Origin: Chelativorans sp. YIM 93263
GTDB taxonomy: Bacteria; Pseudomonadota; Alphaproteobacteria; Rhizobiales; Rhizobiaceae
Length of the DNA stretch: 64,000 bases
Assembly: GCF_028767125.1 (NCBI RefSeq)
Contig: NZ_JAKCWP010000005.1
Coordinates: 186,001-250,000, forward strand
Reading direction: 5' to 3'
In this document: one piece after another, positions 1 through 64,000 of the stretch
Numbering within the stretch: the stretch's first letter is position 1
How the letters are laid out: each line of letters opens with the position of its first letter
The notes under the pieces: generated by a model
Database searches by the model: none
What the model was told of the DNA's origin: nothing
What the model saw: the letters and a program-made list of their open reading frames with translations, nothing else
Made by a program: the position numbers and the translations under genes

Positions 1-1033
1 CGGTCACCATTTCCACGCCCGGCCCCTCGGCCGGTTCGGCGTCGATCAGCGTGCCAGGATCGTGCGGCTCGAAGGCGTTCGCCACGCGCAGCGGAACGCC
101 TGCCTGGCGCAGCTTCTTCGCCGCCTTGGGATGGATCGCCTCCATGCCCATGTTCGACAGCTGGTCGGCGACGTCGTAATTCGTGCGGCCGATCTTGCGC
201 ACGTTTTCGGTTCCCACCAGGCGCGGATCGGCGCTGGAAAGGTGGAATTCCTTGTGAATGATCGCCTCGCGCGCGCCGGTCAGAGCGGCAATGGTGGCAA
301 ACGTCACCTCAGAATAGCCGCGGTCGAATTCGCGCATCAGCCCCTCGCGGCACTGTGCATAACCCGTAACGATGGGAAGCTCGCGCGCAAAATCCACGTC
401 GGCAAAGGCGTTTTCGATCCGCTCGGCCAGATCCGGCTGGGACTCGTCGCGCCAGCCCGTCAGGTCGACGAAACGGGCGTTGACCCCATTGCGCCGCAGA
501 AGCAGGGTAAGATTGTTCGCCGAATGCGCTTCACCCAGTGCCGACAGCATCTCGCGGATGGTCTGCATATGCTCGCCGAGCTGGAAGTGCCCGTAGGAGC
601 ACAGGCGCTGCAGGTCTATCAGGCAGCCACGCGCACCCTCGACCCGCTCACGCACGAAATCGTCCGCAGCATTGCGGTCTCCGGCATCGTCGAAGATGTC
701 GGCGTTGATTTCACGCATGGCGCGACTGACGCCGCTCAGCGCGTCCATCCACCCGTGATCGTTGTCGGCATGGGCGAAGAGCGCATAAACTCCGGGCTCG
801 CTTGACTTCTTGTGCTCCAGGAGCTTGTCGGTAATGCCCGCGAAAGCGGAGACCACGAAGACACGCTGGTAGAGCGCCCCGTCGCTGCGCTTGCCTATGA
901 GGATCGTGTCCAGCAACTCGCGCGCACGGGTCATCGACGTGCCGCCGATCTTCTCGACGGTGTGTTTGTTGCGCGCGTTTACTGGCGCGCCGCGGCTCTC
1001 CGCGACGCGTAGGTCTTCCGGTCGTGTGGTCAT
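1..1033 (-). CDS. ask: Ectoine-operon aspartate kinase (Ask_Ect), 3' end cut by window edge
   Basis: Aspartate kinase phosphorylates L-aspartate, the first step toward aspartate semialdehyde, which EctB uses. Translating the minus strand from the ATG at 1033 gives an open frame to base 2 (344 codons, no stop), so the C-terminal ACT region lies outside. The nucleotide-binding motif KIGGTSM is about 28 residues in, followed by VVSAFAGITD. It follows ectD by 22 bases on the same strand, which is the usual place of the ectoine-specific kinase isoform, thought to escape normal lysine/threonine feedback. The plus-strand reading frames here are shadows. The family call is firm; the Ask_Ect subtype rests on operon position. 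Confidence 0.93.
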   Translation of the reverse strand, partial: MTTRPEDLRVAESRGAPVNARNKHTVEKIGGTSMTRARELLDTILIGKRSDGALYQRVFVVSAFAGITDKLLEHKKSSEPGVYALFAHADNDHGWMDALSGVSRAMREINADIFDDAGDRNAADDFVRERVEGARGCLIDLQRLCSYGHFQLGEHMQTIREMLSALGEAHSANNLTLLLRRNGVNARFVDLTGWRDESQPDLAERIENAFADVDFARELPIVTGYAQCREGLMREFDRGYSEVTFATIAALTGAREAIIHKEFHLSSADPRLVGTENVRKIGRTNYDVADQLSNMGMEAIHPKAAKKLRQAGVPLRVANAFEPHDPGTLIDAEPAEGPGVEMVT

Positions 1034-1055
1034 ATCTTTAATTCGCTACCTTTCG

Positions 1056-1988
1056 TCAAACCAGCTTGCCGGTAATCACCTCGACCGGCTTCGCCTCGCC
1101 ACGCTGGGCGAGAAAGTCGGGACGCGGCTTCTTGGCCCCGAAGGGCTCCACAAGCTGGTTGGACATTGCATTGAACACGAAGAATGCGTTGGAGCGGGCA
1201 AAGGGCGTGATGTTGCCGTTCGAGCCATGCATCGTATTGCAGTCGAACAGCACCAGCGTACCGGCCTTGCCCGTCGCGGCGGTAACCCCGTACTCCGATG
1301 AGAGCTTGGTCAGCGCCTCATGCGAGGGCACACCGACCTCCTGCTTTTTCAGCGAGGATTTGTGGTTGTCCTCCGGTGTCTCGCCGGCGCAGGCGATGAA
1401 GGTTTTGTGCGAGCCGGGCATCAGCATGAGCGGACCGTTCAACGCGTCGTTGTCCGTCAGGAGCAGCGACGCGGAAATCGCGCGCATGCGCGGCATCCCG
1501 TCCTCAGCGTGCCAGGTCTCGAAATCCGAATGCCAGTAGAACTCTTTGCCGGTGAAACCGGGCTTGTAGTTGAGCCGCGACTGATGAACATAGACATCGT
1601 CGCCGAGCAGAAAGCTGACGATACCGGCCAGACGGCGGTCACACGCCAGGCGATCGAAGAGCGGGCTCTGCTCCGGCAGTTTGAAGATGGTGCGCACCTC
1701 GTCCGAGCCCGGCTCGGTAACGACGCTGTCATTAATCAGTGAGCGCTCGCCGCCGCGCAGTGCAGCGGATTCTGCCATCAGCGCCTTCACCTCTTCCTCG
1801 GTGAAGAGGTCCTTGAGCACGAGGAACCCGTCGCGGTCGAACTGATCGGCCTGTTGCGCCATCAGCGGTGCGTCGGGACGCCATTGGCTCCAGACCGTCT
1901 TGTCCTCCCTCGGCAGCCAACGTTCCTCAGAGAGACGAGTCGGATAGGGATCCGGTCTTCGTTCAGGTGCTTTGGTGATTGCAGACAT
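1056..1988 (-). CDS. ectD: Ectoine 5-hydroxylase
   Basis: Non-haem Fe(II)/2-oxoglutarate dioxygenase that converts ectoine to 5-hydroxyectoine in the cytoplasm. The protein is 310 residues, the usual family length. The signature FYWHSDFETWHAEDGMP is near residues 150-166. It supplies the iron ligands His153 and Asp155, with the distal ligand His254 in NTMHGSN. The start at 1988 was chosen over the longer frame to 2078 because AAGGAGA lies just upstream and the extra residues would overlap ectC. It lies between ectC and the kinase, so hydroxyectoine production is built into the operon. Confidence 0.97.
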   Translation of the reverse strand: MSAITKAPERRPDPYPTRLSEERWLPREDKTVWSQWRPDAPLMAQQADQFDRDGFLVLKDLFTEEEVKALMAESAALRGGERSLINDSVVTEPGSDEVRTIFKLPEQSPLFDRLACDRRLAGIVSFLLGDDVYVHQSRLNYKPGFTGKEFYWHSDFETWHAEDGMPRMRAISASLLLTDNDALNGPLMLMPGSHKTFIACAGETPEDNHKSSLKKQEVGVPSHEALTKLSSEYGVTAATGKAGTLVLFDCNTMHGSNGNITPFARSNAFFVFNAMSNQLVEPFGAKKPRPDFLAQRGEAKPVEVITGKLV

Positions 1989-2025
1989 GGTCTTTCTCCT
2001 TCTTCTTTTGGTTTTATCGACGTGA

Positions 2026-2424
2026 TTACATCGACTCGGCCTCCAGTGCGTAGGAGCCATCATCCTGGTGAACTTCATTGCCCGTCACGGGCGGATTGAA
2101 GACACAAGCCATGATCATCGGCTTGTCGGCGTCGGCACGAAGAATGTGCTTGTCGTGCTTATCGAGCGCGTAGACCACACCAGGACGAATCTGGTGAACT
2201 TCCCCCGTTGCGCAATCCTCGATCGAACCGGTGCCGTCGACGCAATAAACGCTTTCAAGATGGTTCTTGTAGTGCATCTCCAGCTCGGCGCCGGCATAGA
2301 TCGTGGTGATATGAAAGCTGAAGCCCATATTGTCCGACTTCAAGAGAAGCCTCACGCTGTCCCAACCCTTGGAAAAAATGTGGCGGTCGGTGTTCTTGGC
2401 TTCGTTCAGGTCACGCACAATCAT
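2026..2424 (-). CDS. ectC: L-ectoine synthase
   Basis: Cyclises N-gamma-acetyl-2,4-diaminobutyrate to ectoine, the last step of the core pathway. It is a single cupin-fold protein of 132 residues, the normal length. It starts MIVRDLNEA and carries the cupin strands with EMHYKNHLE and [12 protein letters not shown], which provide the expected metal and substrate site. It begins 5 bases after ectB ends on the same strand and is followed after 37 bases by ectD. No anomaly seen. Confidence 0.97.
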
Positions 2425-2429
2425 TCAAA

Positions 2430-3719
2430 TTACTCCGCTGCAAGTTTCGTTGACTGGGCAATTTCGCTCACAGCCGCATCGAGAATGTCAAGGCCACGAG
2501 CGAAGGTCTCCTCATCGATGGTCAGCGGCGCGAGCACCTTCACCACCTCGTCGTGGGCGCCGGATGTTTCGATGACGAGCCCATCCCGGAAACAGCGCGA
2601 GCAAATATCCTCCGCCAGTTCCCCGGAGCCCACATCGATACCCAGCATCATGCCCCGCCCCTTCAGGCGGGTGTTGGGAAGCCGGTCGGCAGTTTCCGCC
2701 AACCGCGACCTCAGGTATGCCGCGCGCTTGAGCACCGTCTCCTGGAAGTTATTGTCGGCCCAGAACTTTTCCAGTGCGACACGCGCAGTAACAAAGGCGT
2801 GGTTATTACCACGGAAGGTACCATTATGTTCCGCCGGGCCGAACACATCGTGTTCCGGCTTGACGAGCAAGGTGGCAAACGGCAGGCCGAAACCCGACAG
2901 CGATTTCGCCATAGTGATGATATCCGGCTCCACGCCCATCTCCTCGAAAGAGAAGAAAGGTCCGGTGCGGCCGCAGCCCGCCTGGATATCATCGACGATG
3001 AGCAGCGCCCCGTGACTCCGCGCGATCTCCGCGACACGGCGCACCCATTCGCGCGATGCGGCGTTCAGGCCACCCTCGCCCTGCACGGTTTCTAGAATGA
3101 CCGCGGCCGGCGCATCGATACCGCTGGACGGCTCCGCAAGCATACGGTTGAGGAAGTCAGCCGTATCGATATCCTTGCCCATCGATCCTTCGAAAGGCAT
3201 GCGAGTCACACCGCTCAGCGGAATGCTGGCCCCGCCACGGTGATACCCGTTGCCGGTCGCTGCAAGCGCACCCAGCGTCACGCCGTGAAATCCATTCGTG
3301 AAGGAGATCACATTGGTGCGTCCGGTAACCTTGCGGGCAATCTTCAGCGCAGCCTCAACCGCATTGGCGCCCGTCGGCCCCATGAACATCATGCGATAAT
3401 CCATGTTGCGCGGCTTCAGGACAATGCGCTCGAACGCCTCCAGGAAATCCGCTTTGGCGTTCGTGTGCATGTCCAGGCCATGGGCAAGGCCGTCCGCCTG
3501 GATATGCTCGATGAGCGCGGCTTTCATATCGGGGTCGTTATGACCATAGTTCAGCGTCGAGCAGCCGGCCAGGAAATCGATATACTCGCGCCCCTCACCA
3601 TCGCTCAGAATGGCGCCGTTTGCTTTCTTGAACACGGTCGGGAAGCTGCGGCAGTAGCTGCGCGCGCCTGATTCCCGCCGTTCAAAAATGGCTTTATCGT
3701 CCGTTTTTACGGTCGTCAT
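2430..3719 (-). CDS. ectB: L-2,4-diaminobutyrate aminotransferase
   Basis: PLP-dependent class III aminotransferase that transfers an amino group from glutamate to aspartate semialdehyde, giving 2,4-diaminobutyrate. The protein is 429 residues from the ATG at 3719. An in-frame codon at 3743 is less likely because AAAGGA sits directly upstream of 3719. Motifs: GPTGANAVEAALK near 114-126, FTNGFHGVTLGAL near 140-152, the PLP-phenol-binding Asp of IVDDIQAGCGRTG near 241-253, and the Schiff-base lysine near residue 272 in AKSLSGFG. Second gene of the ectoine operon. Confidence 0.97.
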   Translation of the reverse strand: MTTVKTDDKAIFERRESGARSYCRSFPTVFKKANGAILSDGEGREYIDFLAGCSTLNYGHNDPDMKAALIEHIQADGLAHGLDMHTNAKADFLEAFERIVLKPRNMDYRMMFMGPTGANAVEAALKIARKVTGRTNVISFTNGFHGVTLGALAATGNGYHRGGASIPLSGVTRMPFEGSMGKDIDTADFLNRMLAEPSSGIDAPAAVILETVQGEGGLNAASREWVRRVAEIARSHGALLIVDDIQAGCGRTGPFFSFEEMGVEPDIITMAKSLSGFGLPFATLLVKPEHDVFGPAEHNGTFRGNNHAFVTARVALEKFWADNNFQETVLKRAAYLRSRLAETADRLPNTRLKGRGMMLGIDVGSGELAEDICSRCFRDGLVIETSGAHDEVVKVLAPLTIDEETFARGLDILDAAVSEIAQSTKLAAE

Positions 3720-3775
3720 GGTTTTTCCTTTGATTTGATTCATGAGTGGAGGCTGCAGGCTTCGGGCCGATTGTC

Positions 3776-4321
3776 TCAGGCCGCGCTCCGCGCCTCCTCA
3801 GGCAGCGCAATCGTCACCATGTGCTCGGTGGCATGTGCGCCGTCGAAATGAGCGTCCCTGCGGAAATAGGGCTCGCTTTTCAGTTCACCACCCTGGCCGC
3901 GGGCGAAGGAGCGGAAGAGTGCCCAGCTCGCGTCGTTGTCGGGTGTAATCGTGGTCTTCAGCTTGCGCACATTGGCGCAGGCTTCGCGCTGCAACAGCGC
4001 CTTGAGCATCCGCTTGGCAACGCCCTGTCCCTGGGCGCTCTCGTGGACGGCAACCTGCCAGACGAACAGCACCTGCGGATTGTCCGGCAAGATGTATCCC
4101 GAAATCCATCCGACCACGGCACCATCGCTCTCGCGTTCGGCGAGGATACAGGTGTCACCAAAATGGTCGCACTGAAGCAGGTTGCAGTAGAGGGAATTCT
4201 CATCGAGCGGCTCACAGGACTGGATCAGCCGCCAGACAGCTGCGCCATCTTCGGTTTGTGGCGCGCGGAAGGTAATTTCCTCGGATCGTTTTCGAACAAG
4301 CTGGATGTTGCTGACGGACAT
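3776..4321 (-). CDS. ectA: L-2,4-diaminobutyrate N-gamma-acetyltransferase
   Basis: GNAT-fold enzyme that acetylates diaminobutyrate with acetyl-CoA to give the direct precursor of ectoine. The protein is 181 residues. The acetyl-CoA pyrophosphate-binding loop reads AQGQGVAKRML near 94-104, preceded by the core strand FVWQVAVHES. EctA hallmarks are SLYCNLLQCDHFGDTC near 43-58 and the C-terminal TITPDNDASWALF. It is the first gene of ectABCD-ask. A strong AGAGGAGA ribosome site precedes the ATG and a good sigma-70-like promoter lies about 25 bases upstream. Confidence 0.96.
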   Translation of the reverse strand: MSVSNIQLVRKRSEEITFRAPQTEDGAAVWRLIQSCEPLDENSLYCNLLQCDHFGDTCILAERESDGAVVGWISGYILPDNPQVLFVWQVAVHESAQGQGVAKRMLKALLQREACANVRKLKTTITPDNDASWALFRSFARGQGGELKSEPYFRRDAHFDGAHATEHMVTIALPEEARSAA

Positions 4322-4345
4322 GGCTCTCCTCTTTCGCTGGGAGGA

Positions 4346-4373
4346 ATATTACGACAAGCAAAGCATATTTCAA
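4346..4373 (-). promoter_or_regulatory. Predicted ectA promoter
   Basis: Read on the minus strand, TTGAAA (4373-4368) and TAATAT (4351-4346) are 16 bases apart, close to the sigma-70 consensus. This predicts transcription starting about 20 bases before the ectA ATG. A second TTGACA at 4460-4455 has no good -10 partner. EctR repressors are known to bind over ect promoters, so overlap with an operator is likely, but I could not define one. Confidence 0.5.
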
Positions 4374-4763
4374 CCGGGAGAAATGGAAAATCACGCCTTA
4401 AAAAGGCCCCAATTGGCGCTTTCCACCTGAAATTGCGGAGAAAATTCATTCGTCTGTCAAATAATATTTCTTTTGCTATCGAAGCAATTTTGTCGATCCC
4501 TATCCAAACGCTTGTGGAAGCCCCAGTCCCCCTGCGTCCACTGGAGACCGATTCAGCGACATCAATGTGGGACGGACGGTCCGCCAGTTCCAGAAGCGTG
4601 CTCGCAGCTTTCCAGCCCCTTTTCGGACCAAAAAGGCGTAATTTCCTGCGAAACATTTCAAAAACAGCCCAAGGTGGACTACACCGCAGACGGGTTTTCT
4701 TCTATTCAGGAACAAAATCCGGTATGCGCCGTGCGCTTATGTCAACGCCACAGGCTCTCGAAA
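4374..4763. other. Divergent ectA/ectR intergenic region
   Basis: About 390 bases between the ectA promoter and ectR. The long open frames crossing it look non-coding: no recognisable family, AT-rich patches, and low-complexity residues upstream of the real EctR start. It should hold the ectR promoter and possibly distal ect control sites. The related patch AAAAAGGC occurs near 4403 and again near 4630, which could be a binding site, but this is weak. Confidence 0.4.
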
Positions 4764-5240
4764 ATGGAAAACCGCACCCAGACCAGCCTTATTGCGCTCC
4801 GGCGCATCCTGCGAGCGACCGAGCTCAATGCACGGACCCTGGCGCGCGCAACGGGGCTGACAACGCCGCAGCTTATCGTGCTGGAAATCGTCGCCGCGGC
4901 CGGCCGCGCCACGCCCAAGGATATCGCCGGAAAGGCCGGGGTCGGCCAGGCAACGGCCACGTCGCTTGTCGACAAGCTGGAAACACGGGGCCTTGTCAAC
5001 CGCACGCGCAGTGACAAGGATCGGCGCGTGGTGTGGGTCGCGCTGACGGAGGCCGGGCGGGAAATGCTGGAAGCGGCGCCAGATCCGCTGCAACGTACCT
5101 TTTCGCAGCAGTTCAAGGCATTGCCAGACTGGGAGCAAGCCATGATCGTCGCGGCGCTGGAGCACGTCGGCGACATGCTGAATGCCGGCACCCTCGACGC
5201 CTCCCCGCTGCTCGATGTCGGCGCTGTCGACCGCAAATAA
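4764..5240 (+). CDS. ectR: MarR-family regulator of ectoine synthesis (EctR-like)
   Basis: Winged-helix MarR-type transcription factor of 158 residues from the ATG at 4764. The wHTH core is visible: TPQLIVLEIV near 35-44, the recognition region PKDIAGKAGVGQATATSLVDKLE near 52-74, and the wing SDKDRRVVWVALTEAG near 82-97. Its position divergent to ectA matches EctR of halophilic and methylotrophic bacteria, where it represses ectABC(ask). The open frame runs upstream to 4473, but that part lacks protein character; a GTG near 4731 is a possible alternative start. Ligand unknown. Confidence 0.85.
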   Translation: MENRTQTSLIALRRILRATELNARTLARATGLTTPQLIVLEIVAAAGRATPKDIAGKAGVGQATATSLVDKLETRGLVNRTRSDKDRRVVWVALTEAGREMLEAAPDPLQRTFSQQFKALPDWEQAMIVAALEHVGDMLNAGTLDASPLLDVGAVDRK

Positions 5241-5402
5241 CGCATACACGATAGCCGTGCCGCACGGACGATTTCGATTCCGGCTGTGAAGACCGGATTA
5301 ACGCATTCCGCTCGCCTTGTTTGACACGGTACGGTGGCAGAGCCACTGTATCCAATCAATGGAGCGTTGCAATGCGCTGACCAGGTCGGGGGGCGAGCGA
5401 CA

Positions 5403-7010
5403 GTGAAAAAGCAAAAACGCATGCGCCGCGAGATCAGGTTGATCGGCCTGATGTTCGTCTCCGTAAGCGCCGTCCTGGGATCGGGCTGGCTTTTCGCACC
5501 GCTTCTGGCCAGTGAGCAGGCAGGCCCGGCGGCTATTCTTGCCTGGGGCCTTGGCGGCATGGCCATGTTCCTGATCGCGCTGACATTCGCCGAGATTTCC
5601 GCCATGCTCCCGGTCGCCGGCGGCATTGCCCGCATGCCTCAGTTCAGCCATGGCGGCATGGTGGCCATGGCCATGGGTTGGAGCGCCTGGATCGGCTACA
5701 ACACCACCGCGCCGATCGAGGTCGAGGCAATGCTCCGGTATCTTCTGCCCCATTTCGGCCTGGCGCAGGACGGAAACGTGCAGAACTGGCCGGGAACGCT
5801 GATCGCCATCGGCTTTCTGGGGCTTTTCACAGTCATCAACGCCCTCGGCGTGCGCTTTTTCGCCCGGGTTAACGAGGCACTCACCTGGGTCAAGATCGCC
5901 ATTCCGATCATCATCATGGCTGTCCTTTTCTGGTCGCGCTTCGATACGGCCAACTTCACGGAGGCCGGCGGCTTTTCCCCTTATGGTCTACATGGGATTT
6001 TCGGAGCCGTTTCCACCGGCGGTATCATCTTCTCCTATATCGGCTTCCGCCATGCGATCGACATGGCGGGCGAGGTCCACCGGCCGGGGGTGACGATGCC
6101 CGCGGCACTCCTCCTATCGGTCCTCATCTGCTTCCTCGTTTATGGAGGCCTTCAACTCGCCTTCATCGGCTCGCTGCCCTCCGACATGCTCTCCAATGGC
6201 TGGAACGGATTACTCGTGGACGCCAAGCTCGGCCCAATCGAGGCTATAGCCACCTCACTCGGGTTGCTATGGCTTATCAGCTTGCTCAATGTCGGCGCTG
6301 TCCTGAGTCCCTTCGGCGGCGGCCTGGTCGCCACCGGCTCCAATGCCCGGCTCGCCTACGCGTTGGCAAAAAACCGGTTTTTCCCAACGTTTCTGACAAA
6401 ACTTTCCAAGCGCGGCATCCCGCTGATGGCGCTTCTGCTCAACTTTGCCTTCAGCCTGCTTGTCTATATCCTACTGCCTTTCACCGAAATCGTACGTCTT
6501 AACAGCTCGGCCATCGTGCTTTCCTTTGTCGTGGGGCCGATCGCGGTCGTCTCATTGCGCTATCTCATGCCGGACCGGCCGCGCCCGATGCGCCTGCCGG
6601 CGGTTAACTGGATCGCCGCCGCGGCGTTCGTGGTGGCAACGCTGGTGATTTACTGGAGCGGCTGGGACACGCTGTGGCGGCTCAGCCTTGCCCTTCTGGC
6701 GGGGCTGGTTCTTTTCCTGATCAGGGCACGCTTCCAGGATGTTGGGCCGCTCGACGCAAAATCAGCAGCATGGCTGCTGCCCTATCTCGCCGGCCTGGGC
6801 GTCATCTCCTATCTAGGCACATTCGGAGGGCAAGGTATTCTGCCGTTCGGTTGGGACATCGCCGTCATCACGGCCTTCGCCCTGCTCGTCTTCGCCCATG
6901 CGATTGCCTGTCGCCTGCCGCCGGACAGGTTTGCCGAGCAGATAAGCGATGTTCCCACACAAAGCGTCAATGCTGAAACGGGCCGTATGGAGAAAGCCGC
7001 TACGGCCTAA
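5403..7010 (+). CDS. APC-superfamily amino acid permease
   Basis: Integral membrane transporter of about 535 residues with at least twelve hydrophobic segments. The first starts at IGLMFVSVSAVLGSGWLF, carrying the glycine-rich G-S-G-W of APC helix 1 that binds the substrate carboxylate. Others include FGAVSTGGIIFSYIGFRH and LISLLNVGAVLSPFGGG. Start choice is uncertain: GTG 5403 has a G-rich stretch upstream, GTG 5334 has none, and ATG 5421 is also possible. It lies 162 bases downstream of ectR in the same direction, so ectR could be co-transcribed with it. Substrate cannot be read from the sequence. Its last bases overlap the end of convergent tonB. Confidence 0.85.
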   Translation: MKKQKRMRREIRLIGLMFVSVSAVLGSGWLFAPLLASEQAGPAAILAWGLGGMAMFLIALTFAEISAMLPVAGGIARMPQFSHGGMVAMAMGWSAWIGYNTTAPIEVEAMLRYLLPHFGLAQDGNVQNWPGTLIAIGFLGLFTVINALGVRFFARVNEALTWVKIAIPIIIMAVLFWSRFDTANFTEAGGFSPYGLHGIFGAVSTGGIIFSYIGFRHAIDMAGEVHRPGVTMPAALLLSVLICFLVYGGLQLAFIGSLPSDMLSNGWNGLLVDAKLGPIEAIATSLGLLWLISLLNVGAVLSPFGGGLVATGSNARLAYALAKNRFFPTFLTKLSKRGIPLMALLLNFAFSLLVYILLPFTEIVRLNSSAIVLSFVVGPIAVVSLRYLMPDRPRPMRLPAVNWIAAAAFVVATLVIYWSGWDTLWRLSLALLAGLVLFLIRARFQDVGPLDAKSAAWLLPYLAGLGVISYLGTFGGQGILPFGWDIAVITAFALLVFAHAIACRLPPDRFAEQISDVPTQSVNAETGRMEKAATA

Positions 7011-7960
7011 CGCCTAAACGCCAGCGGAACGGTAAAGGCCCAGGAATCCCGCCCGGCCCCAGGCGGGATAGCGGGAAACGGCGCTGCCCGGCGGACTGTT
7101 TCGATCGCCGCGTCGTCCAGAATGGGCGCCCCCGACCCCCTGACCACGCGAATATTGCCGACACCGCCGTTACGCGTCACCGTAAACGCCACGTGAACCT
7201 CGCCTTCCGCACCCTGACGCCTCGCGCTTCGAGGATAATGGAGTGCGCGGCGCAACCGTGAGACTATCTGTCCGGGATAATTTGAAACAGCTCTATTGCC
7301 AGCAGCCGGCGCTCGGGAGGCTGTCTGCTGCCCGCTCGCATTCGCGCTTTGCCCACTCTGTGCCGTACCGCGCTGCGCATCTTTCCTGTCACGCCCGCCG
7401 GATCCGGCGGCAGGCCGTGCCTGCTGCGTCGTTCTCTCGGCAGGCGTCCTGCTGGGCTCGGGCGGTGTGTAATCTGGTCGCGGGGTCGGACGCGGGACGT
7501 CCACCATCGCTGTCACCGTCTCGCCCGGTGTGACCGGTTTGACCGCATCCGCCTCCGGCGTGGCAGCATCCACTTCGGGTGGTTCGGGCTTCTGCACTAT
7601 CGGAACTGCATTTTCCTCGACAGCCAGTTCCACCGGCACCGTTTCTTCGGAAGGGGTTGGCTGTGTTTCAGGCGCAGCATCGGCAGCCGAGTCGACGGGC
7701 TCAACAATTTCAGCCTCGCTGACCTCCGGCTCTACCGGTGTCAGTTCGCTAGCCGCATCAGCTTGCGGCTCGAGTGTCTCCGCCGGATCACCCGCCGCGG
7801 TAAGATCGGTAAAAGCGCTTCCCGCCAGCGCAATCTCGGCACCCTCGCCCCCGGCAACCTGCACCTCCGGTTCATCCGGCAGCAAAAACACGGCGCCTCC
7901 GGCATGAAGCACACCGGAAAGAACCAGCGCGATGGCCCAATGCCACGCCTTCATCTTCAT
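7007..7960 (-). CDS. tonB: TonB-family energy transducer
   Basis: Links the proton-driven ExbB/ExbD motor to outer-membrane receptors. The 317-residue protein has one N-terminal membrane anchor near residues 5-26 (WHWAIALVLSGVLHAGGAVF, including the His typical of TonB). A long acidic Pro/Glu/Ala-rich periplasmic spacer follows, then a C-terminal TonB domain from about 230 (YPGQIVSRLRRALHYP, GEVHVAFTVTRNGGV). It is the last gene of exbB-exbD-exbD-tonB, overlapping exbD by four bases. No receptor gene is nearby, so the imported substrate (iron chelate or other) is unknown. Confidence 0.93.
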   Translation of the reverse strand: MKMKAWHWAIALVLSGVLHAGGAVFLLPDEPEVQVAGGEGAEIALAGSAFTDLTAAGDPAETLEPQADAASELTPVEPEVSEAEIVEPVDSAADAAPETQPTPSEETVPVELAVEENAVPIVQKPEPPEVDAATPEADAVKPVTPGETVTAMVDVPRPTPRPDYTPPEPSRTPAERTTQQARPAAGSGGRDRKDAQRGTAQSGQSANASGQQTASRAPAAGNRAVSNYPGQIVSRLRRALHYPRSARRQGAEGEVHVAFTVTRNGGVGNIRVVRGSGAPILDDAAIETVRRAAPFPAIPPGAGRDSWAFTVPLAFRR

Positions 7961-8355
7961 TCTGCGCTTCGCTCCGTTACTATGCTGACCTTGTCGGCAC
8001 CCGCTTTACGGAGAGCGGCAACAACATCGATGAGCCGTTCGGCTGGAAGATCCCGGTCGGCAGCTACCTTGACGGGGGCGTCGCCATCGGAGCCCTCCGC
8101 CTTCAATGCTTCAACGTAAGCCGCCGGATCGGTCGCGCGTCCGCCGACCCGCATTTCGCCGTCAGGCGTGACGAACAGCGCGTCTGCCAGTTCAGCCCGA
8201 TCCGCCGTTTCCGTCGATATCAACCTGACGTCATGGTCAAGCGGCGCCACGGTGCCCGCGATCAGAAAGAAGATCAGCATCAGGAATACGATATTGATGA
8301 GAGCGATCGTGCTTTCGCGCCGGCGCGGATGCAAAGGACGGGACAGACGTATCAT
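7957..8355 (-). CDS. exbD: ExbD/TolR-family motor subunit (second copy)
   Basis: 132-residue biopolymer transport protein with one membrane span near residues 16-37 (STIALINIVFLMLIFFLIAG) and a periplasmic domain. At the site of the conserved Asp of ExbD (PLIDV in the neighbouring copy), this copy reads ALINIVFL: Asn replaces the proton-carrying Asp. It may therefore be a non-proton-carrying partner in a hetero-ExbD unit. It overlaps tonB by four bases and lies 6 bases after the other exbD. Confidence 0.9.
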   Translation of the reverse strand: MIRLSRPLHPRRRESTIALINIVFLMLIFFLIAGTVAPLDHDVRLISTETADRAELADALFVTPDGEMRVGGRATDPAAYVEALKAEGSDGDAPVKVAADRDLPAERLIDVVAALRKAGADKVSIVTERSAE

Positions 8356-8361
8356 GGTGCC

Positions 8362-8745
8362 TCACTTCGCAACACTCAGGGAGATATCCGTTTCCGCGCG
8401 GATCTGCTCAACCGCGCTTACCATTTCCTGGGAGGACGTTTCGCCACGCACCAGAAGCACAGCCCGCTCGGCACCCTGCTCCTGCAATCGCCGCAGCTCT
8501 GTCAAAGCCGCCTCGACTCCTCCCTGCACGCCGTTGACGTTCCATTCGGCCCCTTCAAGCCGGATCAGAACGTCTGGCGCGTCCACGGATGCTGTATCGG
8601 CAGCGGTACCGCCGGTGATCTCCACCTCTGCAAAACGCAGGAAAGTGGAAGAAAGCATGAAGAACAACAATAGAATAAAGATGACGTCGATGAGCGGCGT
8701 CAGCGGCAGAGAGCGCCTGCGAGCGAGGGGTATATCAATGTGCAT
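8362..8745 (-). CDS. exbD: ExbD/TolR-family motor subunit (first copy)
   Basis: 127-residue ExbD from the ATG at 8745; the open frame extends to 8826 but that part lies within exbB. The N-terminus reads RRSLPLTPLIDVIFILLLFFML, with the essential membrane Asp in LIDV. A periplasmic domain with VLLVRGETSSQEMVSAVEQIR follows. It overlaps the exbB end by 11 bases, implying translational coupling. Together with ExbB it forms the inner-membrane proton channel that energises TonB. Confidence 0.92.
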   Translation of the reverse strand: MHIDIPLARRRSLPLTPLIDVIFILLLFFMLSSTFLRFAEVEITGGTAADTASVDAPDVLIRLEGAEWNVNGVQGGVEAALTELRRLQEQGAERAVLLVRGETSSQEMVSAVEQIRAETDISLSVAK

Positions 8746-9433
8746 GGCCGAGCCCCGCGACCAAGGGCGCCGGCTCCGCAGTGTCTTGTTTGGGCGGCTG
8801 ACGGAGGCCGCGCGAAAGTACTGCACCGGTCATGGTTTCGATCGCCACGCGCTCATTCTCGACGCGCGTTTCGAACCAGGTGAGCACGAGGGAGACAGGC
8901 ATCGCCACAGCAAGGCCCGTCGCGGTTGTCAGCAGCGCCACCCAGATACCACCGGCGAGCAGGGATGGGTCGACGGCGTTCCCCGCTTCCTGAAGCTGCT
9001 GGAAAGCGTCGATCATGCCCAGAACAGTGCCGAAAAGCCCCAGCAGAGGTGCCACCTGCGCAATCGCGTCGAGCGCGCGGAAGCCGCGCTGCAACTCGTG
9101 CAGTCTGGTAAGCGCGATGCGGCTCACCTCGTCCTCGATGGCCGATTTCGACACGTTCCCCGTCGCGGCCAGCCGCATGCAAGCTGACAGGGCCGCGCCC
9201 GCCGGTGAACGATCGCCTTCCAGATTGCTGCGCGCGAGATCCTGCCCGTCGTGAAACCAGGCATGAAGGGCCCGTTCCGCCCGGGCATGCCTTCCCACCC
9301 GCTCACGCCAGAACTGCACGACCTTCAATAATATCAGCGCCATAGCGAACACGGACAGCGTAAGAAGCAACGCCACCACAGGCCCGCCCAGGGAGAGAAA
9401 GGAAGCGATATCGTCGACGAACTCGGCGGGCAT
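8735..9433 (-). CDS. exbB: ExbB/TolQ/MotA-family proton channel subunit
   Basis: 232-residue inner-membrane protein with three spans: about 17-38 (VVALLLTLSVFAMALILLKV), about 125-150 (IAQVAPLLGLFGTVLGMIDAF) and about 160-185 (GIWVALLTTATGLAVAMPVSL). The GLFGTVLGM and TTATGLAVA motifs are diagnostic for the MotA/TolQ/ExbB channel. It is first of the energy-transduction operon, 31 bases after the small exported protein encoded upstream. Confidence 0.94.
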   Translation of the reverse strand: MPAEFVDDIASFLSLGGPVVALLLTLSVFAMALILLKVVQFWRERVGRHARAERALHAWFHDGQDLARSNLEGDRSPAGAALSACMRLAATGNVSKSAIEDEVSRIALTRLHELQRGFRALDAIAQVAPLLGLFGTVLGMIDAFQQLQEAGNAVDPSLLAGGIWVALLTTATGLAVAMPVSLVLTWFETRVENERVAIETMTGAVLSRGLRQPPKQDTAEPAPLVAGLGHAH

Positions 9434-9464
9434 GTTGAGAATTCCCTCTGCGTTGCTCTAAATA

Positions 9465-9944
9465 TCAGCGCCCGAAGGCGATCTCGCCACGAGCGGCGGT
9501 CTCCAGCCGGGCCATGCAGGCATCCTCGTCAGCGCCTTCACAGGCGGTGACGCCATTGATGAGAACACGGCCCAAATCACCGCAATCAAGGTCGGCAAGG
9601 TCAAACTGCCGCACCTTCGTCTGCCCGGCGGGAAAAGCCTGGAAATCGAGTGCCGTCAGCTTTTTCACCAAACCGTCCTTGCCGAAAAGCGCCACTTCAT
9701 ATGCCGCCCGGTCGATATCCTGCTCCAATTGGTTTTTCACCACGAAGGTAAGACGGCAGCCGCGCTCCGTGGGCTCGGCACCATTCAGTTCGATCGAGAG
9801 TACGGGAGTTGCGTCGGCGTCCTGCGCGAGCGCTGAAATGTCATTCGCCACAAATCCTGACAAGGGCGCGGAAATCAGTACGGCTTTCAGGAATACCCCC
9901 CAACCGCGAGATGCATCGCACCGCGTAACAGACCTTCTCCGCAC
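9465..9944 (-). CDS. Predicted exported protein of the exb operon
   Basis: 159 residues beginning RRRSVTRCDASRGWGVFLK and then hydrophobic AVLISAPLSGFVAND, giving a likely signal peptide ending near ALAQ-DADA. The mature part has four cysteines (RGCRLTF, DLDCGDL, TACEGADEDACMA), which suggests disulphides in the periplasm. I do not recognise an enzymatic fold. It is co-directional with exbB and 31 bases upstream of it, so it probably belongs to the same operon and may act in the TonB-dependent uptake step. The exact start is uncertain because the N-terminus is long for a signal peptide. Confidence 0.75.
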   Translation of the reverse strand: MRRRSVTRCDASRGWGVFLKAVLISAPLSGFVANDISALAQDADATPVLSIELNGAEPTERGCRLTFVVKNQLEQDIDRAAYEVALFGKDGLVKKLTALDFQAFPAGQTKVRQFDLADLDCGDLGRVLINGVTACEGADEDACMARLETAARGEIAFGR

Positions 9945-10150
9945 AATCCGACTCCTCTTAGGAACGCTTTATGCTGGCTGGCCTGAGGCTGGCTCGCATG
10001 GTCGAGGCGACGCGATCATATCAAATGGCCGCTCGCTCTGGTCACTGCTCTGGTAAATAACATGAATAAAAGTGTCAAGATTATACCCTCACCTTGGCAG
10101 ACATGAAAACTGCGATACCCTCATGTCCGAATGATTTGTCGGAGAATGCT

Positions 10151-10435
10151 ATGAGCGAAGACCGCATCGCGATGCGCGCACGCATATCGGGCCGGGTACA
10201 AGGCGTGAACTATCGCGCCTGGACACAAGGCGAAGCTGAGAAACTCGGGCTCGCCGGTTGGGTCCGCAATGAGGCGGACGGCTCCGTAACCGCCGTGTTG
10301 GCGGGCGAGGATGAATCGGTTTCCCTCATGCTCGACAAGTTGCGGCAAGGTCCGCCAGCGGCTTCCGTTCGTGACGTGGAGTCGGAGGAGTTCGACCCGG
10401 AGGTTTGGCCTACCGCTTTCACCGTTGAGCGATAG
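10151..10435 (+). CDS. acyP: Acylphosphatase
   Basis: Hydrolyses carboxyl-phosphate bonds such as acetyl phosphate or carbamoyl phosphate. Small 94-residue protein, the usual size. The signature RISGRVQGVNYR holds the catalytic Arg22, and WVRNEADGSV holds the catalytic Asn40. The ATG at 10151 was chosen because GGAGA precedes it; the open frame extends to 10094 without protein character. It is divergent from the exb operon, with 206 bases between that must hold both promoters. Confidence 0.93.
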   Translation: MSEDRIAMRARISGRVQGVNYRAWTQGEAEKLGLAGWVRNEADGSVTAVLAGEDESVSLMLDKLRQGPPAASVRDVESEEFDPEVWPTAFTVER

Positions 10436-10436
10436 A

Positions 10437-10454
10437 GGCAAGCGAACGCTTGCC
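10437..10454 (+). terminator. Hairpin after acyP
   Basis: Perfect 8-base inverted repeat GGCAAGCG / CGCTTGCC with a 2-base centre, starting one base after the acyP stop. No T-run follows, so it may slow or protect transcript ends rather than act as a full intrinsic terminator before the next gene, 86 bases on. Confidence 0.4.
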
Positions 10455-10539
10455 GCCGGCGCAATGTCGTGAAATACCGGCGGAAAGTTTCGTCTCTGGC
10501 CACCAGATGACCAGATATCTGCGCGAAGTGGAGAATTGC

Positions 10540-11439
10540 ATGCCCGAACCGATGAAAGGGGCGTTGGCCCCCGTGATCACGCCACTGACTGCGGACTACC
10601 GGCCGGACGCCGACCGTCTTGTCGAGCATTGCCGCTGGCTGATCGAACGCGACTGCGGTCTGGCCGTATTCGGTACGAACAGCGAGGGCAACTCGCTGGC
10701 CCTCGGTGACAAGATGGAGTTGCTTGATCACCTCGTGGAAAGCGGCCTTCCCGCGGAACGGATGATGCCGGGCACGGGTCAATGCGCGCTTCACGATACG
10801 GTAAAACTCAGCCGCCGGGCGGTCGAGTTGGGCTGCGGGGGCGTGCTCATGCTGCCGCCATTCTACTACAAGGGCGTGAGCGACGAGGGCCTGTTTCGCT
10901 ATTTTAGCGAGGTGATCGAGGGTGTGGGCGATGATCGCCTGCGCGTTTATCTTTACCACATCCCACCCGTGTCACAGGTGGGCTTCAGCCTCGACCTGAT
11001 TGATCGTTTGATAAATGCTTATCCGGATATCGTCGCCGGCATCAAGGACAGCTCCGGCGATTGGGAAAACACCCGCGCCATGCTCGAGCGCTTTCCCGGC
11101 TGGGGTGTCTTCTGCGGAAACGAGCTGCGCCTGCTGGACGCTCTAAAGCTCGGCGGCGCGGGCGTGATTTCCGCCACCTGCAATATCAATCCGGGGCCGA
11201 TCGCCGCCCTTTACCGCAATTGGCGGGACGAGGACGCTGCAGCCCGCCAGGAAAAGCTGAATGAGTTCCGCAGCCTCGTCCAAAGCTATCCTTTGATCCA
11301 GGCGCTGAAAGCGATCACAGCGCATTCGCGCAACGAGCCCGCATGGGAACGCGTCATGCCGCCGCTGGTGGAACTTGATGCAGAGCAGCGTGCCGCGCTC
11401 ATAGAGCAGTGTGCCGAAACCGGGTTCAGTATGGAATAG
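10540..11439 (+). CDS. DapA-family (class I aldolase-like) lyase, not a true DHDPS
   Basis: 299-residue TIM-barrel protein of the N-acetylneuraminate lyase/dihydrodipicolinate synthase superfamily. The Schiff-base lysine is near residue 169 (AGIKDSSGD), the catalytic Tyr near 139 (YLYHIPP) and the carboxylate-binding loop reads FGTNSEGNS. After the Tyr, true DapA has an Arg (VPxRT) that binds aspartate semialdehyde; here the sequence is IPPVSQVG with no Arg. The substrate is therefore probably another 2-oxo acid/aldehyde pair. The ATG at 10540 follows GGAG; ATG 10507 is the alternative. It converges on and overlaps the end of the glycosyltransferase gene by 14 bases. Confidence 0.85.
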   Translation: MPEPMKGALAPVITPLTADYRPDADRLVEHCRWLIERDCGLAVFGTNSEGNSLALGDKMELLDHLVESGLPAERMMPGTGQCALHDTVKLSRRAVELGCGGVLMLPPFYYKGVSDEGLFRYFSEVIEGVGDDRLRVYLYHIPPVSQVGFSLDLIDRLINAYPDIVAGIKDSSGDWENTRAMLERFPGWGVFCGNELRLLDALKLGGAGVISATCNINPGPIAALYRNWRDEDAAARQEKLNEFRSLVQSYPLIQALKAITAHSRNEPAWERVMPPLVELDAEQRAALIEQCAETGFSME

Positions 11440-12490
11440 CGGTCATTTTTGCCGGCGCTGCGCGGGCATCGGCGATCCTGTGATAGAGTTCGAGATAATT
11501 CTGCTCCATCCGATCCGGCGAGAAGCGGTCCGCGGCCGCAGAACGGCAGACCTCCGGATCGATGTCCGAACATGCTGAAATGGCATCCGCCATTTCATGC
11601 ACGTCGTTCACGATAAAGCCCGTGCGGCCATGCTCGACCACTTCGGGCAAGGCTCCGTTGGGGAAGGCAACGACGGGCGTACCGCAGGCAAGCGCCTCTA
11701 TCGCCGTCAATGAACAGGTCTCGGCGACGAGGCTGGGGATCAGCACACATCGGGCCGAGGCCAGGAGCTGGCGCTTCTGGTCGAATCCGAGCGGGCCGAG
11801 AAAGCGGCGGCGCTCGTCGAGCAGCGGAGCGACCTCCTCCCGGAAATAGCGCTGATGGGCCTCATATGGGAAAACCTGGCCGCCAATAACGAGCGGCTGG
11901 TCGATCCGGCGACATGCCTGCAGTGCAAGATGTATGCCCTTTTCAGGGCAAATTCGGCTTAACGCGATGGCATGATCGCTTTTGCCCTCGTTGGTTTCGA
12001 AAAGCTCCCGCGGCACCCCGTTTTCGATCGGAGGGAGCAGAGCGGCCCCTTCAGGCGCGGTGTGATGCTGCGCTTCGGAAACGCAATGCAGCCATAGATT
12101 GGGATAACCCCGATATATCCACTCCGGATACCAGTCGAGGGGAAGATGCAGTGTGGCGAGTGTCGGCGCATCTTCGGGTACGTAGGCCGGGAAATCGATG
12201 CCGTGCAAATGCACCAGATCCACGCGGTGCTTCGCCAGCACCGAGGCAATCAACTCACGCATTTCCGCCCAAACGACGTCGCGGAGCGGATCATCGATCG
12301 GCCCGTCTTGAACGCGAAGCGGGATCAATTCACCGGCAACGCTGGAGCCCTCACACGCGATGACGAGCGAGCGGTGGCCGTGCCGCACCAGGATCTGATC
12401 GAGCGCTGAGAGTACCTGCTCGGCGCCGCCCACGGCATCGCGTCCAACCGCCGCGAACGGATAGGCGACACTCAGAACCGTCAAAGCCAT
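11426..12490 (-). CDS. GT4-type glycosyltransferase
   Basis: GT-B fold glycosyltransferase of 354 residues from the ATG at 12490. The N-terminal acceptor domain has AAVGRDAVGGAEQVLSAL, the usual GGAE loop. The C-terminal nucleotide-sugar domain has ALSRICPEKGIHLAL and the EX7E-type motif ETCSLTAIEALACGTPVVAF. This is the family that includes MshA and PIG-A, which act on inositol (phosphate) acceptors; given ino1 in the same operon, that is a suggestive comparison but not proof. It overlaps the deacetylase gene by 10 bases and is the last gene of the operon. Confidence 0.9.
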   Translation of the reverse strand: MALTVLSVAYPFAAVGRDAVGGAEQVLSALDQILVRHGHRSLVIACEGSSVAGELIPLRVQDGPIDDPLRDVVWAEMRELIASVLAKHRVDLVHLHGIDFPAYVPEDAPTLATLHLPLDWYPEWIYRGYPNLWLHCVSEAQHHTAPEGAALLPPIENGVPRELFETNEGKSDHAIALSRICPEKGIHLALQACRRIDQPLVIGGQVFPYEAHQRYFREEVAPLLDERRRFLGPLGFDQKRQLLASARCVLIPSLVAETCSLTAIEALACGTPVVAFPNGALPEVVEHGRTGFIVNDVHEMADAISACSDIDPEVCRSAAADRFSPDRMEQNYLELYHRIADARAAPAKMTAIPY

Positions 12491-13344
12491 AGCGGAAGGT
12501 CCAGATCGCGGCAGGCGTTCGACACCAGCTGAGGCCACTCCTCTGGGCGAAGCCCCCAATCGAAATTCCTGTAGAAGAGGCCGCCGCGGTTGGGGAGTTC
12601 ACCGAAATCGTATTGTGCGGCCGGCTGAAACCGCTCGACCTGCTGCCCGAAGGCAGAGAGCATACGCCGCTGCGTAAGATATGCTGTCATTAGGCGCTGC
12701 TTCGCCTCGGCTATAGCTCCGTCGAGGGAAACGGTTCGAGCGCTTTCTCGCTCGCTTCCGGGAGCGAACTGCTGAACGACCATGCAGCCATTCTCGGCAT
12801 GATAAAGCGGGAACTCGACGATTTCGGGCGCTCTGAAACCGTTCCGCGTGAGCGAGTGACAGGCGGCGTGCACCACCAGTGCCGTCGCATCATGATCCGG
12901 ATGGCCACCTTCGTAAGCATGGGTCAGGACGAGGCGAATACGTTCCTCTCGGAAGAGCTCCGCCACCTGCAACACCACTTCGGCCATGTGGTGCGCCACC
13001 GCCTGGTCGGGAACGCTCAAGGACAACAGCGCACCCGGATCGACGCCGGCGAACGCCATGGCCGCCGCCAGTTCCTTCCGCCGCGCGTCGGCATAATCCT
13101 CGCGGCAGGCGAACCCGCAGGCGAGCGCTTCGCCCATATTCATCGGCGCACCGTCCGTCACATGGAGCAGGCGCACGCCCTCCATCCGCTCCAGTTGGCC
13201 ACCGAGCGCGATGGTTTCATCGTCGGGGTGGGCGACGACGATCAAAACGTCCCGACAGTCGATTGTCGGCCTCTCAGGCGCCCCCAACCGTTCGACCAGC
13301 CATTCCGCCGAAGAGGATGCGGCAGGTTTGGCTAGCCCCAACAT
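12481..13344 (-). CDS. PIG-L/LmbE-family deacetylase
   Basis: Zinc-dependent N-deacetylase family of GlcNAc-PI deacetylase and MshB. The 287-residue protein has the zinc/catalytic motif AHPDDE at residues 38-43 and the second motif HPDHDA near 148-153. It probably removes an acetyl group from an N-acetylhexosamine made by a neighbouring glycosyltransferase. It starts 3 bases after the glycosidase-like gene ends and overlaps the GT4 gene by 10 bases, so deacetylation and glycosyl transfer are likely coupled. About 25 residues precede the usual domain start. Confidence 0.92.
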   Translation of the reverse strand: MLGLAKPAASSSAEWLVERLGAPERPTIDCRDVLIVVAHPDDETIALGGQLERMEGVRLLHVTDGAPMNMGEALACGFACREDYADARRKELAAAMAFAGVDPGALLSLSVPDQAVAHHMAEVVLQVAELFREERIRLVLTHAYEGGHPDHDATALVVHAACHSLTRNGFRAPEIVEFPLYHAENGCMVVQQFAPGSERESARTVSLDGAIAEAKQRLMTAYLTQRRMLSAFGQQVERFQPAAQYDFGELPNRGGLFYRNFDWGLRPEEWPQLVSNACRDLDLPLWL

Positions 13345-13347
13345 CGC

Positions 13348-14265
13348 TCACGCTGCACCCTGTATCCGGCGCGCGCTTCGTCCAGCATAGCGTTCCGTCA
13401 TGGCTGCGCAGAAATCTGCGAATTCCGTCGGGTCCTGCGGCGCGCTGGTATGGTGCGGGACAATTCCGCGGTGCTCCGGCGTGAAGCAAAATGTCAGCGT
13501 CACATCGAAGTCGGAAAGCGTTTCCATTTGCCGGTCGAACCAATCGAGCGCATTGGGCCGGAAGCTGTCCGCCCAGGAAAGGCCGGTGCGCAAATGCGTC
13601 ACCCCAAGCCGCTTCATCCAGCGCACCGCGTCGTCCAGCCGCGGATCCTCGAAATGAAACCACTGGCACAACCCGAGTTCGGGCGTGTACTCGCCGAATT
13701 TTTCAAACGAGGGTTTGGGCGTTCCATCCTCGCGGATGAGCCCCATATAGAAATGCCGATAATAGGAAGAGCCCTCGGCTTCTTTGTGGCGGGTCGTCGC
13801 TCCCCATTCCTGGGGCAGATCGAAGAGGCTGTACCACTGGATGCGCGGTGCGCGGCCGGTGAGCAGCTCAGCCGTACGCTCCAGCCCCCATAGCTGCACT
13901 TCTTCCGCGCCGAACGTGGAGACACCCACCTCACTCACCCAGACCGGCAAATCCGTCAGCGCCTGGATCTCCGCGAGCTTATTCGGCCATTCATCGATCT
14001 GCCACAGGTTCCAGTCCAGGGGGAATCCGTGAACGGCGATGGCGTCCACATGGTCCAGCACCGATTTACTCTGCATGTTCTGAATGAACAGCGGGTCGAT
14101 GGGCGAGATACCGCCTAGCACGCGGGTGACATCCGAATTGACGCTGCCGATAGCATCGGCAGCTCCGATGGCCATATCGGCGAACACCGTCCAGTCCGGA
14201 TCGATTTCCGGATCCCAGTGAGACTTATTGTTCGGCTCGTTCCAGATCATTGCGGCTTCGATCAT
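13348..14265 (-). CDS. Clan GH-A glycosidase-like protein with apparently permuted barrel
   Basis: 305 residues. It opens directly with the acid/base motif IWNEPNN (residues 7-13), which normally sits at the end of barrel strand 4. Then come AVHGFPLDW, the candidate nucleophile Glu in WVSEVGVST, and WYSLFDLP, which read as strands 5-8. The C-terminal third (LGLCQWFHFEDPRL, THLRTGLSWAD, TLTFCFTPEHRG) reads like strands 1-3 of the same fold. The order thus looks circularly permuted. It may trim or bind a sugar made by this operon; beta-xylosidase is a common label for relatives, but the substrate is unproven. No signal peptide, so cytoplasmic. Confidence 0.8.
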   Translation of the reverse strand: MIEAAMIWNEPNNKSHWDPEIDPDWTVFADMAIGAADAIGSVNSDVTRVLGGISPIDPLFIQNMQSKSVLDHVDAIAVHGFPLDWNLWQIDEWPNKLAEIQALTDLPVWVSEVGVSTFGAEEVQLWGLERTAELLTGRAPRIQWYSLFDLPQEWGATTRHKEAEGSSYYRHFYMGLIREDGTPKPSFEKFGEYTPELGLCQWFHFEDPRLDDAVRWMKRLGVTHLRTGLSWADSFRPNALDWFDRQMETLSDFDVTLTFCFTPEHRGIVPHHTSAPQDPTEFADFCAAMTERYAGRSARRIQGAA

Positions 14266-14286
14266 GGATCAGGTCCCTCGTTCGAC

Positions 14287-15111
14287 TTACTTTAAAGAAA
14301 CGGAAATCTCACGGCGCGGGGCGAGTGGCCGCCGCCCCGCTGGCGCGCCAGCCGTGACATGCACACCCGCGATGCGGGCATTCTCGTTTGCTGCCTCACG
14401 CAGCAGCTCGTTTGCGGATCGATACCCTTCGAGCGTTCCGACATCGACATAGGCGAGACCTGCCTTGACCCCGACCGCGCTGCCGCCTCTCGCCAGATAC
14501 GCGTTGACCAGAGTGCCCATGTATTCATCGGTGCGGCCCCGCTCGATCCAAAGCGCCTGGAGCGCGTGCAGTATTCTGCCCGGCATTTTGAACCCGCCCC
14601 AAACCCAATTTGTCGACGGGAACTCCTGCTTCACCTGTATCTCTTGGACATGACCGGCCTCATCCGTCACGACGGCATCAAAGGCTGATGGCCTCTCAAC
14701 CGGGAAAAGCAGGAAGGAAAGCGTATCGTCGGGCAGGGAACTGTAGCCATCCGCCGGCATCCAGATCGTGTCCGGCAAGCCGACGAGCACGTGCTCATCC
14801 GGGGTTATCAGAGAAGCCACGCGAAAGATCGCGTCGCAAAGCCCCCTGGGTTCAGGCTGAACCACATAGGCGATCGGCGCGCCCGCGTATTCTGCCCCGT
14901 AATACTCCATGATATCGGACTTGCCCGGTGCGATCACGAAGCAGAGCTTGTTTGCGCCGCCATCGACCATGCGTTCGCAAAGATATTCGCTGACCGCGCA
15001 AGGCCGCTCTGCCCCGTCGCTCAAGCGGCTGCCCACGGGCAGAAGCTCCTTGGAGAAAGCCAGCGGCTGGATTCGGCTTCCAGAACCGGCTGCCGGTATA
15101 ATGCCCCACAT
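14287..15111 (-). CDS. Sugar-1-phosphate nucleotidyltransferase
   Basis: 274-residue NTP transferase of the glucose-1-phosphate thymidylyl/uridylyltransferase type. The N-terminal nucleotide-binding loop reads IIPAAGSGSRIQPLAFSKELLPV (residues 4-26, with the G-x-G-x-R and the Lys of PxKxLLP-like sequence). The metal-binding Asp is in VLVGLPDTIW near 109-118, and there is GLAYVDVGTLEGY near the C-terminus. It should make the activated sugar donor for the two glycosyltransferases of the operon. Sugar and nucleotide cannot be told from the sequence. It sits 21 bases before the glycosidase-like gene. Confidence 0.88.
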   Translation of the reverse strand: MWGIIPAAGSGSRIQPLAFSKELLPVGSRLSDGAERPCAVSEYLCERMVDGGANKLCFVIAPGKSDIMEYYGAEYAGAPIAYVVQPEPRGLCDAIFRVASLITPDEHVLVGLPDTIWMPADGYSSLPDDTLSFLLFPVERPSAFDAVVTDEAGHVQEIQVKQEFPSTNWVWGGFKMPGRILHALQALWIERGRTDEYMGTLVNAYLARGGSAVGVKAGLAYVDVGTLEGYRSANELLREAANENARIAGVHVTAGAPAGRRPLAPRREISVSLK

Positions 15112-15122
15112 GCCAACCTCCT

Positions 15123-16220
15123 CTACGCGCGCATTGCTGCCGGACCGACAGCATGTGTGTGAAGTTCGCTCAGCAGAGTTTCGAACTCAGCCGCGCGGTG
15201 ATCGGAGGTGTGGGCGGAAAGCACACGCTCTCGGGCCGCCTCTCCGATGCGGGCCAATTCAGCATCGTCGCGATCCAATGCCGCGGTGGCGTCTTCCGAG
15301 GATCCCGCCAACAGGATCTGGCGGTCCGGCTCGAAGAATGCATCCAGCCCTTCCCACCAATCCGAAAGAATGGGAATGCCGCATGCGGCCGCCTCGAACA
15401 ATCGGCCCGACGGGCACCACCCCATCTCCGCCATGGCACGGCGGGTGACGTTGAGTGTCAAACGGGAGGAGGAATAGAAGGCCGGATGTTCAGAAGGCGG
15501 CAAATGCCTGACGAAATAGATATTGTCCCGCCACGGAAAATCCGGCGGATACTGAGCGCCGGCTATCACGAAGCGCTGGTTTGGCCGCTGGCGCGCAGGC
15601 TCAACCAGGAACTCGGTAACACTGCCCTGCCGGTCTTCGGCATAGGTTCCGATATAGGAAAGATCGCACTCGTACTGAGGTTTGGGGGCCGTCGGCCGGT
15701 GGACCGCTGGATCCACATGGCCGTAAAGGGGTGCGACGCATTTTGCGCCGAGCCTTTCACGAAGGGCCTGAAGCGCCTGCCCGCCCGTATAGCTGAACAC
15801 CAGATCGAAATCCCGCAATCCGCGTGAACCGATATAGCTGGTCTTTTCTCCGCGCTCGATGCGCGACAGCGTCACCGGCGTATCGAGATCGTAAAAAACA
15901 CGGGTGGCGTGCCCGGTGGAAAGAACCAACTCGGCGGCCGGAATGCCATCGGGGCAATAGGAGGAGACAAGGGCCACATCCGCGTCGGCCAAGTGGTTGC
16001 TGGCTGCGGAAAGAACATCGTTCCAGTCGCTATAGAGGACAAGCTCACCGTCCTCGATCTCCTGAAGATCACGAGCACCCGCATAGTAAGGTAGGTCGCG
16101 CTCGAAGAACACGACACGCCATCCGCGCCGCGCCAGCGCACGCACGAGTCCGCGCCAGAGGGTGGCATGGCCGTTTCCCCATGAGGAACTGATCGTCAGG
16201 CCGAAAATGACGAGCTTCAT
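15123..16220 (-). CDS. CgeB-like glycosyltransferase
   Basis: 365-residue GT-B protein resembling the CgeB/DUF3880 group. The N-terminal half has FGLTISSSWGNGHATLWRGL. The C-terminal half has the donor-site pattern CPSGRLFEAAACGIPILSDWW near 275-295 and a following DRQILLAGSSEDA. A second glycosyltransferase beside the GT4 enzyme implies that at least two sugars are added to the product. It overlaps the phosphatase gene by four bases. Confidence 0.85.
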   Translation of the reverse strand: MKLVIFGLTISSSWGNGHATLWRGLVRALARRGWRVVFFERDLPYYAGARDLQEIEDGELVLYSDWNDVLSAASNHLADADVALVSSYCPDGIPAAELVLSTGHATRVFYDLDTPVTLSRIERGEKTSYIGSRGLRDFDLVFSYTGGQALQALRERLGAKCVAPLYGHVDPAVHRPTAPKPQYECDLSYIGTYAEDRQGSVTEFLVEPARQRPNQRFVIAGAQYPPDFPWRDNIYFVRHLPPSEHPAFYSSSRLTLNVTRRAMAEMGWCPSGRLFEAAACGIPILSDWWEGLDAFFEPDRQILLAGSSEDATAALDRDDAELARIGEAARERVLSAHTSDHRAAEFETLLSELHTHAVGPAAMRA

Positions 16221-16849
16221 GCCGATACTCCCGTCTTGACCGGGACTTGCTCTGAAGAAAAGACCTGGTTGGAAGAAAGCAGCTTGCCGCCTTGCGCGCC
16301 GACCGCGATCGTGGTCAGGGATGCGGGGCGGATTTCAATCGTGTGAACTTCCTGAAACGATGCCCCGAGATAATGGCATATGCCGGCCTTGATGACGTCG
16401 GCATGGGAGACCAAGGCGATGCTCCCGCCGTGAAATTCCCGACGGATCCGTTCGATGAATCCGACAAGGCGCGCCGCGACATCACGCATCGTCTCCCCCG
16501 CCGGCGTCGCCGCGAAATCCCGCTGCTCGTTCCATTCTCGCCACAACGGATCCGATGCAAGATCGTCAAACGTCCTCCCGCACCAGCGCCCGAAATCGAT
16601 CTCGTCGAGCTCATCGGCGATCGTGCTTTCTGTGCCCGTTTCTGCCGAGATGATTTGGGCTGTCTGATAAGCGCGGAGCTGCGGACTGGTGTAAAGCGCA
16701 TCGAGATTCGCATCGGCCAGATGCCGCCCAACGGCCCGCGCCTCCTCCTGGCCCGCCGGCGTAAGCGGCGCGCCGGGGTTACGTCCGGTCAGGATACTGC
16801 CGAAATCACCATGCGAGCCATGCCGCAGAAGGTGGATCACAGTACTCAC
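16217..16849 (-). CDS. Histidine phosphatase-superfamily protein
   Basis: Branch-1 histidine phosphatase of 210 residues from the GTG at 16849, which overlaps the ino1 stop as GTGA. A longer frame to 17008 would run into ino1. The phospho-accepting His10 is in LLRHGSHGD. Other conserved points are Arg in [11 protein letters not shown], Glu in LDEIDFGRW, and the second His in LVSHADVIK. Four-base coupling to inositol phosphate synthase suggests that it removes phosphate from inositol phosphate or from a glycosylated inositol phosphate. This is inference from position. Confidence 0.88.
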
Positions 16850-17946
16850 TGCAGGCCAACCGCGATCTCGTCGTCGCCGGAAATGAACTGAAGCACCCGC
16901 TGCCGTGCTTCCGAATCCGTAAACTGCTCGGGAGGGGACTTCATGAAGTAACTGGACGGACCGACCAGCGCTCCGCCCTCGCCGCGATCCATCGCCAGCT
17001 TGGCGCACCGGACCGCGTCGATGACAACGCCGGCGCTATTGGGTGAGTCCCAGACCTCGAGCTTCAATTCGGCATTGACCGGAACACCGCCGAACGTGGT
17101 TCCTTCCATACGGATATAGGCCCACTTGCGATCGGTCAGCCATGGCACATAGTCGCTCGGCCCGACGTGAATATTGCCGGCCTCCATGGGAACGCCGAGC
17201 TGGCTTGTGACGGCCTGGGTCTTGGAGACCTTTTTCGATTCCAGCCTCTCGCGCTCCAGCATATTCTCGAAATCGGTGTTGCCGCCGAAATTCAGCTGAT
17301 AGGTGCGATCCAGCCTGATGCCGCGCTCGCGGAATAGGTTCGTCAGAACCCTGTGAACGATCGTAGCGCCGAGTTGGCTCTTGATATCGTCGCCGATGAT
17401 CGGAAGGTTGCGGTCCTCGAATTTCTTGCGCCACTCGGGGCGTGACGCAATGAACACCGGCATGCAATTGACGAATGCGCATCCGGCCTTCAGCGCCTCG
17501 CCGGCATACCACAACGCGGCCTTTTCCGAACCGACCGGCAAATACGAGACGAGAACATCCGTCTCCGTCCGGTCAAGCACATCCGCGACATCGACCACCG
17601 GCTCTTCGGATTCCTCGATCTCTTCGCGCAGATAGCTGCCGATTCCGTCAAGAGTCGGCCCTCGTTGAACGGGTACGCCCGTTGGTTCCACCTCTGCGAA
17701 GCGGAAAGTGTTGTTTGGAGGAGCAAAGACCGCCTCGGCGACATCGCGCCCGACCTTGGATGCGTTCACATCGAAAGCCGAGCTTATGGTGACGTCGTCA
17801 ATCGCGTACCCACCGATCTCGGCGTTCATAATGCCTGGGATCGGGTTGTTGGACTTAACACCGCGATAGTAGTTCAGCCCCTGGACGAAGGAGGACGCGC
17901 AATTGCCAACTCCGACAATACCTACACGAACAGTATCATTATGCAT
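16846..17946 (-). CDS. ino1: myo-Inositol-1-phosphate synthase (prokaryotic type)
   Basis: NAD-dependent isomerase converting glucose-6-phosphate to inositol-3(1)-phosphate. 366 residues from the ATG at 17946. The Rossmann loop is [19 protein letters not shown] near 6-24. The catalytic region contains [17 protein letters not shown], then [12 protein letters not shown] and SKTQAV, as in the short archaeal/actinobacterial enzymes. It is rarely expected in rhizobia outside dedicated inositol-lipid or inositol-glycan pathways. It is followed by an overlapping phosphatase gene. Upstream are 161 bases without a gene, so a promoter internal to the operon is possible. Confidence 0.93.
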
Positions 17947-18107
17947 ATTTCGTCTCCGCTTTGCGGAAGCGCAGTTGTCGCCATTTGCCGGCCAATGTCC
18001 CTGACAGCCGGACTTCCAGCTCTCGTTCAAACCCTAGCTGGCTGATTTTGTTCCAGAGTTGCTGTTCACCGATGGAACGGGCGACTCGGGGCGGAGTAGA
18101 TAATGAG

Positions 18108-18581
18108 CTACAAACCGTTGAGTTCCTTGGTCATGACGCGGCGACCGTGTTCATCCCAGCCGATCGGTCGCCAACCGCGATTCCGGTAAAAGGAGGACGC
18201 TCGGTCATTATCCGCGTCCACCTTGAGCTGGGCACTGTGGAAGCCGCGGTGCCGGGCAACGCGCTCCGCCGCATGCATCATCTGCCGCCCGATACCAGCC
18301 CCTTGGAGAGGAAAGAACGTTCGGATTGCCCACAACACCGCCACTTGCTCGGCACGCTTCCGAGCAAAATCGATCCATACCTGTGCGATGGGGAAATCGG
18401 CCGAAACAGCGAGAAGCATGAGCGCTTCGCCGCGTTGCTGCATCTCGAACGTCTCACGAATGATATGGCGGTCAGGTCTATAAAGGCCCATCCACTCCAG
18501 CGCGGGAAGGTCCTCCTTTTGGCATGGCCGAATCTTTGCCCGGATCGTCGCCTCTATTCTGCCGAGTTCCGGTCCATGCAT
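18108..18581 (-). CDS. GNAT-family N-acetyltransferase
   Basis: 157-residue GNAT protein. The acetyl-CoA loop is recognisable as PLQGAGIGRQMMHAAE near 93-107, followed by LKVDADNDRASSFYRNRGW, the typical final strand and helix. It lies between the CelD-like gene and ino1 on the operon strand, 177 bases after the former. In a mycothiol-like scheme it would be the MshD-type acetyltransferase, but sequence alone does not give the acceptor. Start assigned at ATG 18581; an in-frame stop lies about 70 bases upstream. Confidence 0.82.
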   Translation of the reverse strand: MHGPELGRIEATIRAKIRPCQKEDLPALEWMGLYRPDRHIIRETFEMQQRGEALMLLAVSADFPIAQVWIDFARKRAEQVAVLWAIRTFFPLQGAGIGRQMMHAAERVARHRGFHSAQLKVDADNDRASSFYRNRGWRPIGWDEHGRRVMTKELNGL

Positions 18582-18758
18582 GATGCCGCTTTCACGCAGT
18601 CGAGCCCGACCCGCCGATGAAGGAATGGCCTGAGTGTAGCCCGATACTCAGCGGTGCGTTCGCTCGCGGGGCGCCCGTAGTGGGACCAGGGGATATAGCG
18701 GGCTCGAAGCCGCGAGACGAGAGATCCCCGATTGTCCACCGAATCCCGATCCCGGCCA

Positions 18759-19694
18759 TCACGCAACCCTTTGCATGGAAGGAGCTAGTTTGCGGGCGAA
18801 TGTCGACTCGTCGACAGCACCCCAGCGGTATTTGTAAGACTCGTGCCCACGCAGGAAATCGAAGCTCTCTAGACCAGCGCGTTCGCAGTCTTCGATCGCG
18901 TGGCTGACAAGCACCGTCCCGAGCCCCAGCTTTGCGTACTCCGGATCGAAACCGCCAATATAATAATAGGCCTTGCGCTTGGCGGCCATGACAAAAAGAG
19001 CTGCGATGGGACGACCGGCCATTCGCGACACAAAAAGGCGCAAGATTCCTACGCGCTCCAGAGAAATGGCGGCACTCTGCTGCCAGGAACGGAAGCGCTC
19101 ATCCGCGAAGACTCCGCTCTCTCCGCGGTCGTTCCAGCGGCGAGTGTGCAACTCGGCAAGCTGGCCCACCATCTCGGCACCAGCCTGCTCCGGTTCGCTC
19201 ACCCCGGCACGGATTGCGCGCCTCCGGTAGTAGCGGACATTCTGGTTCATCTTGGCACTTGGCCGCGCCGGCAAAGGAAGAACGGCGCAGTTTTCCGAAT
19301 AACCGGACCGCTCCTGCCATCCATCCGGTGCAGAAGCCTGCCGAAGCGGGGAGTCTGCCGGAAGCTGAAAGAGATCGAGCGGTTCGCCAAGCCCATTCAC
19401 GGCCCATTGAACCGCTTTTCGATCCAGAGCCGGATCGAACAAGCCATCGAGCCGGTCGGAAGGACCAGCCCCCCAAAGAAGCAGGCGGCCATCCAGACGA
19501 TAGAAGGGAAGGAGCCCGACGAGCCGCTCCCCGTGCCAGAACGCGAGAACGACGCTCTCTCCATCATCGTAATGCCGCCGCCAGGGAAGAAGCCAGGCCG
19601 GACTTTGGAAAGGCGTGGCACATGGGTCCCGTCGCCAGAGGTCCCACCATGCTTCTTCCAGGCTGTCGGCTTGTTGCAGAAGCTCTATCCGCAT
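18759..19694 (-). CDS. CelD/BcsL-type acyltransferase (GNAT fold)
   Basis: 311-residue protein with the double-GNAT layout of the CelD/FemAB-like group. The N-terminal part has CATPFQSPAWLLPWRRHY near 27-44 and FWHGERLVGLLPFY. The C-terminal GNAT part has YYYIGGFDPEYAKLGLGTVLVSHAIEDC. The last residues, FDFLRGHESYKYRWGA, are a family hallmark. Members act in polysaccharide or glycolipid acylation. The start is uncertain: ATG 19694 is preferred, GTG 19748 has no ribosome site. It lies downstream of the methyltransferase gene and probably modifies the product of this operon. Confidence 0.83.
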   Translation of the reverse strand: MRIELLQQADSLEEAWWDLWRRDPCATPFQSPAWLLPWRRHYDDGESVVLAFWHGERLVGLLPFYRLDGRLLLWGAGPSDRLDGLFDPALDRKAVQWAVNGLGEPLDLFQLPADSPLRQASAPDGWQERSGYSENCAVLPLPARPSAKMNQNVRYYRRRAIRAGVSEPEQAGAEMVGQLAELHTRRWNDRGESGVFADERFRSWQQSAAISLERVGILRLFVSRMAGRPIAALFVMAAKRKAYYYIGGFDPEYAKLGLGTVLVSHAIEDCERAGLESFDFLRGHESYKYRWGAVDESTFARKLAPSMQRVA

Positions 19695-19784
19695 TGCCTG
19701 GACGGTGTCCCTGCTAATCTTGTTCGCAAGAGCCCTCACAACCGTCACAGTGGCAAATTGTTCGCCGTGAGGCGCTGGGAAAAG

Positions 19785-20552
19785 CTATCGACGCTCAGGC
19801 CCGGCTATCAATGGCGGAGGATCCGAAAACGCCGGCCGTTCGCCCTTCCGGCAAAGATAAACTTCCAGTTCCGGATGCGCCTCGATTTCGAAACCGCTGC
19901 TGCGCAGCATGGCCTCGACTGCACCCCTGTTCGGGAAGAACCAGTTCGTCGGGTCCCTGGAATAGCTGTGTTCGATAAAATGCAGCTTGGGAAAATCAGG
20001 GTCGTCGAAAATCTCGGTTTCCGAAAACGGATGCTCGTGCGCCACGTCCGCCGGTTGGTCGGATCCACGCTGAAGGCACTGAAACAAAAGCTGGTCGCGG
20101 GCGGCGTGCTCATAGATCAGGTCCAACGCCAGCAGGGGATGGCGAAGATGATAAAGCACGCCCATAAAGAGGACGAGATCGAACGCCTCGCCAAGCTGAC
20201 CCACATCGTACACCGACATCTGGTGCAGCTCCAACGGAGTGCCGGCCTGCTCTGCCGCGAACGACGCCTGGCGGAGATAGTGAGGATCCGTATCGATCCC
20301 GACCACACGGCCGGCGTTCCGCCGCTTCATCTCTATGGCATAAAAGCCGGCATTGCAGCCGATATCGAGGACCGAGCGCCCCTCGAGATCGTCGGGGACG
20401 ACACTTGAGAAATGCTCCCACTTACAGGCGGGATAATCACCCAGGAAGTGATCCGGGGCGGTTTGCACACCACCAATTCTCATATTCTGAAACCAGGGGC
20501 CTAGCTCGGCAATGCGCTTGGCAATGTCATCCGACTGAAGATTAGTATCCAT
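19785..20552 (-). CDS. SAM-dependent methyltransferase (TIGR04290/CmoB-like family)
   Basis: 255 residues from the ATG at 20552. The SAM-binding motif I is VLDIGCNAGFYAIEM near 58-72, motif post-I VGIDTDPHYLRQA near 79-91, and there is FDLVLFMGVLYHLRHPLLALD near 123-143. The N-terminal GPWFQNMRIGGVQTAPDH matches the group annotated TIGR04290 (relatives of tRNA methyltransferase CmoB), which as I recall is often found next to glycosyltransferase clusters. It is first of the ten-gene operon. The substrate, perhaps a sugar or a lipid head group, is not known. Confidence 0.87.
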   Translation of the reverse strand: MDTNLQSDDIAKRIAELGPWFQNMRIGGVQTAPDHFLGDYPACKWEHFSSVVPDDLEGRSVLDIGCNAGFYAIEMKRRNAGRVVGIDTDPHYLRQASFAAEQAGTPLELHQMSVYDVGQLGEAFDLVLFMGVLYHLRHPLLALDLIYEHAARDQLLFQCLQRGSDQPADVAHEHPFSETEIFDDPDFPKLHFIEHSYSRDPTNWFFPNRGAVEAMLRSSGFEIEAHPELEVYLCRKGERPAFSDPPPLIAGPERR

Positions 20553-20802
20553 GTCATTCCGTCTATCTCGTGGCCGACCAAACCCTCCAACGTTTGCGTC
20601 CATTCCAAACGTCCCGGAAATAACCGAAGGGATGGCAGCCGCTGCTACACTCCACGATTGCCGGAAGGGAACGGTGCGGCGGGACCGAATGTTCCTTTTG
20701 CGGGTGAACAGAGCGCATCGCGCGCTTTGCAGGCGTCAGCAAAAGTTTTAAACAGGGCCGTCTTCCGTAGGCTCCACGGTTCGAAAATCTATCGAGGAAA
20801 CC

Positions 20803-21921
20803 ATGACCAACACACCACCCTACCGCGCCGACCATGTCGGCTCCCTTCTGCGTCCCGTTGCGGTCAAGGAAGCGCGCAAGAAGTTCTACGAGGACAAATC
20901 GATCTCGGCTGAGGAACTCAGGAACGTTGAGGACGCCGCCGTCACCGATATCGTAAAGATGCAGCAGAATATCGGGCTCAACGTCGTTACCGATGGTGAA
21001 CTGCGCCGCTCGTTCTGGCACTTCGACTTTATGGGTGGCCTTACCGGCCTCGAACTGGAGGAGCGCGAGGGACAAACGGGCCTGCAGTTCCAGGGCGCGA
21101 ACGTGCGTCCGGTTTTTCCCACGATCAAGGAAAAGCTCGATTTCCCGGACAACCACCCGATGCTGGACCACTTCAAGTATGTCGCATCGGTGACCAAGGT
21201 CACGCCGAAAATATCGATTCCCGGCCCGAGTGCCTGCCATTTCCGCGTTGCAAAGGAAGACATTCACCCGAAGGAATATAAGGATCCGGAAGCGCTCTTC
21301 GCCGCCATCAGCCGAACCTACGCCAAGGCGGTCGAGAAGTTTTACGAGGCGGGTTGCCGCTATCTGCAGATGGACGACATCTTCTTCGCCTATCTCTGTG
21401 ATCCGAAAATCCGCGAGCAGAAGAAGGCGGCCGGCGAAGATCCCGACTGGCTGATCGACCAGTATGCAAAGATGATGCACGATGCGATCAAGGACCGGCC
21501 GGAGGACATGCTGATTGGCATGCATATGTGCCGCGGCAACTTCAAATCCACGTGGGTAGCCGAGGGTGCCTACGATCCGGCGGCGGACGCCGTGTTCAAC
21601 AAAACGGGCGTCGATATCTACTTCATGGAGTACGACACCAACCGCGCCGGAGGGTTGGAACCGCTCCGCCTCCTGCCGAAGGGCAAGAAGCGCGTGCTGC
21701 CGGGTTTCATTACCACCAAGGTTCCCGCACTTGAGCCCTTGGACGACCTGAAGCGCAAATTTGACCTCGCCGGCAAATATGCCGATCTGGATCAACTCGG
21801 GATCGCGCCGCAATGCGGCTTTGCCTCCACCGAAGAAGGCAATGACATCACCGAAGATGACCAGAAACGGAAGCTCGAGCTCGTGGTGAAAACAGCCGAA
21901 GCGATCTGGGGCGAAGTGTAA
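20803..21921 (+). CDS. MetE-like (cobalamin-independent methionine synthase C-terminal domain) methyltransferase
   Basis: 372 residues, equal to only the catalytic C-terminal half of MetE. The zinc-site residues are visible: His241 and Cys243 in MHMCRGN, Glu276 in MEYDTN and Cys338 in PQCGF. The N-terminal folate-binding half of MetE is absent. Such short enzymes may take methyl groups from substrates other than methyl-THF-polyglutamate, or need a partner. AGGAAACC precedes the ATG. It is transcribed away from the glycan operon, with 250 bases between in which I found no recognisable riboswitch. Confidence 0.85.
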   Translation: MTNTPPYRADHVGSLLRPVAVKEARKKFYEDKSISAEELRNVEDAAVTDIVKMQQNIGLNVVTDGELRRSFWHFDFMGGLTGLELEEREGQTGLQFQGANVRPVFPTIKEKLDFPDNHPMLDHFKYVASVTKVTPKISIPGPSACHFRVAKEDIHPKEYKDPEALFAAISRTYAKAVEKFYEAGCRYLQMDDIFFAYLCDPKIREQKKAAGEDPDWLIDQYAKMMHDAIKDRPEDMLIGMHMCRGNFKSTWVAEGAYDPAADAVFNKTGVDIYFMEYDTNRAGGLEPLRLLPKGKKRVLPGFITTKVPALEPLDDLKRKFDLAGKYADLDQLGIAPQCGFASTEEGNDITEDDQKRKLELVVKTAEAIWGEV

Positions 21922-21986
21922 TACGAGGAAGTTGCACTAATTCTGCAGCTGCGATCCGGCCTTTTTAATACTCGACGTCTCTTGCT

Positions 21987-22012
21987 CCCCTCTGTCCGGC
22001 AGGTCAGAGGGG
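21987..22012. terminator. Hairpin between convergent metE-like and araC genes
   Basis: Perfect 8-base stem CCCCTCTG / CAGAGGGG with a 10-base loop, placed 65 bases after the MetE-like stop and 25 bases from the AraC stop. It could end transcripts from both sides. It lacks a T-run on the plus strand, so efficiency is uncertain. Confidence 0.45.
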
Positions 22013-22036
22013 GGCGGGCGCGGCGGTAAAACGCAA

Positions 22037-22828
22037 CTATCGAACGGGTCCGAGCCATCGCCGCGGCGAGTTGCCTGTCATGCGTTTGAACATGGTCGCG
22101 AACGCCGCGACGCTTTCGTAGCCGAGCTCCAGCGCCACGCTCGTCACCGGTTCTCCTTCCGCCAGGCGTGGCAGCGCCGCAAACAGACAGGCCTGCTGCC
22201 GCCATGTGGAAAGGCCCAGGCCCGTCTCCCGCTGAAAAGCCCGCGTGAAGGTTCGGCGGCTCATGCCCGCCGCCCGAGCCCATTCGTCTATCGTTGTGCG
22301 CGCGGAAGGCCGGCTGACGAACTGGCGGCACAGACGCGCGAGTTTCTCGTCCGCGGGAAAAGGCAGCGCAAGCGGCCGCTCCGGCAGGTTGGAGATTTCG
22401 TGGATGAGAAGCTCGAATACCAGCTCCGCACGCCTGGTCCGCTGCGGGGGTGCCGGCAGGCCAACAGCTTCCACTATGAGGCTTCGCCCCAGATCCGTCA
22501 TAGAGAACACGCGCTGATCCTGCGGCAGGGAATCCAACGCGCGGGGCTGAACATAGACGGAGCCCATTCGAACGTCTCCCATCATCTCCACCGCATGATC
22601 GGTGGCAGCGGGTAGCCAAATCGCGTGCTCGGGCGGAACCATCCAGCGGCCCCTGTCAGTACTGATCATCACGACACCGGACAATGCGTAAAGCAACTGC
22701 GAGCGGCTGTGCCGATGCGGGGGAATGGCGTGGCCATCCGGATAATCTTGCGAGAGGGCCAGCACAGTGCCCTCCTGCTCTTCCAGCTGAGTCAGACGCT
22801 TCTGGTGATGATCGTCGCCGTCTCGCAC
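22037..22828 (-). CDS. AraC-family regulator with cupin sensor domain
   Basis: 263 residues. The N-terminal cupin (about 25-110) carries HAIPPHRHSRSQLLYALSG. The C-terminal double helix-turn-helix has IDEWARAAGMSRRTFTRAFQ near 170-190 and SVALELGYESVAAFATMFKRMTGNSP near 228-253. It is divergent from the MFS exporter gene, with about 100 bases between. Cupin-AraC proteins placed this way usually control the neighbouring efflux gene, so a role as activator or repressor of that gene is likely. Ligand unknown. Confidence 0.88.
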   Translation of the reverse strand: MRDGDDHHQKRLTQLEEQEGTVLALSQDYPDGHAIPPHRHSRSQLLYALSGVVMISTDRGRWMVPPEHAIWLPAATDHAVEMMGDVRMGSVYVQPRALDSLPQDQRVFSMTDLGRSLIVEAVGLPAPPQRTRRAELVFELLIHEISNLPERPLALPFPADEKLARLCRQFVSRPSARTTIDEWARAAGMSRRTFTRAFQRETGLGLSTWRQQACLFAALPRLAEGEPVTSVALELGYESVAAFATMFKRMTGNSPRRWLGPVR

Positions 22829-22930
22829 ATCTGTGGCCCACTCGAGAAACTTTTAGACCAAACCACGAAAGAAGATCGCGAGCAACAGGCGTAAAAGGTT
22901 GCATCGACAAGCAAGACAAATGAGGCGGAA

Positions 22931-24190
22931 TTGACTGGCGCTGCTGCAACGGATCGGAAGTTTTCGGGCGAGATTACCGTCTACGCCGTGATTCTGGCGA
23001 TAAGCTTTTCTCACCTGATCAATGACGTGATGCAGTCCCTGCTGGCTGCGCTCTATCCCATGCTGAAGGAAGAGTATCGCCTGGACTTCTGGCAGATTGG
23101 CCTGTTGACCATGGCGTTCCAGGTCACAGCATCGCTGCTGCAGCCGCTGATCGGCATGTACACGGACAAGCGCGCGATGCCGTACTCACTGCCCGTCGGC
23201 ATGGGCTCGACGCTGGCAGGTCTGGTCCTGCTGGCCTTTGCGACCCAATATGCATTTCTCGTCCTCGGCGCTACATTGATCGGCTTCGGATCTGCCGTAT
23301 TTCACCCCGAATCCTCGCGCGTTGCACGGTTGGCTTCGGGGGGCCGCTACGGGCTCGCCCAATCGCTCTTTCAGGTCGGAGGTAATGTCGGCACCGCCCT
23401 GGGGCCGCTCCTGGCAGCTTTCATTGTGGTACCGCGGGGACAGAGCAGCGTTGCCTGGTTCTCATTTGCGGCACTGATCGGGATGATCGTTCTAATACGG
23501 GTGAGCGGCTGGTACAGCCGGTATCGTGCGGCAAACGGCCATCGCGTAAGCACCCCCACCGTCTCAGCCCTGCCGCGGCGCACAGTCGCTGTAGCGCTTG
23601 CGGTGCTCGCAACGCTCACCTTCTCGAAGCACATCTACATGGCGAGCATAACCAGCTACTACACATTCTATGTGATCCACAAGTTCGGCGTATCGGTGCA
23701 GACGTCCCAGATCCTGCTTTTCGTCTTCCTCGGTGGGGCAGCCTTCGGAACTCTGGCAGGCGGACCACTCGGAGATCGGGTCGGGACAAAGACCGTCATC
23801 TGGTTTTCCATCCTCGGTGTGCTGCCCTTCACCCTCGCTCTACCCTACGCGGACTTTACCTGGACAATAGTGCTCTCGGGCGTCATCGGCATGGTTATGG
23901 CCTCCGCTTTCCCGGCCATCGTCGTATATGCTCAGGAGCTGGTGCCCGGTCGCGTCGGCATGGTCGCCGGTATTTTCTTCGGACTTGCGTTTGGAATGGC
24001 CGGGATCGCCGCGGCGGTTTTGGGCGTGATCGCTGACGCCAGGGGCATTGAGTTCGTCTACGTCACTTGCTCGTTTCTGCCCCTACTCGGGCTGCTGACG
24101 GTACTGCTTCCTACCATGCGAGGACATGCGGTTGAGCAAAGGAGCGCCGACGGCGAGTCCATTGCCAGCAAACCGCACAACATCCGATGA
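22931..24190 (+). CDS. MFS efflux protein, fosmidomycin-resistance (Fsr) type
   Basis: 419-residue major facilitator with twelve predicted spans. Signature stretches are SFSHLINDVMQSLLAALYPMLKEEYRLDFWQIGLLT near 25-60, AFHPE-like FGSAVFHPESSRVA near 122-135, and QSLFQVGGNVGTALGPL near 145-161, all typical of Fsr. TTG 22931 is the start, with GAGGCGG five bases before it. It probably exports a toxic small molecule; fosmidomycin itself is only the name of the archetype's substrate. Paired with the divergent AraC regulator. Confidence 0.87.
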   Translation: MTGAAATDRKFSGEITVYAVILAISFSHLINDVMQSLLAALYPMLKEEYRLDFWQIGLLTMAFQVTASLLQPLIGMYTDKRAMPYSLPVGMGSTLAGLVLLAFATQYAFLVLGATLIGFGSAVFHPESSRVARLASGGRYGLAQSLFQVGGNVGTALGPLLAAFIVVPRGQSSVAWFSFAALIGMIVLIRVSGWYSRYRAANGHRVSTPTVSALPRRTVAVALAVLATLTFSKHIYMASITSYYTFYVIHKFGVSVQTSQILLFVFLGGAAFGTLAGGPLGDRVGTKTVIWFSILGVLPFTLALPYADFTWTIVLSGVIGMVMASAFPAIVVYAQELVPGRVGMVAGIFFGLAFGMAGIAAAVLGVIADARGIEFVYVTCSFLPLLGLLTVLLPTMRGHAVEQRSADGESIASKPHNIR

Positions 24191-24391
24191 GGCATCACTG
24201 CCATGCCGGCTGGCCTTCATCAGAAGCATGGCGGAATCCGGCGTGATCCGTTCGACGCATGGAGCTCTCGGACTTGCCACGGCTTCTACTGACTTGGATG
24301 TTGAAGAGTGCTCTCACGCACGGCAGGGCCTTCATAACAGCGGGTGTCTGGCTCTTGTGCGGGGTACTTGCCTGACGCAGAGCAACAAGTG

Positions 24392-25129
24392 TCAAACACC
24401 TGTGCTCGTATGTACATTTTCGTCTCCGGCAACGCCAAGATGCTGATCCAAGATGGTCGTATCCGCCAGCAGAGAAGGACTGTCCCCTTCCCAAACAATT
24501 GCACCGCGATCCAGGATTACGGCCCGGTCGGTGAGCGGAAGGACTTTACGCGCCTTCTGCTCGATAATGATGGCGGACGTCCCCTCATCCGTGACGATCT
24601 TGTGCAAGACGCTTAGCAATTCGTCGACGATGACGGGCGCCAGACCCTCAAGCGGCTCATCGAGAAGCAGAAGCTTCGGGTTGATCATCAAGGCCCGCGC
24701 AATTGCCAGCATCTGCTGTTCGCCGCCGGAAAGATTGCTGCCGAGATTGCTCCGCCGCTCCTTCAGCCGCGGGAACATGGCGTAGGCGCGCTCAATCGTC
24801 CAGGGGCCGTGCCGGCGGATTGCCGTAAGATTTTCCTCCACCGTGAGCGAGCGAAAGACGTTGCGTTCCTGCGGTACCCAACCGATACCCGCCGCCGCGC
24901 GCCGTTCGGGCCGAACGCGGGTTATGTCCTTGCCCGCGAAACGAATGCTGCCGGCATGATATGTCGTCACCCCGGCAATGGTATCCACGAGCGTGGTCTT
25001 CCCCGTTCCATTGCGGCCAAGAAGTGCGAACGACTGCCCCTCGCCCAAAGTCAGGCTGATGTTGGAAAGCACCTGTGCCTCGCCATACCCGGCGACGAGA
25101 TTTTCAATGCTGAGGAGTTCTGCCGCCAT
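24392..25129 (-). CDS. livF: Branched-chain-type ABC transporter ATPase LivF
   Basis: 245-residue ATPase of a HAAT-family importer. Walker A LLGRNGTGKTTL near 37-48, signature NLSGGEQQMLAIARAL near 132-147, Walker B KLLLLDEPLEGLAP near 151-164 and the switch His region replaced by IIIEQKARKV as usual in LivF. It is the last gene of gntR-livK-livH-livM-livG-livF and overlaps livG by one base. About 200 bases without a gene separate it from the convergent MFS gene; I see nothing in them. Confidence 0.93.
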   Translation of the reverse strand: MAAELLSIENLVAGYGEAQVLSNISLTLGEGQSFALLGRNGTGKTTLVDTIAGVTTYHAGSIRFAGKDITRVRPERRAAAGIGWVPQERNVFRSLTVEENLTAIRRHGPWTIERAYAMFPRLKERRSNLGSNLSGGEQQMLAIARALMINPKLLLLDEPLEGLAPVIVDELLSVLHKIVTDEGTSAIIIEQKARKVLPLTDRAVILDRGAIVWEGDSPSLLADTTILDQHLGVAGDENVHTSTGV

Positions 25130-25875
25130 CAGGCGTCCTCCCCCAGATAAATAGCCTTGACGCGCGGGTCGGCAGAAACCTTGGTCACCGTACCTTCCGT
25201 AAACAACGCGCCGGACACCAGGACCGAGATCCGGTCGGCGAAGGAGAAAACGAGTTCCATATCGTGCTCGATAAGGATGACCGTAACGTCTTCCGGCAAG
25301 TCGCGCACGATGTTGAGAACCTCGTGACGCTCGTCCTCCGGAACGCCGGCAGCGGGCTCGTCCAGCAAAAGCACGCGCGGCTTGCTGGCGAAAGCGAGCG
25401 CAATCTCGAGCAATCTCTGACGCCCGTAGGGCAGCATGGACGTGCGCTCGTCCATGACGTCCGAAAGCTTGAAACGCTCAAGCAGTGCAGCCGCTTCGTC
25501 GACTGCTTCTCCATGTGCAACCAGGGGGCGCCAGGCGGAACCACCCAGTTCCTTACGCTCGTTTACGGCAAGCACCACCGATTCCAGCGGCGTGAATTCG
25601 CGGAAAAGCTGATTAACTTGAAACGTGCGCGCCAGACCGCGTTTCACCCTCTGTTCAACCGGCAGCCCAGTAATGTCCTCACCGTCCAGAAGGACGCTCC
25701 CGGAGGTGGGTTTCAAGGCGCCGGTGAAAAGGTTGATCAGCGTGGTCTTGCCGGCACCGTTCGGTCCGATCAGGGCGTGGCGAGCCCCCTGCTCCACCGA
25801 GAGTGAAACATCGTCAGCCGCCAGAAAGCCGCCAAAACGCTTCACCAGATGCCGGGTCTCAAGTGCGGCGGTCAC
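25129..25875 (-). CDS. livG: Branched-chain-type ABC transporter ATPase LivG
   Basis: 248-residue ATPase. Walker A LIGPNGAGKTTLINLF near 36-51, a long insertion after it typical of LivG (ARTFQVNQLFREFTPLESV), and Walker B RVLLLDEPAAGVP near 155-167 followed by ILIEHDMELVFSFADRI with the switch His. The usual signature LSYGxQR is MLPYGRQRLLEIALA here. It overlaps livM by four bases. With LivF it powers uptake of the organic nitrogen substrate bound by the LivK protein. Confidence 0.93.
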   Translation of the reverse strand: MTAALETRHLVKRFGGFLAADDVSLSVEQGARHALIGPNGAGKTTLINLFTGALKPTSGSVLLDGEDITGLPVEQRVKRGLARTFQVNQLFREFTPLESVVLAVNERKELGGSAWRPLVAHGEAVDEAAALLERFKLSDVMDERTSMLPYGRQRLLEIALAFASKPRVLLLDEPAAGVPEDERHEVLNIVRDLPEDVTVILIEHDMELVFSFADRISVLVSGALFTEGTVTKVSADPRVKAIYLGEDA

Positions 25876-26942
25876 TGCTCACCCCTCAGCTTCATGCCGA
25901 GCCGCCAGTTGACGACACGTGCCAGCCGCTCCTGCAGCGAGTTCGGGAGGAAAGTGTGCCAGCGCCCGAGATTTTCCCGCCCGACCACAACGATAATGAC
26001 GAGCACCAGGCCGATCCAGAACATCCAGTACTGCGGTGTGATCACCGAAAGCCAGTCGCGTAGCAGTGTGAAGACGATCGCGCCGATGATACCGCCGTAA
26101 AGATACCCCACACCGCCCAGCACCAGGACGAGCAACACATCCGCCGAGCGGTGAAAAGCCAGCACGTCGATCGACACGAAACTCGTGGTATGCGTCAGCA
26201 GGGCACCGGCAATGCCGGCGTAAACGGCGGCGACCGTGTAGATCGCGACAATTCTCCGCCGAGAGGGAACGCCGACCATAGCGGCGCGCACGGGATTGCC
26301 CTTGATGGCCTTGAGCGACAGCCCGAAGGGCGCATTAACCAGCCGCCGGGCCAGGCACGTGAGAATGAACAGGACGAAGAGGCAATAGATGTAGCCGGTC
26401 TTGCCCCACAGATCGAACTCGAACAGGCCCAGGATAGGTCCCACCATGACGCCGCTCAACCCATCGGCGCCACCCGTCAACCACGCCATCTGGTTGGCGA
26501 CCTCAGCCAGCATCAGGGCTATCCCCAAGGTCGTCATAAGGCGGGTAAGGTCCGATCCGCGCAACACCAGGAAACTGGTCGCAAAGCCGAAAATACCACT
26601 TGCTGCTGCGGCAACGAAGAGCCCCGTGACAGGCTCGGCGTAAATGTGCTTTGCAAATATCCCGGCCGCGTAAGCGCCCAGTCCGAAGAAAGCGCCATGC
26701 CCCAGCGAGACGATCCCGGCATAGCCGAGGATGAGGTCCAGAGAGATGGCGAAGAGCGCGACAATCGCGATCTCCGTCAACACAAGCATGTGCGACGGTA
26801 GCAGAAAGATCGCGGCGAAAGCCGCAACCCAAAGCACGATCTCGAACGCGCGCCAGGCGCTAAGCCGGCGAAGCTGCGTAGCCGCCACGCTCTCCGTCAC
26901 GGGTGCGGAAACCTTACCGGCGTTTTCGCTCATCGTGCTCAC
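25872..26942 (-). CDS. livM: Branched-chain-type ABC transporter permease LivM
   Basis: 356-residue inner-membrane permease with about ten spans. The LivM hallmark YAGIVSLGHGAFFGLGAYAAG is near 72-92, and the EAA-like coupling loop includes GLSLKAIKGNPVRAAMVGV. GTG 26942 overlaps the livH stop as GTGA; ATG 26933 is the alternative start. The N-terminus has a longer hydrophilic extension than E. coli LivM lacks of this sort would suggest, about 30 residues. Confidence 0.92.
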   Translation of the reverse strand: MSTMSENAGKVSAPVTESVAATQLRRLSAWRAFEIVLWVAAFAAIFLLPSHMLVLTEIAIVALFAISLDLILGYAGIVSLGHGAFFGLGAYAAGIFAKHIYAEPVTGLFVAAAASGIFGFATSFLVLRGSDLTRLMTTLGIALMLAEVANQMAWLTGGADGLSGVMVGPILGLFEFDLWGKTGYIYCLFVLFILTCLARRLVNAPFGLSLKAIKGNPVRAAMVGVPSRRRIVAIYTVAAVYAGIAGALLTHTTSFVSIDVLAFHRSADVLLVLVLGGVGYLYGGIIGAIVFTLLRDWLSVITPQYWMFWIGLVLVIIVVVGRENLGRWHTFLPNSLQERLARVVNWRLGMKLRGEQ

Positions 26943-27814
26943 CGGCTGGCTTCCCGCGCGAACAGCCCATGCGGGCGAAACACCAGAACCAGAACCATGA
27001 CACCATAGATGATGAAGGCGCCGATCTCGGGCACATAGTACTTGCCTGCCACGTCGGCGATTCCGAGCAACAGCGCTGCTAGGAATGGGCCCGTAATCGA
27101 TGATGTGCCACCCACGGTGACGACGATGAGAAAATAGACGATGTATTTGAGCGCAAAGTTGGGATCCAATCCAAGGACCTCCGCACCCATGGCCCCGCCA
27201 AGCCCGGCCAGCCCCGAGCCGAGCGCAAAAGTCAGCGCGAAGACGACTGAAACATTGATGCCCAGCCCCCGCGCCACCCGGCCGTCATCGACCGCGGCTC
27301 GCAGCTGGCTCCCAAAACGCGTTCTGGTCAATGCGAGCTGGAGAGCGACAACGAGGACCGCGCAGAACACCGTAATGAAGATCCTGTATCGACCGACACC
27401 CACACCAAAAATCTCGATACGGCCACGCAGCTCCGGTGGCAATTGAATAAGCTGCTGCTGCCCGCCCATGAAATAATGCGCCGCCGCAATCGACATGAAG
27501 ACGAGGCCGACCGAGAACAGCACCTGGTCCAGATGCGGCGCCGAGTAGAGCCGGCGGTAGAGCGTGCGTTCCAGCACTGCGCCGATCACCCCGACGGCAA
27601 GGAAGGCTATAAGCAGACACCAATAGAAGGATACCCCGTGGCGATTCATCAGAACCACGGTGATGTAACCACCCACCATGGCGAACGCGCCATGTGCGAG
27701 ATTGATGAAGTTCATCAATCCAAGCGTAATCGCCAAGCCCACGGCGATGATGAACAAAAGCATCCCGTAGGCGATACCGTCGAAGAGAATGGTCAGCATG
27801 GCACGGCTCGGCAC
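26939..27814 (-). CDS. livH: Branched-chain-type ABC transporter permease LivH
   Basis: 291-residue permease (286 if the ATG at 27799 is used instead of GTG 27814). It has about eight spans. The family motif LGLMNFINLAHGAFAMVGGY is near 31-50, and the coupling loop has GSQLRAAVDDGRVARGLGIN. It lies 57 bases after livK, the intervening DNA holding an 11-base stem-loop, and overlaps livM by four bases. Forms the channel with LivM. Confidence 0.92.
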   Translation of the reverse strand: MPSRAMLTILFDGIAYGMLLFIIAVGLAITLGLMNFINLAHGAFAMVGGYITVVLMNRHGVSFYWCLLIAFLAVGVIGAVLERTLYRRLYSAPHLDQVLFSVGLVFMSIAAAHYFMGGQQQLIQLPPELRGRIEIFGVGVGRYRIFITVFCAVLVVALQLALTRTRFGSQLRAAVDDGRVARGLGINVSVVFALTFALGSGLAGLGGAMGAEVLGLDPNFALKYIVYFLIVVTVGGTSSITGPFLAALLLGIADVAGKYYVPEIGAFIIYGVMVLVLVFRPHGLFAREASR

Positions 27815-27826
27815 TCAAGAACAAAC

Positions 27827-27852
27827 GTGGCGAGGACGGCTGTCCTCGCCAC
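27827..27852 (-). promoter_or_regulatory. Stem-loop between livK and livH
   Basis: Perfect 11-base inverted repeat GTGGCGAGGAC / GTCCTCGCCAC with a 4-base loop. A second small hairpin (GGGCC / GGCCC, 27855-27869) lies next to the livK stop. In the transcript the stem is followed by GTTTGTTCTTG, only moderately U-rich. Partial termination or 3'-end protection here would raise binding protein over permease, a common design in ABC importers. Confidence 0.55.
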
Positions 27853-27870
27853 ACGGGCCTAAATGGCCCC

Positions 27871-29061
27871 TTATTCTGCTGAATCCTCAGCCTTCGCCGG
27901 GTCCTTGACGGCCTCGTAGGTCTCGAACTCTACATTATAGAGTTCTCCATCAACCTCCTCCACCTCGCGCATATAGATGTTCTGGATGATGTCACGGGTT
28001 TCCGGATCGATGGAGACCGGGCCGCGCGGGCTGGTCCAGGAAAGACCCTTGATGGCTTCCATCAACGCGTCACCATCCACTTCACCCTCCGTTTCTTCCA
28101 GCGCGGCGTAGATAAGATGCATGCCGTCATAGCCGCCAATGGCCATGAAGTTCGGGCGCATCCCGTCGTTGGCTTCCTCGAACGACTCGACGAAGGCCTC
28201 GTTTTCCGGGCTCTCGTGAGCGGCGGAATAATGATGTCCGGTAATCGTGCCGATCGCCGGCTCGCCCATCTCGTTGAGAAGATCGTCATCCGTCACGTCG
28301 CCGGTGGCGATCAGCCGAATGCCGGCTTCATTGAGACCGCGCTCGGTGAACTGCCGCATGAACAGCGAACCGACACCGGAAGGCAGGAACACGAAAACCG
28401 CGTCCGGCTCAGAATCGCGCACGCGCTGCAGGTACGGCGCGAAGTCCGGGTTCTCCAGCGGAACCCGCACCGCTTCGACGATTTCACCGCCATTCTCGGT
28501 GAATTCCTTGGTAAACCATGTTTCGGCATCGATACCGGGACCGTAATCGGTCACCAGCGTCACCACGCGGTTGATGTCGTTTTCATTCGCCCATGTGGCG
28601 ACCGGAACGGACGCCTGCGGAAGCGTGAAACTGGTACGCGTATAATACTCCGACTCTTTGGTAATCGAAGCCGTCGCCGCGGCCATGATCACAGCGGGGA
28701 TATTCGCCTGGTTGAGAACCGGACCGACGGAAAGCGCCAGCGGCGTAAGCCCGAAACCTGCCAATACGTTGACACCCTCGTTCACCACCAGTTCCTGCGC
28801 GATACGGCGGGTCTGGTCTGCCGTGCCGGCATCGTCACGCACGATAAGCTCGACTGTCTTGCCGGCGGCCGTGTCACCGTTCATTTCCATATAGGTGCGC
28901 GCGCCGGCTTCCACCTGGCGGCCTGTCGAAGAGAAGGGGCCGGTCATGGGGAGAATAAGGCCGATCTTGACGGTATCCTCCTGCGCGCTTGCCGTCAGAG
29001 CCGTCTGTCCCAGCATGGCGACCCCTGCCGACGCGGCCATCAGCATTCTTCTGGTAATCAT
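27871..29061 (-). CDS. LivK-type periplasmic substrate-binding protein
   Basis: 396 residues from the ATG at 29061 (GGAGGAAACG upstream), beginning with a Tat/Sec-like signal MITRRMLMAASAGVAMLGQTALTASAQ, cleaved near residue 26. The mature part is a type I periplasmic-binding fold: IGLILPMTGPFSSTGRQVEAG, VIMAAATAS and TRTSFTLPQASVPVATWA. The ligand class for this family is amino acids, amides or aromatic acids. Here the neighbours (FAD amine oxidase, TSUP exporter) favour an amine or sulfonated amine, but that is inference. Confidence 0.92.
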   Translation of the reverse strand: MITRRMLMAASAGVAMLGQTALTASAQEDTVKIGLILPMTGPFSSTGRQVEAGARTYMEMNGDTAAGKTVELIVRDDAGTADQTRRIAQELVVNEGVNVLAGFGLTPLALSVGPVLNQANIPAVIMAAATASITKESEYYTRTSFTLPQASVPVATWANENDINRVVTLVTDYGPGIDAETWFTKEFTENGGEIVEAVRVPLENPDFAPYLQRVRDSEPDAVFVFLPSGVGSLFMRQFTERGLNEAGIRLIATGDVTDDDLLNEMGEPAIGTITGHHYSAAHESPENEAFVESFEEANDGMRPNFMAIGGYDGMHLIYAALEETEGEVDGDALMEAIKGLSWTSPRGPVSIDPETRDIIQNIYMREVEEVDGELYNVEFETYEAVKDPAKAEDSAE

Positions 29062-29108
29062 CGTTTCCTCCACTTTGTCCGGCGGATCGGTCCGTCCACC
29101 CTTTTCAG

Positions 29109-29852
29109 TTACGCGGAAACCAGCGCCAGTCCCGGCACACGCGAGATCAGGCTGCGGTCTTCGTCCATAACAAACTCCAGATTGTGCCGTGCCAAGCGCG
29201 CATGCTCTCGGGCCAGCGCCTCCGCGCGCGTCCCCTCGCGCAGCTCGATCGCCGAAACGATCTCCCGATGCTGACGCTGAGCATGGCTCAACGACAGACG
29301 GAAAGCGAGCACGTCTTCCTGCTTTTCCAGGAAGGAGCTGGGCGAGGCGAATGGCAGCTGCGTCGCGCGCTCCACCTCCCGGCGCATCATGTCGCTGCCT
29401 GGCAGCGCCGCAAGCGCCACGTGGAATTCAGCGTTTAGCTCGACATAGCGGTCGAACAACATGTCCTCGGGGCTGTCGCGAAAGCACTTGTCCAACTCGG
29501 TTACAAGCTGCTTGATCGCCTTCAGGCTGGCCGGCGCAACACCGCGCTCTGCCGCCAGCCGCGCCGCCGTGCCTTCCAGCACCCCGCGTATCTCGATCGC
29601 ATCGAAGACATCGGCCATGGTGAAGCTGCGAACGGCAAACCCGCCGGAGGGTATCTGCTCCAGAAGGCCCTCTTGCTCCAGACGCGCCAGCGCGGCCCGC
29701 AACGGCGTGCGCGAGATGCCGAGCCGGTCGGCAAGGCTGGCTTCGGACAATCGCTCACCCGGCGGCACGTCGCCGCCCAACACGAGATCGCGAACGCCGA
29801 GAAGCGCCTTGAGCGTCTGGCTGTCACGCTTCGTGTCCGCTGCCCGCTTCAT
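29109..29852 (-). CDS. GntR/FCD-family transcriptional regulator
   Basis: 247 residues. N-terminal winged helix: GERLSEASLADRLGISRTPLRAALARLEQEGLLEQ near 32-66, with the GntR hallmark ISRTPLR. C-terminal FCD ligand domain has FDAIEIRGVLEGTAARLAAER near 83-103 and the metal/ligand residues in LNAEFHVALA and HREIVSAIE. It is first of the liv operon and 101 bases from the FAD oxidase gene. A palindromic operator inside its own promoter suggests autoregulation and control of the transport genes. Confidence 0.92.
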   Translation of the reverse strand: MKRAADTKRDSQTLKALLGVRDLVLGGDVPPGERLSEASLADRLGISRTPLRAALARLEQEGLLEQIPSGGFAVRSFTMADVFDAIEIRGVLEGTAARLAAERGVAPASLKAIKQLVTELDKCFRDSPEDMLFDRYVELNAEFHVALAALPGSDMMRREVERATQLPFASPSSFLEKQEDVLAFRLSLSHAQRQHREIVSAIELREGTRAEALAREHARLARHNLEFVMDEDRSLISRVPGLALVSA

Positions 29853-29895
29853 CCGTTCGGTCCCCCTGCCCGTTCGTCAAATTCGCCTGAGTGAC

Positions 29896-29923
29896 AGAAT
29901 ACGTTCGGTATACCGATCGTCAA
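29896..29923 (-). promoter_or_regulatory. gntR-liv promoter with embedded GntR operator
   Basis: On the minus strand, TTGACG (29923-29918) and TATTCT (29901-29896) are 16 bases apart. The spacer holds the perfect 12-base palindrome TCGGTATACCGA (29905-29916), whose GTATAC core is typical of FCD-type GntR operators. Binding there would block RNA polymerase, and effector release would switch on gntR-livKHMGF. Confidence 0.65.
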
Positions 29924-29953
29924 TACTTTTTGATCAAAGACTTAATGCTTCCA

Positions 29954-31237
29954 TCAATAGGACAAGCGCGTCAGATGAAGCGCTTGCGCTCCCCACTCTA
30001 TGCCCGCTTCTCGCATCGCCGGAAAGGACTGAGCGCGCGGCGGAGTAAGGGGTAGCGGCATTTCCTCTTCCGGCAACTCGCCCATGAGATGCCGCGCCAG
30101 AAGCTGGCCGAACACGGTTCCCGGCGCGATCCCCCGGCCATTATAGCCACTGAATCCGATAATTCTCTCGTCAAGCCTGTGAAATTTCGGCAGGTGATCG
30201 TCCGTCATGCCGATCATTCCATGCCAGGCGTGCGTGAATCCGATATCGCGCAAAGCCGGAAACAGCTTGCGCAGCGTGTGGCGCGCCCATGAAGCGTGAA
30301 CGGCACGCCCCGACCCGCGCAGCGCCCCGACACTGCCCAGAAGCAGACGCCCCTGCCCGTCGCGGCGGAACGCTGTGAGAACCTTGTTGGTATCCCAAGC
30401 GCCCTGGCGCTCCGGCAGAATGTGCTCGAGCGTTTTCGCGTCGAGCGGCTCGGTCGCAAAGTTGAAAAACGGCAGGTGGACGACCTCCGACCGAAGCTCG
30501 GGCCAAAGACCGCTTGTGTAGGCGTTCGTGGCGGCCACCACCCAATCCGCGGCAACACTGCCGTCCGGCGTTTTGACCCGCCACCGGGCTCCGTCACGTT
30601 CAATCGCAACGGCCGGTGATTGCGTAAAGATCGTTGCGCCAGCCGAAATGGCCGCCTGTGCGAGCCCGCGCGCATAAGCTAACGGCTGGATGGTACCCGC
30701 GCGCTCGTCGAGAAGCGCACCGGCGTAGGCCTCGCTCCCGGTTTTGGCCGCGGTTTGGGCCGCATCAAGCAACCGGACGGGCGCACCCCGCGCCTGCCAT
30801 TGGCGCGTACGTTCGCGAAGCTGGTTAAGCCCTTTTTGCCCAACCGCGCAATGAAGCGTTCCTGCGCGCTCCGGCTCGCAACGGATCCGGTGCTTTTCGA
30901 TCAGATCGAAGACCAGACGCGGGGCATCTGCCAAAACCGCCAGCAGCCGCTCTCCGTGAAGCTCGCCGAGCGTGCCCGGCAGATCGTCTGGGAGCACCCA
31001 CATACCGGCATTCACCAGGCCCACATTACGCCCCGATCCGCCGTGGCCGATCCCTGCTGCTTCCAGAACGACAGGTTTAATGCCGGCTTCAGCCAGATGC
31101 AGCGCGGCGGACAGCCCGGTAAAGCCGCCACCGACGATCACGACGTCAGCCGATGTCGCACCGGAGAGTGGCGATGTCTCCGGTGCCGCCGGCGCGGTTG
31201 CAGCCCATAGACCCTGACCGTCGGTATTGTGGTGCAT
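29954..31237 (-). CDS. FAD-dependent amino acid/amine oxidoreductase (DAO family)
   Basis: 427 residues from the ATG at 31237. FAD dinucleotide-binding motif DVVIVGGGFTGLSAALHLAEAG near 31-52, and the second FAD stretch GHGGSGRNVGLVNAG. The C-terminal FAD contact is in GFSGYNGRGIAPGT. It resembles gamma-glutamylputrescine oxidase and related proteins that oxidise secondary or primary amines. The GAGGSGRN-like motif around the flavin is typical. It begins 11 bases after the TSUP gene ends and precedes gntR-liv on the same strand. It probably oxidises the compound imported by the liv-type system. Confidence 0.88.
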   Translation of the reverse strand: MHHNTDGQGLWAATAPAAPETSPLSGATSADVVIVGGGFTGLSAALHLAEAGIKPVVLEAAGIGHGGSGRNVGLVNAGMWVLPDDLPGTLGELHGERLLAVLADAPRLVFDLIEKHRIRCEPERAGTLHCAVGQKGLNQLRERTRQWQARGAPVRLLDAAQTAAKTGSEAYAGALLDERAGTIQPLAYARGLAQAAISAGATIFTQSPAVAIERDGARWRVKTPDGSVAADWVVAATNAYTSGLWPELRSEVVHLPFFNFATEPLDAKTLEHILPERQGAWDTNKVLTAFRRDGQGRLLLGSVGALRGSGRAVHASWARHTLRKLFPALRDIGFTHAWHGMIGMTDDHLPKFHRLDERIIGFSGYNGRGIAPGTVFGQLLARHLMGELPEEEMPLPLTPPRAQSFPAMREAGIEWGAQALHLTRLSY

Positions 31238-31248
31238 GAATTTCCTCG

Positions 31249-31998
31249 CTACCCCATCAACGCATCGTACACGAGTTTCAAAGCCAATATCCCGAGCAGT
31301 ACTAGGACTGCGCGGTCGAATGTTTCCTTCGACATCCTCCGCGCGAGTGCAGCTCCAGCGGGCATGAAGGCAAGTATCGGGATCACCGCCGCCAGGCTGA
31401 TGATTGCATCCCGCACGTGGAAAATGCCGAGATAGCCCAGCGCTGCGCCTTGCAGCACCGTCATGGAAGCAAAAAAGACGGAGATCGTCGAAATGAAAAC
31501 CGGCCGTTCCAGCTTCATGGCGTTTAGGAACGAGATCGAAACCGGAGCGGAAATGCCCGAAGCGCCTTGCAGAACGCCGGCCGTAAGCCCGGCCGGCAAT
31601 GAGAGTTTGCGTGCAAGTGTATAAGCGATTTTCCAATCCGGGCGGGCGAAGCGTAGTATGATATAAACAAACACCGCCCCCGCTACGATCATCGAAAGCA
31701 ATTCCTGGGAGAAGTAGGCCAGAATCACCGTACCGACGAGTACGCCAGCCGCGCCGGCCCCGGCAAAGCTCCAAACGAAGGCGGCCGGAAGGCGGTGATC
31801 ACGATAGTGCCAGCCCTGCCAGACATTGGTCAACAGGTTCGGCATCAGCATCACCACCACGGCGAACTTCACGTTGAAGATCATGGCCAGCGCCGGAACC
31901 GCGAGAAGGGGGGCACCCGCCCCCGTGGCGCCTTTTATGATTCCCCCCGCGGCAAGGCAGGCAAAGATGATGGCGAGTTCTATGTATTCAAATGTCAC
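31249..31998 (-). CDS. TSUP-family (TauE/SafE) anion exporter
   Basis: 249 residues with about eight membrane spans. The inverted repeat motifs are visible: GGIIKGATGAGAPLLAVPAL near 18-37 and LTAGVLQGASGISAPVSISFL near 138-158 (the G-x-x-x-GxxG-P pattern). Members export sulfite, sulfoacetate or related organic anions. Upstream of the FAD oxidase in one transcription unit, it hints that the catabolised compound carries a sulfonate or yields another anion to be discarded. Confidence 0.87.
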   Translation of the reverse strand: MTFEYIELAIIFACLAAGGIIKGATGAGAPLLAVPALAMIFNVKFAVVVMLMPNLLTNVWQGWHYRDHRLPAAFVWSFAGAGAAGVLVGTVILAYFSQELLSMIVAGAVFVYIILRFARPDWKIAYTLARKLSLPAGLTAGVLQGASGISAPVSISFLNAMKLERPVFISTISVFFASMTVLQGAALGYLGIFHVRDAIISLAAVIPILAFMPAGAALARRMSKETFDRAVLVLLGILALKLVYDALMG

Positions 31999-32125
31999 GG
32001 GGGAAACTTGATTGATTGAGACGCAGCCGGTTTAACCCACTCGGCACCCGAGTTCCAGAGGCTGTTTAGGACGTGGGGTGGAGACTGCTTTGGCTCGTCT
32101 CAATGGCTGTCCGACACAGCGATTT

Positions 32126-32280
32126 TCATTCAAACGGATGCCGGCGCTCCTTGCGAATGACATCGACCGCGCGCCGAAGCACGTCCGGAAGATCCTCGCG
32201 GTGCGCCACCCATTCGGCCTCTTCCTATTTTGGTATACTGCTCTCCCAACCCAAGGCCATCGCTTTGTGGAACCGCGTCC
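32126..32280 (-). pseudogene. Remnant of a ThDP-dependent enzyme C-terminus, with in-frame stop
   Basis: Minus-strand translation from about 32280 reads FHKAMALGWESSIPK, a TAG stop, then EEAEWVAHREDLPDVLRRA and VDVIRKERRHPFE, ending in TGA at 32126. The second part resembles the last residues of acetolactate-synthase-like ThDP enzymes (AEWV...REDL...LRRA). Nothing upstream continues the domain, so this is a decayed 3' tail. Identity is from pattern memory over about 50 residues, hence tentative. Confidence 0.35.
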
Positions 32281-32383
32281 TGTTTCGACGCGTTGGAAGT
32301 GAGTAGTGCAAGCGGCGGCGACCCGCAGAAAAGCAGCCGGAACAGCGCCTGCTGCGGTGCTCTGCGCACGAAGACGACGCGAC

Positions 32384-32480
32384 TTAGGAAGCCATGGCGA
32401 GGCGCTGTAACCGATATCCCTTCCTCATGGAAATTACGTTGACAGCATTCATGTCCGCGTGCAGATTGTATACTGATAGA
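32384..32480 (-). pseudogene. Possible TnpB transposase C-terminal remnant
   Basis: The minus frame ending in TAA at 32384 reads NLHADMNAVNVISMRKGYRL then about eight residues. HADMNA followed by an N/I-rich helix is the end of IS200/IS605 TnpB proteins, where the Asp completes the RuvC site. The zinc-finger and RuvC parts are missing. It is short, so the call is weak, but it fits the scarred surroundings. Confidence 0.3.
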
Positions 32481-32522
32481 ATGCAGTGGGCGTGATCGGA
32501 CGATCACGTGTGAGGAGGTCCC

Positions 32523-33664
<1,142 letters not shown>

Positions 33665-33766
33665 TATGTCTAAAAGCTGGAATCTTCCATAGAAGAGCCC
33701 AAGGTTTCTGCGGCAGAACCCGGCAGGAGAGCTACCCTCTAAAGCGGATCAGCGCATGGTTTTCAT

Positions 33767-33787
33767 CCCGAGGCCGGTGGCCTCGGG
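33767..33787. terminator. GC-rich hairpin between metF scar and visN
   Basis: Perfect 9-base stem CCCGAGGCC / GGCCTCGGG with a 3-base loop, about 100 bases after the demethylase remnant. No T-run follows on either strand. It may insulate visNR from upstream transcription, or be a repeat element; I saw no second copy in the window. Confidence 0.35.
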
Positions 33788-33831
33788 CCCCATTGGATCC
33801 TCAAGAATTGTTAACCTCATTAATCGATTTC

Positions 33832-33859
33832 TTGACGAATCGCGCCATCCGCTTATCCT
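33832..33859 (+). promoter_or_regulatory. Candidate visN promoter
   Basis: TTGACG (33832-33837) and TATCCT (33854-33859) separated by 16 bases, in an AT-rich patch. This would give a leader of about 200 bases before visN. The -10 matches the consensus at four of six positions, so this is a moderate prediction. Confidence 0.35.
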
Positions 33860-34039
33860 TCCTCAAAAAAAGGGGACGGATACCAAAGGTGTAAATTGCA
33901 CCGCGTTCTTCTTTCGTTTTGGACTGGAACGGGCGTGCGCTGTCACAATAAAGTTGAGCGTATCCAATAGCGTCACGCGGACCGCTGGGCTCGTCTACAT
34001 GGTTCGGTTTTGCGAACTTGGGGACTGAAAACGTCCCGG

Positions 34040-34055
34040 CGGCTTTTAAAAGCCG
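34040..34055 (+). promoter_or_regulatory. 16-base palindrome just upstream of visN
   Basis: CGGCTTTTAAAAGCCG is a perfect palindrome ending 17 bases before the visN ATG and just before its AAGGCAG ribosome site. It could be a dimeric regulator's operator or a hairpin limiting visN translation. Confidence 0.4.
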
Positions 34056-34072
34056 GGTGGAAAAGGCAGAAG

Positions 34073-34747
34073 ATGGATACGGAGACTCGCGAGCGGAGGA
34101 AAACAGCGGAGCCGATAGGCACCGAGCCCGCGAGAGAGCTTTCGGCCTTTCTGGCGCGCCAGACGCGCGAACTGGGAGCGAATGACTACCTTCTCTTGGA
34201 CGCGAGCGGCTGCATTCTGTCTTCCAACTGGATCTATGATGCAGTTGCCGAGGTAGGGCTTCCCAACATCTCCCAACTGGCCAGGAGTTCCGCGCTCACC
34301 TGGCCCGGTCAGGAAATTCGTGGCTACCATCCGCTGGCGCTGTCGGCATTGACGGAGCGCGACGAAATCGCCGCATTGGCCTACTACGGTCATCAGGAAG
34401 TGTTTGTGTTGGCATTGCCGACGCATAAGCCGCGCCACCTTCTGCTTTCGGCCGGAAAGCCGGGCGCGGTCGATAAATCCAAGCTCAGCCGCGCCCAGAT
34501 GACCTGCTGCTATGCACTCTCCCAACTCATTCCTGCGGGGAGCGAGCAGTCTGAGAATCCGCTTAACGCCAACGAAATAGACTGTCTTTCCTGGGTTTCG
34601 CATGGCAAGACAACCGACGAGGTGGCGCTTATCCTGAACGTCTCCACCAACATGGTGAACAGCCAGATCGCCCACGCAATCCATAAACTCAAGGCCAAGA
34701 ATCGGGCTATGGCGATCGCAGCAGCCATTCGGCGCAACCTGATATGA
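34073..34747 (+). CDS. visN: LuxR-type flagellar master regulator VisN
   Basis: 224 residues from the ATG at 34073. The C-terminal LuxR helix-turn-helix reads LNANEIDCLSWVSHGKTTDEVALILNVSTNMVNSQI near 160-195. The N-terminal ligand domain has NDYLLLDASGCILSSNW near 36-52. In Sinorhizobium VisN and VisR form a heterodimer at the top of the motility cascade and activate rem. Here the pair heads the flagellar locus in the same order. The longer frame from 34010 crosses the palindrome and is unlikely. Confidence 0.87.
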   Translation: MDTETRERRKTAEPIGTEPARELSAFLARQTRELGANDYLLLDASGCILSSNWIYDAVAEVGLPNISQLARSSALTWPGQEIRGYHPLALSALTERDEIAALAYYGHQEVFVLALPTHKPRHLLLSAGKPGAVDKSKLSRAQMTCCYALSQLIPAGSEQSENPLNANEIDCLSWVSHGKTTDEVALILNVSTNMVNSQIAHAIHKLKAKNRAMAIAAAIRRNLI

Positions 34748-34760
34748 GGTTGTAGAGGCG

Positions 34761-35459
34761 TTGGGCACACCGGAGTTCATAAATCCCGAACCATCCGCGG
34801 ACGGTTCCGCCGACACTTTCGTGCCGCGCTTCCGGCATCTGGCCGAACGATGCGGGGCGGATGAGTTCCACCTTTTTCGCGTTCGTGGCCGGAAGCGCCT
34901 GCTGGTTCCGGTCTTGCGTGGCGCCCGGGTAAACACTCCGTCCCCCCTGCCCGAAGGTTTGCCGGACGACTTTGTCGATAATGTCATATCCTCGATGTGT
35001 CCTTTGTGGTGGGACACAGCCCACGGTGATCTAAGCAAAAGCCTGGCCGCAAGCCGCTGGGTGAGACGCATTCACTTGCGCCAGACCGGCCCTGCCGGAC
35101 TGGCCTTACCGATCGCCGCCGGCGAGGCCGGACTGGGCGTTGCGATCTTCACAGGCACACGCATGCGGCTCGATGAAGATGCATTGTTGGGAATCCATGC
35201 CGGGTGCCATGCGCTTTTCAGCAAGTTGCCCGAAGTGACACCAGAACGCGAGGAATCCGCCCTGCCCGCCATGTCGCGGCGCGAATTGCAATGCCTGAAG
35301 CTCACGGCCAACGGGCTCACGAGCGACGATATCGCCGAGGAGCTTGGCCTATCGGTACACACAGCCAATCAGTACCTGGCCAACGCCGCACAGAAGCTGA
35401 ACGCGACCAATCGCATTCACGCGGTCGCCAAGGCGTTACGTGAAGGACTGATTGACTGA
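34761..35459 (+). CDS. visR: LuxR-type flagellar master regulator VisR
   Basis: 232 residues starting at TTG 34761, with GAGG six bases before it and 13 bases after visN. The LuxR domain is MSRRELQCLKLTANGLTSDDIAEELGLSVHTANQYLANAAQKLNA near 168-212. The N-terminal part has the autoinducer-domain-like pattern LAASRWVRRIHLRQTGPAGLALPI. Partner of VisN; together expected to activate rem and hence class II/III flagellar genes. Confidence 0.87.
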   Translation: MGTPEFINPEPSADGSADTFVPRFRHLAERCGADEFHLFRVRGRKRLLVPVLRGARVNTPSPLPEGLPDDFVDNVISSMCPLWWDTAHGDLSKSLAASRWVRRIHLRQTGPAGLALPIAAGEAGLGVAIFTGTRMRLDEDALLGIHAGCHALFSKLPEVTPEREESALPAMSRRELQCLKLTANGLTSDDIAEELGLSVHTANQYLANAAQKLNATNRIHAVAKALREGLID

Positions 35460-35550
35460 TATTACGGCTGCAAACTGGCATTCAGGATGGTCGGCGCCCT
35501 GTATGCACCGTCTGTCCTGCCAGATATTTCTCCGCACGGGGAACCAACGT

Positions 35551-35982
35551 TCAAGCAGCGCGGCGGCTTTTCCGGATACGAGCCTTTTCCAGCACCGATG
35601 TGAGGAAGGCGGAATTGGCTTGAGGATCGTCCGAAGGCACATCAAAAGTGATGTAGCTCACCTCAACGCCGGCATGATGCGCACTAAGCGATAGCGAGAA
35701 ATAGACCGTCGCTCCCTTCGGCCGCAACTCCAGGTCCAGCACGATACGTGGTTTTCCGGTCCATGTGACATACGCCTCGCATCCATAGCCGAGCCGTAGC
35801 GTACCCGGCAAATAATAGAGTTCGGCCGCCGATTCCACGATATCGGCAATACTTGCCATGCTGTCCAAACGGATGAAGGCCACATAATCGGCCAGATCGA
35901 TGAGCCTGAGCTCATCCGCGACCTCCTGAATGGCATTGGCCACGATGGCCTCCCGTGCGGCTGAATAAGGCTGCCGATCCAT
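35551..35982 (-). CDS. Conserved hypothetical protein of the rhizobial flagellar locus
   Basis: 143 residues from the ATG at 35982, one base after the flhB stop, with AGGTGAG as ribosome site. It starts MDRQPYSAAREAIVANAI, then contains DYVAFIRLDSMASIADIVESAAELYYLPGTLR and YITFDVPSDDPQANSAFL. It looks soluble, with no signal or membrane span. I recognise no known fold. Being last of motA-fliM-fliN-fliG-flhB-orf, it is probably a motility accessory protein. Confidence 0.7.
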   Translation of the reverse strand: MDRQPYSAAREAIVANAIQEVADELRLIDLADYVAFIRLDSMASIADIVESAAELYYLPGTLRLGYGCEAYVTWTGKPRIVLDLELRPKGATVYFSLSLSAHHAGVEVSYITFDVPSDDPQANSAFLTSVLEKARIRKSRRAA

Positions 35983-35983
35983 C

Positions 35984-37072
35984 TCACCTGACCCTGGCTG
36001 TCGTTTTTTCCTCCCCGGCCCCATAGACGCGCCGGACGAGCTCGGCGACAGCCTTATAGAATTGAGGCGGGATCATACTATCCAGCGAAACTTGATCGTA
36101 CATGGAGCGCGCGAGCGTCGGCTCTTCAAAGATGGGCACATTGTTCTCGCGCGCGATATCGCGGATGCGAAGTGCGACGAGGTCCTTGCCTTTTGCCACG
36201 ACAACCGGGGCGGCATCTTCATCGCGTCGGTAACGCATGGCGATGGCGAAGTGTGTTGGATTGGCAATCACCAGCGTTGCCTTCGGCACCGAGGAAATCA
36301 TGCGTTGTCGCGAGCGCTCACGTGCCATCGAGCGCAGCCGCGCTTTCACCATCGGATCGCCTTCGACCTGCTTCAGCTCGTCTTTGACCTCCTGGCGCGT
36401 CATGCGCAGGTCTTGCCACCAATTGAACCGCGACCAGAGAATATCGGCCACTGCGATGATCAGCATCACTGCTGTGACGACAACGACGATCTCAAGCGCG
36501 ATGTCTCGGATCGTTATTGTAAAGGCAAGCGGGTGCGTGAACATCCCGGCCAGCAGCCGTGCATCGGCCGTTCGCAGGGCGAGAGCTATGAAGCCGCCGA
36601 CGACCAGGAGTTTGCCGAGCGATTTCGCAAACTCCACCAGACCACGCGGCCCAAAAAGGCGCGACCAGCCCTGCACCGGCGATATGCGTGACGCTTTCGG
36701 TCGGATCCGCTCCGGCACAAAGCGCGGCATGTTCTGCAGGACCGACGCGCTGAGGCCGGCTGCCATCAAAAGCACCATCACAATGCCGACAACCTTCACG
36801 ATCTCCATGAAGACGATACGGTAGAGCGCGATCACATCGGCCTGTGTTGCAAGTGACCACCCATCGGCACGCTCAATGAAGATAGACAGGAAATCACCCA
36901 GTTGGCCCGCCCGGTCACGCGCAAAAAAGAGCACGAAGGTTAGAATCGCCAGAAAGGATGCCAGCACGGGCGCTTCTTTGGAGAAGGGCAGTTGCCCCTT
37001 CTCGACCGAGTCACGAACCTTTTTCTCAGTCGGTTCCTCGGTCTTGCTTTCCTTGTCCGGTTTATCCGCCAT
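35984..37072 (-). CDS. flhB: Flagellar export gate/switch protein FlhB
   Basis: 362 residues. Four transmembrane spans lie within residues 35-210. The cytoplasmic autocleavage site NPTH is at 271-274, which sets the switch from rod/hook to filament export. The N-terminus has the usual TEEPTEKKVRDSVEKGQLPFSKE. Part of the type III export gate with FliP, FliQ, FliR and FlhA; fliP and fliQ are also in this window. 12 bases separate it from fliG. Confidence 0.96.
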   Translation of the reverse strand: MADKPDKESKTEEPTEKKVRDSVEKGQLPFSKEAPVLASFLAILTFVLFFARDRAGQLGDFLSIFIERADGWSLATQADVIALYRIVFMEIVKVVGIVMVLLMAAGLSASVLQNMPRFVPERIRPKASRISPVQGWSRLFGPRGLVEFAKSLGKLLVVGGFIALALRTADARLLAGMFTHPLAFTITIRDIALEIVVVVTAVMLIIAVADILWSRFNWWQDLRMTRQEVKDELKQVEGDPMVKARLRSMARERSRQRMISSVPKATLVIANPTHFAIAMRYRRDEDAAPVVVAKGKDLVALRIRDIARENNVPIFEEPTLARSMYDQVSLDSMIPPQFYKAVAELVRRVYGAGEEKTTARVR

Positions 37073-37084
37073 GAAGACGAGGCA

Positions 37085-38089
37085 TTATTGAGCGGACATG
37101 GCAGAGGGCAGCTCCAGCACGCCTTTCTGCGCCAGTTCCACTGCCGACAGAGCGATGCGGCGCCGGGCGTTTACGATATCCTCGTTTTGGATATCGTCCG
37201 CAGGCACTTCGAGTTCCGACTCGATCATTCGGCGCGAGCGCACGCCCAACGAAGACAGAACCGCCTCGCTCAACTCCCTGGGTGCATTGCGCAGCGCCAG
37301 CGTAACGACATCGGTGGGCATCCCATCGAATAGCGCCACACGCGCCTTCTGCGTGAGGTGAACGACATCGTCAAACGCGAACACACGGGAGCGAATCGCG
37401 TCGACGTCCTCGGAGCCAGCTTCTTCAAGCTCCTGCATCAGCGCATCCATGTCGGGCTTTTCCAACTCGCTCAGGATCCGGGCCACACGCGCCTGGCCCG
37501 CAGATGCATCCTTTCCGCTGGCCTCAGCATGCAGAATATCGGCAATGCGCTTCTCGATCAGCGAACGTACCGCCGGCGTGATCTGCCCCATCGACGCCAT
37601 GCGCCGCATAATTTCGCCGCGTCTGGTCTTCTCCAGAAGGGAGATTGTCTTCGCTGCGACCGTGGGCGCCAGACTTGCGAGGATGACGGCAACGGTCTGG
37701 GAATGTTCCCGTTCGAGCAATTGCGCCAGCCGCTCGGGTCCGACCTTTTCCAGACTGCTCCAGACCTCTTCCATGCTGACCGGCTTCGGACTGCCCCGGC
37801 CCATGAGAATATTGATCTCTTCCGGAGACAGCGACTCGGAGAGAATCGTGTCCATGCTGTCCGCCGAGTCGAGCAGTCCTGCCCCTTCGGTGAACTCGTG
37901 TTCGAACTCTTCGACCACTTTTTCCAGTTCGGCTTGCGGGATTGTCCGCAAAAGCCGCGCTGCCTCTATGAGCGCTTTCAGTTCATCCTGCTTAAAGAAC
38001 TTGAGGAGCCGTCCCGCCGCGGGTTTGCCCATGGCGACCAGAATGGCCGCCGCCTTCTGTGCCGGCGTCAATGTCACCGACGAACTCAT
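37085..38089 (-). CDS. fliG: Flagellar motor switch protein FliG
   Basis: 334 residues. The N-terminal FliF-binding domain begins LTPAQKAAAILVAMGKPAAGRLLKFF. The middle domain has the EHSQTVAVILASLAP motif near 127-141. The C-terminal torque domain has FDDVVHLTQKARVALFDGMPTDVV and RSRRMIESELE. It forms the cytoplasmic rotor face that interacts with MotA. Encoded after fliN and before flhB. Confidence 0.96.
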   Translation of the reverse strand: MSSSVTLTPAQKAAAILVAMGKPAAGRLLKFFKQDELKALIEAARLLRTIPQAELEKVVEEFEHEFTEGAGLLDSADSMDTILSESLSPEEINILMGRGSPKPVSMEEVWSSLEKVGPERLAQLLEREHSQTVAVILASLAPTVAAKTISLLEKTRRGEIMRRMASMGQITPAVRSLIEKRIADILHAEASGKDASAGQARVARILSELEKPDMDALMQELEEAGSEDVDAIRSRVFAFDDVVHLTQKARVALFDGMPTDVVTLALRNAPRELSEAVLSSLGVRSRRMIESELEVPADDIQNEDIVNARRRIALSAVELAQKGVLELPSAMSAQ

Positions 38090-38138
38090 TGGCCGTCTCC
38101 ACCCGTCCCGCGCAACAGCGTGTTATCAGGCGCCGTGT

Positions 38139-38510
38139 TCATTGGGCTGCCGCTTTGCTGATCTCGGTCAGGCGCACGCCGAAGCGGTTGGGATCATCCT
38201 GCAGGAGCGTGATCTCGCCACGCGCAATCCGCCGGCCATTGACCACGATATCGACAGGCTCCCCCACGCGGCGGTCCAGAGAAACGGTCGATCCCTTACG
38301 CAATGCCATTAGCTCGGAAACGGGCATCTCCGCGCTTCCCAGCACGATCTGCACTTCGACCGGGATCCCCATGACCAACTCGGAATTCTCTCCGGCGGTC
38401 ACCGGGCCGGTTTCAGGCTCTTCATGGAGGACTTCGCGCAGTTCCTCAATCGCCTCATCGAGATGCCCATCGTCCTGTTCGATCTCTTTGGCCGGATCGG
38501 ACTTGCCCAT
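38139..38510 (-). CDS. fliN: Flagellar motor switch protein FliN
   Basis: 123 residues with an acidic N-terminus and a C-terminal SpoA domain: [44 protein letters not shown]. It builds the C-ring with FliM and FliG. It lies 33 bases after fliM on the minus strand. Confidence 0.95.
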
Positions 38511-38543
38511 CGAACTCTCCCTTTTTGCACACCGGTGGGGTGT

Positions 38544-39479
38544 TCACTCACCCAGCAGACCGTCTATGACTTCTTGCCGAGCATCGGACGGAGCCTTGAT
38601 GCGAACCGTATAGTTCTCGCCCAACCTTCCGAACTCGCCGGTGAAAATGGTGTTGTTGCGCACTGTGATGCGGGCGTTGGAGCGCGCGTTCTCGTTGAGC
38701 TCCAGCACCTGCCCTTCTTTCAAGTCGGCCAATGCGGCCAGCGGCATTTTGCGCAAAGGCATAGTCGCCGTCAGGGTCACCGTTGAACGGAGAACCTCAT
38801 TGTTGAAGCGATGTTGCCACTCCGCTGCGCCGGGTCCATCGTCGGCCGGATCCGTCGACGCGCGGGTTTCAAGCAGAACGCGCTGCGGCATCCAGGCTGT
38901 CAGGTAACCGGTGTTCTCGCCCATTGTAAGCGAGAACATTATGCGCACGCCGGGCCCATCTCGCACGACCATGCGCTTGAATTCCCTCGGACCTGACAGC
39001 ACGCCTGTGACAGGCAACCGAAGGCCCAGCGCGCGCGCGCCGGAGCCGTTCAGCGCCTTGGCGAAATGTTCGAAGACCACTGCCGCTACGTCCCGCTCGA
39101 TATACGAAGGCTGGCGGTCGAGCGGCGGTGTCGGAATGTCGGGATCGCCACCGAAAAGCGCATGGACCAGAAGAGAAATAGCGGATGGATCGAGCCGCAT
39201 CGAAAGCGCATCGCGTGAGATCCCGGCCGGTACCACGACAAGGACTTCGTACGAATCGCTTTCAGGTCTGACCTCGGCCAGACGCGCAATATCCACGTCG
39301 GCAACGTCGATCAGCAAAGGCGCGGAGCTGGCCTCGCTGAAGGCATCGGACAGGAGCGGCAAGGCTCTGAACGCGACCGAGCGCGCGGCCTCAACCACCT
39401 TGCGCGGGTCACCGGTCGCACCGGTGAGGCGCTCGATGACGAGCCCGCGCTGTTCCTGATCTTCAGCCTCAATGGTCAT
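38544..39479 (-). CDS. fliM: Flagellar motor switch protein FliM
   Basis: 311 residues with the CheC-like middle domain and a C-terminal SpoA domain (NNEVLRSTVTLTATMPLRKMPLAALADLKEGQVLEL near 228-263). The classical N-terminal CheY-binding motif LSQxEIDALL is not evident; the protein starts MTIEAEDQEQRGLVIERLTG, as in divergent rhizobial FliM. Switch complex component; 9 bases after motA. Confidence 0.9.
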   Translation of the reverse strand: MTIEAEDQEQRGLVIERLTGATGDPRKVVEAARSVAFRALPLLSDAFSEASSAPLLIDVADVDIARLAEVRPESDSYEVLVVVPAGISRDALSMRLDPSAISLLVHALFGGDPDIPTPPLDRQPSYIERDVAAVVFEHFAKALNGSGARALGLRLPVTGVLSGPREFKRMVVRDGPGVRIMFSLTMGENTGYLTAWMPQRVLLETRASTDPADDGPGAAEWQHRFNNEVLRSTVTLTATMPLRKMPLAALADLKEGQVLELNENARSNARITVRNNTIFTGEFGRLGENYTVRIKAPSDARQEVIDGLLGE

Positions 39480-39488
39480 CGGCTTGCC

Positions 39489-40376
39489 TCATGCCGCCTG
39501 TTTTCCGGCGTTCGCGCCGGCGGGATTGAGGCTTAACGTGCTCTCTTCAACAGCATCGATGGAGGGCCGGTCATAGGCGGAGATTGTTTTGCGCCCGAAT
39601 TCGAGCGCCACCTGCGGCATCGAACCGTTCATGTAGGCGAGCAAGGTCTGCTTCACGATGACGTAAAGACGATTCTTCTTGTCTCGCACTATCTTGATCT
39701 TGGCAGCGATCGGCCCCACCACGGCGTAGGACAGGAAAATTCCGAGAAACGTTCCGACCAGCGCGGCTCCCACGAGAGCCCCCAGGATTTCGGGGGATTG
39801 ATCGAGTGCGCCCATGGCCTTGATGACGCCGAGCACCGCCGCCACGATACCCAGTGCGGGCAGACCGTCCGCCACGGTTTGCAGCGCATGGTATGGCTTA
39901 AGCTTATCGCGCCGGATCGTCTGGATCTCTTCGTCCATCAGCGCTTCGATTTCGAAGGGACGCGCATTACCGATGATGATGATGCGGCAATAGTCACAAA
40001 TGAAATACGTCAGATCCCGGTTTTTCAGGACCGACGGGAACGACTGGAAAATGGCGGACTCTTCGGGATTGTCGATATGCACTTCCACCTCGCTGCGGGA
40101 TTTCGTCCGCAGTTCCCGCATGAGACTGTGCAGCACACCAAGCGTTTCCAGGTAATCCGCATTCTTCGGGACCTGATGCCGAAATGCTTCCAGGCAGGCT
40201 TTGCCGGTATCCCTCACTGTCGCCATTGGATTGGCGACGAGAAAGGTGCCGAGAGCCGCGCCACAGATGATGACGACTTCCCAAGGCTGAACGAGCACGT
40301 TCACATGACCGCCCATGGCCATGTAGCCGCCAATCACGCAGCCGAAGGTGACAATAAGTCCTATGAGAATGCCCAC
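39489..40376 (-). CDS. motA: Flagellar motor stator protein MotA
   Basis: 295 residues starting at GTG 40376. Four membrane spans: near 2-22 and 30-50 at the N-terminus ([35 protein letters not shown]), and near 170-190 and 200-222 ([36 protein letters not shown]). The cytoplasmic loop has the charged residues ([10 protein letters not shown]). With MotB it forms the proton-driven stator. First gene of the minus-strand arm. Confidence 0.96.
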
Positions 40377-40422
40377 GAATCTACCTTCTTCTCGAACTTC
40401 GCCCCTTGAGTAGCGTCCCTGC

Positions 40423-40473
40423 CTTGCGCGAGGCTTGAAGCGGCTGCTTCAAGTCAGGAAAGCCTCGCGCAAG
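40423..40473. repeat. Nested inverted repeat in the divergent motA / flgF-arm control region
   Basis: Outer arms CTTGCGCGAGGCTT (40423-40436) and AAGCCTCGCGCAAG (40460-40473) are perfect 14-base complements. Inside, CTTGAAG (40434-40440) and CTTCAAG (40447-40453) form a second stem around a 6-base loop. It lies in the 142 bases that separate the two divergent flagellar arms, so it is well placed as an operator or cruciform. Confidence 0.85.
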
Positions 40474-40518
40474 CCAACGGCGATAGCGTGCACCCGTCAA
40501 AACTGGCGGGGGCCCGGT

Positions 40519-41295
40519 GTGATCAATACGTACACAAGCTTTCAGATGATAACGGGCGACCTCAAGCGCTCGATCGACCGCATCGAAGCGCAGCCGATGG
40601 TCAGTCGGGAAACCGAGTACTACCTCGAAAACATCGGCAATGTGAAAAGCATCGAGGAGTTCGTCAACGACGATCGCCTGTTCCGCTACGCGATGAAGGC
40701 GCATGGGCTGGAGGACATGGCCTACGCCAAGGCCTTCATGGTCAAGGCACTGGAAGGGGGTGTCGAAGACAGGGACAGCTTCGTCAACAAGCTGACGGAC
40801 AAGCGGTATCAGGATTTTGTCGAAACGTTCAACTTCGCTACATACGGCGCGGAAGTTACCGGCTTCTACAGCGCGACGACCGAGGTGACCCACAAGTATC
40901 TCCGGCAGACACTTGAGGAGGACGCCGGTCAGCAGAATGAAGGCGTGCGCCTGGCGCTCTATTTCCAGCGCAAGGCAGAGGACATCGAATCCTTTTATGA
41001 AGTCCTTGCCGACCCGGCGCTGTCCCAGGTCGTGCGGACGGCCCTTGGCTACCCCGAGACCCTCGCCCAATCCGACATCGACAAGCAGGTGGAGCTTTTC
41101 AAATCACAGATCGACTTGGAGGACTTCAAAGACCCCGAAAAGGTCGACGAATTCCTCAAGCGTTTCACCGCCATGTGGGAAATGAACAATCCTTCGAATA
41201 ACCAGCAGAACTCCATCGCCGCCTTGTTCACCAAGCCGGCCGAGTTCGGCATTTCGACCGACGTGCTCGTCACCATCGCACAAATGAAGAAATAG
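40519..41295 (+). CDS. DUF1217-family flagellar protein
   Basis: 258 residues from GTG 40519 (G-rich ribosome site upstream). It is mostly helical and soluble: INTYTSFQMITGDLKRSIDRI near the start, then repeated blocks such as DRLFRYAMKAHGLEDMAYAKAFMVKALEGGV and FVNKLTDKRYQDFVETFNFA. The family (DUF1217) occurs in alphaproteobacterial flagellar loci and has no settled function. First of the plus-strand arm, 4 bases before flgF. Confidence 0.85.
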   Translation: MINTYTSFQMITGDLKRSIDRIEAQPMVSRETEYYLENIGNVKSIEEFVNDDRLFRYAMKAHGLEDMAYAKAFMVKALEGGVEDRDSFVNKLTDKRYQDFVETFNFATYGAEVTGFYSATTEVTHKYLRQTLEEDAGQQNEGVRLALYFQRKAEDIESFYEVLADPALSQVVRTALGYPETLAQSDIDKQVELFKSQIDLEDFKDPEKVDEFLKRFTAMWEMNNPSNNQQNSIAALFTKPAEFGISTDVLVTIAQMKK

Positions 41296-41299
41296 GCCG

Positions 41300-42019
41300 A
41301 TGCAGACCGGACTTTACGTAGCTCTCTCCTCCCAGATGGCCCTGGAGCGGCGCTTGACCACAATCGCGGACAATGTCGCCAATGCCGGAACGGTGGGCTT
41401 TCGCGCCGCCGGCGTCACCTTCGACGATGTGATGACCGGGATCGGTGAAGACTCCATAAGCTTTGTCTCGGCTGGCGACACCAGGTTCAATACGCAATCC
41501 GGAGCGCTGGAAGAGACCGGCAGTCCGCTGGATTTTGCCGTTCAGGGCGATGCCTGGTTCGCGGTGGAAACCCCGGCGGGGCCGATGATGACACGCGACG
41601 GCCGCTTTACGATGCTCAACAATGGTGAGCTCGTTACCCTGGAAGGCCATCCCGTGCTCGATCCCGGAGGCGCGCCGCTAATTCTCAATCCGCAGGGCGG
41701 ACCCATCGAAGCAGGGGCTGACGGAATCCTGCGGCAGGATGGACAGCTTATCGGTGCTATCGGCCTGTTCGCCTTCGAGCCCGGACCTGATGCGCAAAGG
41801 TACGGCAACTCCGGGTTCCTGCCGAACATCCAACCGGAACCCCTTGTCGACCGGCCTGATATCGGTGTCGCCCAAGGGTTTCTCGAAAACTCCAACGTCA
41901 ACGCCATGCATGAAATGATGCGGCTCATCGAAGTGCAGCGGGCATTCGAGAAAGTTTCGTCGTTGATGAGCGATAGCGACAAGACGCTGCGCGAAGCCAT
42001 CCGGAGTATGGGCTCCTGA
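41300..42019 (+). CDS. flgF: Flagellar proximal rod protein FlgF
   Basis: 239 residues. The N-terminal rod motif is ALERRLTTIADNVANAGTVGFRA near 14-36, and the C-terminal helix SNVNAMHEMMRLIEVQRAFEKVSSLMSDSDKTLREAI. The middle has the FlgG/FlgE-like LDFAVQGDAWFAVETPAG. Exported rod subunit. It overlaps fliI by one base. Confidence 0.94.
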   Translation: MQTGLYVALSSQMALERRLTTIADNVANAGTVGFRAAGVTFDDVMTGIGEDSISFVSAGDTRFNTQSGALEETGSPLDFAVQGDAWFAVETPAGPMMTRDGRFTMLNNGELVTLEGHPVLDPGGAPLILNPQGGPIEAGADGILRQDGQLIGAIGLFAFEPGPDAQRYGNSGFLPNIQPEPLVDRPDIGVAQGFLENSNVNAMHEMMRLIEVQRAFEKVSSLMSDSDKTLREAIRSMGS

Positions 42020-43428
42020 TGGAGCAGGCGGCAGAAGACAAGCCAGCGCAGAATGAGGGTTCGGCCTGCTCGGACGAAAGGCCGAATGTTCTGACAGCGC
42101 TTGAAAGTGTGTATCTGCGCTTTCGCGATCCGCGTCGTATCATCAGGCATGGTGGCCGGATATCCGAAGTCATGCCCATCCATTTCCGCGTGCGTGGCAT
42201 GTCAGGCGACGCGAGAATGGGCGACATCGTCTCTTACAAGGTGCATGGCAAAAGATACCTTGGAGAGGTGATACGAATCTCGTCTGAAGATATTCTGGTC
42301 GCGCCCTTCGAGCGCAACGCCGAAGCCGGGCTCGGCCAGCCGGTCTTCACGACGGGACCGCTCGGGATCCTCCCGCACCCAAGCTGGCGTGGGCGGGTGA
42401 TCGACGCACTTGCCCGTCCGGTCGACGACGGCCCCCCACTTATCCGCCCTGCCTTGCCATCATCCGGCGCACCGCGCACGCCGTCCGCGCTGCGCCGCCA
42501 ACGCGTGGCATCGCCATTCAGCACCGGCGTCCGTGCGATCGATCTGTTCACGCCGCTCTGTTTCGGACAGCGTATAGGCATCTTTGCCGGATCCGGTGTC
42601 GGGAAATCCACGCTGCTGGCAATGCTTGCCCGGGCCCAAGCTTTCGACACGGTCGTGCTTACCATGGTCGGTGAGCGCGGCCGCGAGGTACGCGAATTTC
42701 TGGAGGACACCCTCGGTAGCGAAGGCGTGAAAAAAACGGTGGCCGTTGTCGCCACCAGCGATGAAAGCGCCATGATGCGCAGGCGAGCCGCCGACACCGC
42801 CACGCGCGTGGCCGAAAGCTTTCGCGACCGCGGCGATAAAGTGTTGCTGGTCGTCGACTCCATTACGCGATACGCCCATGCGTCCCGCGAGGTCGCCATT
42901 GGCGCGGGTGAACCTCCCGTCGCCCGCGGCTACCCCGCATCGGTCTTCACGGATCTGCCGAACCTTCTCGAACGTGCTGGACCGGGTGAGGACGGCTTCG
43001 GTTCGATCACCGCTATTGTTTCGGTCCTGGTGGATGGCGACGATCACAACGATCCCGTTGCCGACTGTGTGCGCGGCATTCTCGACGGTCACGTCGTGCT
43101 GGACCGCGCGATCGCCGAACAGGGCCGCTTCCCGCCGGTCAATCCCCTGTCCTCTATTTCACGCTTGGCCGACCGGGCATGGAGCGGCGACAAGCGCCGC
43201 CTGGCACAACAGCTTCGCTCCATGATCGCGCGCTATGAGGAGACGCGCGATATCCGTCTTTTAGGCGGTTATCAGGCCGGGCTCGATCCGGACCTCGACG
43301 TCGCGGTCAAGCAGGTGCCGATCATCTACGAAATGCTTCGGCAGTCACCGCAGGATCCACCTTCGACGGACGTTTTCGCCGAATTGGCGGCACAATTGAA
43401 GGCCAGGGAGTCCAAACATGGCGGATGA
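42019..43428 (+). CDS. fliI: Flagellar export ATPase FliI
   Basis: 469 residues, homologous to F1 beta. Walker A GIFAGSGVGKSTLLAM near 189-204, the catalytic Glu in VGERGREVREFLED, Walker B VLLVVDSITRYAHASREVA, and GYPASVFTDLPNLLERAG. The N-terminal extension (about 40 residues, acidic) is longer than in enterics. It drives or gates type III export with a FliH-type stator. It overlaps the next gene by 11 bases. Confidence 0.96.
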   Translation: MEQAAEDKPAQNEGSACSDERPNVLTALESVYLRFRDPRRIIRHGGRISEVMPIHFRVRGMSGDARMGDIVSYKVHGKRYLGEVIRISSEDILVAPFERNAEAGLGQPVFTTGPLGILPHPSWRGRVIDALARPVDDGPPLIRPALPSSGAPRTPSALRRQRVASPFSTGVRAIDLFTPLCFGQRIGIFAGSGVGKSTLLAMLARAQAFDTVVLTMVGERGREVREFLEDTLGSEGVKKTVAVVATSDESAMMRRRAADTATRVAESFRDRGDKVLLVVDSITRYAHASREVAIGAGEPPVARGYPASVFTDLPNLLERAGPGEDGFGSITAIVSVLVDGDDHNDPVADCVRGILDGHVVLDRAIAEQGRFPPVNPLSSISRLADRAWSGDKRRLAQQLRSMIARYEETRDIRLLGGYQAGLDPDLDVAVKQVPIIYEMLRQSPQDPPSTDVFAELAAQLKARESKHGG

Positions 43429-44023
43429 GCTTGCGGATCTGGTCATGCCGGACAAGACGCCGGTGAAGGATCTGCCCGTCGAGGATAAACCGCAACAGGC
43501 TCGAAAGCGCCACGTGGTGAAACCGACACCACGCAATGCGGCCGCGCGCCTCCGCTCTCCGCGCGCCGGTGACCTGCTCTTCGCCGCCTGCGGACTTGGG
43601 CTCGCCGGACTATGTGCCGTGTTTCCCTGGTACATATTTTTCAATCAGGAGCAGTTCGGTATCCGACCATTGACCTTTTCGGGCGGCCAGAACGAAACGC
43701 CCGGGCGTGATCCCGAGAACCTGCTTGAGCACACCAGCATGCTGAAAAGCATGCCGCAGCTCGACCCCATCCCCACGGGCACCGTTTCCGATAGACCCGA
43801 CACCGAAGACGTGCCGGACCAGCCATTTCCCGGGAATCGCGCAGAATTCCGCCTGATCCACGTGGCGAATGGACGGGCTCTGATCGAGGACGATGTCGGT
43901 TTCTGGATCGTTCAGCACGGATCTCGCCTGCCCGATGGCAGCAGGGTCTCGGAACTCCAGCGTCAGGGCGATAGCTGGGTGCTCATCACTTCCGATGAGA
44001 AGGAAATCGCCCTGTCGCGATAG
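43418..44023 (+). CDS. Conserved membrane-anchored protein of the rhizobial flagellar locus
   Basis: 201 residues. A hydrophilic Lys/Arg/Pro-rich N-terminus is followed by one membrane span near 52-75 (DLLFAACGLGLAGLCAVFPWYIFF). The periplasmic part ends in a small beta-rich domain (EFRLIHVANGRALIEDDVGFWIVQHGSRLPDGSRVSELQRQGDSWVLITSDEKE). I do not know a function; the place between fliI and flgB is shared with other rhizobia. An accessory of the export apparatus or basal body is plausible. Confidence 0.78.
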   Translation: MADELADLVMPDKTPVKDLPVEDKPQQARKRHVVKPTPRNAAARLRSPRAGDLLFAACGLGLAGLCAVFPWYIFFNQEQFGIRPLTFSGGQNETPGRDPENLLEHTSMLKSMPQLDPIPTGTVSDRPDTEDVPDQPFPGNRAEFRLIHVANGRALIEDDVGFWIVQHGSRLPDGSRVSELQRQGDSWVLITSDEKEIALSR

Positions 44024-44139
44024 GAGGGGATTGTGTCAGGAGATGCAGCGGCCGCGGCAAACGATGAAAAACGCGCCGGACGCAAGGCCCACGCAAGACT
44101 GTTTCCCTAACGTGCAGATCGAGTTTAGCGGGAGTCGAA

Positions 44140-44517
44140 ATGCAACCTGTTAACCTGTTCGATCTGGCTGCGCAGCAGGCACACTGGCTTTCAGCCCGTC
44201 AGGCGACGACGGCCGGAAACGTTGCCAATATTAACACCCCCGGCTACCGGGCGCTCGACATCGAGCCTTTCGAGCACGTGCTGGACAACACGCAGGTGAA
44301 GATCGCAACGACAAACCCCGGTCACCTGAAAACCGGTGTGACCGAAGCTTCGTATGGCCTGGAGGAGCAGGACAATCCGGAACTTCTGCCCTCCGAAAAC
44401 AGCGTCGTGCTTGAGGATGAGCTTGCCAAATCCGGCGAGGTTCGCAGAGGATTCGAGCTTAACACGGCGATTGTGAAGGCGTTTCACCGTATGATCATGT
44501 CGACGACGAGAGGCTGA
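44140..44517 (+). CDS. flgB: Flagellar proximal rod protein FlgB
   Basis: 125 residues with the rod-family N-terminus [24 protein letters not shown] near 15-38 and the C-terminal [20 protein letters not shown]. Exported without a cleaved signal. Starts ATG 44140, 116 bases after the upstream gene, so an internal promoter may lie here. Followed by flgC after 5 bases. Confidence 0.95.
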
Positions 44518-44522
44518 CCCCG

Positions 44523-44942
44523 ATGGATGCACTAACCACCGCACTTAAGGTTTCTGCTTCGGGGCTTGGCGCTCAATCGACACGTATGCGCGTTGTGTCG
44601 GAGAACCTCGCGAACGCACAATCGACCAGTGATGTCCCGGGCGGTGATCCCTATCGTCGGAAGACGATCAGCTTCGAAGCTGAACTCGACCGCGCCTCCG
44701 GCGGCAGCCTCGTCGAAATCGCCGCCATAGCGCGCGACCTGTCGGACTTTCGCCTAGAATACCAGCCGGGCCACAAGGCAGCTGACGAGAACGGTTACGT
44801 GAAAATGCCGAACGTCAACATGCTGGTGGAAATGGCTGACATGCGGGAGGCGAACCGCGGCTATGAGGCGAACCTGCAGTCGATCAAGCAGGCGCGGGAA
44901 CTCATTACTATGACCATCGATCTCTTACGGAGCGGCGCATGA
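44523..44942 (+). CDS. flgC: Flagellar proximal rod protein FlgC
   Basis: 139 residues. N-terminal [29 protein letters not shown] and C-terminal [36 protein letters not shown] are the diagnostic rod sequences. Overlaps fliE by four bases (ATGA). Confidence 0.96.
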
Positions 44943-45235
44943 TTACCGGAATCGGCGATCTGACACGGCTTCCTGGTTTGCAGGAAATCCCGCAATCTCG
45001 CCCCACGGCCCCTGACAGTGATGCATTTTCCGCCATGGTGGCTGAATTCGCCACAACCACGGTCAATCGGCTCGAGAATGCCGAAAATCTTTCCATTCAA
45101 GCGCTGCAGGGCGAGGCGAACACACGCGAAGTCGTTGACGCCGTAATGACCGCTGAACAGTCGCTCCAGTCGGCGATTGCCATTCGGGACAAGATCGTCA
45201 CCGCGTACATGGAAATCAGCCGGATGGCGATCTGA
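44939..45235 (+). CDS. fliE: Flagellar hook-basal body protein FliE
   Basis: 98 residues; adaptor between MS ring and rod. The family C-terminus is [34 protein letters not shown] with the IRDKxVxAYxEIxRM pattern. Coupled to flgC; 14 bases before flgG with GAAGGAG as ribosome site for the latter. Confidence 0.95.
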
Positions 45236-45249
45236 AGGAGAACCAACGC

Positions 45250-46038
45250 ATGAAAGCCTTATCCGTCGCCGCCACCGGCATGAGCGCGCAGCAGCTCAAC
45301 CTTGAAGTGATCGCCAACAACATAGCAAACATAAACACGACCGGCTTCAAACGGGCGCGCGCGGAATTTTCCGACCTGCTGTACCAGACGGTACGCCTGC
45401 AGGGTGTTCCCGAGCGCGCCAATCAGAACATCGTTCCCGAAGGCGCAAATATCGGCCTGGGAACGAAGGTTTCTGCCGTACGCAATCTGCACCAGCAGGG
45501 TCCGCTGACGAACACCGGCAACAAGCTGGATCTGGCCCTCGCTGGCCGCGGCTGGTTCCAGATCGAGGGAGCCAATGGCGAAGTCCTCTACACCCGTGCC
45601 GGTTCATTCAACACCAATGCAAACGGCGAATTGGTCACCTCCGACGGGTATCCGGTCGTGCCCGATATCGTCGTCCCGGAAGACGCGGTGGATGTTGTCA
45701 TAAACGCATCGGGCCAGGTCTTCGCGCAAATCGACGGGCAGGAGGCCCTGGAGGAGCTTGGCCAGCTCACACTCGCCAGTTTCGCAAACGAGGCCGGCCT
45801 TGCACCAATCGGAAGCAATCTGTTCCGCGAGACCGAGGCTTCGGGTCCTGCAGCTGTCGGCGTGCCGGGCGACCCCGGCTTCGCCACCATAGAACAGGAG
45901 TACCTGGAGGGTTCCAACGTGGATCCGGTGAAGGAGATCACGGAGCTGATCTCGGCTCAGCGCGCTTACGAAATGAACTCCAAGGTCATCACTGCAGCCG
46001 ACGAGATGGCCGCCACCGTAACCCAGGGCATGCGATAG
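45250..46038 (+). CDS. flgG: Flagellar distal rod protein FlgG
   Basis: 262 residues, the normal length. N-terminal [35 protein letters not shown] near 6-40; [38 protein letters not shown] in the middle; C-terminal [31 protein letters not shown]. Distal rod subunit under L/P rings. Confidence 0.97.
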
Positions 46039-46039
46039 G

Positions 46040-46510
46040 ATGAAACGTTTGCTGCCACGGCGAGCCATTCTGACGGGGCTTGTTGCGGGGCTCACGTTCC
46101 TCGCCGCGCCTGCGCAGGCAGACGAACGCGTCGTCGTTCCCACGCAAGTCATCTACCCGGGCGAGACGATCTATGCCGGCGCTCTGAAGGAAATGATCTT
46201 GAATCGCCGCAAACGCCATACGCCTGATCTAGCACGTTCTCCGCAACAGCTGGACGGCAAGGTGGCGCGACGGACGCTCCTGCCCGGCCGCATGATCTCG
46301 CTCTCGTCGATCCGCGAGCCCCATCTGGTAGAGCGCGGCACCGAGGTAACCGCCGTTTTCTCCGACAATGGTTTGATTATTTCGACCCGCGCCGTTCCAC
46401 AGCAATCCGCAGGGGCCGGTGACATGGTGAAGCTGCGCAATATGGATAGCGGCACCACTTTCTCCGGTATCGTGATGCAGGACGGAACTGTCCGGGTGAG
46501 TGCACGATGA
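46040..46510 (+). CDS. flgA: P-ring assembly chaperone FlgA
   Basis: 156 residues with a Sec signal peptide (MKRLLPRRAILTGLVAGLTF...APAQA) cleaved near residue 27. The C-terminal SAF domain is VARRTLLPGRMISLSSIREPHLVERGTEV followed by GAGDMVKLRNMDSGTTFSGIV. It is shorter than enteric FlgA (about 219), which is usual for rhizobia. Periplasmic; needed to assemble FlgI. Overlaps flgI by four bases. Confidence 0.93.
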   Translation: MKRLLPRRAILTGLVAGLTFLAAPAQADERVVVPTQVIYPGETIYAGALKEMILNRRKRHTPDLARSPQQLDGKVARRTLLPGRMISLSSIREPHLVERGTEVTAVFSDNGLIISTRAVPQQSAGAGDMVKLRNMDSGTTFSGIVMQDGTVRVSAR

Positions 46511-47640
46511 TCGTTCGGGGCCTTATCCTCGGAATGATGCTCCTTGCCGCGGCAGCCACCGCTATGGCGGGAGCGGCGGATGCGGAAGGCATGGCTGGTC
46601 GCTCGCGCATCAAGGATGTCGCGGAACTCCAGGTCGCCCGGGACAACCAGCTCGTTGGATACGGTCTCGTCATCGGGCTGAACGGAACCGGCGATGGTCT
46701 GCGCAACTCGCCTTTCACCGAACAGTCCATCCGCGCCATGCTGGAGAACCTGGGTGTCGCCGCCGAAGGCGGCCGCACACGCGCGGAAAACGTCGCTGCG
46801 GTGATTGTTACTGCCGATCTGCCGCCCTTTGTCCAATCGGGCGCGCGCATCGATGTGAGCGTGTCATCCTTGGGCGACGCGGACTCCCTCGCCGGCGGTA
46901 CCCTTGTCATGACTCCGCTTCGCGCGGCCGATGGGGACATATACGCTGTGGCTCAGGGCTCCGTCATCGTTTCCGGGTTCGAAGCCCAGGGGCAAGCGGA
47001 AACCGTGACGAGGGGCGTCCCGACCTCCGGCCGGGTGCCGAACGGTGCAATTATCGAGCGGGAAGTCCCCGGCGCCATGAACGATCTCCTCGTCCTCACC
47101 CTGCAGCTGCGCAATCCGGATTTCACCACCGCCATACGCATCACCGACGCGATCAATGCCTATACGGGACGGCGCTTCGGTGCGCCGCTCGCGACGGAAC
47201 AGGACTCCAACACCGTGTCCGTGCGCAAGCCGAAAGGCATCTCCGCCGCGCGTTTTTATTCGGAGCTGGAGAACCTGACGGTCAATGCGGATGCCCCGGC
47301 GCGCGTTGTGGTCGACGAACGAACTGGAACCATCGTCATCGGAAACGATGTTCGCATCTCACGCGTCGCCATCAGCCACGGCGCGCTGACGGTCCGCGTC
47401 ACCGAAATGCCCCGGGTTGTCCAGCCCGCACCCTTTTCCTGGGGCGAAACCGAGATCGAACCTTTGACAGACATCGAGATCGACGAGCCCGAAGCCAATG
47501 TTGCCGTTCTCGACGGCCCGGATCTGCAAACCCTTGTTTCCGGCCTCAATCGGCTCGGCGTGGAGCCCAGCGGCATCATTGCCATTCTTCAGGGCATCAA
47601 GTCCGCCGGCGCGCTGCAGGCTGAGCTCGTGTTGCAATAG
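46507..47640 (+). CDS. flgI: Flagellar P-ring protein FlgI
   Basis: 377 residues with a signal peptide in the first 25. Characteristic stretches: RIKDVAELQVARDNQLVGYGLVIGLNGTGDGL near 34-65, SVSSLGDADSLAGGTLVMTPL near 118-138, and the C-terminal LVSGLNRLGVEPSGIIAILQGIKSAGALQAEL. A long open frame in another phase over the same bases is a shadow. Forms the peptidoglycan-level bushing. Confidence 0.97.
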   Translation: MIVRGLILGMMLLAAAATAMAGAADAEGMAGRSRIKDVAELQVARDNQLVGYGLVIGLNGTGDGLRNSPFTEQSIRAMLENLGVAAEGGRTRAENVAAVIVTADLPPFVQSGARIDVSVSSLGDADSLAGGTLVMTPLRAADGDIYAVAQGSVIVSGFEAQGQAETVTRGVPTSGRVPNGAIIEREVPGAMNDLLVLTLQLRNPDFTTAIRITDAINAYTGRRFGAPLATEQDSNTVSVRKPKGISAARFYSELENLTVNADAPARVVVDERTGTIVIGNDVRISRVAISHGALTVRVTEMPRVVQPAPFSWGETEIEPLTDIEIDEPEANVAVLDGPDLQTLVSGLNRLGVEPSGIIAILQGIKSAGALQAELVLQ

Positions 47641-47649
47641 GAGCGATGC

Positions 47650-48180
47650 ATGAAGACCTTCGCGTTTGCACAAACCGTCATGCCCGCAGGCGCCAGCAAG
47701 GCTTTGCCGGCCGCACTCGTCGCAGCTCTGCTGGCTTTTCCCGGCATCACTGCCCAGGCAGCCGAACCTGACACGGTCGCTCTAGGAGATGAGGTGCAGC
47801 GTTTCTGCACGAACATCGCAGATGAGGCGCGTGACCATCGGTATGCACTCCAGAAACAGGAACTCGCGCGGCTGCGCGAGGAGGTGGACGGCCGTATCGT
47901 CGCCCTTGAAGACAAACGGGCCGAATTCGAAATCTGGCTCGACCGTCGTGAGGCGTTCCTCGACAAGGCCACGAATGGCTTGGTCGAGATTTACGCCAGC
48001 ATGCGGCCCGATGCAGCCGCCGAACGCCTTGCAGAAGTGCGAGTGGAACTCGCCGCCGCCATCCTGATGAAGCTCAAGCCGCGTGACGCAGGCGTGATCC
48101 TGGACGAAATGAACAGCGAGTCGGCGGCCATGCTGACCACAATTATTGCAAGCGCCGCTCGTCCTGAGGATCCGTCGTGA
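47650..48180 (+). CDS. motE: Motility protein MotE (chaperone for MotC)
   Basis: 176 residues with an N-terminal signal (hydrophobic ALPAALVAALLAFPGITAQA near 18-37). A coiled coil follows near 55-105 (QKQELARLREEVDGRIVALEDKRAEFEIWLD). The C-terminal MgtE_N-like module is AAAILMKLKPRDAGVILDEMNSESAAMLTTII. In Sinorhizobium MotE is a periplasmic chaperone for MotC, which is also encoded here. The coding end overlaps flgH. Confidence 0.88.
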   Translation: MKTFAFAQTVMPAGASKALPAALVAALLAFPGITAQAAEPDTVALGDEVQRFCTNIADEARDHRYALQKQELARLREEVDGRIVALEDKRAEFEIWLDRREAFLDKATNGLVEIYASMRPDAAAERLAEVRVELAAAILMKLKPRDAGVILDEMNSESAAMLTTIIASAARPEDPS

Positions 48181-48884
48181 AGTTTGTAGCCATTAGCGTA
48201 CTGCTTGCCGGCTCGCTCGCCTTTTCGGGATGTGCGTCATTCGACGAGCTTGGAAAACCGCCAGCGCTTTCGCCCGTCGGAGCCGGGGCGGTTCCGACTG
48301 CACTTCCAGCGTATCATTATCCCAGCGAGCCGCAGCATGCGCCCGGCCCGCATTCGCTATGGCAAGACCGGAAAGGGCGCTTCTTCACCGATCCACGCGC
48401 GCTGAACGTCGGTGATATTCTAACGGTCAGGATCGCACTCAACGACGAGGCGCGTTTCGTGAACGAGTCGCAACGCTCGCGCCAGTCCGGGCGCAGTCTC
48501 GGCCTTTTCGGGACCTTTTCCGCCGGTGGCAGCGGATCGTCCGCATCCGCCGAAGGAGATATCGACTCGGACACCTCCTCCGTCGGGGTCGGCTCCACCG
48601 AACGTTCCGAAAACCTCGAGCTCGTAATGGCCGCTGTAGTGACCGGTAAGCTGCCGAACGGCAACATGCGGATCTCCGGAACACAGGAAGTGCGCGTCAA
48701 TGCCGAGCTGCGTGTGCTCACCCTCGCCGGCATCGTCCGGCCGATCGATATCGGGCCGAACAACACGATTTCCTACGAGCGCATTGCCGAAGCACGCATT
48801 TCCTATGGCGGCCGCGGTCGCCTGACGGAAGTTCAGCAGCCGCCCTATGGGCAACAGATTCTCGATACGGTGTTGCCGTTCTAG
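48177..48884 (+). CDS. flgH: Flagellar L-ring lipoprotein FlgH
   Basis: 235 residues starting at GTG 48177. Lipobox AFSGC with the lipidated Cys near residue 19. Conserved blocks: SLWQDRKGRFFTDPRALNVGDILTVRI near 60-86 and LPNGNMRISGTQEVRVNAELRVLTLAGIVRP near 159-189. Outer-membrane ring of the basal body. Overlaps motE by four bases. Confidence 0.96.
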   Translation: MKFVAISVLLAGSLAFSGCASFDELGKPPALSPVGAGAVPTALPAYHYPSEPQHAPGPHSLWQDRKGRFFTDPRALNVGDILTVRIALNDEARFVNESQRSRQSGRSLGLFGTFSAGGSGSSASAEGDIDSDTSSVGVGSTERSENLELVMAAVVTGKLPNGNMRISGTQEVRVNAELRVLTLAGIVRPIDIGPNNTISYERIAEARISYGGRGRLTEVQQPPYGQQILDTVLPF

Positions 48885-48920
48885 AAGCTGACCTGGCTTA
48901 ACCGAAGAGGACAAACCGCA

Positions 48921-49418
48921 GTGGCTCTGGTCGCGGGAGAAGAAGCGAAGAAAAAAGGACCGTCACCATTGGTGCAGCTTTTGGCTCTGCTGGTGGTGAC
49001 CGCCATTGCAGCGGGGATCGGCTGGTACGCCGGCGGCTACCTGCAGGCTAACCGAACACCGGCTTCCGATGCGGCGGAAGCGGAGGGGAACGACGGGCAG
49101 GCGACCGGTCAGACGGAAATCGCAACTGCTGATTCTCCGCGCGTGGTGGCGTTGGAGCCAATCATGACCAGCCTGGCGGATCCGCACGATGTGTGGGTAC
49201 GTCTGGAACTGGCCCTCGTCTTCAATGAAGATTCCTCGTCCTCGCCTGCCCACGAGATCCATCAGGATCTTTTCGCCTACGTGCGGACGCTCAAGCTCAG
49301 GCAGATCGATACGCCGAGCGGCTTTCAGAACCTCAAGGCAGACCTGCTCGAGCGGGCCAAAATCCGCAGTGGTGGCCAGGTAAGCGACGTTCTCATCACG
49401 ACATTTCTGTACGAATGA
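48921..49418 (+). CDS. fliL: Flagellar basal body-associated protein FliL
   Basis: 165 residues from GTG 48921. One membrane span near 17-38 (LVQLLALLVVTAIAAGIGWYAGG), then a periplasmic domain with VWVRLELALVFNEDSS and the C-terminal VSDVLITTFLYE. Modulates stator function next to the rotor. Overlaps fliP by four bases. Confidence 0.92.
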   Translation: MALVAGEEAKKKGPSPLVQLLALLVVTAIAAGIGWYAGGYLQANRTPASDAAEAEGNDGQATGQTEIATADSPRVVALEPIMTSLADPHDVWVRLELALVFNEDSSSSPAHEIHQDLFAYVRTLKLRQIDTPSGFQNLKADLLERAKIRSGGQVSDVLITTFLYE

Positions 49419-50152
49419 AACGCGCAATCATCGCTCTCGCCGCACTGCTTTTCCTGAGCCTGCCCGCCGGCGCGCAATCGCTCGATTTTGGCGCGCTGAC
49501 CGGCGACGCGGACGGAACCACAATCGGCTACATTATCCAGCTCTTTGGAGTCCTGACGGTTCTTTCCATCGCGCCTGGCATTCTCATCATGGTGACCAGC
49601 TTTACGCGCTTCGTCATCGTTTTTGCCATTCTGCGCGCCGGCATGGGCCTACCATCCACCCCGGCCAATCTCATCCTCATCAGCCTGTCGCTCTTCATGA
49701 CCTTTTATGTCATGGCGCCAACTTTCGATCAGGCCTGGAACGATGGAATTCGGCCGCTGATGAACAACGAGATCAGCGAGGCCGCGGCCGCGGAACGGAT
49801 TTCCGAGCCGTTTCGTGGGTTCATGGCGGAAAATGTGCGCGAGCAGGACTACAACCTTTTTGTCGACCTCGCTGTCGAACGGAGCACTCTGGAGACATCG
49901 GCCGAGGTAGCGGATTTCCGCGTCCTCGCGCCCGCCTTCCTCATTTCCGAAATCCGGCGCGGCTTCGAAATCGGTTTTCTCATCGTCCTGCCGTTTCTGG
50001 TGATCGACCTCATCGTCGCCACCATCACCATGTCCATGGGCATGATGATGCTGCCGCCGACCGTCGTTTCCCTACCATTCAAGATTCTCTTCTTCGTCCT
50101 CATCGATGGGTGGAATCTGCTGGTTGGCAGCCTGGTCCGCAGCTTCGCCTGA
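49415..50152 (+). CDS. fliP: Flagellar export gate protein FliP
   Basis: 245 residues with a cleavable signal (MKRAIIALAALLFLSLPAGAQ). Spans include LFGVLTVLSIAPGILIMVTSFTRFVIVFAILR and FLIVLPFLVIDLIVATITMSMGMMMLPPTVVSLPFKILFFVLIDGW, the latter being the strongest family marker. Core of the FliPQR gate. Last gene of the plus arm; the flagellin gene follows after 172 bases. Confidence 0.97.
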   Translation: MKRAIIALAALLFLSLPAGAQSLDFGALTGDADGTTIGYIIQLFGVLTVLSIAPGILIMVTSFTRFVIVFAILRAGMGLPSTPANLILISLSLFMTFYVMAPTFDQAWNDGIRPLMNNEISEAAAAERISEPFRGFMAENVREQDYNLFVDLAVERSTLETSAEVADFRVLAPAFLISEIRRGFEIGFLIVLPFLVIDLIVATITMSMGMMMLPPTVVSLPFKILFFVLIDGWNLLVGSLVRSFA

Positions 50153-50229
50153 GCACCAATCGATCTTTTCCGGCGACCTTATCTTTTTGGTAGGATTTTA
50201 GCGCCATAAAGGCCGCATCGCATGGCGGA

Positions 50230-50248
50230 GTGAGTTGCACCAACTCAC
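50230..50248 (+). promoter_or_regulatory. Hairpin 1 upstream of flagellin
   Basis: Perfect 8-base stem GTGAGTTG / CAACTCAC with a 3-base loop, 77 bases before the flagellin ATG. Probably part of the flagellin leader or its promoter. A regulator site for Rem or a structure for FlbT are both possible. Confidence 0.5.
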
Positions 50249-50266
50249 GGCATGATGCCTCTCCGT

Positions 50267-50287
50267 CATACCGGTCGGCCCGGTATG
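50267..50287 (+). promoter_or_regulatory. Hairpin 2 upstream of flagellin
   Basis: Perfect 8-base stem CATACCGG / CCGGTATG with a 5-base loop, ending 37 bases before the flagellin ATG. It sits upstream of the AAGGGAC ribosome site. FlbT in related bacteria binds the flagellin mRNA leader, so this is a candidate target. Confidence 0.5.
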
Positions 50288-50324
50288 TCCCATTCCAATT
50301 TCTTAATTCAAGGGACAATTTCCC

Positions 50325-51242
50325 ATGGCAAGCATCATGACCAATGCGTCGGCTATGACGGCGCTGCAGACGCTCAATTCCATTTCCAAAGATCTCGCCA
50401 CCACACAGAACCGCATCTCGACCGGCCTGCGTGTGAACGAGGCTTCCGACAATGCTGCCTACTGGTCCATCGCCACCACCATGCGTTCGGACAACAAGGC
50501 CAACTCGGTTGTCCAGGATGCACTCGGTCTTGCCGCGGGTAAGGTCGACACCGCCTATACGGCGATGGATTCGGCCAAGGACGTAGTCGACCAGATCAAG
50601 GAAAAAGTTCTCCTCGCCAAGACATCGAGCGAAGAGGATCGCACCAAGATCCAGAGTGAGATCACGGCCCTGCAGGCACAGCTCACTGAGGCTGCCGGTG
50701 CAAGCTACGCCGGCACCAGCCTTCTTACGACCGACTCCACCGGTACGGCGACCGAGTTCAGCGTGATCTCCTCCTATAATCGCGACTCCACCGGCGCGGT
50801 CACCACAGGTCAAATCAGCGTGACGCTCGACGATGTGAGGCTGATTGACAGCGGCGGTGCCAATGCAGGCATTTTGGACACTGAATTCACAACCACCGGC
50901 GCCGGTGCCGCAACTGCATCAGTGATGACACTGGACGTCACCACAGCCGGATTGGACGACACGGACTTCAACGACATGCTGACCGGGATTGAGACCGCCC
51001 TCAGCGATGTTGCAACCGGTGCATCTTCACTCGGCGCCGCCAAGGCGCGGATCGATCTTCAGAACGACTTCACCGAGAAGCTGATGGACGCGATCGACCG
51101 TGGTGTTGGCCAGCTCGTCGATGCGGATATGAACGAGGAGTCGACGCGGCTTTCTGCCCTGCAGACGCAGCAGCAGCTGGGCATTCAGGCGCTGTCTATC
51201 GCCAACTCCAACGCTCAGAACATTCTGTCGCTGTTCCGCTAA
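50325..51242 (+). CDS. fla: Flagellin
   Basis: 305 residues. The conserved D0/D1 ends are clear: N-terminal SIMTNASAMTALQTLNSISKDL, RISTGLRVNEASDNAAYWSIA near 33-53; C-terminal LMDAIDRGVGQLVDADMNEESTRLSALQTQQQLGIQALSIANSNAQNILSLFR. The middle is short and Thr/Ser/Ala-rich. Only one flagellin gene is present here, whereas Sinorhizobium has several. A strong terminator follows, so it is its own transcription unit with its own leader. Confidence 0.97.
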   Translation: MASIMTNASAMTALQTLNSISKDLATTQNRISTGLRVNEASDNAAYWSIATTMRSDNKANSVVQDALGLAAGKVDTAYTAMDSAKDVVDQIKEKVLLAKTSSEEDRTKIQSEITALQAQLTEAAGASYAGTSLLTTDSTGTATEFSVISSYNRDSTGAVTTGQISVTLDDVRLIDSGGANAGILDTEFTTTGAGAATASVMTLDVTTAGLDDTDFNDMLTGIETALSDVATGASSLGAAKARIDLQNDFTEKLMDAIDRGVGQLVDADMNEESTRLSALQTQQQLGIQALSIANSNAQNILSLFR

Positions 51243-51290
51243 GGGAGGGGAGCCGGGGACTGACCCGGCCAATAATAAAAGCCGACAAAA

Positions 51291-51312
51291 GGGCCGCCTT
51301 TCGGGGCGGCCC
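51291..51312 (+). terminator. Intrinsic terminator of flagellin
   Basis: Perfect 8-base GC stem GGGCCGCC / GGCGGCCC with a 6-base loop TTTCGG, preceded by A-rich and followed by T-rich sequence (ATTTCATTTTC), 49 bases after the flagellin stop. This fits a rho-independent terminator, working best on the plus strand. Confidence 0.82.
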
Positions 51313-51375
51313 ATTTCATTTTCGCACAAGCTTCGCGTCCTAGGCTGCGCCGCATCATTGGCCTGGGAGTGTTTC

Positions 51376-53019
51376 GTGCCTGAACAACTTAACGCCATTG
51401 TCGAGAACCTGAAAAGTCTGGGAACGCGGCGCCTCGCCATCATGGGCGGCGTTCTGGCTCTGGTGATAAGTGTGATTACCGTCGGCGCGCTCTATCTCAA
51501 CCGCCCGGCCTATGAAACACTCTATGTCGGCCTGGAGCGCTCGGATGTGAACCAGATCGGCCTCGTTCTCTCCGAGGCAGGAATCAACTTCGATGTTGGA
51601 TCCGATGGCACAAACGTTCAGGTTCCGGTCGGTCAGACCGCCCAGGCGCGCATGCTGCTCGCGGAAAAAGGTCTCCCTTCAAGCACCAATGCCGGCTACG
51701 AACTGTTCGACAATGTCGGCTCCCTGGGCCTGACCACTTTCATGCAGGAGGTCACCCGGGTCCGTGCACTCGAAGGCGAGATTAGCCGCACGATCGGCTC
51801 CATGAGCGGCATCAAGGCTGCCCGCGTGCACCTTGTCATGCCGGAGCGTGGGAACTTCCGCCGCGAGGCTCAGACGCCCTCCGCCTCCGTGGTTATTCGC
51901 GGCTCCAGCATGGATGCTTCGGAGAAGGCATCCGCCATTCGCCACCTCGTCGCCGCCGCCGTTCCCGGACTGGATCCTGAAGAGGTCACCGTGCTCGATT
52001 CCGCCGGGACCTTGCTTGCATCCGGAGACGATCCGTCCAACAACACCGCACAGCGTTCCATCGGCGTCGAACGCACGGTGGAAAGTCAGATCGAGGAGAA
52101 TATCCGCCGCACACTAGCGCCCTATCTTGGTCCGGACAATTTCCGCGCCAGCGTGAAAGCGCGGGTCAACACCGACGCGCGCCAGGTCGAGGAAGTGATC
52201 TACGATCCCGAGTCGCAGGTCGCCCGCTCCGTTCAGGTGGTCAGGACGAACGACAGCTCCGAAAAGGAAACTGCCGCGAACCCGGCAACCGTCCTACAGA
52301 ACTTGCCTGAGGAAGGAGCCGACGTCGGCGAAATGCCCCGCTCCACCGAGCAAAGCGAGCGGCGCGAGGAAACGACCAACTACGAACTTAATACAAAGCG
52401 GATATCCACCACAAGCAACGGCTACGAAGTCACCGGCCTGTCCATGGCCGTGGTTGTGAATGAGGCCCGCATTGCATCGAGTCTGGGCGCGAACCCGACA
52501 CCGGAGCAGTTGCAGGCCCGGATCGACGAAATTCGCAGTGTTGTCGCCTCCGCTACCGGCTTTAACGAAACGCGGGGCGACGTGCTGACGGTTTCCGCGG
52601 TCGAGTTCATGCAGGATCTCGAAGGCGCCGCGACCACCGAGTCGAGCATGCTGGTCTCCCTGAACAGGCATGCCGGAACACTGATCAATGCCGCTGCCTT
52701 TATTCTCGTCGCCTTCCTTGTAACCTGGTTCGGCCTCAAACCTCTGGGCACCGCCCTCACCCGTACCGCAAACGCGGACACGCCGGCCATTGAAAGTAAC
52801 GGGCAAGCGTCTCTGCCGAATCATACCGGCCAAGTCCCGTCGACCGAAGAGGGCGACGGGATGGTGCCCACCTACGAGGAAGTCGAAGGAACGCCGCAGA
52901 ACCTACGGATAAAACCTGCGCCACAGGACCGCCTCGCGCGCATGGTCGATCTCAGTGAAGAGCGCACTGCCCATATCCTGCGCAAGTGGGCAAGCGCTGA
53001 AGCGGAGGCCACCGGTTGA
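51376..53019 (+). CDS. fliF: Flagellar MS-ring protein FliF
   Basis: 547 residues from GTG 51376 (GGGAG upstream). First span near 22-43 (LAIMGGVLALVISVITVGALYL), ring-building domains with YETLYVGLERSDVNQI and the hallmark VTRVRALEGEISRTIGSMSGIKAARVHLVMPE near 124-156. Second span near 440-460 (LINAAAFILVAFLVTWFGL). The C-terminal FliG-binding tail ends HILRKWASAEAEATG. It lies next to flagellin, not next to visN as in Sinorhizobium. Overlaps the next gene by one base. Confidence 0.95.
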   Translation: MPEQLNAIVENLKSLGTRRLAIMGGVLALVISVITVGALYLNRPAYETLYVGLERSDVNQIGLVLSEAGINFDVGSDGTNVQVPVGQTAQARMLLAEKGLPSSTNAGYELFDNVGSLGLTTFMQEVTRVRALEGEISRTIGSMSGIKAARVHLVMPERGNFRREAQTPSASVVIRGSSMDASEKASAIRHLVAAAVPGLDPEEVTVLDSAGTLLASGDDPSNNTAQRSIGVERTVESQIEENIRRTLAPYLGPDNFRASVKARVNTDARQVEEVIYDPESQVARSVQVVRTNDSSEKETAANPATVLQNLPEEGADVGEMPRSTEQSERREETTNYELNTKRISTTSNGYEVTGLSMAVVVNEARIASSLGANPTPEQLQARIDEIRSVVASATGFNETRGDVLTVSAVEFMQDLEGAATTESSMLVSLNRHAGTLINAAAFILVAFLVTWFGLKPLGTALTRTANADTPAIESNGQASLPNHTGQVPSTEEGDGMVPTYEEVEGTPQNLRIKPAPQDRLARMVDLSEERTAHILRKWASAEAEATG

Positions 53020-53657
53020 TGCCCACACTCGCCCTCGCCGACGCATTGCCCGATTTCGGAGTCGCTAAAGCCCCTGCGGCCCGACCCAATGCCGGAATGA
53101 GCCCTTCTGCCACCTCTCCCGCAACTGCGCCGCAATCTCGTTCAGACGAAAGGGAGGCAAGGAAAGCGGCCGATGCCGTTGCCAAGGCGGAAGCGGAGGT
53201 CGCAGAACGCCTCCAGCACGAGTATGAGGAAAAACTTTCTGCCGAACGCCAGCGCCACAAGCAGGAAATCGAAGAGCTCCAGGAACAGCTCGGAAAGAAT
53301 GCCGCCGAAACGATTGCCGCACGCTTCGCCGGGATGGAGCGGCAGACCATCGATCTGACCAGCGCACTGGTGGCGCGGATTCTTGGCGTGACACTCAGCG
53401 AGGAGCTCCAGAACCGCGCGGTGGAGCACCTTTCACGAATCATCGCCGAGACACTGACGGATCGGGAGGCGGTGCGCATCAGCGTATACGGCACGGGGTT
53501 CCTGTGCGAGCAGCTGCGCACCATGCTTGGCGAACGCTCGGCGCAGGTGGATTTCGTCGAGACGCCAGGTCTTGATCTCTCCATCCATATTGACGAAAGC
53601 ATACTGGAAACACGCTTGACCGAATGGTCTGAGGCGCTTTCCGAGGTCTTGTCCTGA
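53019..53657 (+). CDS. FliH-like flagellar export stator protein
   Basis: 212 residues. A Pro/Ala-rich start is followed by a long coiled coil near 45-105 (RKAADAVAKAEAEVAERLQHEYEEKLSAERQRHKQEIEELQEQLG) and a C-terminal domain with TIDLTSALVARILGVTLSEELQNRAV. That layout is that of FliH/SctL/YscL, the partner of FliI. I found no other FliH candidate in the window, so this probably fills the role. Sequence identity to classical FliH is likely low. It overlaps fliF and motB by one base each. Confidence 0.72.
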   Translation: MPTLALADALPDFGVAKAPAARPNAGMSPSATSPATAPQSRSDEREARKAADAVAKAEAEVAERLQHEYEEKLSAERQRHKQEIEELQEQLGKNAAETIAARFAGMERQTIDLTSALVARILGVTLSEELQNRAVEHLSRIIAETLTDREAVRISVYGTGFLCEQLRTMLGERSAQVDFVETPGLDLSIHIDESILETRLTEWSEALSEVLS

Positions 53658-54898
53658 TGGCGGCAGGCGAGAGTGAACGCGGACCGGAAATCATCATCGT
53701 CCGTCGCGGTGGCGATGATGAGGATGAAGGCCATCACGGCGGCGTGTGGAAAATCGCCTTTGCCGACTTCATGACGGCAATGATGTGCTTTTTTCTGGTG
53801 ATGTGGCTCATCAATGCAGCCAGCGAAGAGACGAGGACCGCGCTTGCCAGTTATTTCAACCCGGTGAAGCTGATAGACCGCAATACCAACAAGAGGGGCC
53901 TGGAGGATTTGGGCTACGGGCCCCAGAGTGCCGCCGAGCCCGAGGAAGCGGAACAAACCACCCATACGCAATCAGGCGCAAGCTACAGGCTTGGAGGCCC
54001 AGCCAGCCTCCGGGACTCCGAAGACATCAACGAAGACCCGGTCTATTCGGACGACAACTTCTTCTCCGATCCCTATGCGGTTCTGGCCGAAATCGCAGCC
54101 GAAACCGACGTCAGACAAAATATTTCATCCAAGGGGGAAGGCGGTGAGCAAACCGCCGGCCCGTCTTCCGGTGCATCCGGCGGTGAAGCTTACCGGGATC
54201 CTTTTGCGCCCGACTTCTGGTCGCAGCAGGTAGCGGAGCCTCAAATCGGCGTACAAGGCGACCCTGACGATGCGCGCGGGGAACCCGCGAGCGCGGCCGA
54301 TACGCGGCTGCCGGATTCTTCCGGGCCGGAAGAGCCCTCGGCAAACACCGACGCTACGGCCGAAGAGCAGGCGTCACTTTCCACTTCGCAGGAACAAGTA
54401 CCCGACCCCCCTGCGGAAAGCGAAACGGCTAGGCCTGAACACGCCAGAGAGGCCGATCAGATTCGCGCGGCTCTTTCCGAGGCTCTTCAAGGTGACAACC
54501 TTGCCGCTGCGGTCAGCGTCACGTCCAGCCAGGACGGCGTTTTGATTTCCATTACCGACGATCTTCAGGAAGGTATGTTTGCCGTCGGCTCCGCCGTACC
54601 GCAGCGTACGCTCGTCCTCGCCATGGAGAAGATCGGGGAAGCCCTCGCCGACCGCCCGGGTGCCCTGCGCATTCACGGCCATACGGATGGCCGGCCATTC
54701 GCAAGTGGCGATTATGATAACTGGCGGCTTTCAACCGCGCGCGCTCACGCGGCCTATTACATGCTCGCGCGTGGCGGCTTGGACGAAGAGCGCATTATTG
54801 AAGTGGCGGGCTTTGCCGACAGGAAGCTCAGGATACCGGACAATCCGCTGGACGATGCCAACCGCCGTATCGAAATCCTTCTGGAGTTGCCGCAATGA
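53657..54898 (+). CDS. motB: Flagellar motor stator protein MotB
   Basis: 413 residues. One span near 32-54 with the essential Asp (IAFADFMTAMMCFFLVMWLINA; Asp near 37). A long acidic, low-complexity linker fills about 90-275. The C-terminal OmpA-like peptidoglycan-binding domain has HGHTDGRPFASGDYDNWRLSTARA and DDANRRIEILLE. It is longer than enteric MotB because of the linker. Separated by over 13 kb from motA, as usual in rhizobia. Confidence 0.94.
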   Translation: MAAGESERGPEIIIVRRGGDDEDEGHHGGVWKIAFADFMTAMMCFFLVMWLINAASEETRTALASYFNPVKLIDRNTNKRGLEDLGYGPQSAAEPEEAEQTTHTQSGASYRLGGPASLRDSEDINEDPVYSDDNFFSDPYAVLAEIAAETDVRQNISSKGEGGEQTAGPSSGASGGEAYRDPFAPDFWSQQVAEPQIGVQGDPDDARGEPASAADTRLPDSSGPEEPSANTDATAEEQASLSTSQEQVPDPPAESETARPEHAREADQIRAALSEALQGDNLAAAVSVTSSQDGVLISITDDLQEGMFAVGSAVPQRTLVLAMEKIGEALADRPGALRIHGHTDGRPFASGDYDNWRLSTARAHAAYYMLARGGLDEERIIEVAGFADRKLRIPDNPLDDANRRIEILLELPQ

Positions 54899-56100
54899 GA
54901 TGGCGGCGCTTCGGCGTGGCAGCTCTTTCAACGGCGATGATGCTGGCGCTATCGCCTGCACATACCGCTGACCTCGAGCCTTATCAAATGATGCGCTCGC
55001 TCCAGGTCGTACAGGATCGGATCGCCAATGGCGATCACGCCTCGATGCCCATGCAGCGTGAGCTTTTGGAGATCATCGATGAGCGCCTTCGCGCCGCCGG
55101 ACCGGAGAGTTTCCAGGAAACGAAGAACGTCAACGCTCTTCTGATCTATGGCGCCAGTGGCGGCAACCCGGCTACGGTGGAGACGGTCTTTTCAAACCTC
55201 GACCTGGAAGGCGAACAGCAATCGCTGGCGCAAGGCATCCTTCACTATGTTCGAGGGAATACCGGGGCGGCGCGGGCGAGACTGTCGCAAATCGATCCCT
55301 TCGCGCTCGACAGGGAGATAGCAGCGCCGATCGCGCTGGTAACCGGGTCCCTGCTTTCGGGGGACCTCCCGGAGAAAGCTCTTCGTCTCTTGGATCAGGC
55401 CCGCCTGCTAAGTCCGGGTACACTGGTGGAGGAAGCCGCGCTAAGGCGCACGATTGCGCTCAGTGCAAGGATCCGCGATCCGGAGCGCTTCGCTCTGGCC
55501 ACGATACAGTATGTAAGCCGCTTCCTGAACTCACCTTACGCCAGCCAATTTGCTCAGGATTTTGTTTCCGCCGTCGCACTCATGCACGATGAGATCGAAT
55601 TCCACCTGATCGAGGAAGTCGCGGACATGATGTCTGACGACCGAGCCTTTGCAATCTATTTGCGCATTGCGCGCCAAAGCGCGATCGACGGCTATGATGA
55701 CCTGCTCGCCTTTGCTTCCGAGAAGGCGACAACCTATGCATCCAGAATACCGGAAGCAGGCGACGACCCGCGAACCGTGCTTTATGCAAACATCGCTTCC
55801 ATTAAGTCGAACAATATAGAAGACGTACGACAAGCCTTGGGCGAGATCGACCCCGGCCGGCTTTCCACCGAGGACAAGAAGCTGCTCGAGGCGGCGCGCC
55901 GAGTAGCCGAAAGCATCATTGCTCCTCCCTCGGCTCAAGTCGTCTTGGCAGATGAGATTGCTGAACGCAAGCAGCCGCCAAACCGGGCAGCGGGGTCCGG
56001 ACCTGAGGACGATACAACATATTTCAGCGAAGCTTACATGGCGGAGACGCAAAGCCGACTGGACGCAGTCGACGCGTTGCTGAAGGAGGACGGTAGATGA
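54895..56100 (+). CDS. motC: Periplasmic motility protein MotC
   Basis: 401 residues with a signal peptide ending near AHTA (residue 24). Mostly helical repeats: GEQQSLAQGILHYVRGNTGAARARLSQIDPFAL and ALRLLDQARLLSPGTLVEEAALRRTIALSARIRDPERFALA. In Sinorhizobium MotC binds the periplasmic part of MotB and is required for rotation. It overlaps motB by four bases and fliK by four. Confidence 0.9.
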   Translation: MRWRRFGVAALSTAMMLALSPAHTADLEPYQMMRSLQVVQDRIANGDHASMPMQRELLEIIDERLRAAGPESFQETKNVNALLIYGASGGNPATVETVFSNLDLEGEQQSLAQGILHYVRGNTGAARARLSQIDPFALDREIAAPIALVTGSLLSGDLPEKALRLLDQARLLSPGTLVEEAALRRTIALSARIRDPERFALATIQYVSRFLNSPYASQFAQDFVSAVALMHDEIEFHLIEEVADMMSDDRAFAIYLRIARQSAIDGYDDLLAFASEKATTYASRIPEAGDDPRTVLYANIASIKSNNIEDVRQALGEIDPGRLSTEDKKLLEAARRVAESIIAPPSAQVVLADEIAERKQPPNRAAGSGPEDDTTYFSEAYMAETQSRLDAVDALLKEDGR

Positions 56101-57416
56101 CGGACGGAATTATAGCAGGCGGGCGTCTATTCCCGGCCGACACCCGAAATCTTGACCCAGCGGGCAAAGACCGCCCTTCCGATCCGTTGGCTTTCAAGAG
56201 TGTCTTGCGGGAAAATGCCACGACCCCGGCAAGGGACGACGAAGCAAACGCGCTCGAGCAGGAAATGAACCAGCGTGGATGGCGGCTGGCCGACCTTCTC
56301 GAGAAGATCACGGTGGCCGAGCATCACGAGGAAGCGGACACGGATCACCACGCGATGTCGCCGAAAGACCCGGAGGGGCAGGTAGGGCAAAACGGAGGAA
56401 CAGAGGAAAAATCGTCCGTTGTTGTGGAGGCCACATCCGAGCTGCGCATTTCAGAGCCGAACAACGTGGAAGAAGACGGACATGAACACGAAGCAGCGTC
56501 CGACAACCTGGCGGAACCGCTATCGATGGCGTCGCGCCCCACCGATATCCACCGTCTTCCGACGGCCCGGATGGACACGGACGTCAGCGCAGTAAAAAAG
56601 GAGAAATCGGGTCTGAGCGAGGTGCTCACCCGCCAGGGCCAAGCTGCACCTGAGCCGGAGATTGCCGCCAAGATTCAGAAGACGAGCTCCTCCGGTACCG
56701 AACACGGCTTACAGCAGACGGCAACCCAGTCCAAAGCACGCGCCGAGTCCTTCCTTTCCGAACAGGGCGACAAGCGCGAGGGGCAGAATCCTGACCGGCA
56801 AAACCACGGTTCTGAGAGCGGAAGAAAGCCCGTCCGCGTAATCACGACACAAACCACGCCGGCGCCGGCGGCATCGGTGGGAGCGCAGCCGTTGCCACCG
56901 AATAGCCCTTTAAGCAGCTCCGTTACTAACGCACTGACGGCTGATCCCGGCTTCGGGACAGCCGCAGCTGAGGCAGCTAAGGCGATAGCCTCGAGCCAAG
57001 GATCTGGTTCGCAAACACTCCACACACTTAAAATTCAACTCCACCCGGTCGAATTGGGCGCGGTCACCGCCAAGCTAAGCGCTTCCGGAGAACAACTTAT
57101 TGTTGAGTTAAGTGTTGAGAGCGCGGAAGCACGGCAGAAGCTGAATGCTGATAGTGAAGCGATGACACGCGCGCTCAGAGGGCTCGGCTACGAGGTCGAC
57201 CGGGTGACAATTCAGCAGACGAGCAATCCCACTCCAACGGCAACGACTCCGGGATCTGCCGGCCGCGATACCGGAGGGTTCTCCGCCGGTAATGACGGTG
57301 GGCGCCAACCTGACGGCAACGCCGGGGGAAAGCAGCAGAACCAGGGGGGAGCCGGACGCGAACGCTCGCAGGAGGACAGTGCAAATGCTCAGGCGCGCAG
57401 CAGTCTGTATATCTAG
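56097..57416 (+). CDS. fliK: Hook-length control protein FliK (formerly MotD in rhizobia)
   Basis: 439 residues: a long hydrophilic, variable region followed by the C-terminal FliK domain near 315-380 (LHTLKIQLHPVELGAVTAKLSASGEQLIVELSVESAEARQKL). The last 55 residues are Gly/Gln/Asn-rich. It measures hook length and triggers FlhB switching. Its end overlaps the muramidase gene by 32 bases. Confidence 0.88.
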   Translation: MTDGIIAGGRLFPADTRNLDPAGKDRPSDPLAFKSVLRENATTPARDDEANALEQEMNQRGWRLADLLEKITVAEHHEEADTDHHAMSPKDPEGQVGQNGGTEEKSSVVVEATSELRISEPNNVEEDGHEHEAASDNLAEPLSMASRPTDIHRLPTARMDTDVSAVKKEKSGLSEVLTRQGQAAPEPEIAAKIQKTSSSGTEHGLQQTATQSKARAESFLSEQGDKREGQNPDRQNHGSESGRKPVRVITTQTTPAPAASVGAQPLPPNSPLSSSVTNALTADPGFGTAAAEAAKAIASSQGSGSQTLHTLKIQLHPVELGAVTAKLSASGEQLIVELSVESAEARQKLNADSEAMTRALRGLGYEVDRVTIQQTSNPTPTATTPGSAGRDTGGFSAGNDGGRQPDGNAGGKQQNQGGAGRERSQEDSANAQARSSLYI

Positions 57417-57936
57417 CCTGCTCCTCTCCTCCACCCTGGCACTCGCCAATCCCTGCGAAGCTGAAATCTTGCGTGCATCCGAAAGATACCGCATCCCGCC
57501 CGGTATTCTCTATGCCGTCGGACTGGCGGAAACCGGGGTAAAAGGCAGTCTCCAACCCTATGCCCTCAACGTCGAGGGCAAGGCCGTCTTTTCCAGCAGC
57601 ACCAACGAGGCGAGAGCCGCCTTTGAAACAGCACGCCGACACGGCGCGAAGCTGATTGACCTGGGCTGCATGCAGATCAATCACTATTACCACGCGGAGC
57701 ATTTTCGCAGCGTCTCGGAGATGCTCGACCCGCGCAGAAATGTCGATTATGCCGCGCGGTTTCTCGTAGAACTCAAGAAGCGTCACAACACCTGGGCAAT
57801 GGCGGTGGCGCGGTATCATGCCGGGCCCAATAACAATCCGGCACAGAAGCGCTACGTGTGTCGGGTTATCGCAAACATGGTGACGACCGGCTTCGGTGAA
57901 TGGACATCGAATGCCCGGCAGTTTTGCTACCACTGA
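57385..57936 (+). CDS. Lytic transglycosylase of the flagellar locus
   Basis: 183 residues from ATG 57385, with AGGAGG eight bases upstream. Signal peptide [19 protein letters not shown] cleaved near residue 21. SLT-type domain with the catalytic Glu49 in [14 protein letters not shown], then [11 protein letters not shown] near 94-104 and [12 protein letters not shown] near 138-149. It should open peptidoglycan for rod passage. The longer frame to 57292 lies inside fliK and is not needed. Confidence 0.92.
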
Positions 57937-58061
57937 TTGAAAGTGGCGATATAAAGGCGCCCTCTCCGGAGACTCCTAAAAAATTATTACAAAAATTAAC
58001 GGTTGTCCGTGATTCGCCCGACCGGCTACCCCTTGAACATGAACTGATTCGGGGGGCACCG

Positions 58062-58733
58062 ATGATTGTTGTAGTAGACGAGCGTGAGCTCGTAACTGAG
58101 GGATACAATTCTCTTTTCGGCCGAGAAGGGATTGCGACAGCAAGCTTCGATCCCGGCGAGTTCGGTGAGTGGGTCGAAACGGCTGCGGACGACGATCTGA
58201 ACGCCGTCAGCGCTTTCCTGCTCGGCAAATGTCAATCTCCAGACGCGCCAGCCCGGCGCATCCGCGATCGCTCCAACGCACCGGTCATCGCACTGAGTGA
58301 GCAAAACTCCCTGGAGGATACGCTCCGCCTTTTTGAATCGGGCGTCGACGATGTCGTACGCAAACCCGTTCACGTACGTGAAATCCTGGCGCGCATCACC
58401 GCCATCAGCCGCCGTGCTCAGCAACAGGAACCGACATACACCGAGATCGGGCCGTTGCGCATCTATGCTGACGGGCGCGATCCGGAAATTGACGGCGAGC
58501 CCCTGCCCTTGCCCCGCCGCGAACGACGTATACTCGAGTATCTCGCAAACAATGCCTCGCGCCGGGTGACAAAGACGCAGATCTTCAATGCAATCTACGG
58601 AATCTTCGACGAGGAAGTCGAAGAGAACGTCGTCGAGAGCCACATCAGCAAGCTGCGCAAGAAACTGCGTACCCGGCTCGGCTTCGACCCGATCGATTCC
58701 AAGCGCTATCTCGGTTACCGGCTTACCACTTGA
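58062..58733 (+). CDS. rem: OmpR-type flagellar regulator Rem/FtcR
   Basis: 223 residues from ATG 58062, exactly the length of Sinorhizobium Rem. The receiver-like N-terminus begins [18 protein letters not shown] but is atypical: the usual phosphoacceptor pocket is poorly kept, so it is probably not controlled by phosphorylation. The C-terminal winged helix reads [32 protein letters not shown] near 146-177 and [17 protein letters not shown]. Second-tier activator of the flagellar cascade under VisNR. Confidence 0.93.
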
Positions 58734-58744
58734 TTCCAAGTGGT
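58725..58744. repeat. Inverted repeat at the rem stop codon
   Basis: ACCACTTG / CAAGTGGT, a perfect 8-base stem with the 4-base loop ATTC, spans the rem stop. No T-run follows. It may attenuate read-through into flgE or be a binding site ahead of the flgE promoter. Confidence 0.4.
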
Positions 58745-58837
58745 GGTGAACTCCGCTGCGGCAGCGGCAGATCAGTTTCGCGCAAGTCCCGGAGACTACC
58801 CTTGCGATAAGACGGCGCGCAAACGAGGAGAATTCCG

Positions 58838-59998
58838 ATGAGCCTTTATGGCATGATGAAAACCGGTGTTTCCGGAATGAACGCCCAAGCGAACCGTTTG
58901 TCGACGGTCTCCGATAACATCGCCAATTCCGGAACGACCGGTTACAAACGTGCCAGTACGGAATTCTCCTCGATGGTCGTCGGCAGCAATTCCGGCTCCT
59001 ACAATTCGGGCGGCGTCACGACGTCGGTACGCTACGCGATTTCCGATCAAGGCCTCCTCAACTACACCACATCCAAGAGCGACCTGGCCATCCAAGGAGA
59101 TGGTTTTTTCGTGGTTCAGGATGCGGGTGGTCAGCCTTACCTCACCCGCGCGGGAGCCTTCGTCCTCAACAGCGAAGGAAACTTGGTCAACTCGGCCGGA
59201 TACCAGCTGATGGGTTACAGCTATGCGAACGGCCAACCTACGCCTGTCGCCAACGGCTATGCCGGGCTCGAGCCGGTGACGATCAATGAGTTGGGAATGG
59301 AAACGGTTCCGTCCACCGCGGGCAGCTTCGCCGGAAACCTACCAGCCAATACAGCTGTCGGCGACACCCGTTCCAAATCGTTATCCTATGTCGACAAGCT
59401 CGGCAATCGGCAGCTGCTGGATGTCGAGTTTACCAAGACTGCCGACAATCAATGGGACGTTTCGGTGGGTGGTCAGGCACCTGTATCGTTCACGTTCGAC
59501 CCGGGCACAGATCAACTTACAGACCAGGCTACCTACACAGTCACGCTCCCGGATAATCAGTCAATCGATATTGATTTCTCAATGAGCCAGATGGGGGACG
59601 AGTTCACGACCCAGGAAGGTGAAATCAACGGAAGCGAGCCAAGCACCATCGACTCGATTCATATCAGCGAAGACGGCATCGTTTCCGCGCAGTACGAAAA
59701 CGGTTCACTTCGCCAGCTTTATCGGGTCCCGCTTGCCAGTGTACCGAGCCCGGATCAGCTTCGGGTGCTGTCGGGCAATATCTTCGCGGAAAGCATTGAT
59801 TCCGGTGATGTCCGCATCGGCTTTGCCGAAGAAGGCGGCAACGGGAAAGTCATCTCCGGTGCTCTGGAAGGCTCCAACGTCGATATCGCAGAGGAACTCA
59901 CCACCATGATCGAGTCCCAGCGTACCTACACGGCCAACTCCAAGTCGTTCCAGACAGGTTCGGAGCTTATGGAATTGCTGGTCAATCTGAAGAGATAG
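58838..59998 (+). CDS. flgE: Flagellar hook protein FlgE
   Basis: 386 residues. N-terminal KTGVSGMNAQANRLSTVSDNIANSGTTGYKRASTEF near 7-42, and the C-terminal EGSNVDIAEELTTMIESQRTYTANSKSFQTGSELMELLVNLKR. The middle includes the two FlgE_D2-like stretches around KSLSYVDKLGNRQLLDVEF. It begins 104 bases after rem, with CGAGGAG as ribosome site. The gap may hold a Rem-dependent promoter. Confidence 0.96.
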   Translation: MSLYGMMKTGVSGMNAQANRLSTVSDNIANSGTTGYKRASTEFSSMVVGSNSGSYNSGGVTTSVRYAISDQGLLNYTTSKSDLAIQGDGFFVVQDAGGQPYLTRAGAFVLNSEGNLVNSAGYQLMGYSYANGQPTPVANGYAGLEPVTINELGMETVPSTAGSFAGNLPANTAVGDTRSKSLSYVDKLGNRQLLDVEFTKTADNQWDVSVGGQAPVSFTFDPGTDQLTDQATYTVTLPDNQSIDIDFSMSQMGDEFTTQEGEINGSEPSTIDSIHISEDGIVSAQYENGSLRQLYRVPLASVPSPDQLRVLSGNIFAESIDSGDVRIGFAEEGGNGKVISGALEGSNVDIAEELTTMIESQRTYTANSKSFQTGSELMELLVNLKR

Positions 59999-60042
59999 AC
60001 GCCACCTGATCGGCGCCCTAACCAGGTATCGGAAGAATAGAG

Positions 60043-61491
60043 ATGTCACTTACGTCCGCGTTGAATATTGCCCAAACGGCCCTGTTCAATTCCTCGCGCC
60101 AGACGAGCGTTGTTTCGCGGAACATCTCTGAAGCGTCCAATCCCGACTACACCCGGCGATCCGCAGTGCTCTCCAGCACCGCACCCGGCGCCCAGATCGT
60201 GGAAATCCGCCGTGCGACCGACCACGCGCTCTTTCGCCAGAATCTGACAGCCATTTCCGACTGGCGGGCGCAGGCAACCATATCGCAGGGGCTCAACAGC
60301 CTCCGCACGCAGGTGAACGGCGTCGACAACGCCAGCGCACCAGGCTCCCTCCTCAGCGAGTTCCAAGAGGAACTGCAGACCTACGCCGGTACGCCGTCCA
60401 ATCGGTCACTGGGCGAGAATGCGGTGGAAGCAGCGCGCAACCTGGTCCGATCGCTCAATAACGGGAACAAGGCGGTCCAGTCGATGCGGGCCGATATCGA
60501 CCGGGAGATCGCCACGTCGGTCGAAGAACTCAATCGGCATCTGGCAGATTTTGAGAAAGCCAACAACGAGATCGTTACGGGCACCCGCGTCGGACGCGAT
60601 GTCTCCGACGCGCTGGATCGGCGTGACGCGCTCTTGAAGAAAATCTCCGAATACGTGCCCGTTAACAACACTGTCCGTTCTGGCAACGATATGATGCTGA
60701 CGACAGCCGGCGGTATCACGCTCTTCGAGACTGTGCCCCGCGCTGTCACTTTCACGCCCGAGAACACCTACCAGGCGGGCATGACAGGCAATGCACTCCA
60801 CATAGATGGAGTTCCGATTACACCCGGCAGCGGCGGAAATACCAACGCCTCCGGCAGCCTGGCCGCAAATCTCCAACTGCGCGATGAAACGACGGTTCGG
60901 ATGCAGAGCCATCTGGACGAAATCGCACGCGGTCTGATCTCGACCTTTGCCGAAACCGACCCCAGCGGCACCCAGCCGAATGCCACAGGCCTGTTCACCT
61001 GGTCTGGCGAACCCGGCCTGCCGGCGGACGGCACGCTGATCAATGGTCTGGCTGGCGAGATCGTGATCAATGACGCCTACATCGATAACCCTCAACTACT
61101 GCGCGATGGCGGCGCTAATGGCGCAGATTACAATCATAATACAACAGGCGCCGCCTCTTATTCCGAACTCCTGAATACCCGTTTGGAAAGCCTCAACAAT
61201 CCGATGCAGTTCGCTGCGGAAGCGGGTCTCAGCACGGATCAGAGCCTTACATCCTTCTCCGCAGAAACGATTTCCTGGCTCGAAGGCCTTCGTCAGGATG
61301 CAAGCAGCGGGGCCCAGGCCAAAGAGGCCTTATCAGCCCACAGTGCAATGGCACTTGGGAACGAAACCGGCGTCAACGTCGACGAGGAGATGGCTCTGCT
61401 GCTGGAACTCGAACGCTCCTATGAAGCATCCGCACGGCTGATGCGTGCCGTCGATGAAATGCTCGGCACATTGATGGAGGCAACACGCTAA
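60043..61491 (+). CDS. flgK: Hook-filament junction protein FlgK
   Basis: 482 residues. N-terminal ALNIAQTALFNSSRQTSVVSRNISEASNPDYTRRS near 5-39. C-terminal ALGNETGVNVDEEMALLLELERSYEASARLMRAVDEMLGTL. Also SDALDRRDALLKKISEYVPV near 189-208. First hook-associated protein. Overlaps flgL by one base. Confidence 0.95.
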   Translation: MSLTSALNIAQTALFNSSRQTSVVSRNISEASNPDYTRRSAVLSSTAPGAQIVEIRRATDHALFRQNLTAISDWRAQATISQGLNSLRTQVNGVDNASAPGSLLSEFQEELQTYAGTPSNRSLGENAVEAARNLVRSLNNGNKAVQSMRADIDREIATSVEELNRHLADFEKANNEIVTGTRVGRDVSDALDRRDALLKKISEYVPVNNTVRSGNDMMLTTAGGITLFETVPRAVTFTPENTYQAGMTGNALHIDGVPITPGSGGNTNASGSLAANLQLRDETTVRMQSHLDEIARGLISTFAETDPSGTQPNATGLFTWSGEPGLPADGTLINGLAGEIVINDAYIDNPQLLRDGGANGADYNHNTTGAASYSELLNTRLESLNNPMQFAAEAGLSTDQSLTSFSAETISWLEGLRQDASSGAQAKEALSAHSAMALGNETGVNVDEEMALLLELERSYEASARLMRAVDEMLGTLMEATR

Positions 61492-62537
61492 TGAAAACCT
61501 CCTTTGTTGCGACCAGCGCACTCTCTCAAAGCATGCGGTACCAGATGATGCGCATGCAGGCCGAACTCGTTCAAGGTCAGAAGGAAATGACCACCGGGCG
61601 CGTGGCCGATCCGGGCGAAGCTCTGGGTGCGCGGGCGGGCACCACGTTCTCGATGACGCGGGAGGTCGAGCGCCTGAAAGGGTTGATCGACTCGAACCAA
61701 TTGGCCGGCAACCGCCTCAGCACCACGCAGAATGCTCTGCAGCAACTAAGCGATATCGGGCAGGATCTGCTGTCCGCCGTGACGGCCGCGACGTCTAATG
61801 CGGATGGGAGTGAAGTCGTCCAGACCAGTGCCCGAACGGCCCTGGAATCCATGACGAGTGTGCTCAACAGCAATTTGAACGGCGAATATCTCTTCGCCGG
61901 GATCAATACCGACGTGAAGCCGCTGAACGACTTCACTGATCCCGCAGCGCCGAACCGTGTGGCGTTTGAGAACGACTTCGCCGGTCACTTCGGCTTTGCG
62001 CCGGACAATGCCAACGCGGCCAATATCACAGTTGCCGACATGGAGGACTACTTCGCCACGGTGCTGGAGCCCTCGTTCATGGGCGCTGATTGGGAGGCGA
62101 ACTGGTCCAACTCCTCGCAGAGCGGAATCAGCAGCCGCATTTCACCTAACGAAACGGCCGAAACCTCGACAACCGCAAACGACGACGCCATGCGCAAGCT
62201 CGCCATGGCCTCGACCGCATTGACCCGCCTGCTCGACGGGCCGTTGGATGACCAGACACGAGAATACGTTTACGAGCAGAGCCTGCAACTCGTGGGTGAA
62301 GCGATTGCGGACGTGGCCTCGATCGAGTCGCGAATCGGTGTTGTCGAAAAGCGCATCATGGACACCAATGAACGGCTTTCCGCCCAGATGGATCTCTCCA
62401 CGTCGTTGGTGAAAGACCTGGAAGGCGTCGACGTCTTGGAGGCATCGACCAAAGTCACCGAGCTTTTGACGCAGATCGAGGCATCCTATGCGCTGACCGC
62501 CCGAATCCAGCAACTCAGCCTTTTACGCTACCTCTAA
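61491..62537 (+). CDS. flgL: Hook-filament junction protein FlgL
   Basis: 348 residues. N-terminal flagellin-like helix SQSMRYQMMRMQAELVQGQKEMTTGRVADPGEALG near 12-46, middle NSNLNGEYLFAGINTDVKPL, and C-terminal TKVTELLTQIEASYALTARIQQLSLLRYL. Second hook-associated protein; flaF follows after 25 bases. Confidence 0.94.
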   Translation: MKTSFVATSALSQSMRYQMMRMQAELVQGQKEMTTGRVADPGEALGARAGTTFSMTREVERLKGLIDSNQLAGNRLSTTQNALQQLSDIGQDLLSAVTAATSNADGSEVVQTSARTALESMTSVLNSNLNGEYLFAGINTDVKPLNDFTDPAAPNRVAFENDFAGHFGFAPDNANAANITVADMEDYFATVLEPSFMGADWEANWSNSSQSGISSRISPNETAETSTTANDDAMRKLAMASTALTRLLDGPLDDQTREYVYEQSLQLVGEAIADVASIESRIGVVEKRIMDTNERLSAQMDLSTSLVKDLEGVDVLEASTKVTELLTQIEASYALTARIQQLSLLRYL

Positions 62538-62562
62538 TCGTCACGGAGCAATCGGGGCATTC

Positions 62563-62910
62563 ATGTATGAGTTTTCCTATAGCGAGATCCAAACCGACTC
62601 CGTTGCCGACGCAAAAGATCGCGAACGGCAATTGCTCACCCATTCCATCGAGCTTCTAACCGCCGCGCGGGACGCCGGTGCGAAATCTCAGGAATCGGTC
62701 GATGCCATTCTTTTCATGAACCGGGTCTGGACGACCTTTGTGGAAGACCTCGGCAGCCCGGAAAACGAACTGCCGAAGGAATTGCGCGCCAACCTGATTT
62801 CCATCGGTCTGTGGCTTCTGCGTGAAGGCGAGGAAGTACGCCAGGGGCGGTCCGGGAATTTCGATGGCCTGATTGAGGTCTCGCAGATTATTCGCGACGG
62901 AATTCGATGA
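62563..62910 (+). CDS. flaF: Flagellin biosynthesis regulator FlaF
   Basis: 115 residues, all helical: [34 protein letters not shown] near 18-51, [17 protein letters not shown] near 85-100. FlaF promotes flagellin translation and secretion in Caulobacter, acting against FlbT. It overlaps flbT by four bases, so the two are made in step. Confidence 0.92.
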
Positions 62911-63344
62911 AGAACACGTTGAAAATCTCATTGAAGGCGAACGAAAAGATCTACGTCAATGGGGCCGTGATAAAGGCCGACCGCAAGGTTTCGCTCGAGT
63001 TTCTGAATGACGTGCAGTTCCTGCTGCAGCATCACGTGCTCCAGCCCGAAGACGCGACAACGCCACTCCGCCAGCTCTATTTCATCGCACAAATCATGTT
63101 GATGAACCCGGATGGAGCCGAAAGGGCGGGCGCCATGTTCCGTAACTCGGTCGCCAAGATGCTCGGCATCTTCAAGAACGAGCGTCTGCGGACCGGCCTC
63201 AAGGACGCCGACGAGCTGGTGTCCAGCGGTCAAGTCTATGAAGCGATGAAGGAAGTTCGAGCGCTTTATCCGCTGGAGGATGAAATCCTCGGCGTATCGG
63301 AAGACCACGTAGAAATGCCGCTTGCCAAAGCCGTAGGAGAATAG
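62907..63344 (+). CDS. flbT: Flagellin mRNA translation repressor FlbT
   Basis: 145 residues. [45 protein letters not shown] at the start is the family marker, then [19 protein letters not shown]. In Caulobacter FlbT binds the flagellin mRNA leader; in Brucella and rhizobia it can act positively. Two hairpins upstream of flagellin in this window are candidate targets. Confidence 0.93.
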
Positions 63345-63346
63345 CC

Positions 63347-63742
63347 ATGGACGTGTCGGCCGTAACGCAATCCACGCAGAATAAGTCGACCGCCGGCTCA
63401 CCCCAAGCGGTGGACTATGAATCCTTTCTCAAACTGCTGGTCGCGGAGATGAAAAACCAGGATCCGACGAGCCCGATGGAATCGACCGACTACGTTGCCC
63501 AGCTCGCCGCGTTCTCACAAGTCGAACAGTCGGTGCAGACCAACAAGAAACTGGACGAGATCCTTCAGGCCTCGTCTCTTTCGCAGGCCGGCGGTCTTAT
63601 CGGACGCCAGATCACGTCACCGGATGGCTCAACCTCCGGTATTGTTGCTGAGGTGCGCCTCTACAGCGACGGCGTCGTGGCCATTCTGCAGAACGGAGAG
63701 CAGGTGATCGTCGGCCCGGGAGTAACGGTCAGCGAAGCATGA
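63347..63742 (+). CDS. flgD: Hook cap protein FlgD (short rhizobial form)
   Basis: 131 residues. It holds the FlgD N-terminal assembly motif: YESFLKLLVAEMKNQDPTSPMESTDYVAQLAAFSQVEQSVQTNKKL near 24-69. The large FnIII-like C-terminal domain of enteric FlgD (about 230 residues in all) is missing; the end is a small beta segment GLIGRQITSPDGSTSGIVAEVRLYSDGVVAI. This is normal for rhizobia. Overlaps fliQ by four bases. Confidence 0.93.
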   Translation: MDVSAVTQSTQNKSTAGSPQAVDYESFLKLLVAEMKNQDPTSPMESTDYVAQLAAFSQVEQSVQTNKKLDEILQASSLSQAGGLIGRQITSPDGSTSGIVAEVRLYSDGVVAILQNGEQVIVGPGVTVSEA

Positions 63743-64000
63743 ACGAGGCCGACGCACTCGATATTGTTCAATATGCAATCTGGACGGTACTGATCGCCTC
63801 CAGCCCGGCGGTGATCGTCGGCATGGTGGTGGGTATAGGTATCGCCCTTGTTCAGGCTCTCACACAAGTGCAGGAAATCACTCTGACATTCGTGCCGAAA
63901 ATCGTCGCCATCCTTCTGGCGGTGGCGATTTCTGGCCCCTTTGTCGGCGCACAGATATCTTCCTTTTCCAATGTCATTTTCCAGCGCATTCAGGACGGCT
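63739..64000 (+). CDS. fliQ: Flagellar export gate protein FliQ, cut just before its stop
   Basis: 87 codons up to the window edge, starting MNEADALDIVQYAIWTVLIAS. Two spans: near 10-38 (IWTVLIASSPAVIVGMVVGIGIALVQALTQ) and near 52-72 (IVAILLAVAISGPFVGAQI). FliQ is about 88 residues, so only the last codon(s) and stop are missing. Gate partner of FliP. flhA and fliR are expected next, outside the window. Confidence 0.94.
   Translation, partial: MNEADALDIVQYAIWTVLIASSPAVIVGMVVGIGIALVQALTQVQEITLTFVPKIVAILLAVAISGPFVGAQISSFSNVIFQRIQDG

Follow-up and report, generated by a model that had tools for sequence, protein, structure and literature searches.

An operon that joins Ino1 to a predicted circularly permuted clan GH-A barrel and probably builds a sugar-decorated inositol compound

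We find that ten adjacent minus-strand genes in the window (the whole 64,000-nucleotide stretch of DNA analysed here) probably build a sugar-decorated inositol compound, and that one of the core genes encodes a GH-A protein with a rearranged chain order that is common to many soil and plant bacteria. The reading we favour, at a probability of roughly one half (0.5), is that the genes form a biosynthetic operon acting in the cytosol and leading to a glycosylated, methylated inositol, either a glycoside or a short oligosaccharide, with the permuted barrel as a core partner. The gene content, the recurrent core, the circular permutation and the tie to inositol-3-phosphate synthase (Ino1) are read directly from the sequence. 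Carriers of the system among relatives include members of Sinorhizobium, Mesorhizobium, Bradyrhizobium, Methylobacterium and Roseomonas. Several of these lend themselves to genetic work, and the operon suggests that an inositol metabolite has gone unrecognised in bacteria of this kind.

Layout and content of the operon

Open reading frames of the window, combined with family profile searches, place the run at 11426-20552, and all ten genes that the first-pass annotation had put on one strand are found there, on the minus strand. Its description of their ends as mostly overlapping is a little strong: three of the nine junctions overlap (by 4, 4 and 10 nt), and the remaining six are gapped, four by 3-36 nt and two by 161 and 177 nt. 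The run is bounded, because both flanking open reading frames (10450-11439 and 20803-21921) lie on the plus strand. From high to low coordinates, the genes are:

19785..20552, minus: TIGR04290 family methyltransferase (CmoB-like class I), NCBIfam TIGR04290 at 375.4 bits, above the cut-off of 300; core gene
18759..19748, minus: CelD/BcsL-like (Acetyltransf_6) acyltransferase, PF13480 at 108.3 bits; accessory
18108..18581, minus: GNAT acyltransferase, PF00583 at 41.5 bits; rare among related loci
16846..17946, minus: Ino1, inositol-3-phosphate synthase, TIGR03450 at 523.3 bits, below the equivalog cut-off of 638; core gene
16217..16849, minus: histidine phosphatase, PF00300 at 159.1 bits, with RHG and SHAD motifs, its gene overlapping the end of the Ino1 gene by 4 nt; core gene
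15123..16220, minus: CgeB-like glycosyltransferase, PF13524 at 141.3 bits
14287..15111, minus: sugar-1-phosphate nucleotidyltransferase (RmlA/AglF-like), PF00483 at 45.0 bits, AglF at 66.2 bits against a cut-off of 400, 1lvw at 40.5 bits
13348..14265, minus: predicted circularly permuted clan GH-A (beta/alpha)8 glycosidase-like protein, from swapped-order alignments, a profile test, a structure model and the catalytic dyad; core gene
12481..13344, minus: PIG-L family deacetylase, PF02585 at 74.5 bits, with AHPDDE and HPDH motifs; accessory
11426..12490, minus: GT4 glycosyltransferase, PF13692 at 83.8 bits, overlapping the PIG-L gene by 10 nt; accessory

None of the ten proteins has a strongly hydrophobic segment, the highest 19-residue Kyte-Doolittle mean being 1.52.

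A rearranged GH-A barrel

Judged from sequence comparison and a predicted structure, the GH-A-like protein folds as a clan GH-A barrel that has undergone natural circular permutation; the label it had first been given was right as far as it went and missed the permutation. In clan GH-A barrels the strands follow one another from 1 to 8, an order from which this protein departs: aligned with canonical-order relatives, its chain reads as strands 4-8 and then 1-3 in all 81 related loci. The rotated profile scores 292.2 over 279 columns against 208.6 over 176 columns for the native one, and the AF2 model is an eight-stranded (beta/alpha)8 barrel (pLDDT 83.4, pTM 0.86). Among solved structures PslG (PDB 4zn2, 5bx9), a clan GH-A glycosidase that we take to belong to GH39, comes closest, with an overall profile match of E 8.5e-7 in which the two halves are swapped: profile positions 3-188 align with chain positions 132-323 (21.9 bits), and positions 200-294 with 25-129 (8.4 bits, not significant alone). 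Seven canonical-order relatives share 29-36% identity with the rotated protein in one continuous alignment, and have in common with it the motifs WNEPN and W(V/I)(S/T)E.G; they differ in their canonical strand order and in belonging to a separate glycosyltransferase module.

In clan GH-A enzymes the two catalytic glutamates sit where strands 4 and 7 end. Here the corresponding residues are Glu10 (WNEPN) and Glu112 (WVSEVG), both invariant in 42 of 42 members; in the model E10 comes after the strand at 4-7 and E112 sits close to where the strand at 108-113 ends, and the acid/base (WNEPN) and nucleophile motifs of PslG align with them. Mean column identity over the 42 sequences is 82%. Recognition by Pfam is nevertheless weak: a first Pfam/NCBIfam search at E 0.01 gave no match for the window protein, Glyco_hydro_cc matches 39 of the 42 members with a best E of 4e-5 (the window member reaching 15 bits against a cut-off of 21), and Glyco_hydro_39 matches three (best E 0.022), the permutation being a hindrance to profile matching. 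Such weak recognition could speak for a protein that has lost catalysis and is kept for binding, as a scaffold or sugar binder, but we consider this very unlikely given the invariance of both glutamates in motifs common to the seven canonical-order relatives. Most likely, as far as motifs and model can tell, the permuted barrel with its two retained glutamates would act as a retaining glycosidase or transglycosidase on an inositol glycoside; a dead or purely hydrolytic protein is possible.

The canonical-order domain either neighbours a GalE/RmlB-like epimerase or is joined to one, in a linked glycosyltransferase module (loci L117-L121, L123, L125 and L128), and is fused in both relatives checked with Pfam. 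The linked modules hold GalE/RmlB-like epimerases and several glycosyltransferases, and among loci longer than 20 kb some include a polysaccharide pyruvyl transferase (12/71) or FrhB/FdhB (12/71). PslG, the solved protein nearest to the permuted one, is for its part associated with Psl. Both points could be taken to mean that the run decorates, or supplies precursors for, a surface polysaccharide (EPS, LPS or capsule), with the GH-A protein as an editing glycosidase. We think this unlikely: no flippase, polymerase, ABC exporter or priming glycosyltransferase is seen among the annotated recurring neighbour families (42 families occur in at least five loci, about half of them annotated and four with representatives that have no Pfam match), and the permuted protein, unlike PslG, has no N-terminal hydrophobic segment in a Kyte-Doolittle scan. 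Its place in an Ino1 operon is a further difference from PslG.

Recurrence of the core and its tie to Ino1

The related loci comprise S. meliloti and the best 80 of 528 relatives, 71 of the 81 spanning more than 20 kb; the sample leans toward close relatives of the query GH-A-like protein, and antisense open reading frames among the neighbour clusters were left out of consideration. Within the 71 longer loci, the GH-A-like protein is present by construction (71/71, having been the query), and the histidine phosphatase (70/71), Ino1 (68/71) and the TIGR04290 methyltransferase (60/71) accompany it. CgeB-type glycosyltransferases occur in 58, a count that takes in paralogues of the linked glycosyltransferase module, and the nucleotidyltransferase in 41. 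The accessory genes are scarcer: GT4 and the CelD-like acyltransferase are each found in 22 (one GT4 at 30% identity only), PIG-L in 14 and GNAT in one, and a near relative, L037, has no PIG-L, GT4, CelD or GNAT within its 20 kb locus. The ten families had been expected to co-occur across genomes, and they do not travel as one unit; what recurs is a core made up of Ino1, the phosphatase, the TIGR04290 methyltransferase and the permuted GH-A protein.

Across 397 genomes of the order, TIGR04290 is found above cut-off in 37, and every one of the 36 that have a GH-A-like match is among them (Fisher p about 2e-50, a guide only, because the genomes are related by descent). The methyltransferase is not seen in 12 of the 81 loci; in six of these, from Ensifer/Sinorhizobium, it may lie past the 10-kb flank, because the S. 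meliloti copy is about 14 kb away. Gene distances correlate across 64 loci with r of 0.69-0.81, values that none of 500 permutations reached in any case, and the correlation may reflect common descent only, housekeeping genes standing outside the comparison.

The tie to Ino1 is close. The permuted protein occurs in 31 of the 397 genomes, and in all 31 its contig also bears an Ino1 with at least 67% identity, the low coordinates of the two genes being separated by no more than 8,087 bp (median 4,175). Where Ino1 is absent from the locus stretch (6/81), it is found elsewhere in the genome at 67-75% identity in five cases; L050, with no Ino1 match in locus or genome, is the only such case of the 81. 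In Methylobacterium loci L112 and L115 the permuted gene stands next to PIG-L, apart from Ino1, and no Ino1 match at E up to 1e-40 was obtained in the five genomes with the canonical-order protein alone (G064, G129, G295, G358 and G361). The converse is looser: 42 of the 73 Ino1 genomes of the order have no permuted protein, and in two of these (G227 and G263) Ino1 stands at 67% identity, equal to the weakest genomes with the permuted protein. In the window's own genome a single PF01658 match was found, so that the operon's Ino1 is the only copy found.

Candidate pathway and product

The first-pass annotation organised the run around mycothiol/GPI logic, which is partly right at most. On this route, GT4 would place GlcNAc on inositol-3-phosphate, and the phosphatase, PIG-L and an acyltransferase would follow, yielding a glucosaminyl-inositol. 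The PIG-L motifs are intact, GT4 and CelD accompany PIG-L in 11 and 12 of its 14 loci, and the solved inositol-3-phosphate synthase closest to Ino1 is 1gr0 (474.9 bits over residues 5-357), which we take to be the mycobacterial enzyme. However, the mycothiol models are missed by wide margins: GT4 scores 45.7 bits against 462.5 for MshA (TIGR03449), over a C-terminal stretch only, PIG-L 22.9 against 224.35 for MshB (TIGR03445) and GNAT 15.4 against 163.1 for MshD (TIGR03448), and Ino1, a clear homologue, stays below its mycothiol equivalog cut-off. No MshC (TIGR03447) match in the genome exceeds the cut-off, the best having 233.4 bits against 485.1; this is probably a cysteinyl-tRNA synthetase, because the model gives matches in all 14 control genomes and above cut-off in one. 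The bacillithiol models fare no better (BshA 51.7 against 273.7, BshB2 45.8 against 195.25 and BshB1 38.2 against 182.5 bits). Among solved structures GT4 is nearest to 7fg9 (122.8 bits) and to UDP-glucose:tetrahydrobiopterin glucosyltransferases, and its match to the D-inositol-3-phosphate glycosyltransferase 7qsg is confined to residues 155-306 of 354 (37.6 bits). With PIG-L and GNAT also so sparsely distributed, we regard this route as an improbable account of the system, and it may be a side branch in this species.

The other part of the earlier proposal, an inositol-containing glycoconjugate, holds up better: Ino1, glycosyltransferases, a nucleotidyltransferase and tailoring enzymes are grouped in one run and a core of them recurs, which makes an inositol-containing glycoside a reasonable inference. 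In the operon we favour, Ino1, whose reaction is assigned from strong homology, would cyclise glucose-6-phosphate to inositol-3-phosphate; the other reactions, the cellular location and the product are proposed from family or context. The phosphatase would take the phosphate off inositol-3-phosphate or a later glycosylated intermediate, the nucleotidyltransferase is the probable maker of the sugar donor that it would supply, and the CgeB-like glycosyltransferase, in this species GT4 too, would attach the sugar. The TIGR04290 enzyme would provide the methylation step, and in lineages that have them PIG-L with CelD/GNAT may deacetylate and then re-acylate an amino sugar.

The window methyltransferase also links the run to a gene set with TIGR04295 (B12_rSAM_oligo), which curators presumably treat together with TIGR04290 as parts of an uncharacterised glycan cassette. 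TIGR04295-like proteins occur in 17 of the 81 loci (the reference one at 718 bits), with no match in the window's own genome at E up to 0.001. Literature searches under TIGR04290, TIGR04295 and related names, and under the system name 'rhizo-twelve', found no paper on the system; position-guessed S. meliloti locus tags gave nothing on it either, SMb20231 being described in the accessible part of PMC12542648 as an ABC sugar-binding protein. Nothing relevant was among the matches listed for inositol-3-phosphate synthase in Sinorhizobium, or in Methylobacterium with stress. Bradyrhizose, an inositol-fused sugar, was set aside as the product because the system also occurs in S. meliloti; in the accessible part of PMC4743980 its genes are given as unknown at the time, an eleven-gene cluster with a dTDP-glucose 4,6-dehydratase is named, and no mention of inositol-phosphate synthase was seen.

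A rather doubtful extension is that the permuted protein has given up hydrolysis for transglycosylation and, working in the cytosol, links inositol to its sugar by a glycosidic bond, making a widespread alphaproteobacterial inositol metabolite in an independent parallel to the GH13-to-GH70 permutation. GH70 glucansucrases are a natural circular permutation of the GH13-type (beta/alpha)8 barrel, in a family that includes glucanotransferases and other transglycosylating enzymes (PMC5216370, accessible part), and are the one natural glycosidase permutation of this fold checked in print; no circularly permuted clan GH-A glycoside hydrolase was among the literature matches listed. They differ from the window protein in being clan GH-H alpha-glucan enzymes with extra domains and no inositol link. 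Strongly conserved and accompanied by Ino1 in every order-sample genome that has it, the permuted GH-A protein has a canonical-order relative in a separate module, and with such a pair the effect of the permutation on function can be tested.

Composition of the cassette

We find that every gene kind named in the first-pass annotation is present, as ten ORFs on the minus strand bordered by ORFs on the opposite strand. Their ends had been described as mostly overlapping, which holds at three of nine junctions; at four others the genes are separated by 3-36 nt, and at the last two by 161-177 nt.

11426-20552, minus strand: ten-gene run
13348-14265, minus strand: GH-A-like gene within the run, encoding the permuted protein
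10450-11439, plus strand: convergent ORF, judged by eye to look like a DapA-type lyase; the 3' end of the GT4 glycosyltransferase gene overlaps it by 14 nt (11426-11439)

The source genome (27 contigs, 4.25 Mb) has a single copy of Ino1, the inositol-3-phosphate synthase. It is homologous to the solved synthase 1gr0 (474.9 bits), presumably the mycobacterial enzyme, and scores under the TIGR03450 equivalog cut-off. The mycothiol logic proposed for the run is not supported by its other members: the window proteins fall far short of the MshA, MshB and MshD models, and no MshC above cut-off is found in the source genome. Against the BshA and BshB models of bacillithiol synthesis, too, the window proteins score far below the cut-offs.

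To define the neighbourhood of the permuted protein, we scanned named genomes and obtained at least 528 relatives at E <=0.001, perhaps not all permuted. The best 80 loci were kept. Adding the locus of S. meliloti 1021, where the core is carried on pSymB, brings the set to 81; 71 of these are longer than 20 kb.

Table. Genes in the 71 loci longer than 20 kb (tblastn, E <=1e-8, >=35% of query covered)
Phosphatase (histidine phosphatase): 70
Ino1: 68
Methyltransferase (TIGR04290): 60
CgeB-type glycosyltransferase: 58
Nucleotidyltransferase: 41
GT4: 22 (one at 30% identity)
CelD acyltransferase: 22
Second methyltransferase: 19
PIG-L: 14
GNAT acyltransferase: 1
GalE/RmlB-like SDR: 59
Second GT4: 50
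TIGR04295-like radical SAM: 13
GFO/IDH/MocA oxidoreductase: 31
Zinc dehydrogenase: 30
PS pyruvyl transferase: 12
FrhB/FdhB: 12

From these counts the cassette therefore divides into four parts: a core (Ino1, phosphatase, methyltransferase and permuted GH-A protein), a donor pair (CgeB-like glycosyltransferase and nucleotidyltransferase), an accessory set (PIG-L, GT4, CelD and second methyltransferase) and a linked glycosyltransferase module. The nucleotidyltransferase is present in 22/22 GT4 loci and 22/22 CelD loci, and FrhB is in none of either. The idea that all ten genes travel as one unit does not survive the low counts for GNAT, PIG-L, GT4 and CelD. Even at L037, whose GH-A protein is 87% identical to that of the window, the methyltransferase, Ino1, phosphatase, CgeB-like glycosyltransferase and nucleotidyltransferase are present, and PIG-L, GT4, CelD and GNAT are absent from the 20 kb examined. 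Of these parts, the window contains the core, the donor pair and most accessory genes. Neither a TIGR04295 match nor a further GH-A-like match occurs in the source genome.

The order of the parts also varies. At eight loci from Roseomonas and allied genera (L055, L070, L071, L085, L094, L095, L101, L110), Ino1 and the phosphatase are inverted and lie across an SDR-GT4-CgeB run from the methyltransferase and permuted GH-A genes.

The cassette is already catalogued in part, since two genes of the wider system carry NCBIfam names (TIGR04290 and TIGR04295). For the permuted protein, Pfam returns weak fragments of GH-A-type families, and the two members scanned have no NCBIfam match. With the search terms used, and largely outside subscription journals, we found no literature on this gene system, nor any description of a clan GH-A enzyme that is circularly permuted.

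The permuted barrel

The window protein begins M-I-E-A-A-M-I-W-N-E-P-N. Counting the window gene, the sample of 397 genomes from the same order holds 31 full-length relatives, of which 30 were retrieved (L005-L034). All 30 have ATG at the aligned first residue, and in seven (L005, L007, L014, L015, L020, L021, L023) a stop codon in the same frame, no more than five codons upstream, makes a longer N-terminus impossible; in the other 23 the frame stays open further upstream.

Two swapped blocks relative to canonical relatives are seen in 81/81 permuted loci. The profile comparison scores 208.6 (176 columns) in native order and 292.2 (279 columns) after rotation, and BLASTP aligns the rotated window protein in a single unbroken stretch, at 29-36% identity, to each of seven relatives. 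Against PslG, a solved canonical-order glycosidase, the family profile likewise matches in swapped order, with the moved half alone scoring a non-significant 8.4 bits. An AF2 model built with 42 family members (pLDDT 83.4, pTM 0.86) has eight strands, starting at 4, 47, 75, 108, 142, 197, 224 and 254.

The swapped-order matches in the order sample are longer frames of 600-1005 aa, which by sequence are canonical-order GH-A domains (L117-L121, L123, L125, L128). In both Pfam-scanned cases, L117 and L121, the domain is fused N-terminally to a GalE/RmlB-like epimerase; the other canonical-order loci have an epimerase match directly behind the domain by tblastn, except L125, where the contig ends at that point. 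Because PslG and these epimerase-linked relatives are both canonical in order, we infer that the permuted form is the derived state. Most of these loci carry GT4 and three CgeB-type glycosyltransferases around the domain, and the L117 module includes a TIGR04295-like radical SAM gene.

Co-occurrence across genomes

We searched the 397 genomes for the GH-A-like protein, the TIGR04290 methyltransferase and Ino1. A GH-A-like match at E <=0.001 occurs in 36 genomes, all of them among the 37 with TIGR04290 above cut-off. The one remaining genome, G004, has the methyltransferase, phosphatase and Ino1 on one 8-kb contig that ends ~130 bp past the methyltransferase, so the GH-A gene may be simply absent from the assembly.

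All 31 genomes with a full-length permuted-order protein have Ino1 at >=67% identity on the same contig (low coordinates <=8,087 bp apart). Ino1 relatives at E <=1e-40 occur in 73 genomes, 42 of them without the permuted protein: G004 (72% identity), 12 from one family at 63-67% (G019, G065, G101, G132, G160, G184, G207, G227, G246, G263, G279, G294) and 29 at 46-59%. Thus, in this order sample, the presence of the permuted protein implies that of Ino1, and the reverse does not hold. The 32 top-scoring Ino1 genomes are exactly these 31 plus G004, with no score gap thereafter, as G227 and G263, which rank directly below, are likewise at 67%. In a phylum sample of 398 genomes, which contains many close kin, 12 have the permuted protein at E <=1e-30, and two of the 12 belong to other orders.

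Among the 81 loci, Ino1 is unseen in the examined stretch of six (L050, L090, L111, L112, L115, L116); five of these genomes have it at 67-75% identity elsewhere or on a different contig. In Devosia submarina (L050), Ino1 was not found in the genome, nor in the locus by direct tblastn at E <=0.001, and the phosphatase, methyltransferase and permuted GH-A genes are kept together. In Methylobacterium (L112, L115) the permuted gene adjoins PIG-L, apart from Ino1. The TIGR04290-type methyltransferase is unseen in 12 of the 81, six of them Ensifer or Sinorhizobium; in S. meliloti it lies ~14 kb distant.

Predicted activity and product

Glu10 and Glu112 are invariant in 42/42 aligned sequences and, by alignment to PslG, fall at what we take to be the acid/base and nucleophile sites of clan GH-A enzymes. 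The permuted barrel would then be a retaining glycosidase or transglycosidase acting on an inositol glycoside. The pathway is probably cytosolic, because strongly hydrophobic stretches are absent from all ten proteins (highest 19-residue mean, 1.52). Given this, and given that no exporter or polymerase appears among the annotated recurring neighbour families (about half of 42), we favour as product an inositol glycoside that would be soluble or exported later. The precedent of GH70, a permuted barrel relative to GH13 in a family that includes glucanotransferases (PMC5216370), makes transglycosylation no more than a candidate activity.

A zinc dehydrogenase (L085, 10961-11941) and a GFO/IDH/MocA oxidoreductase (L050, 13386-14405) both recur near the core. 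Their top models are scyllo-inosose 3-dehydrogenase and inositol 2-dehydrogenase, with scores far below cut-offs; where present, these enzymes may oxidise or epimerise the inositol ring.
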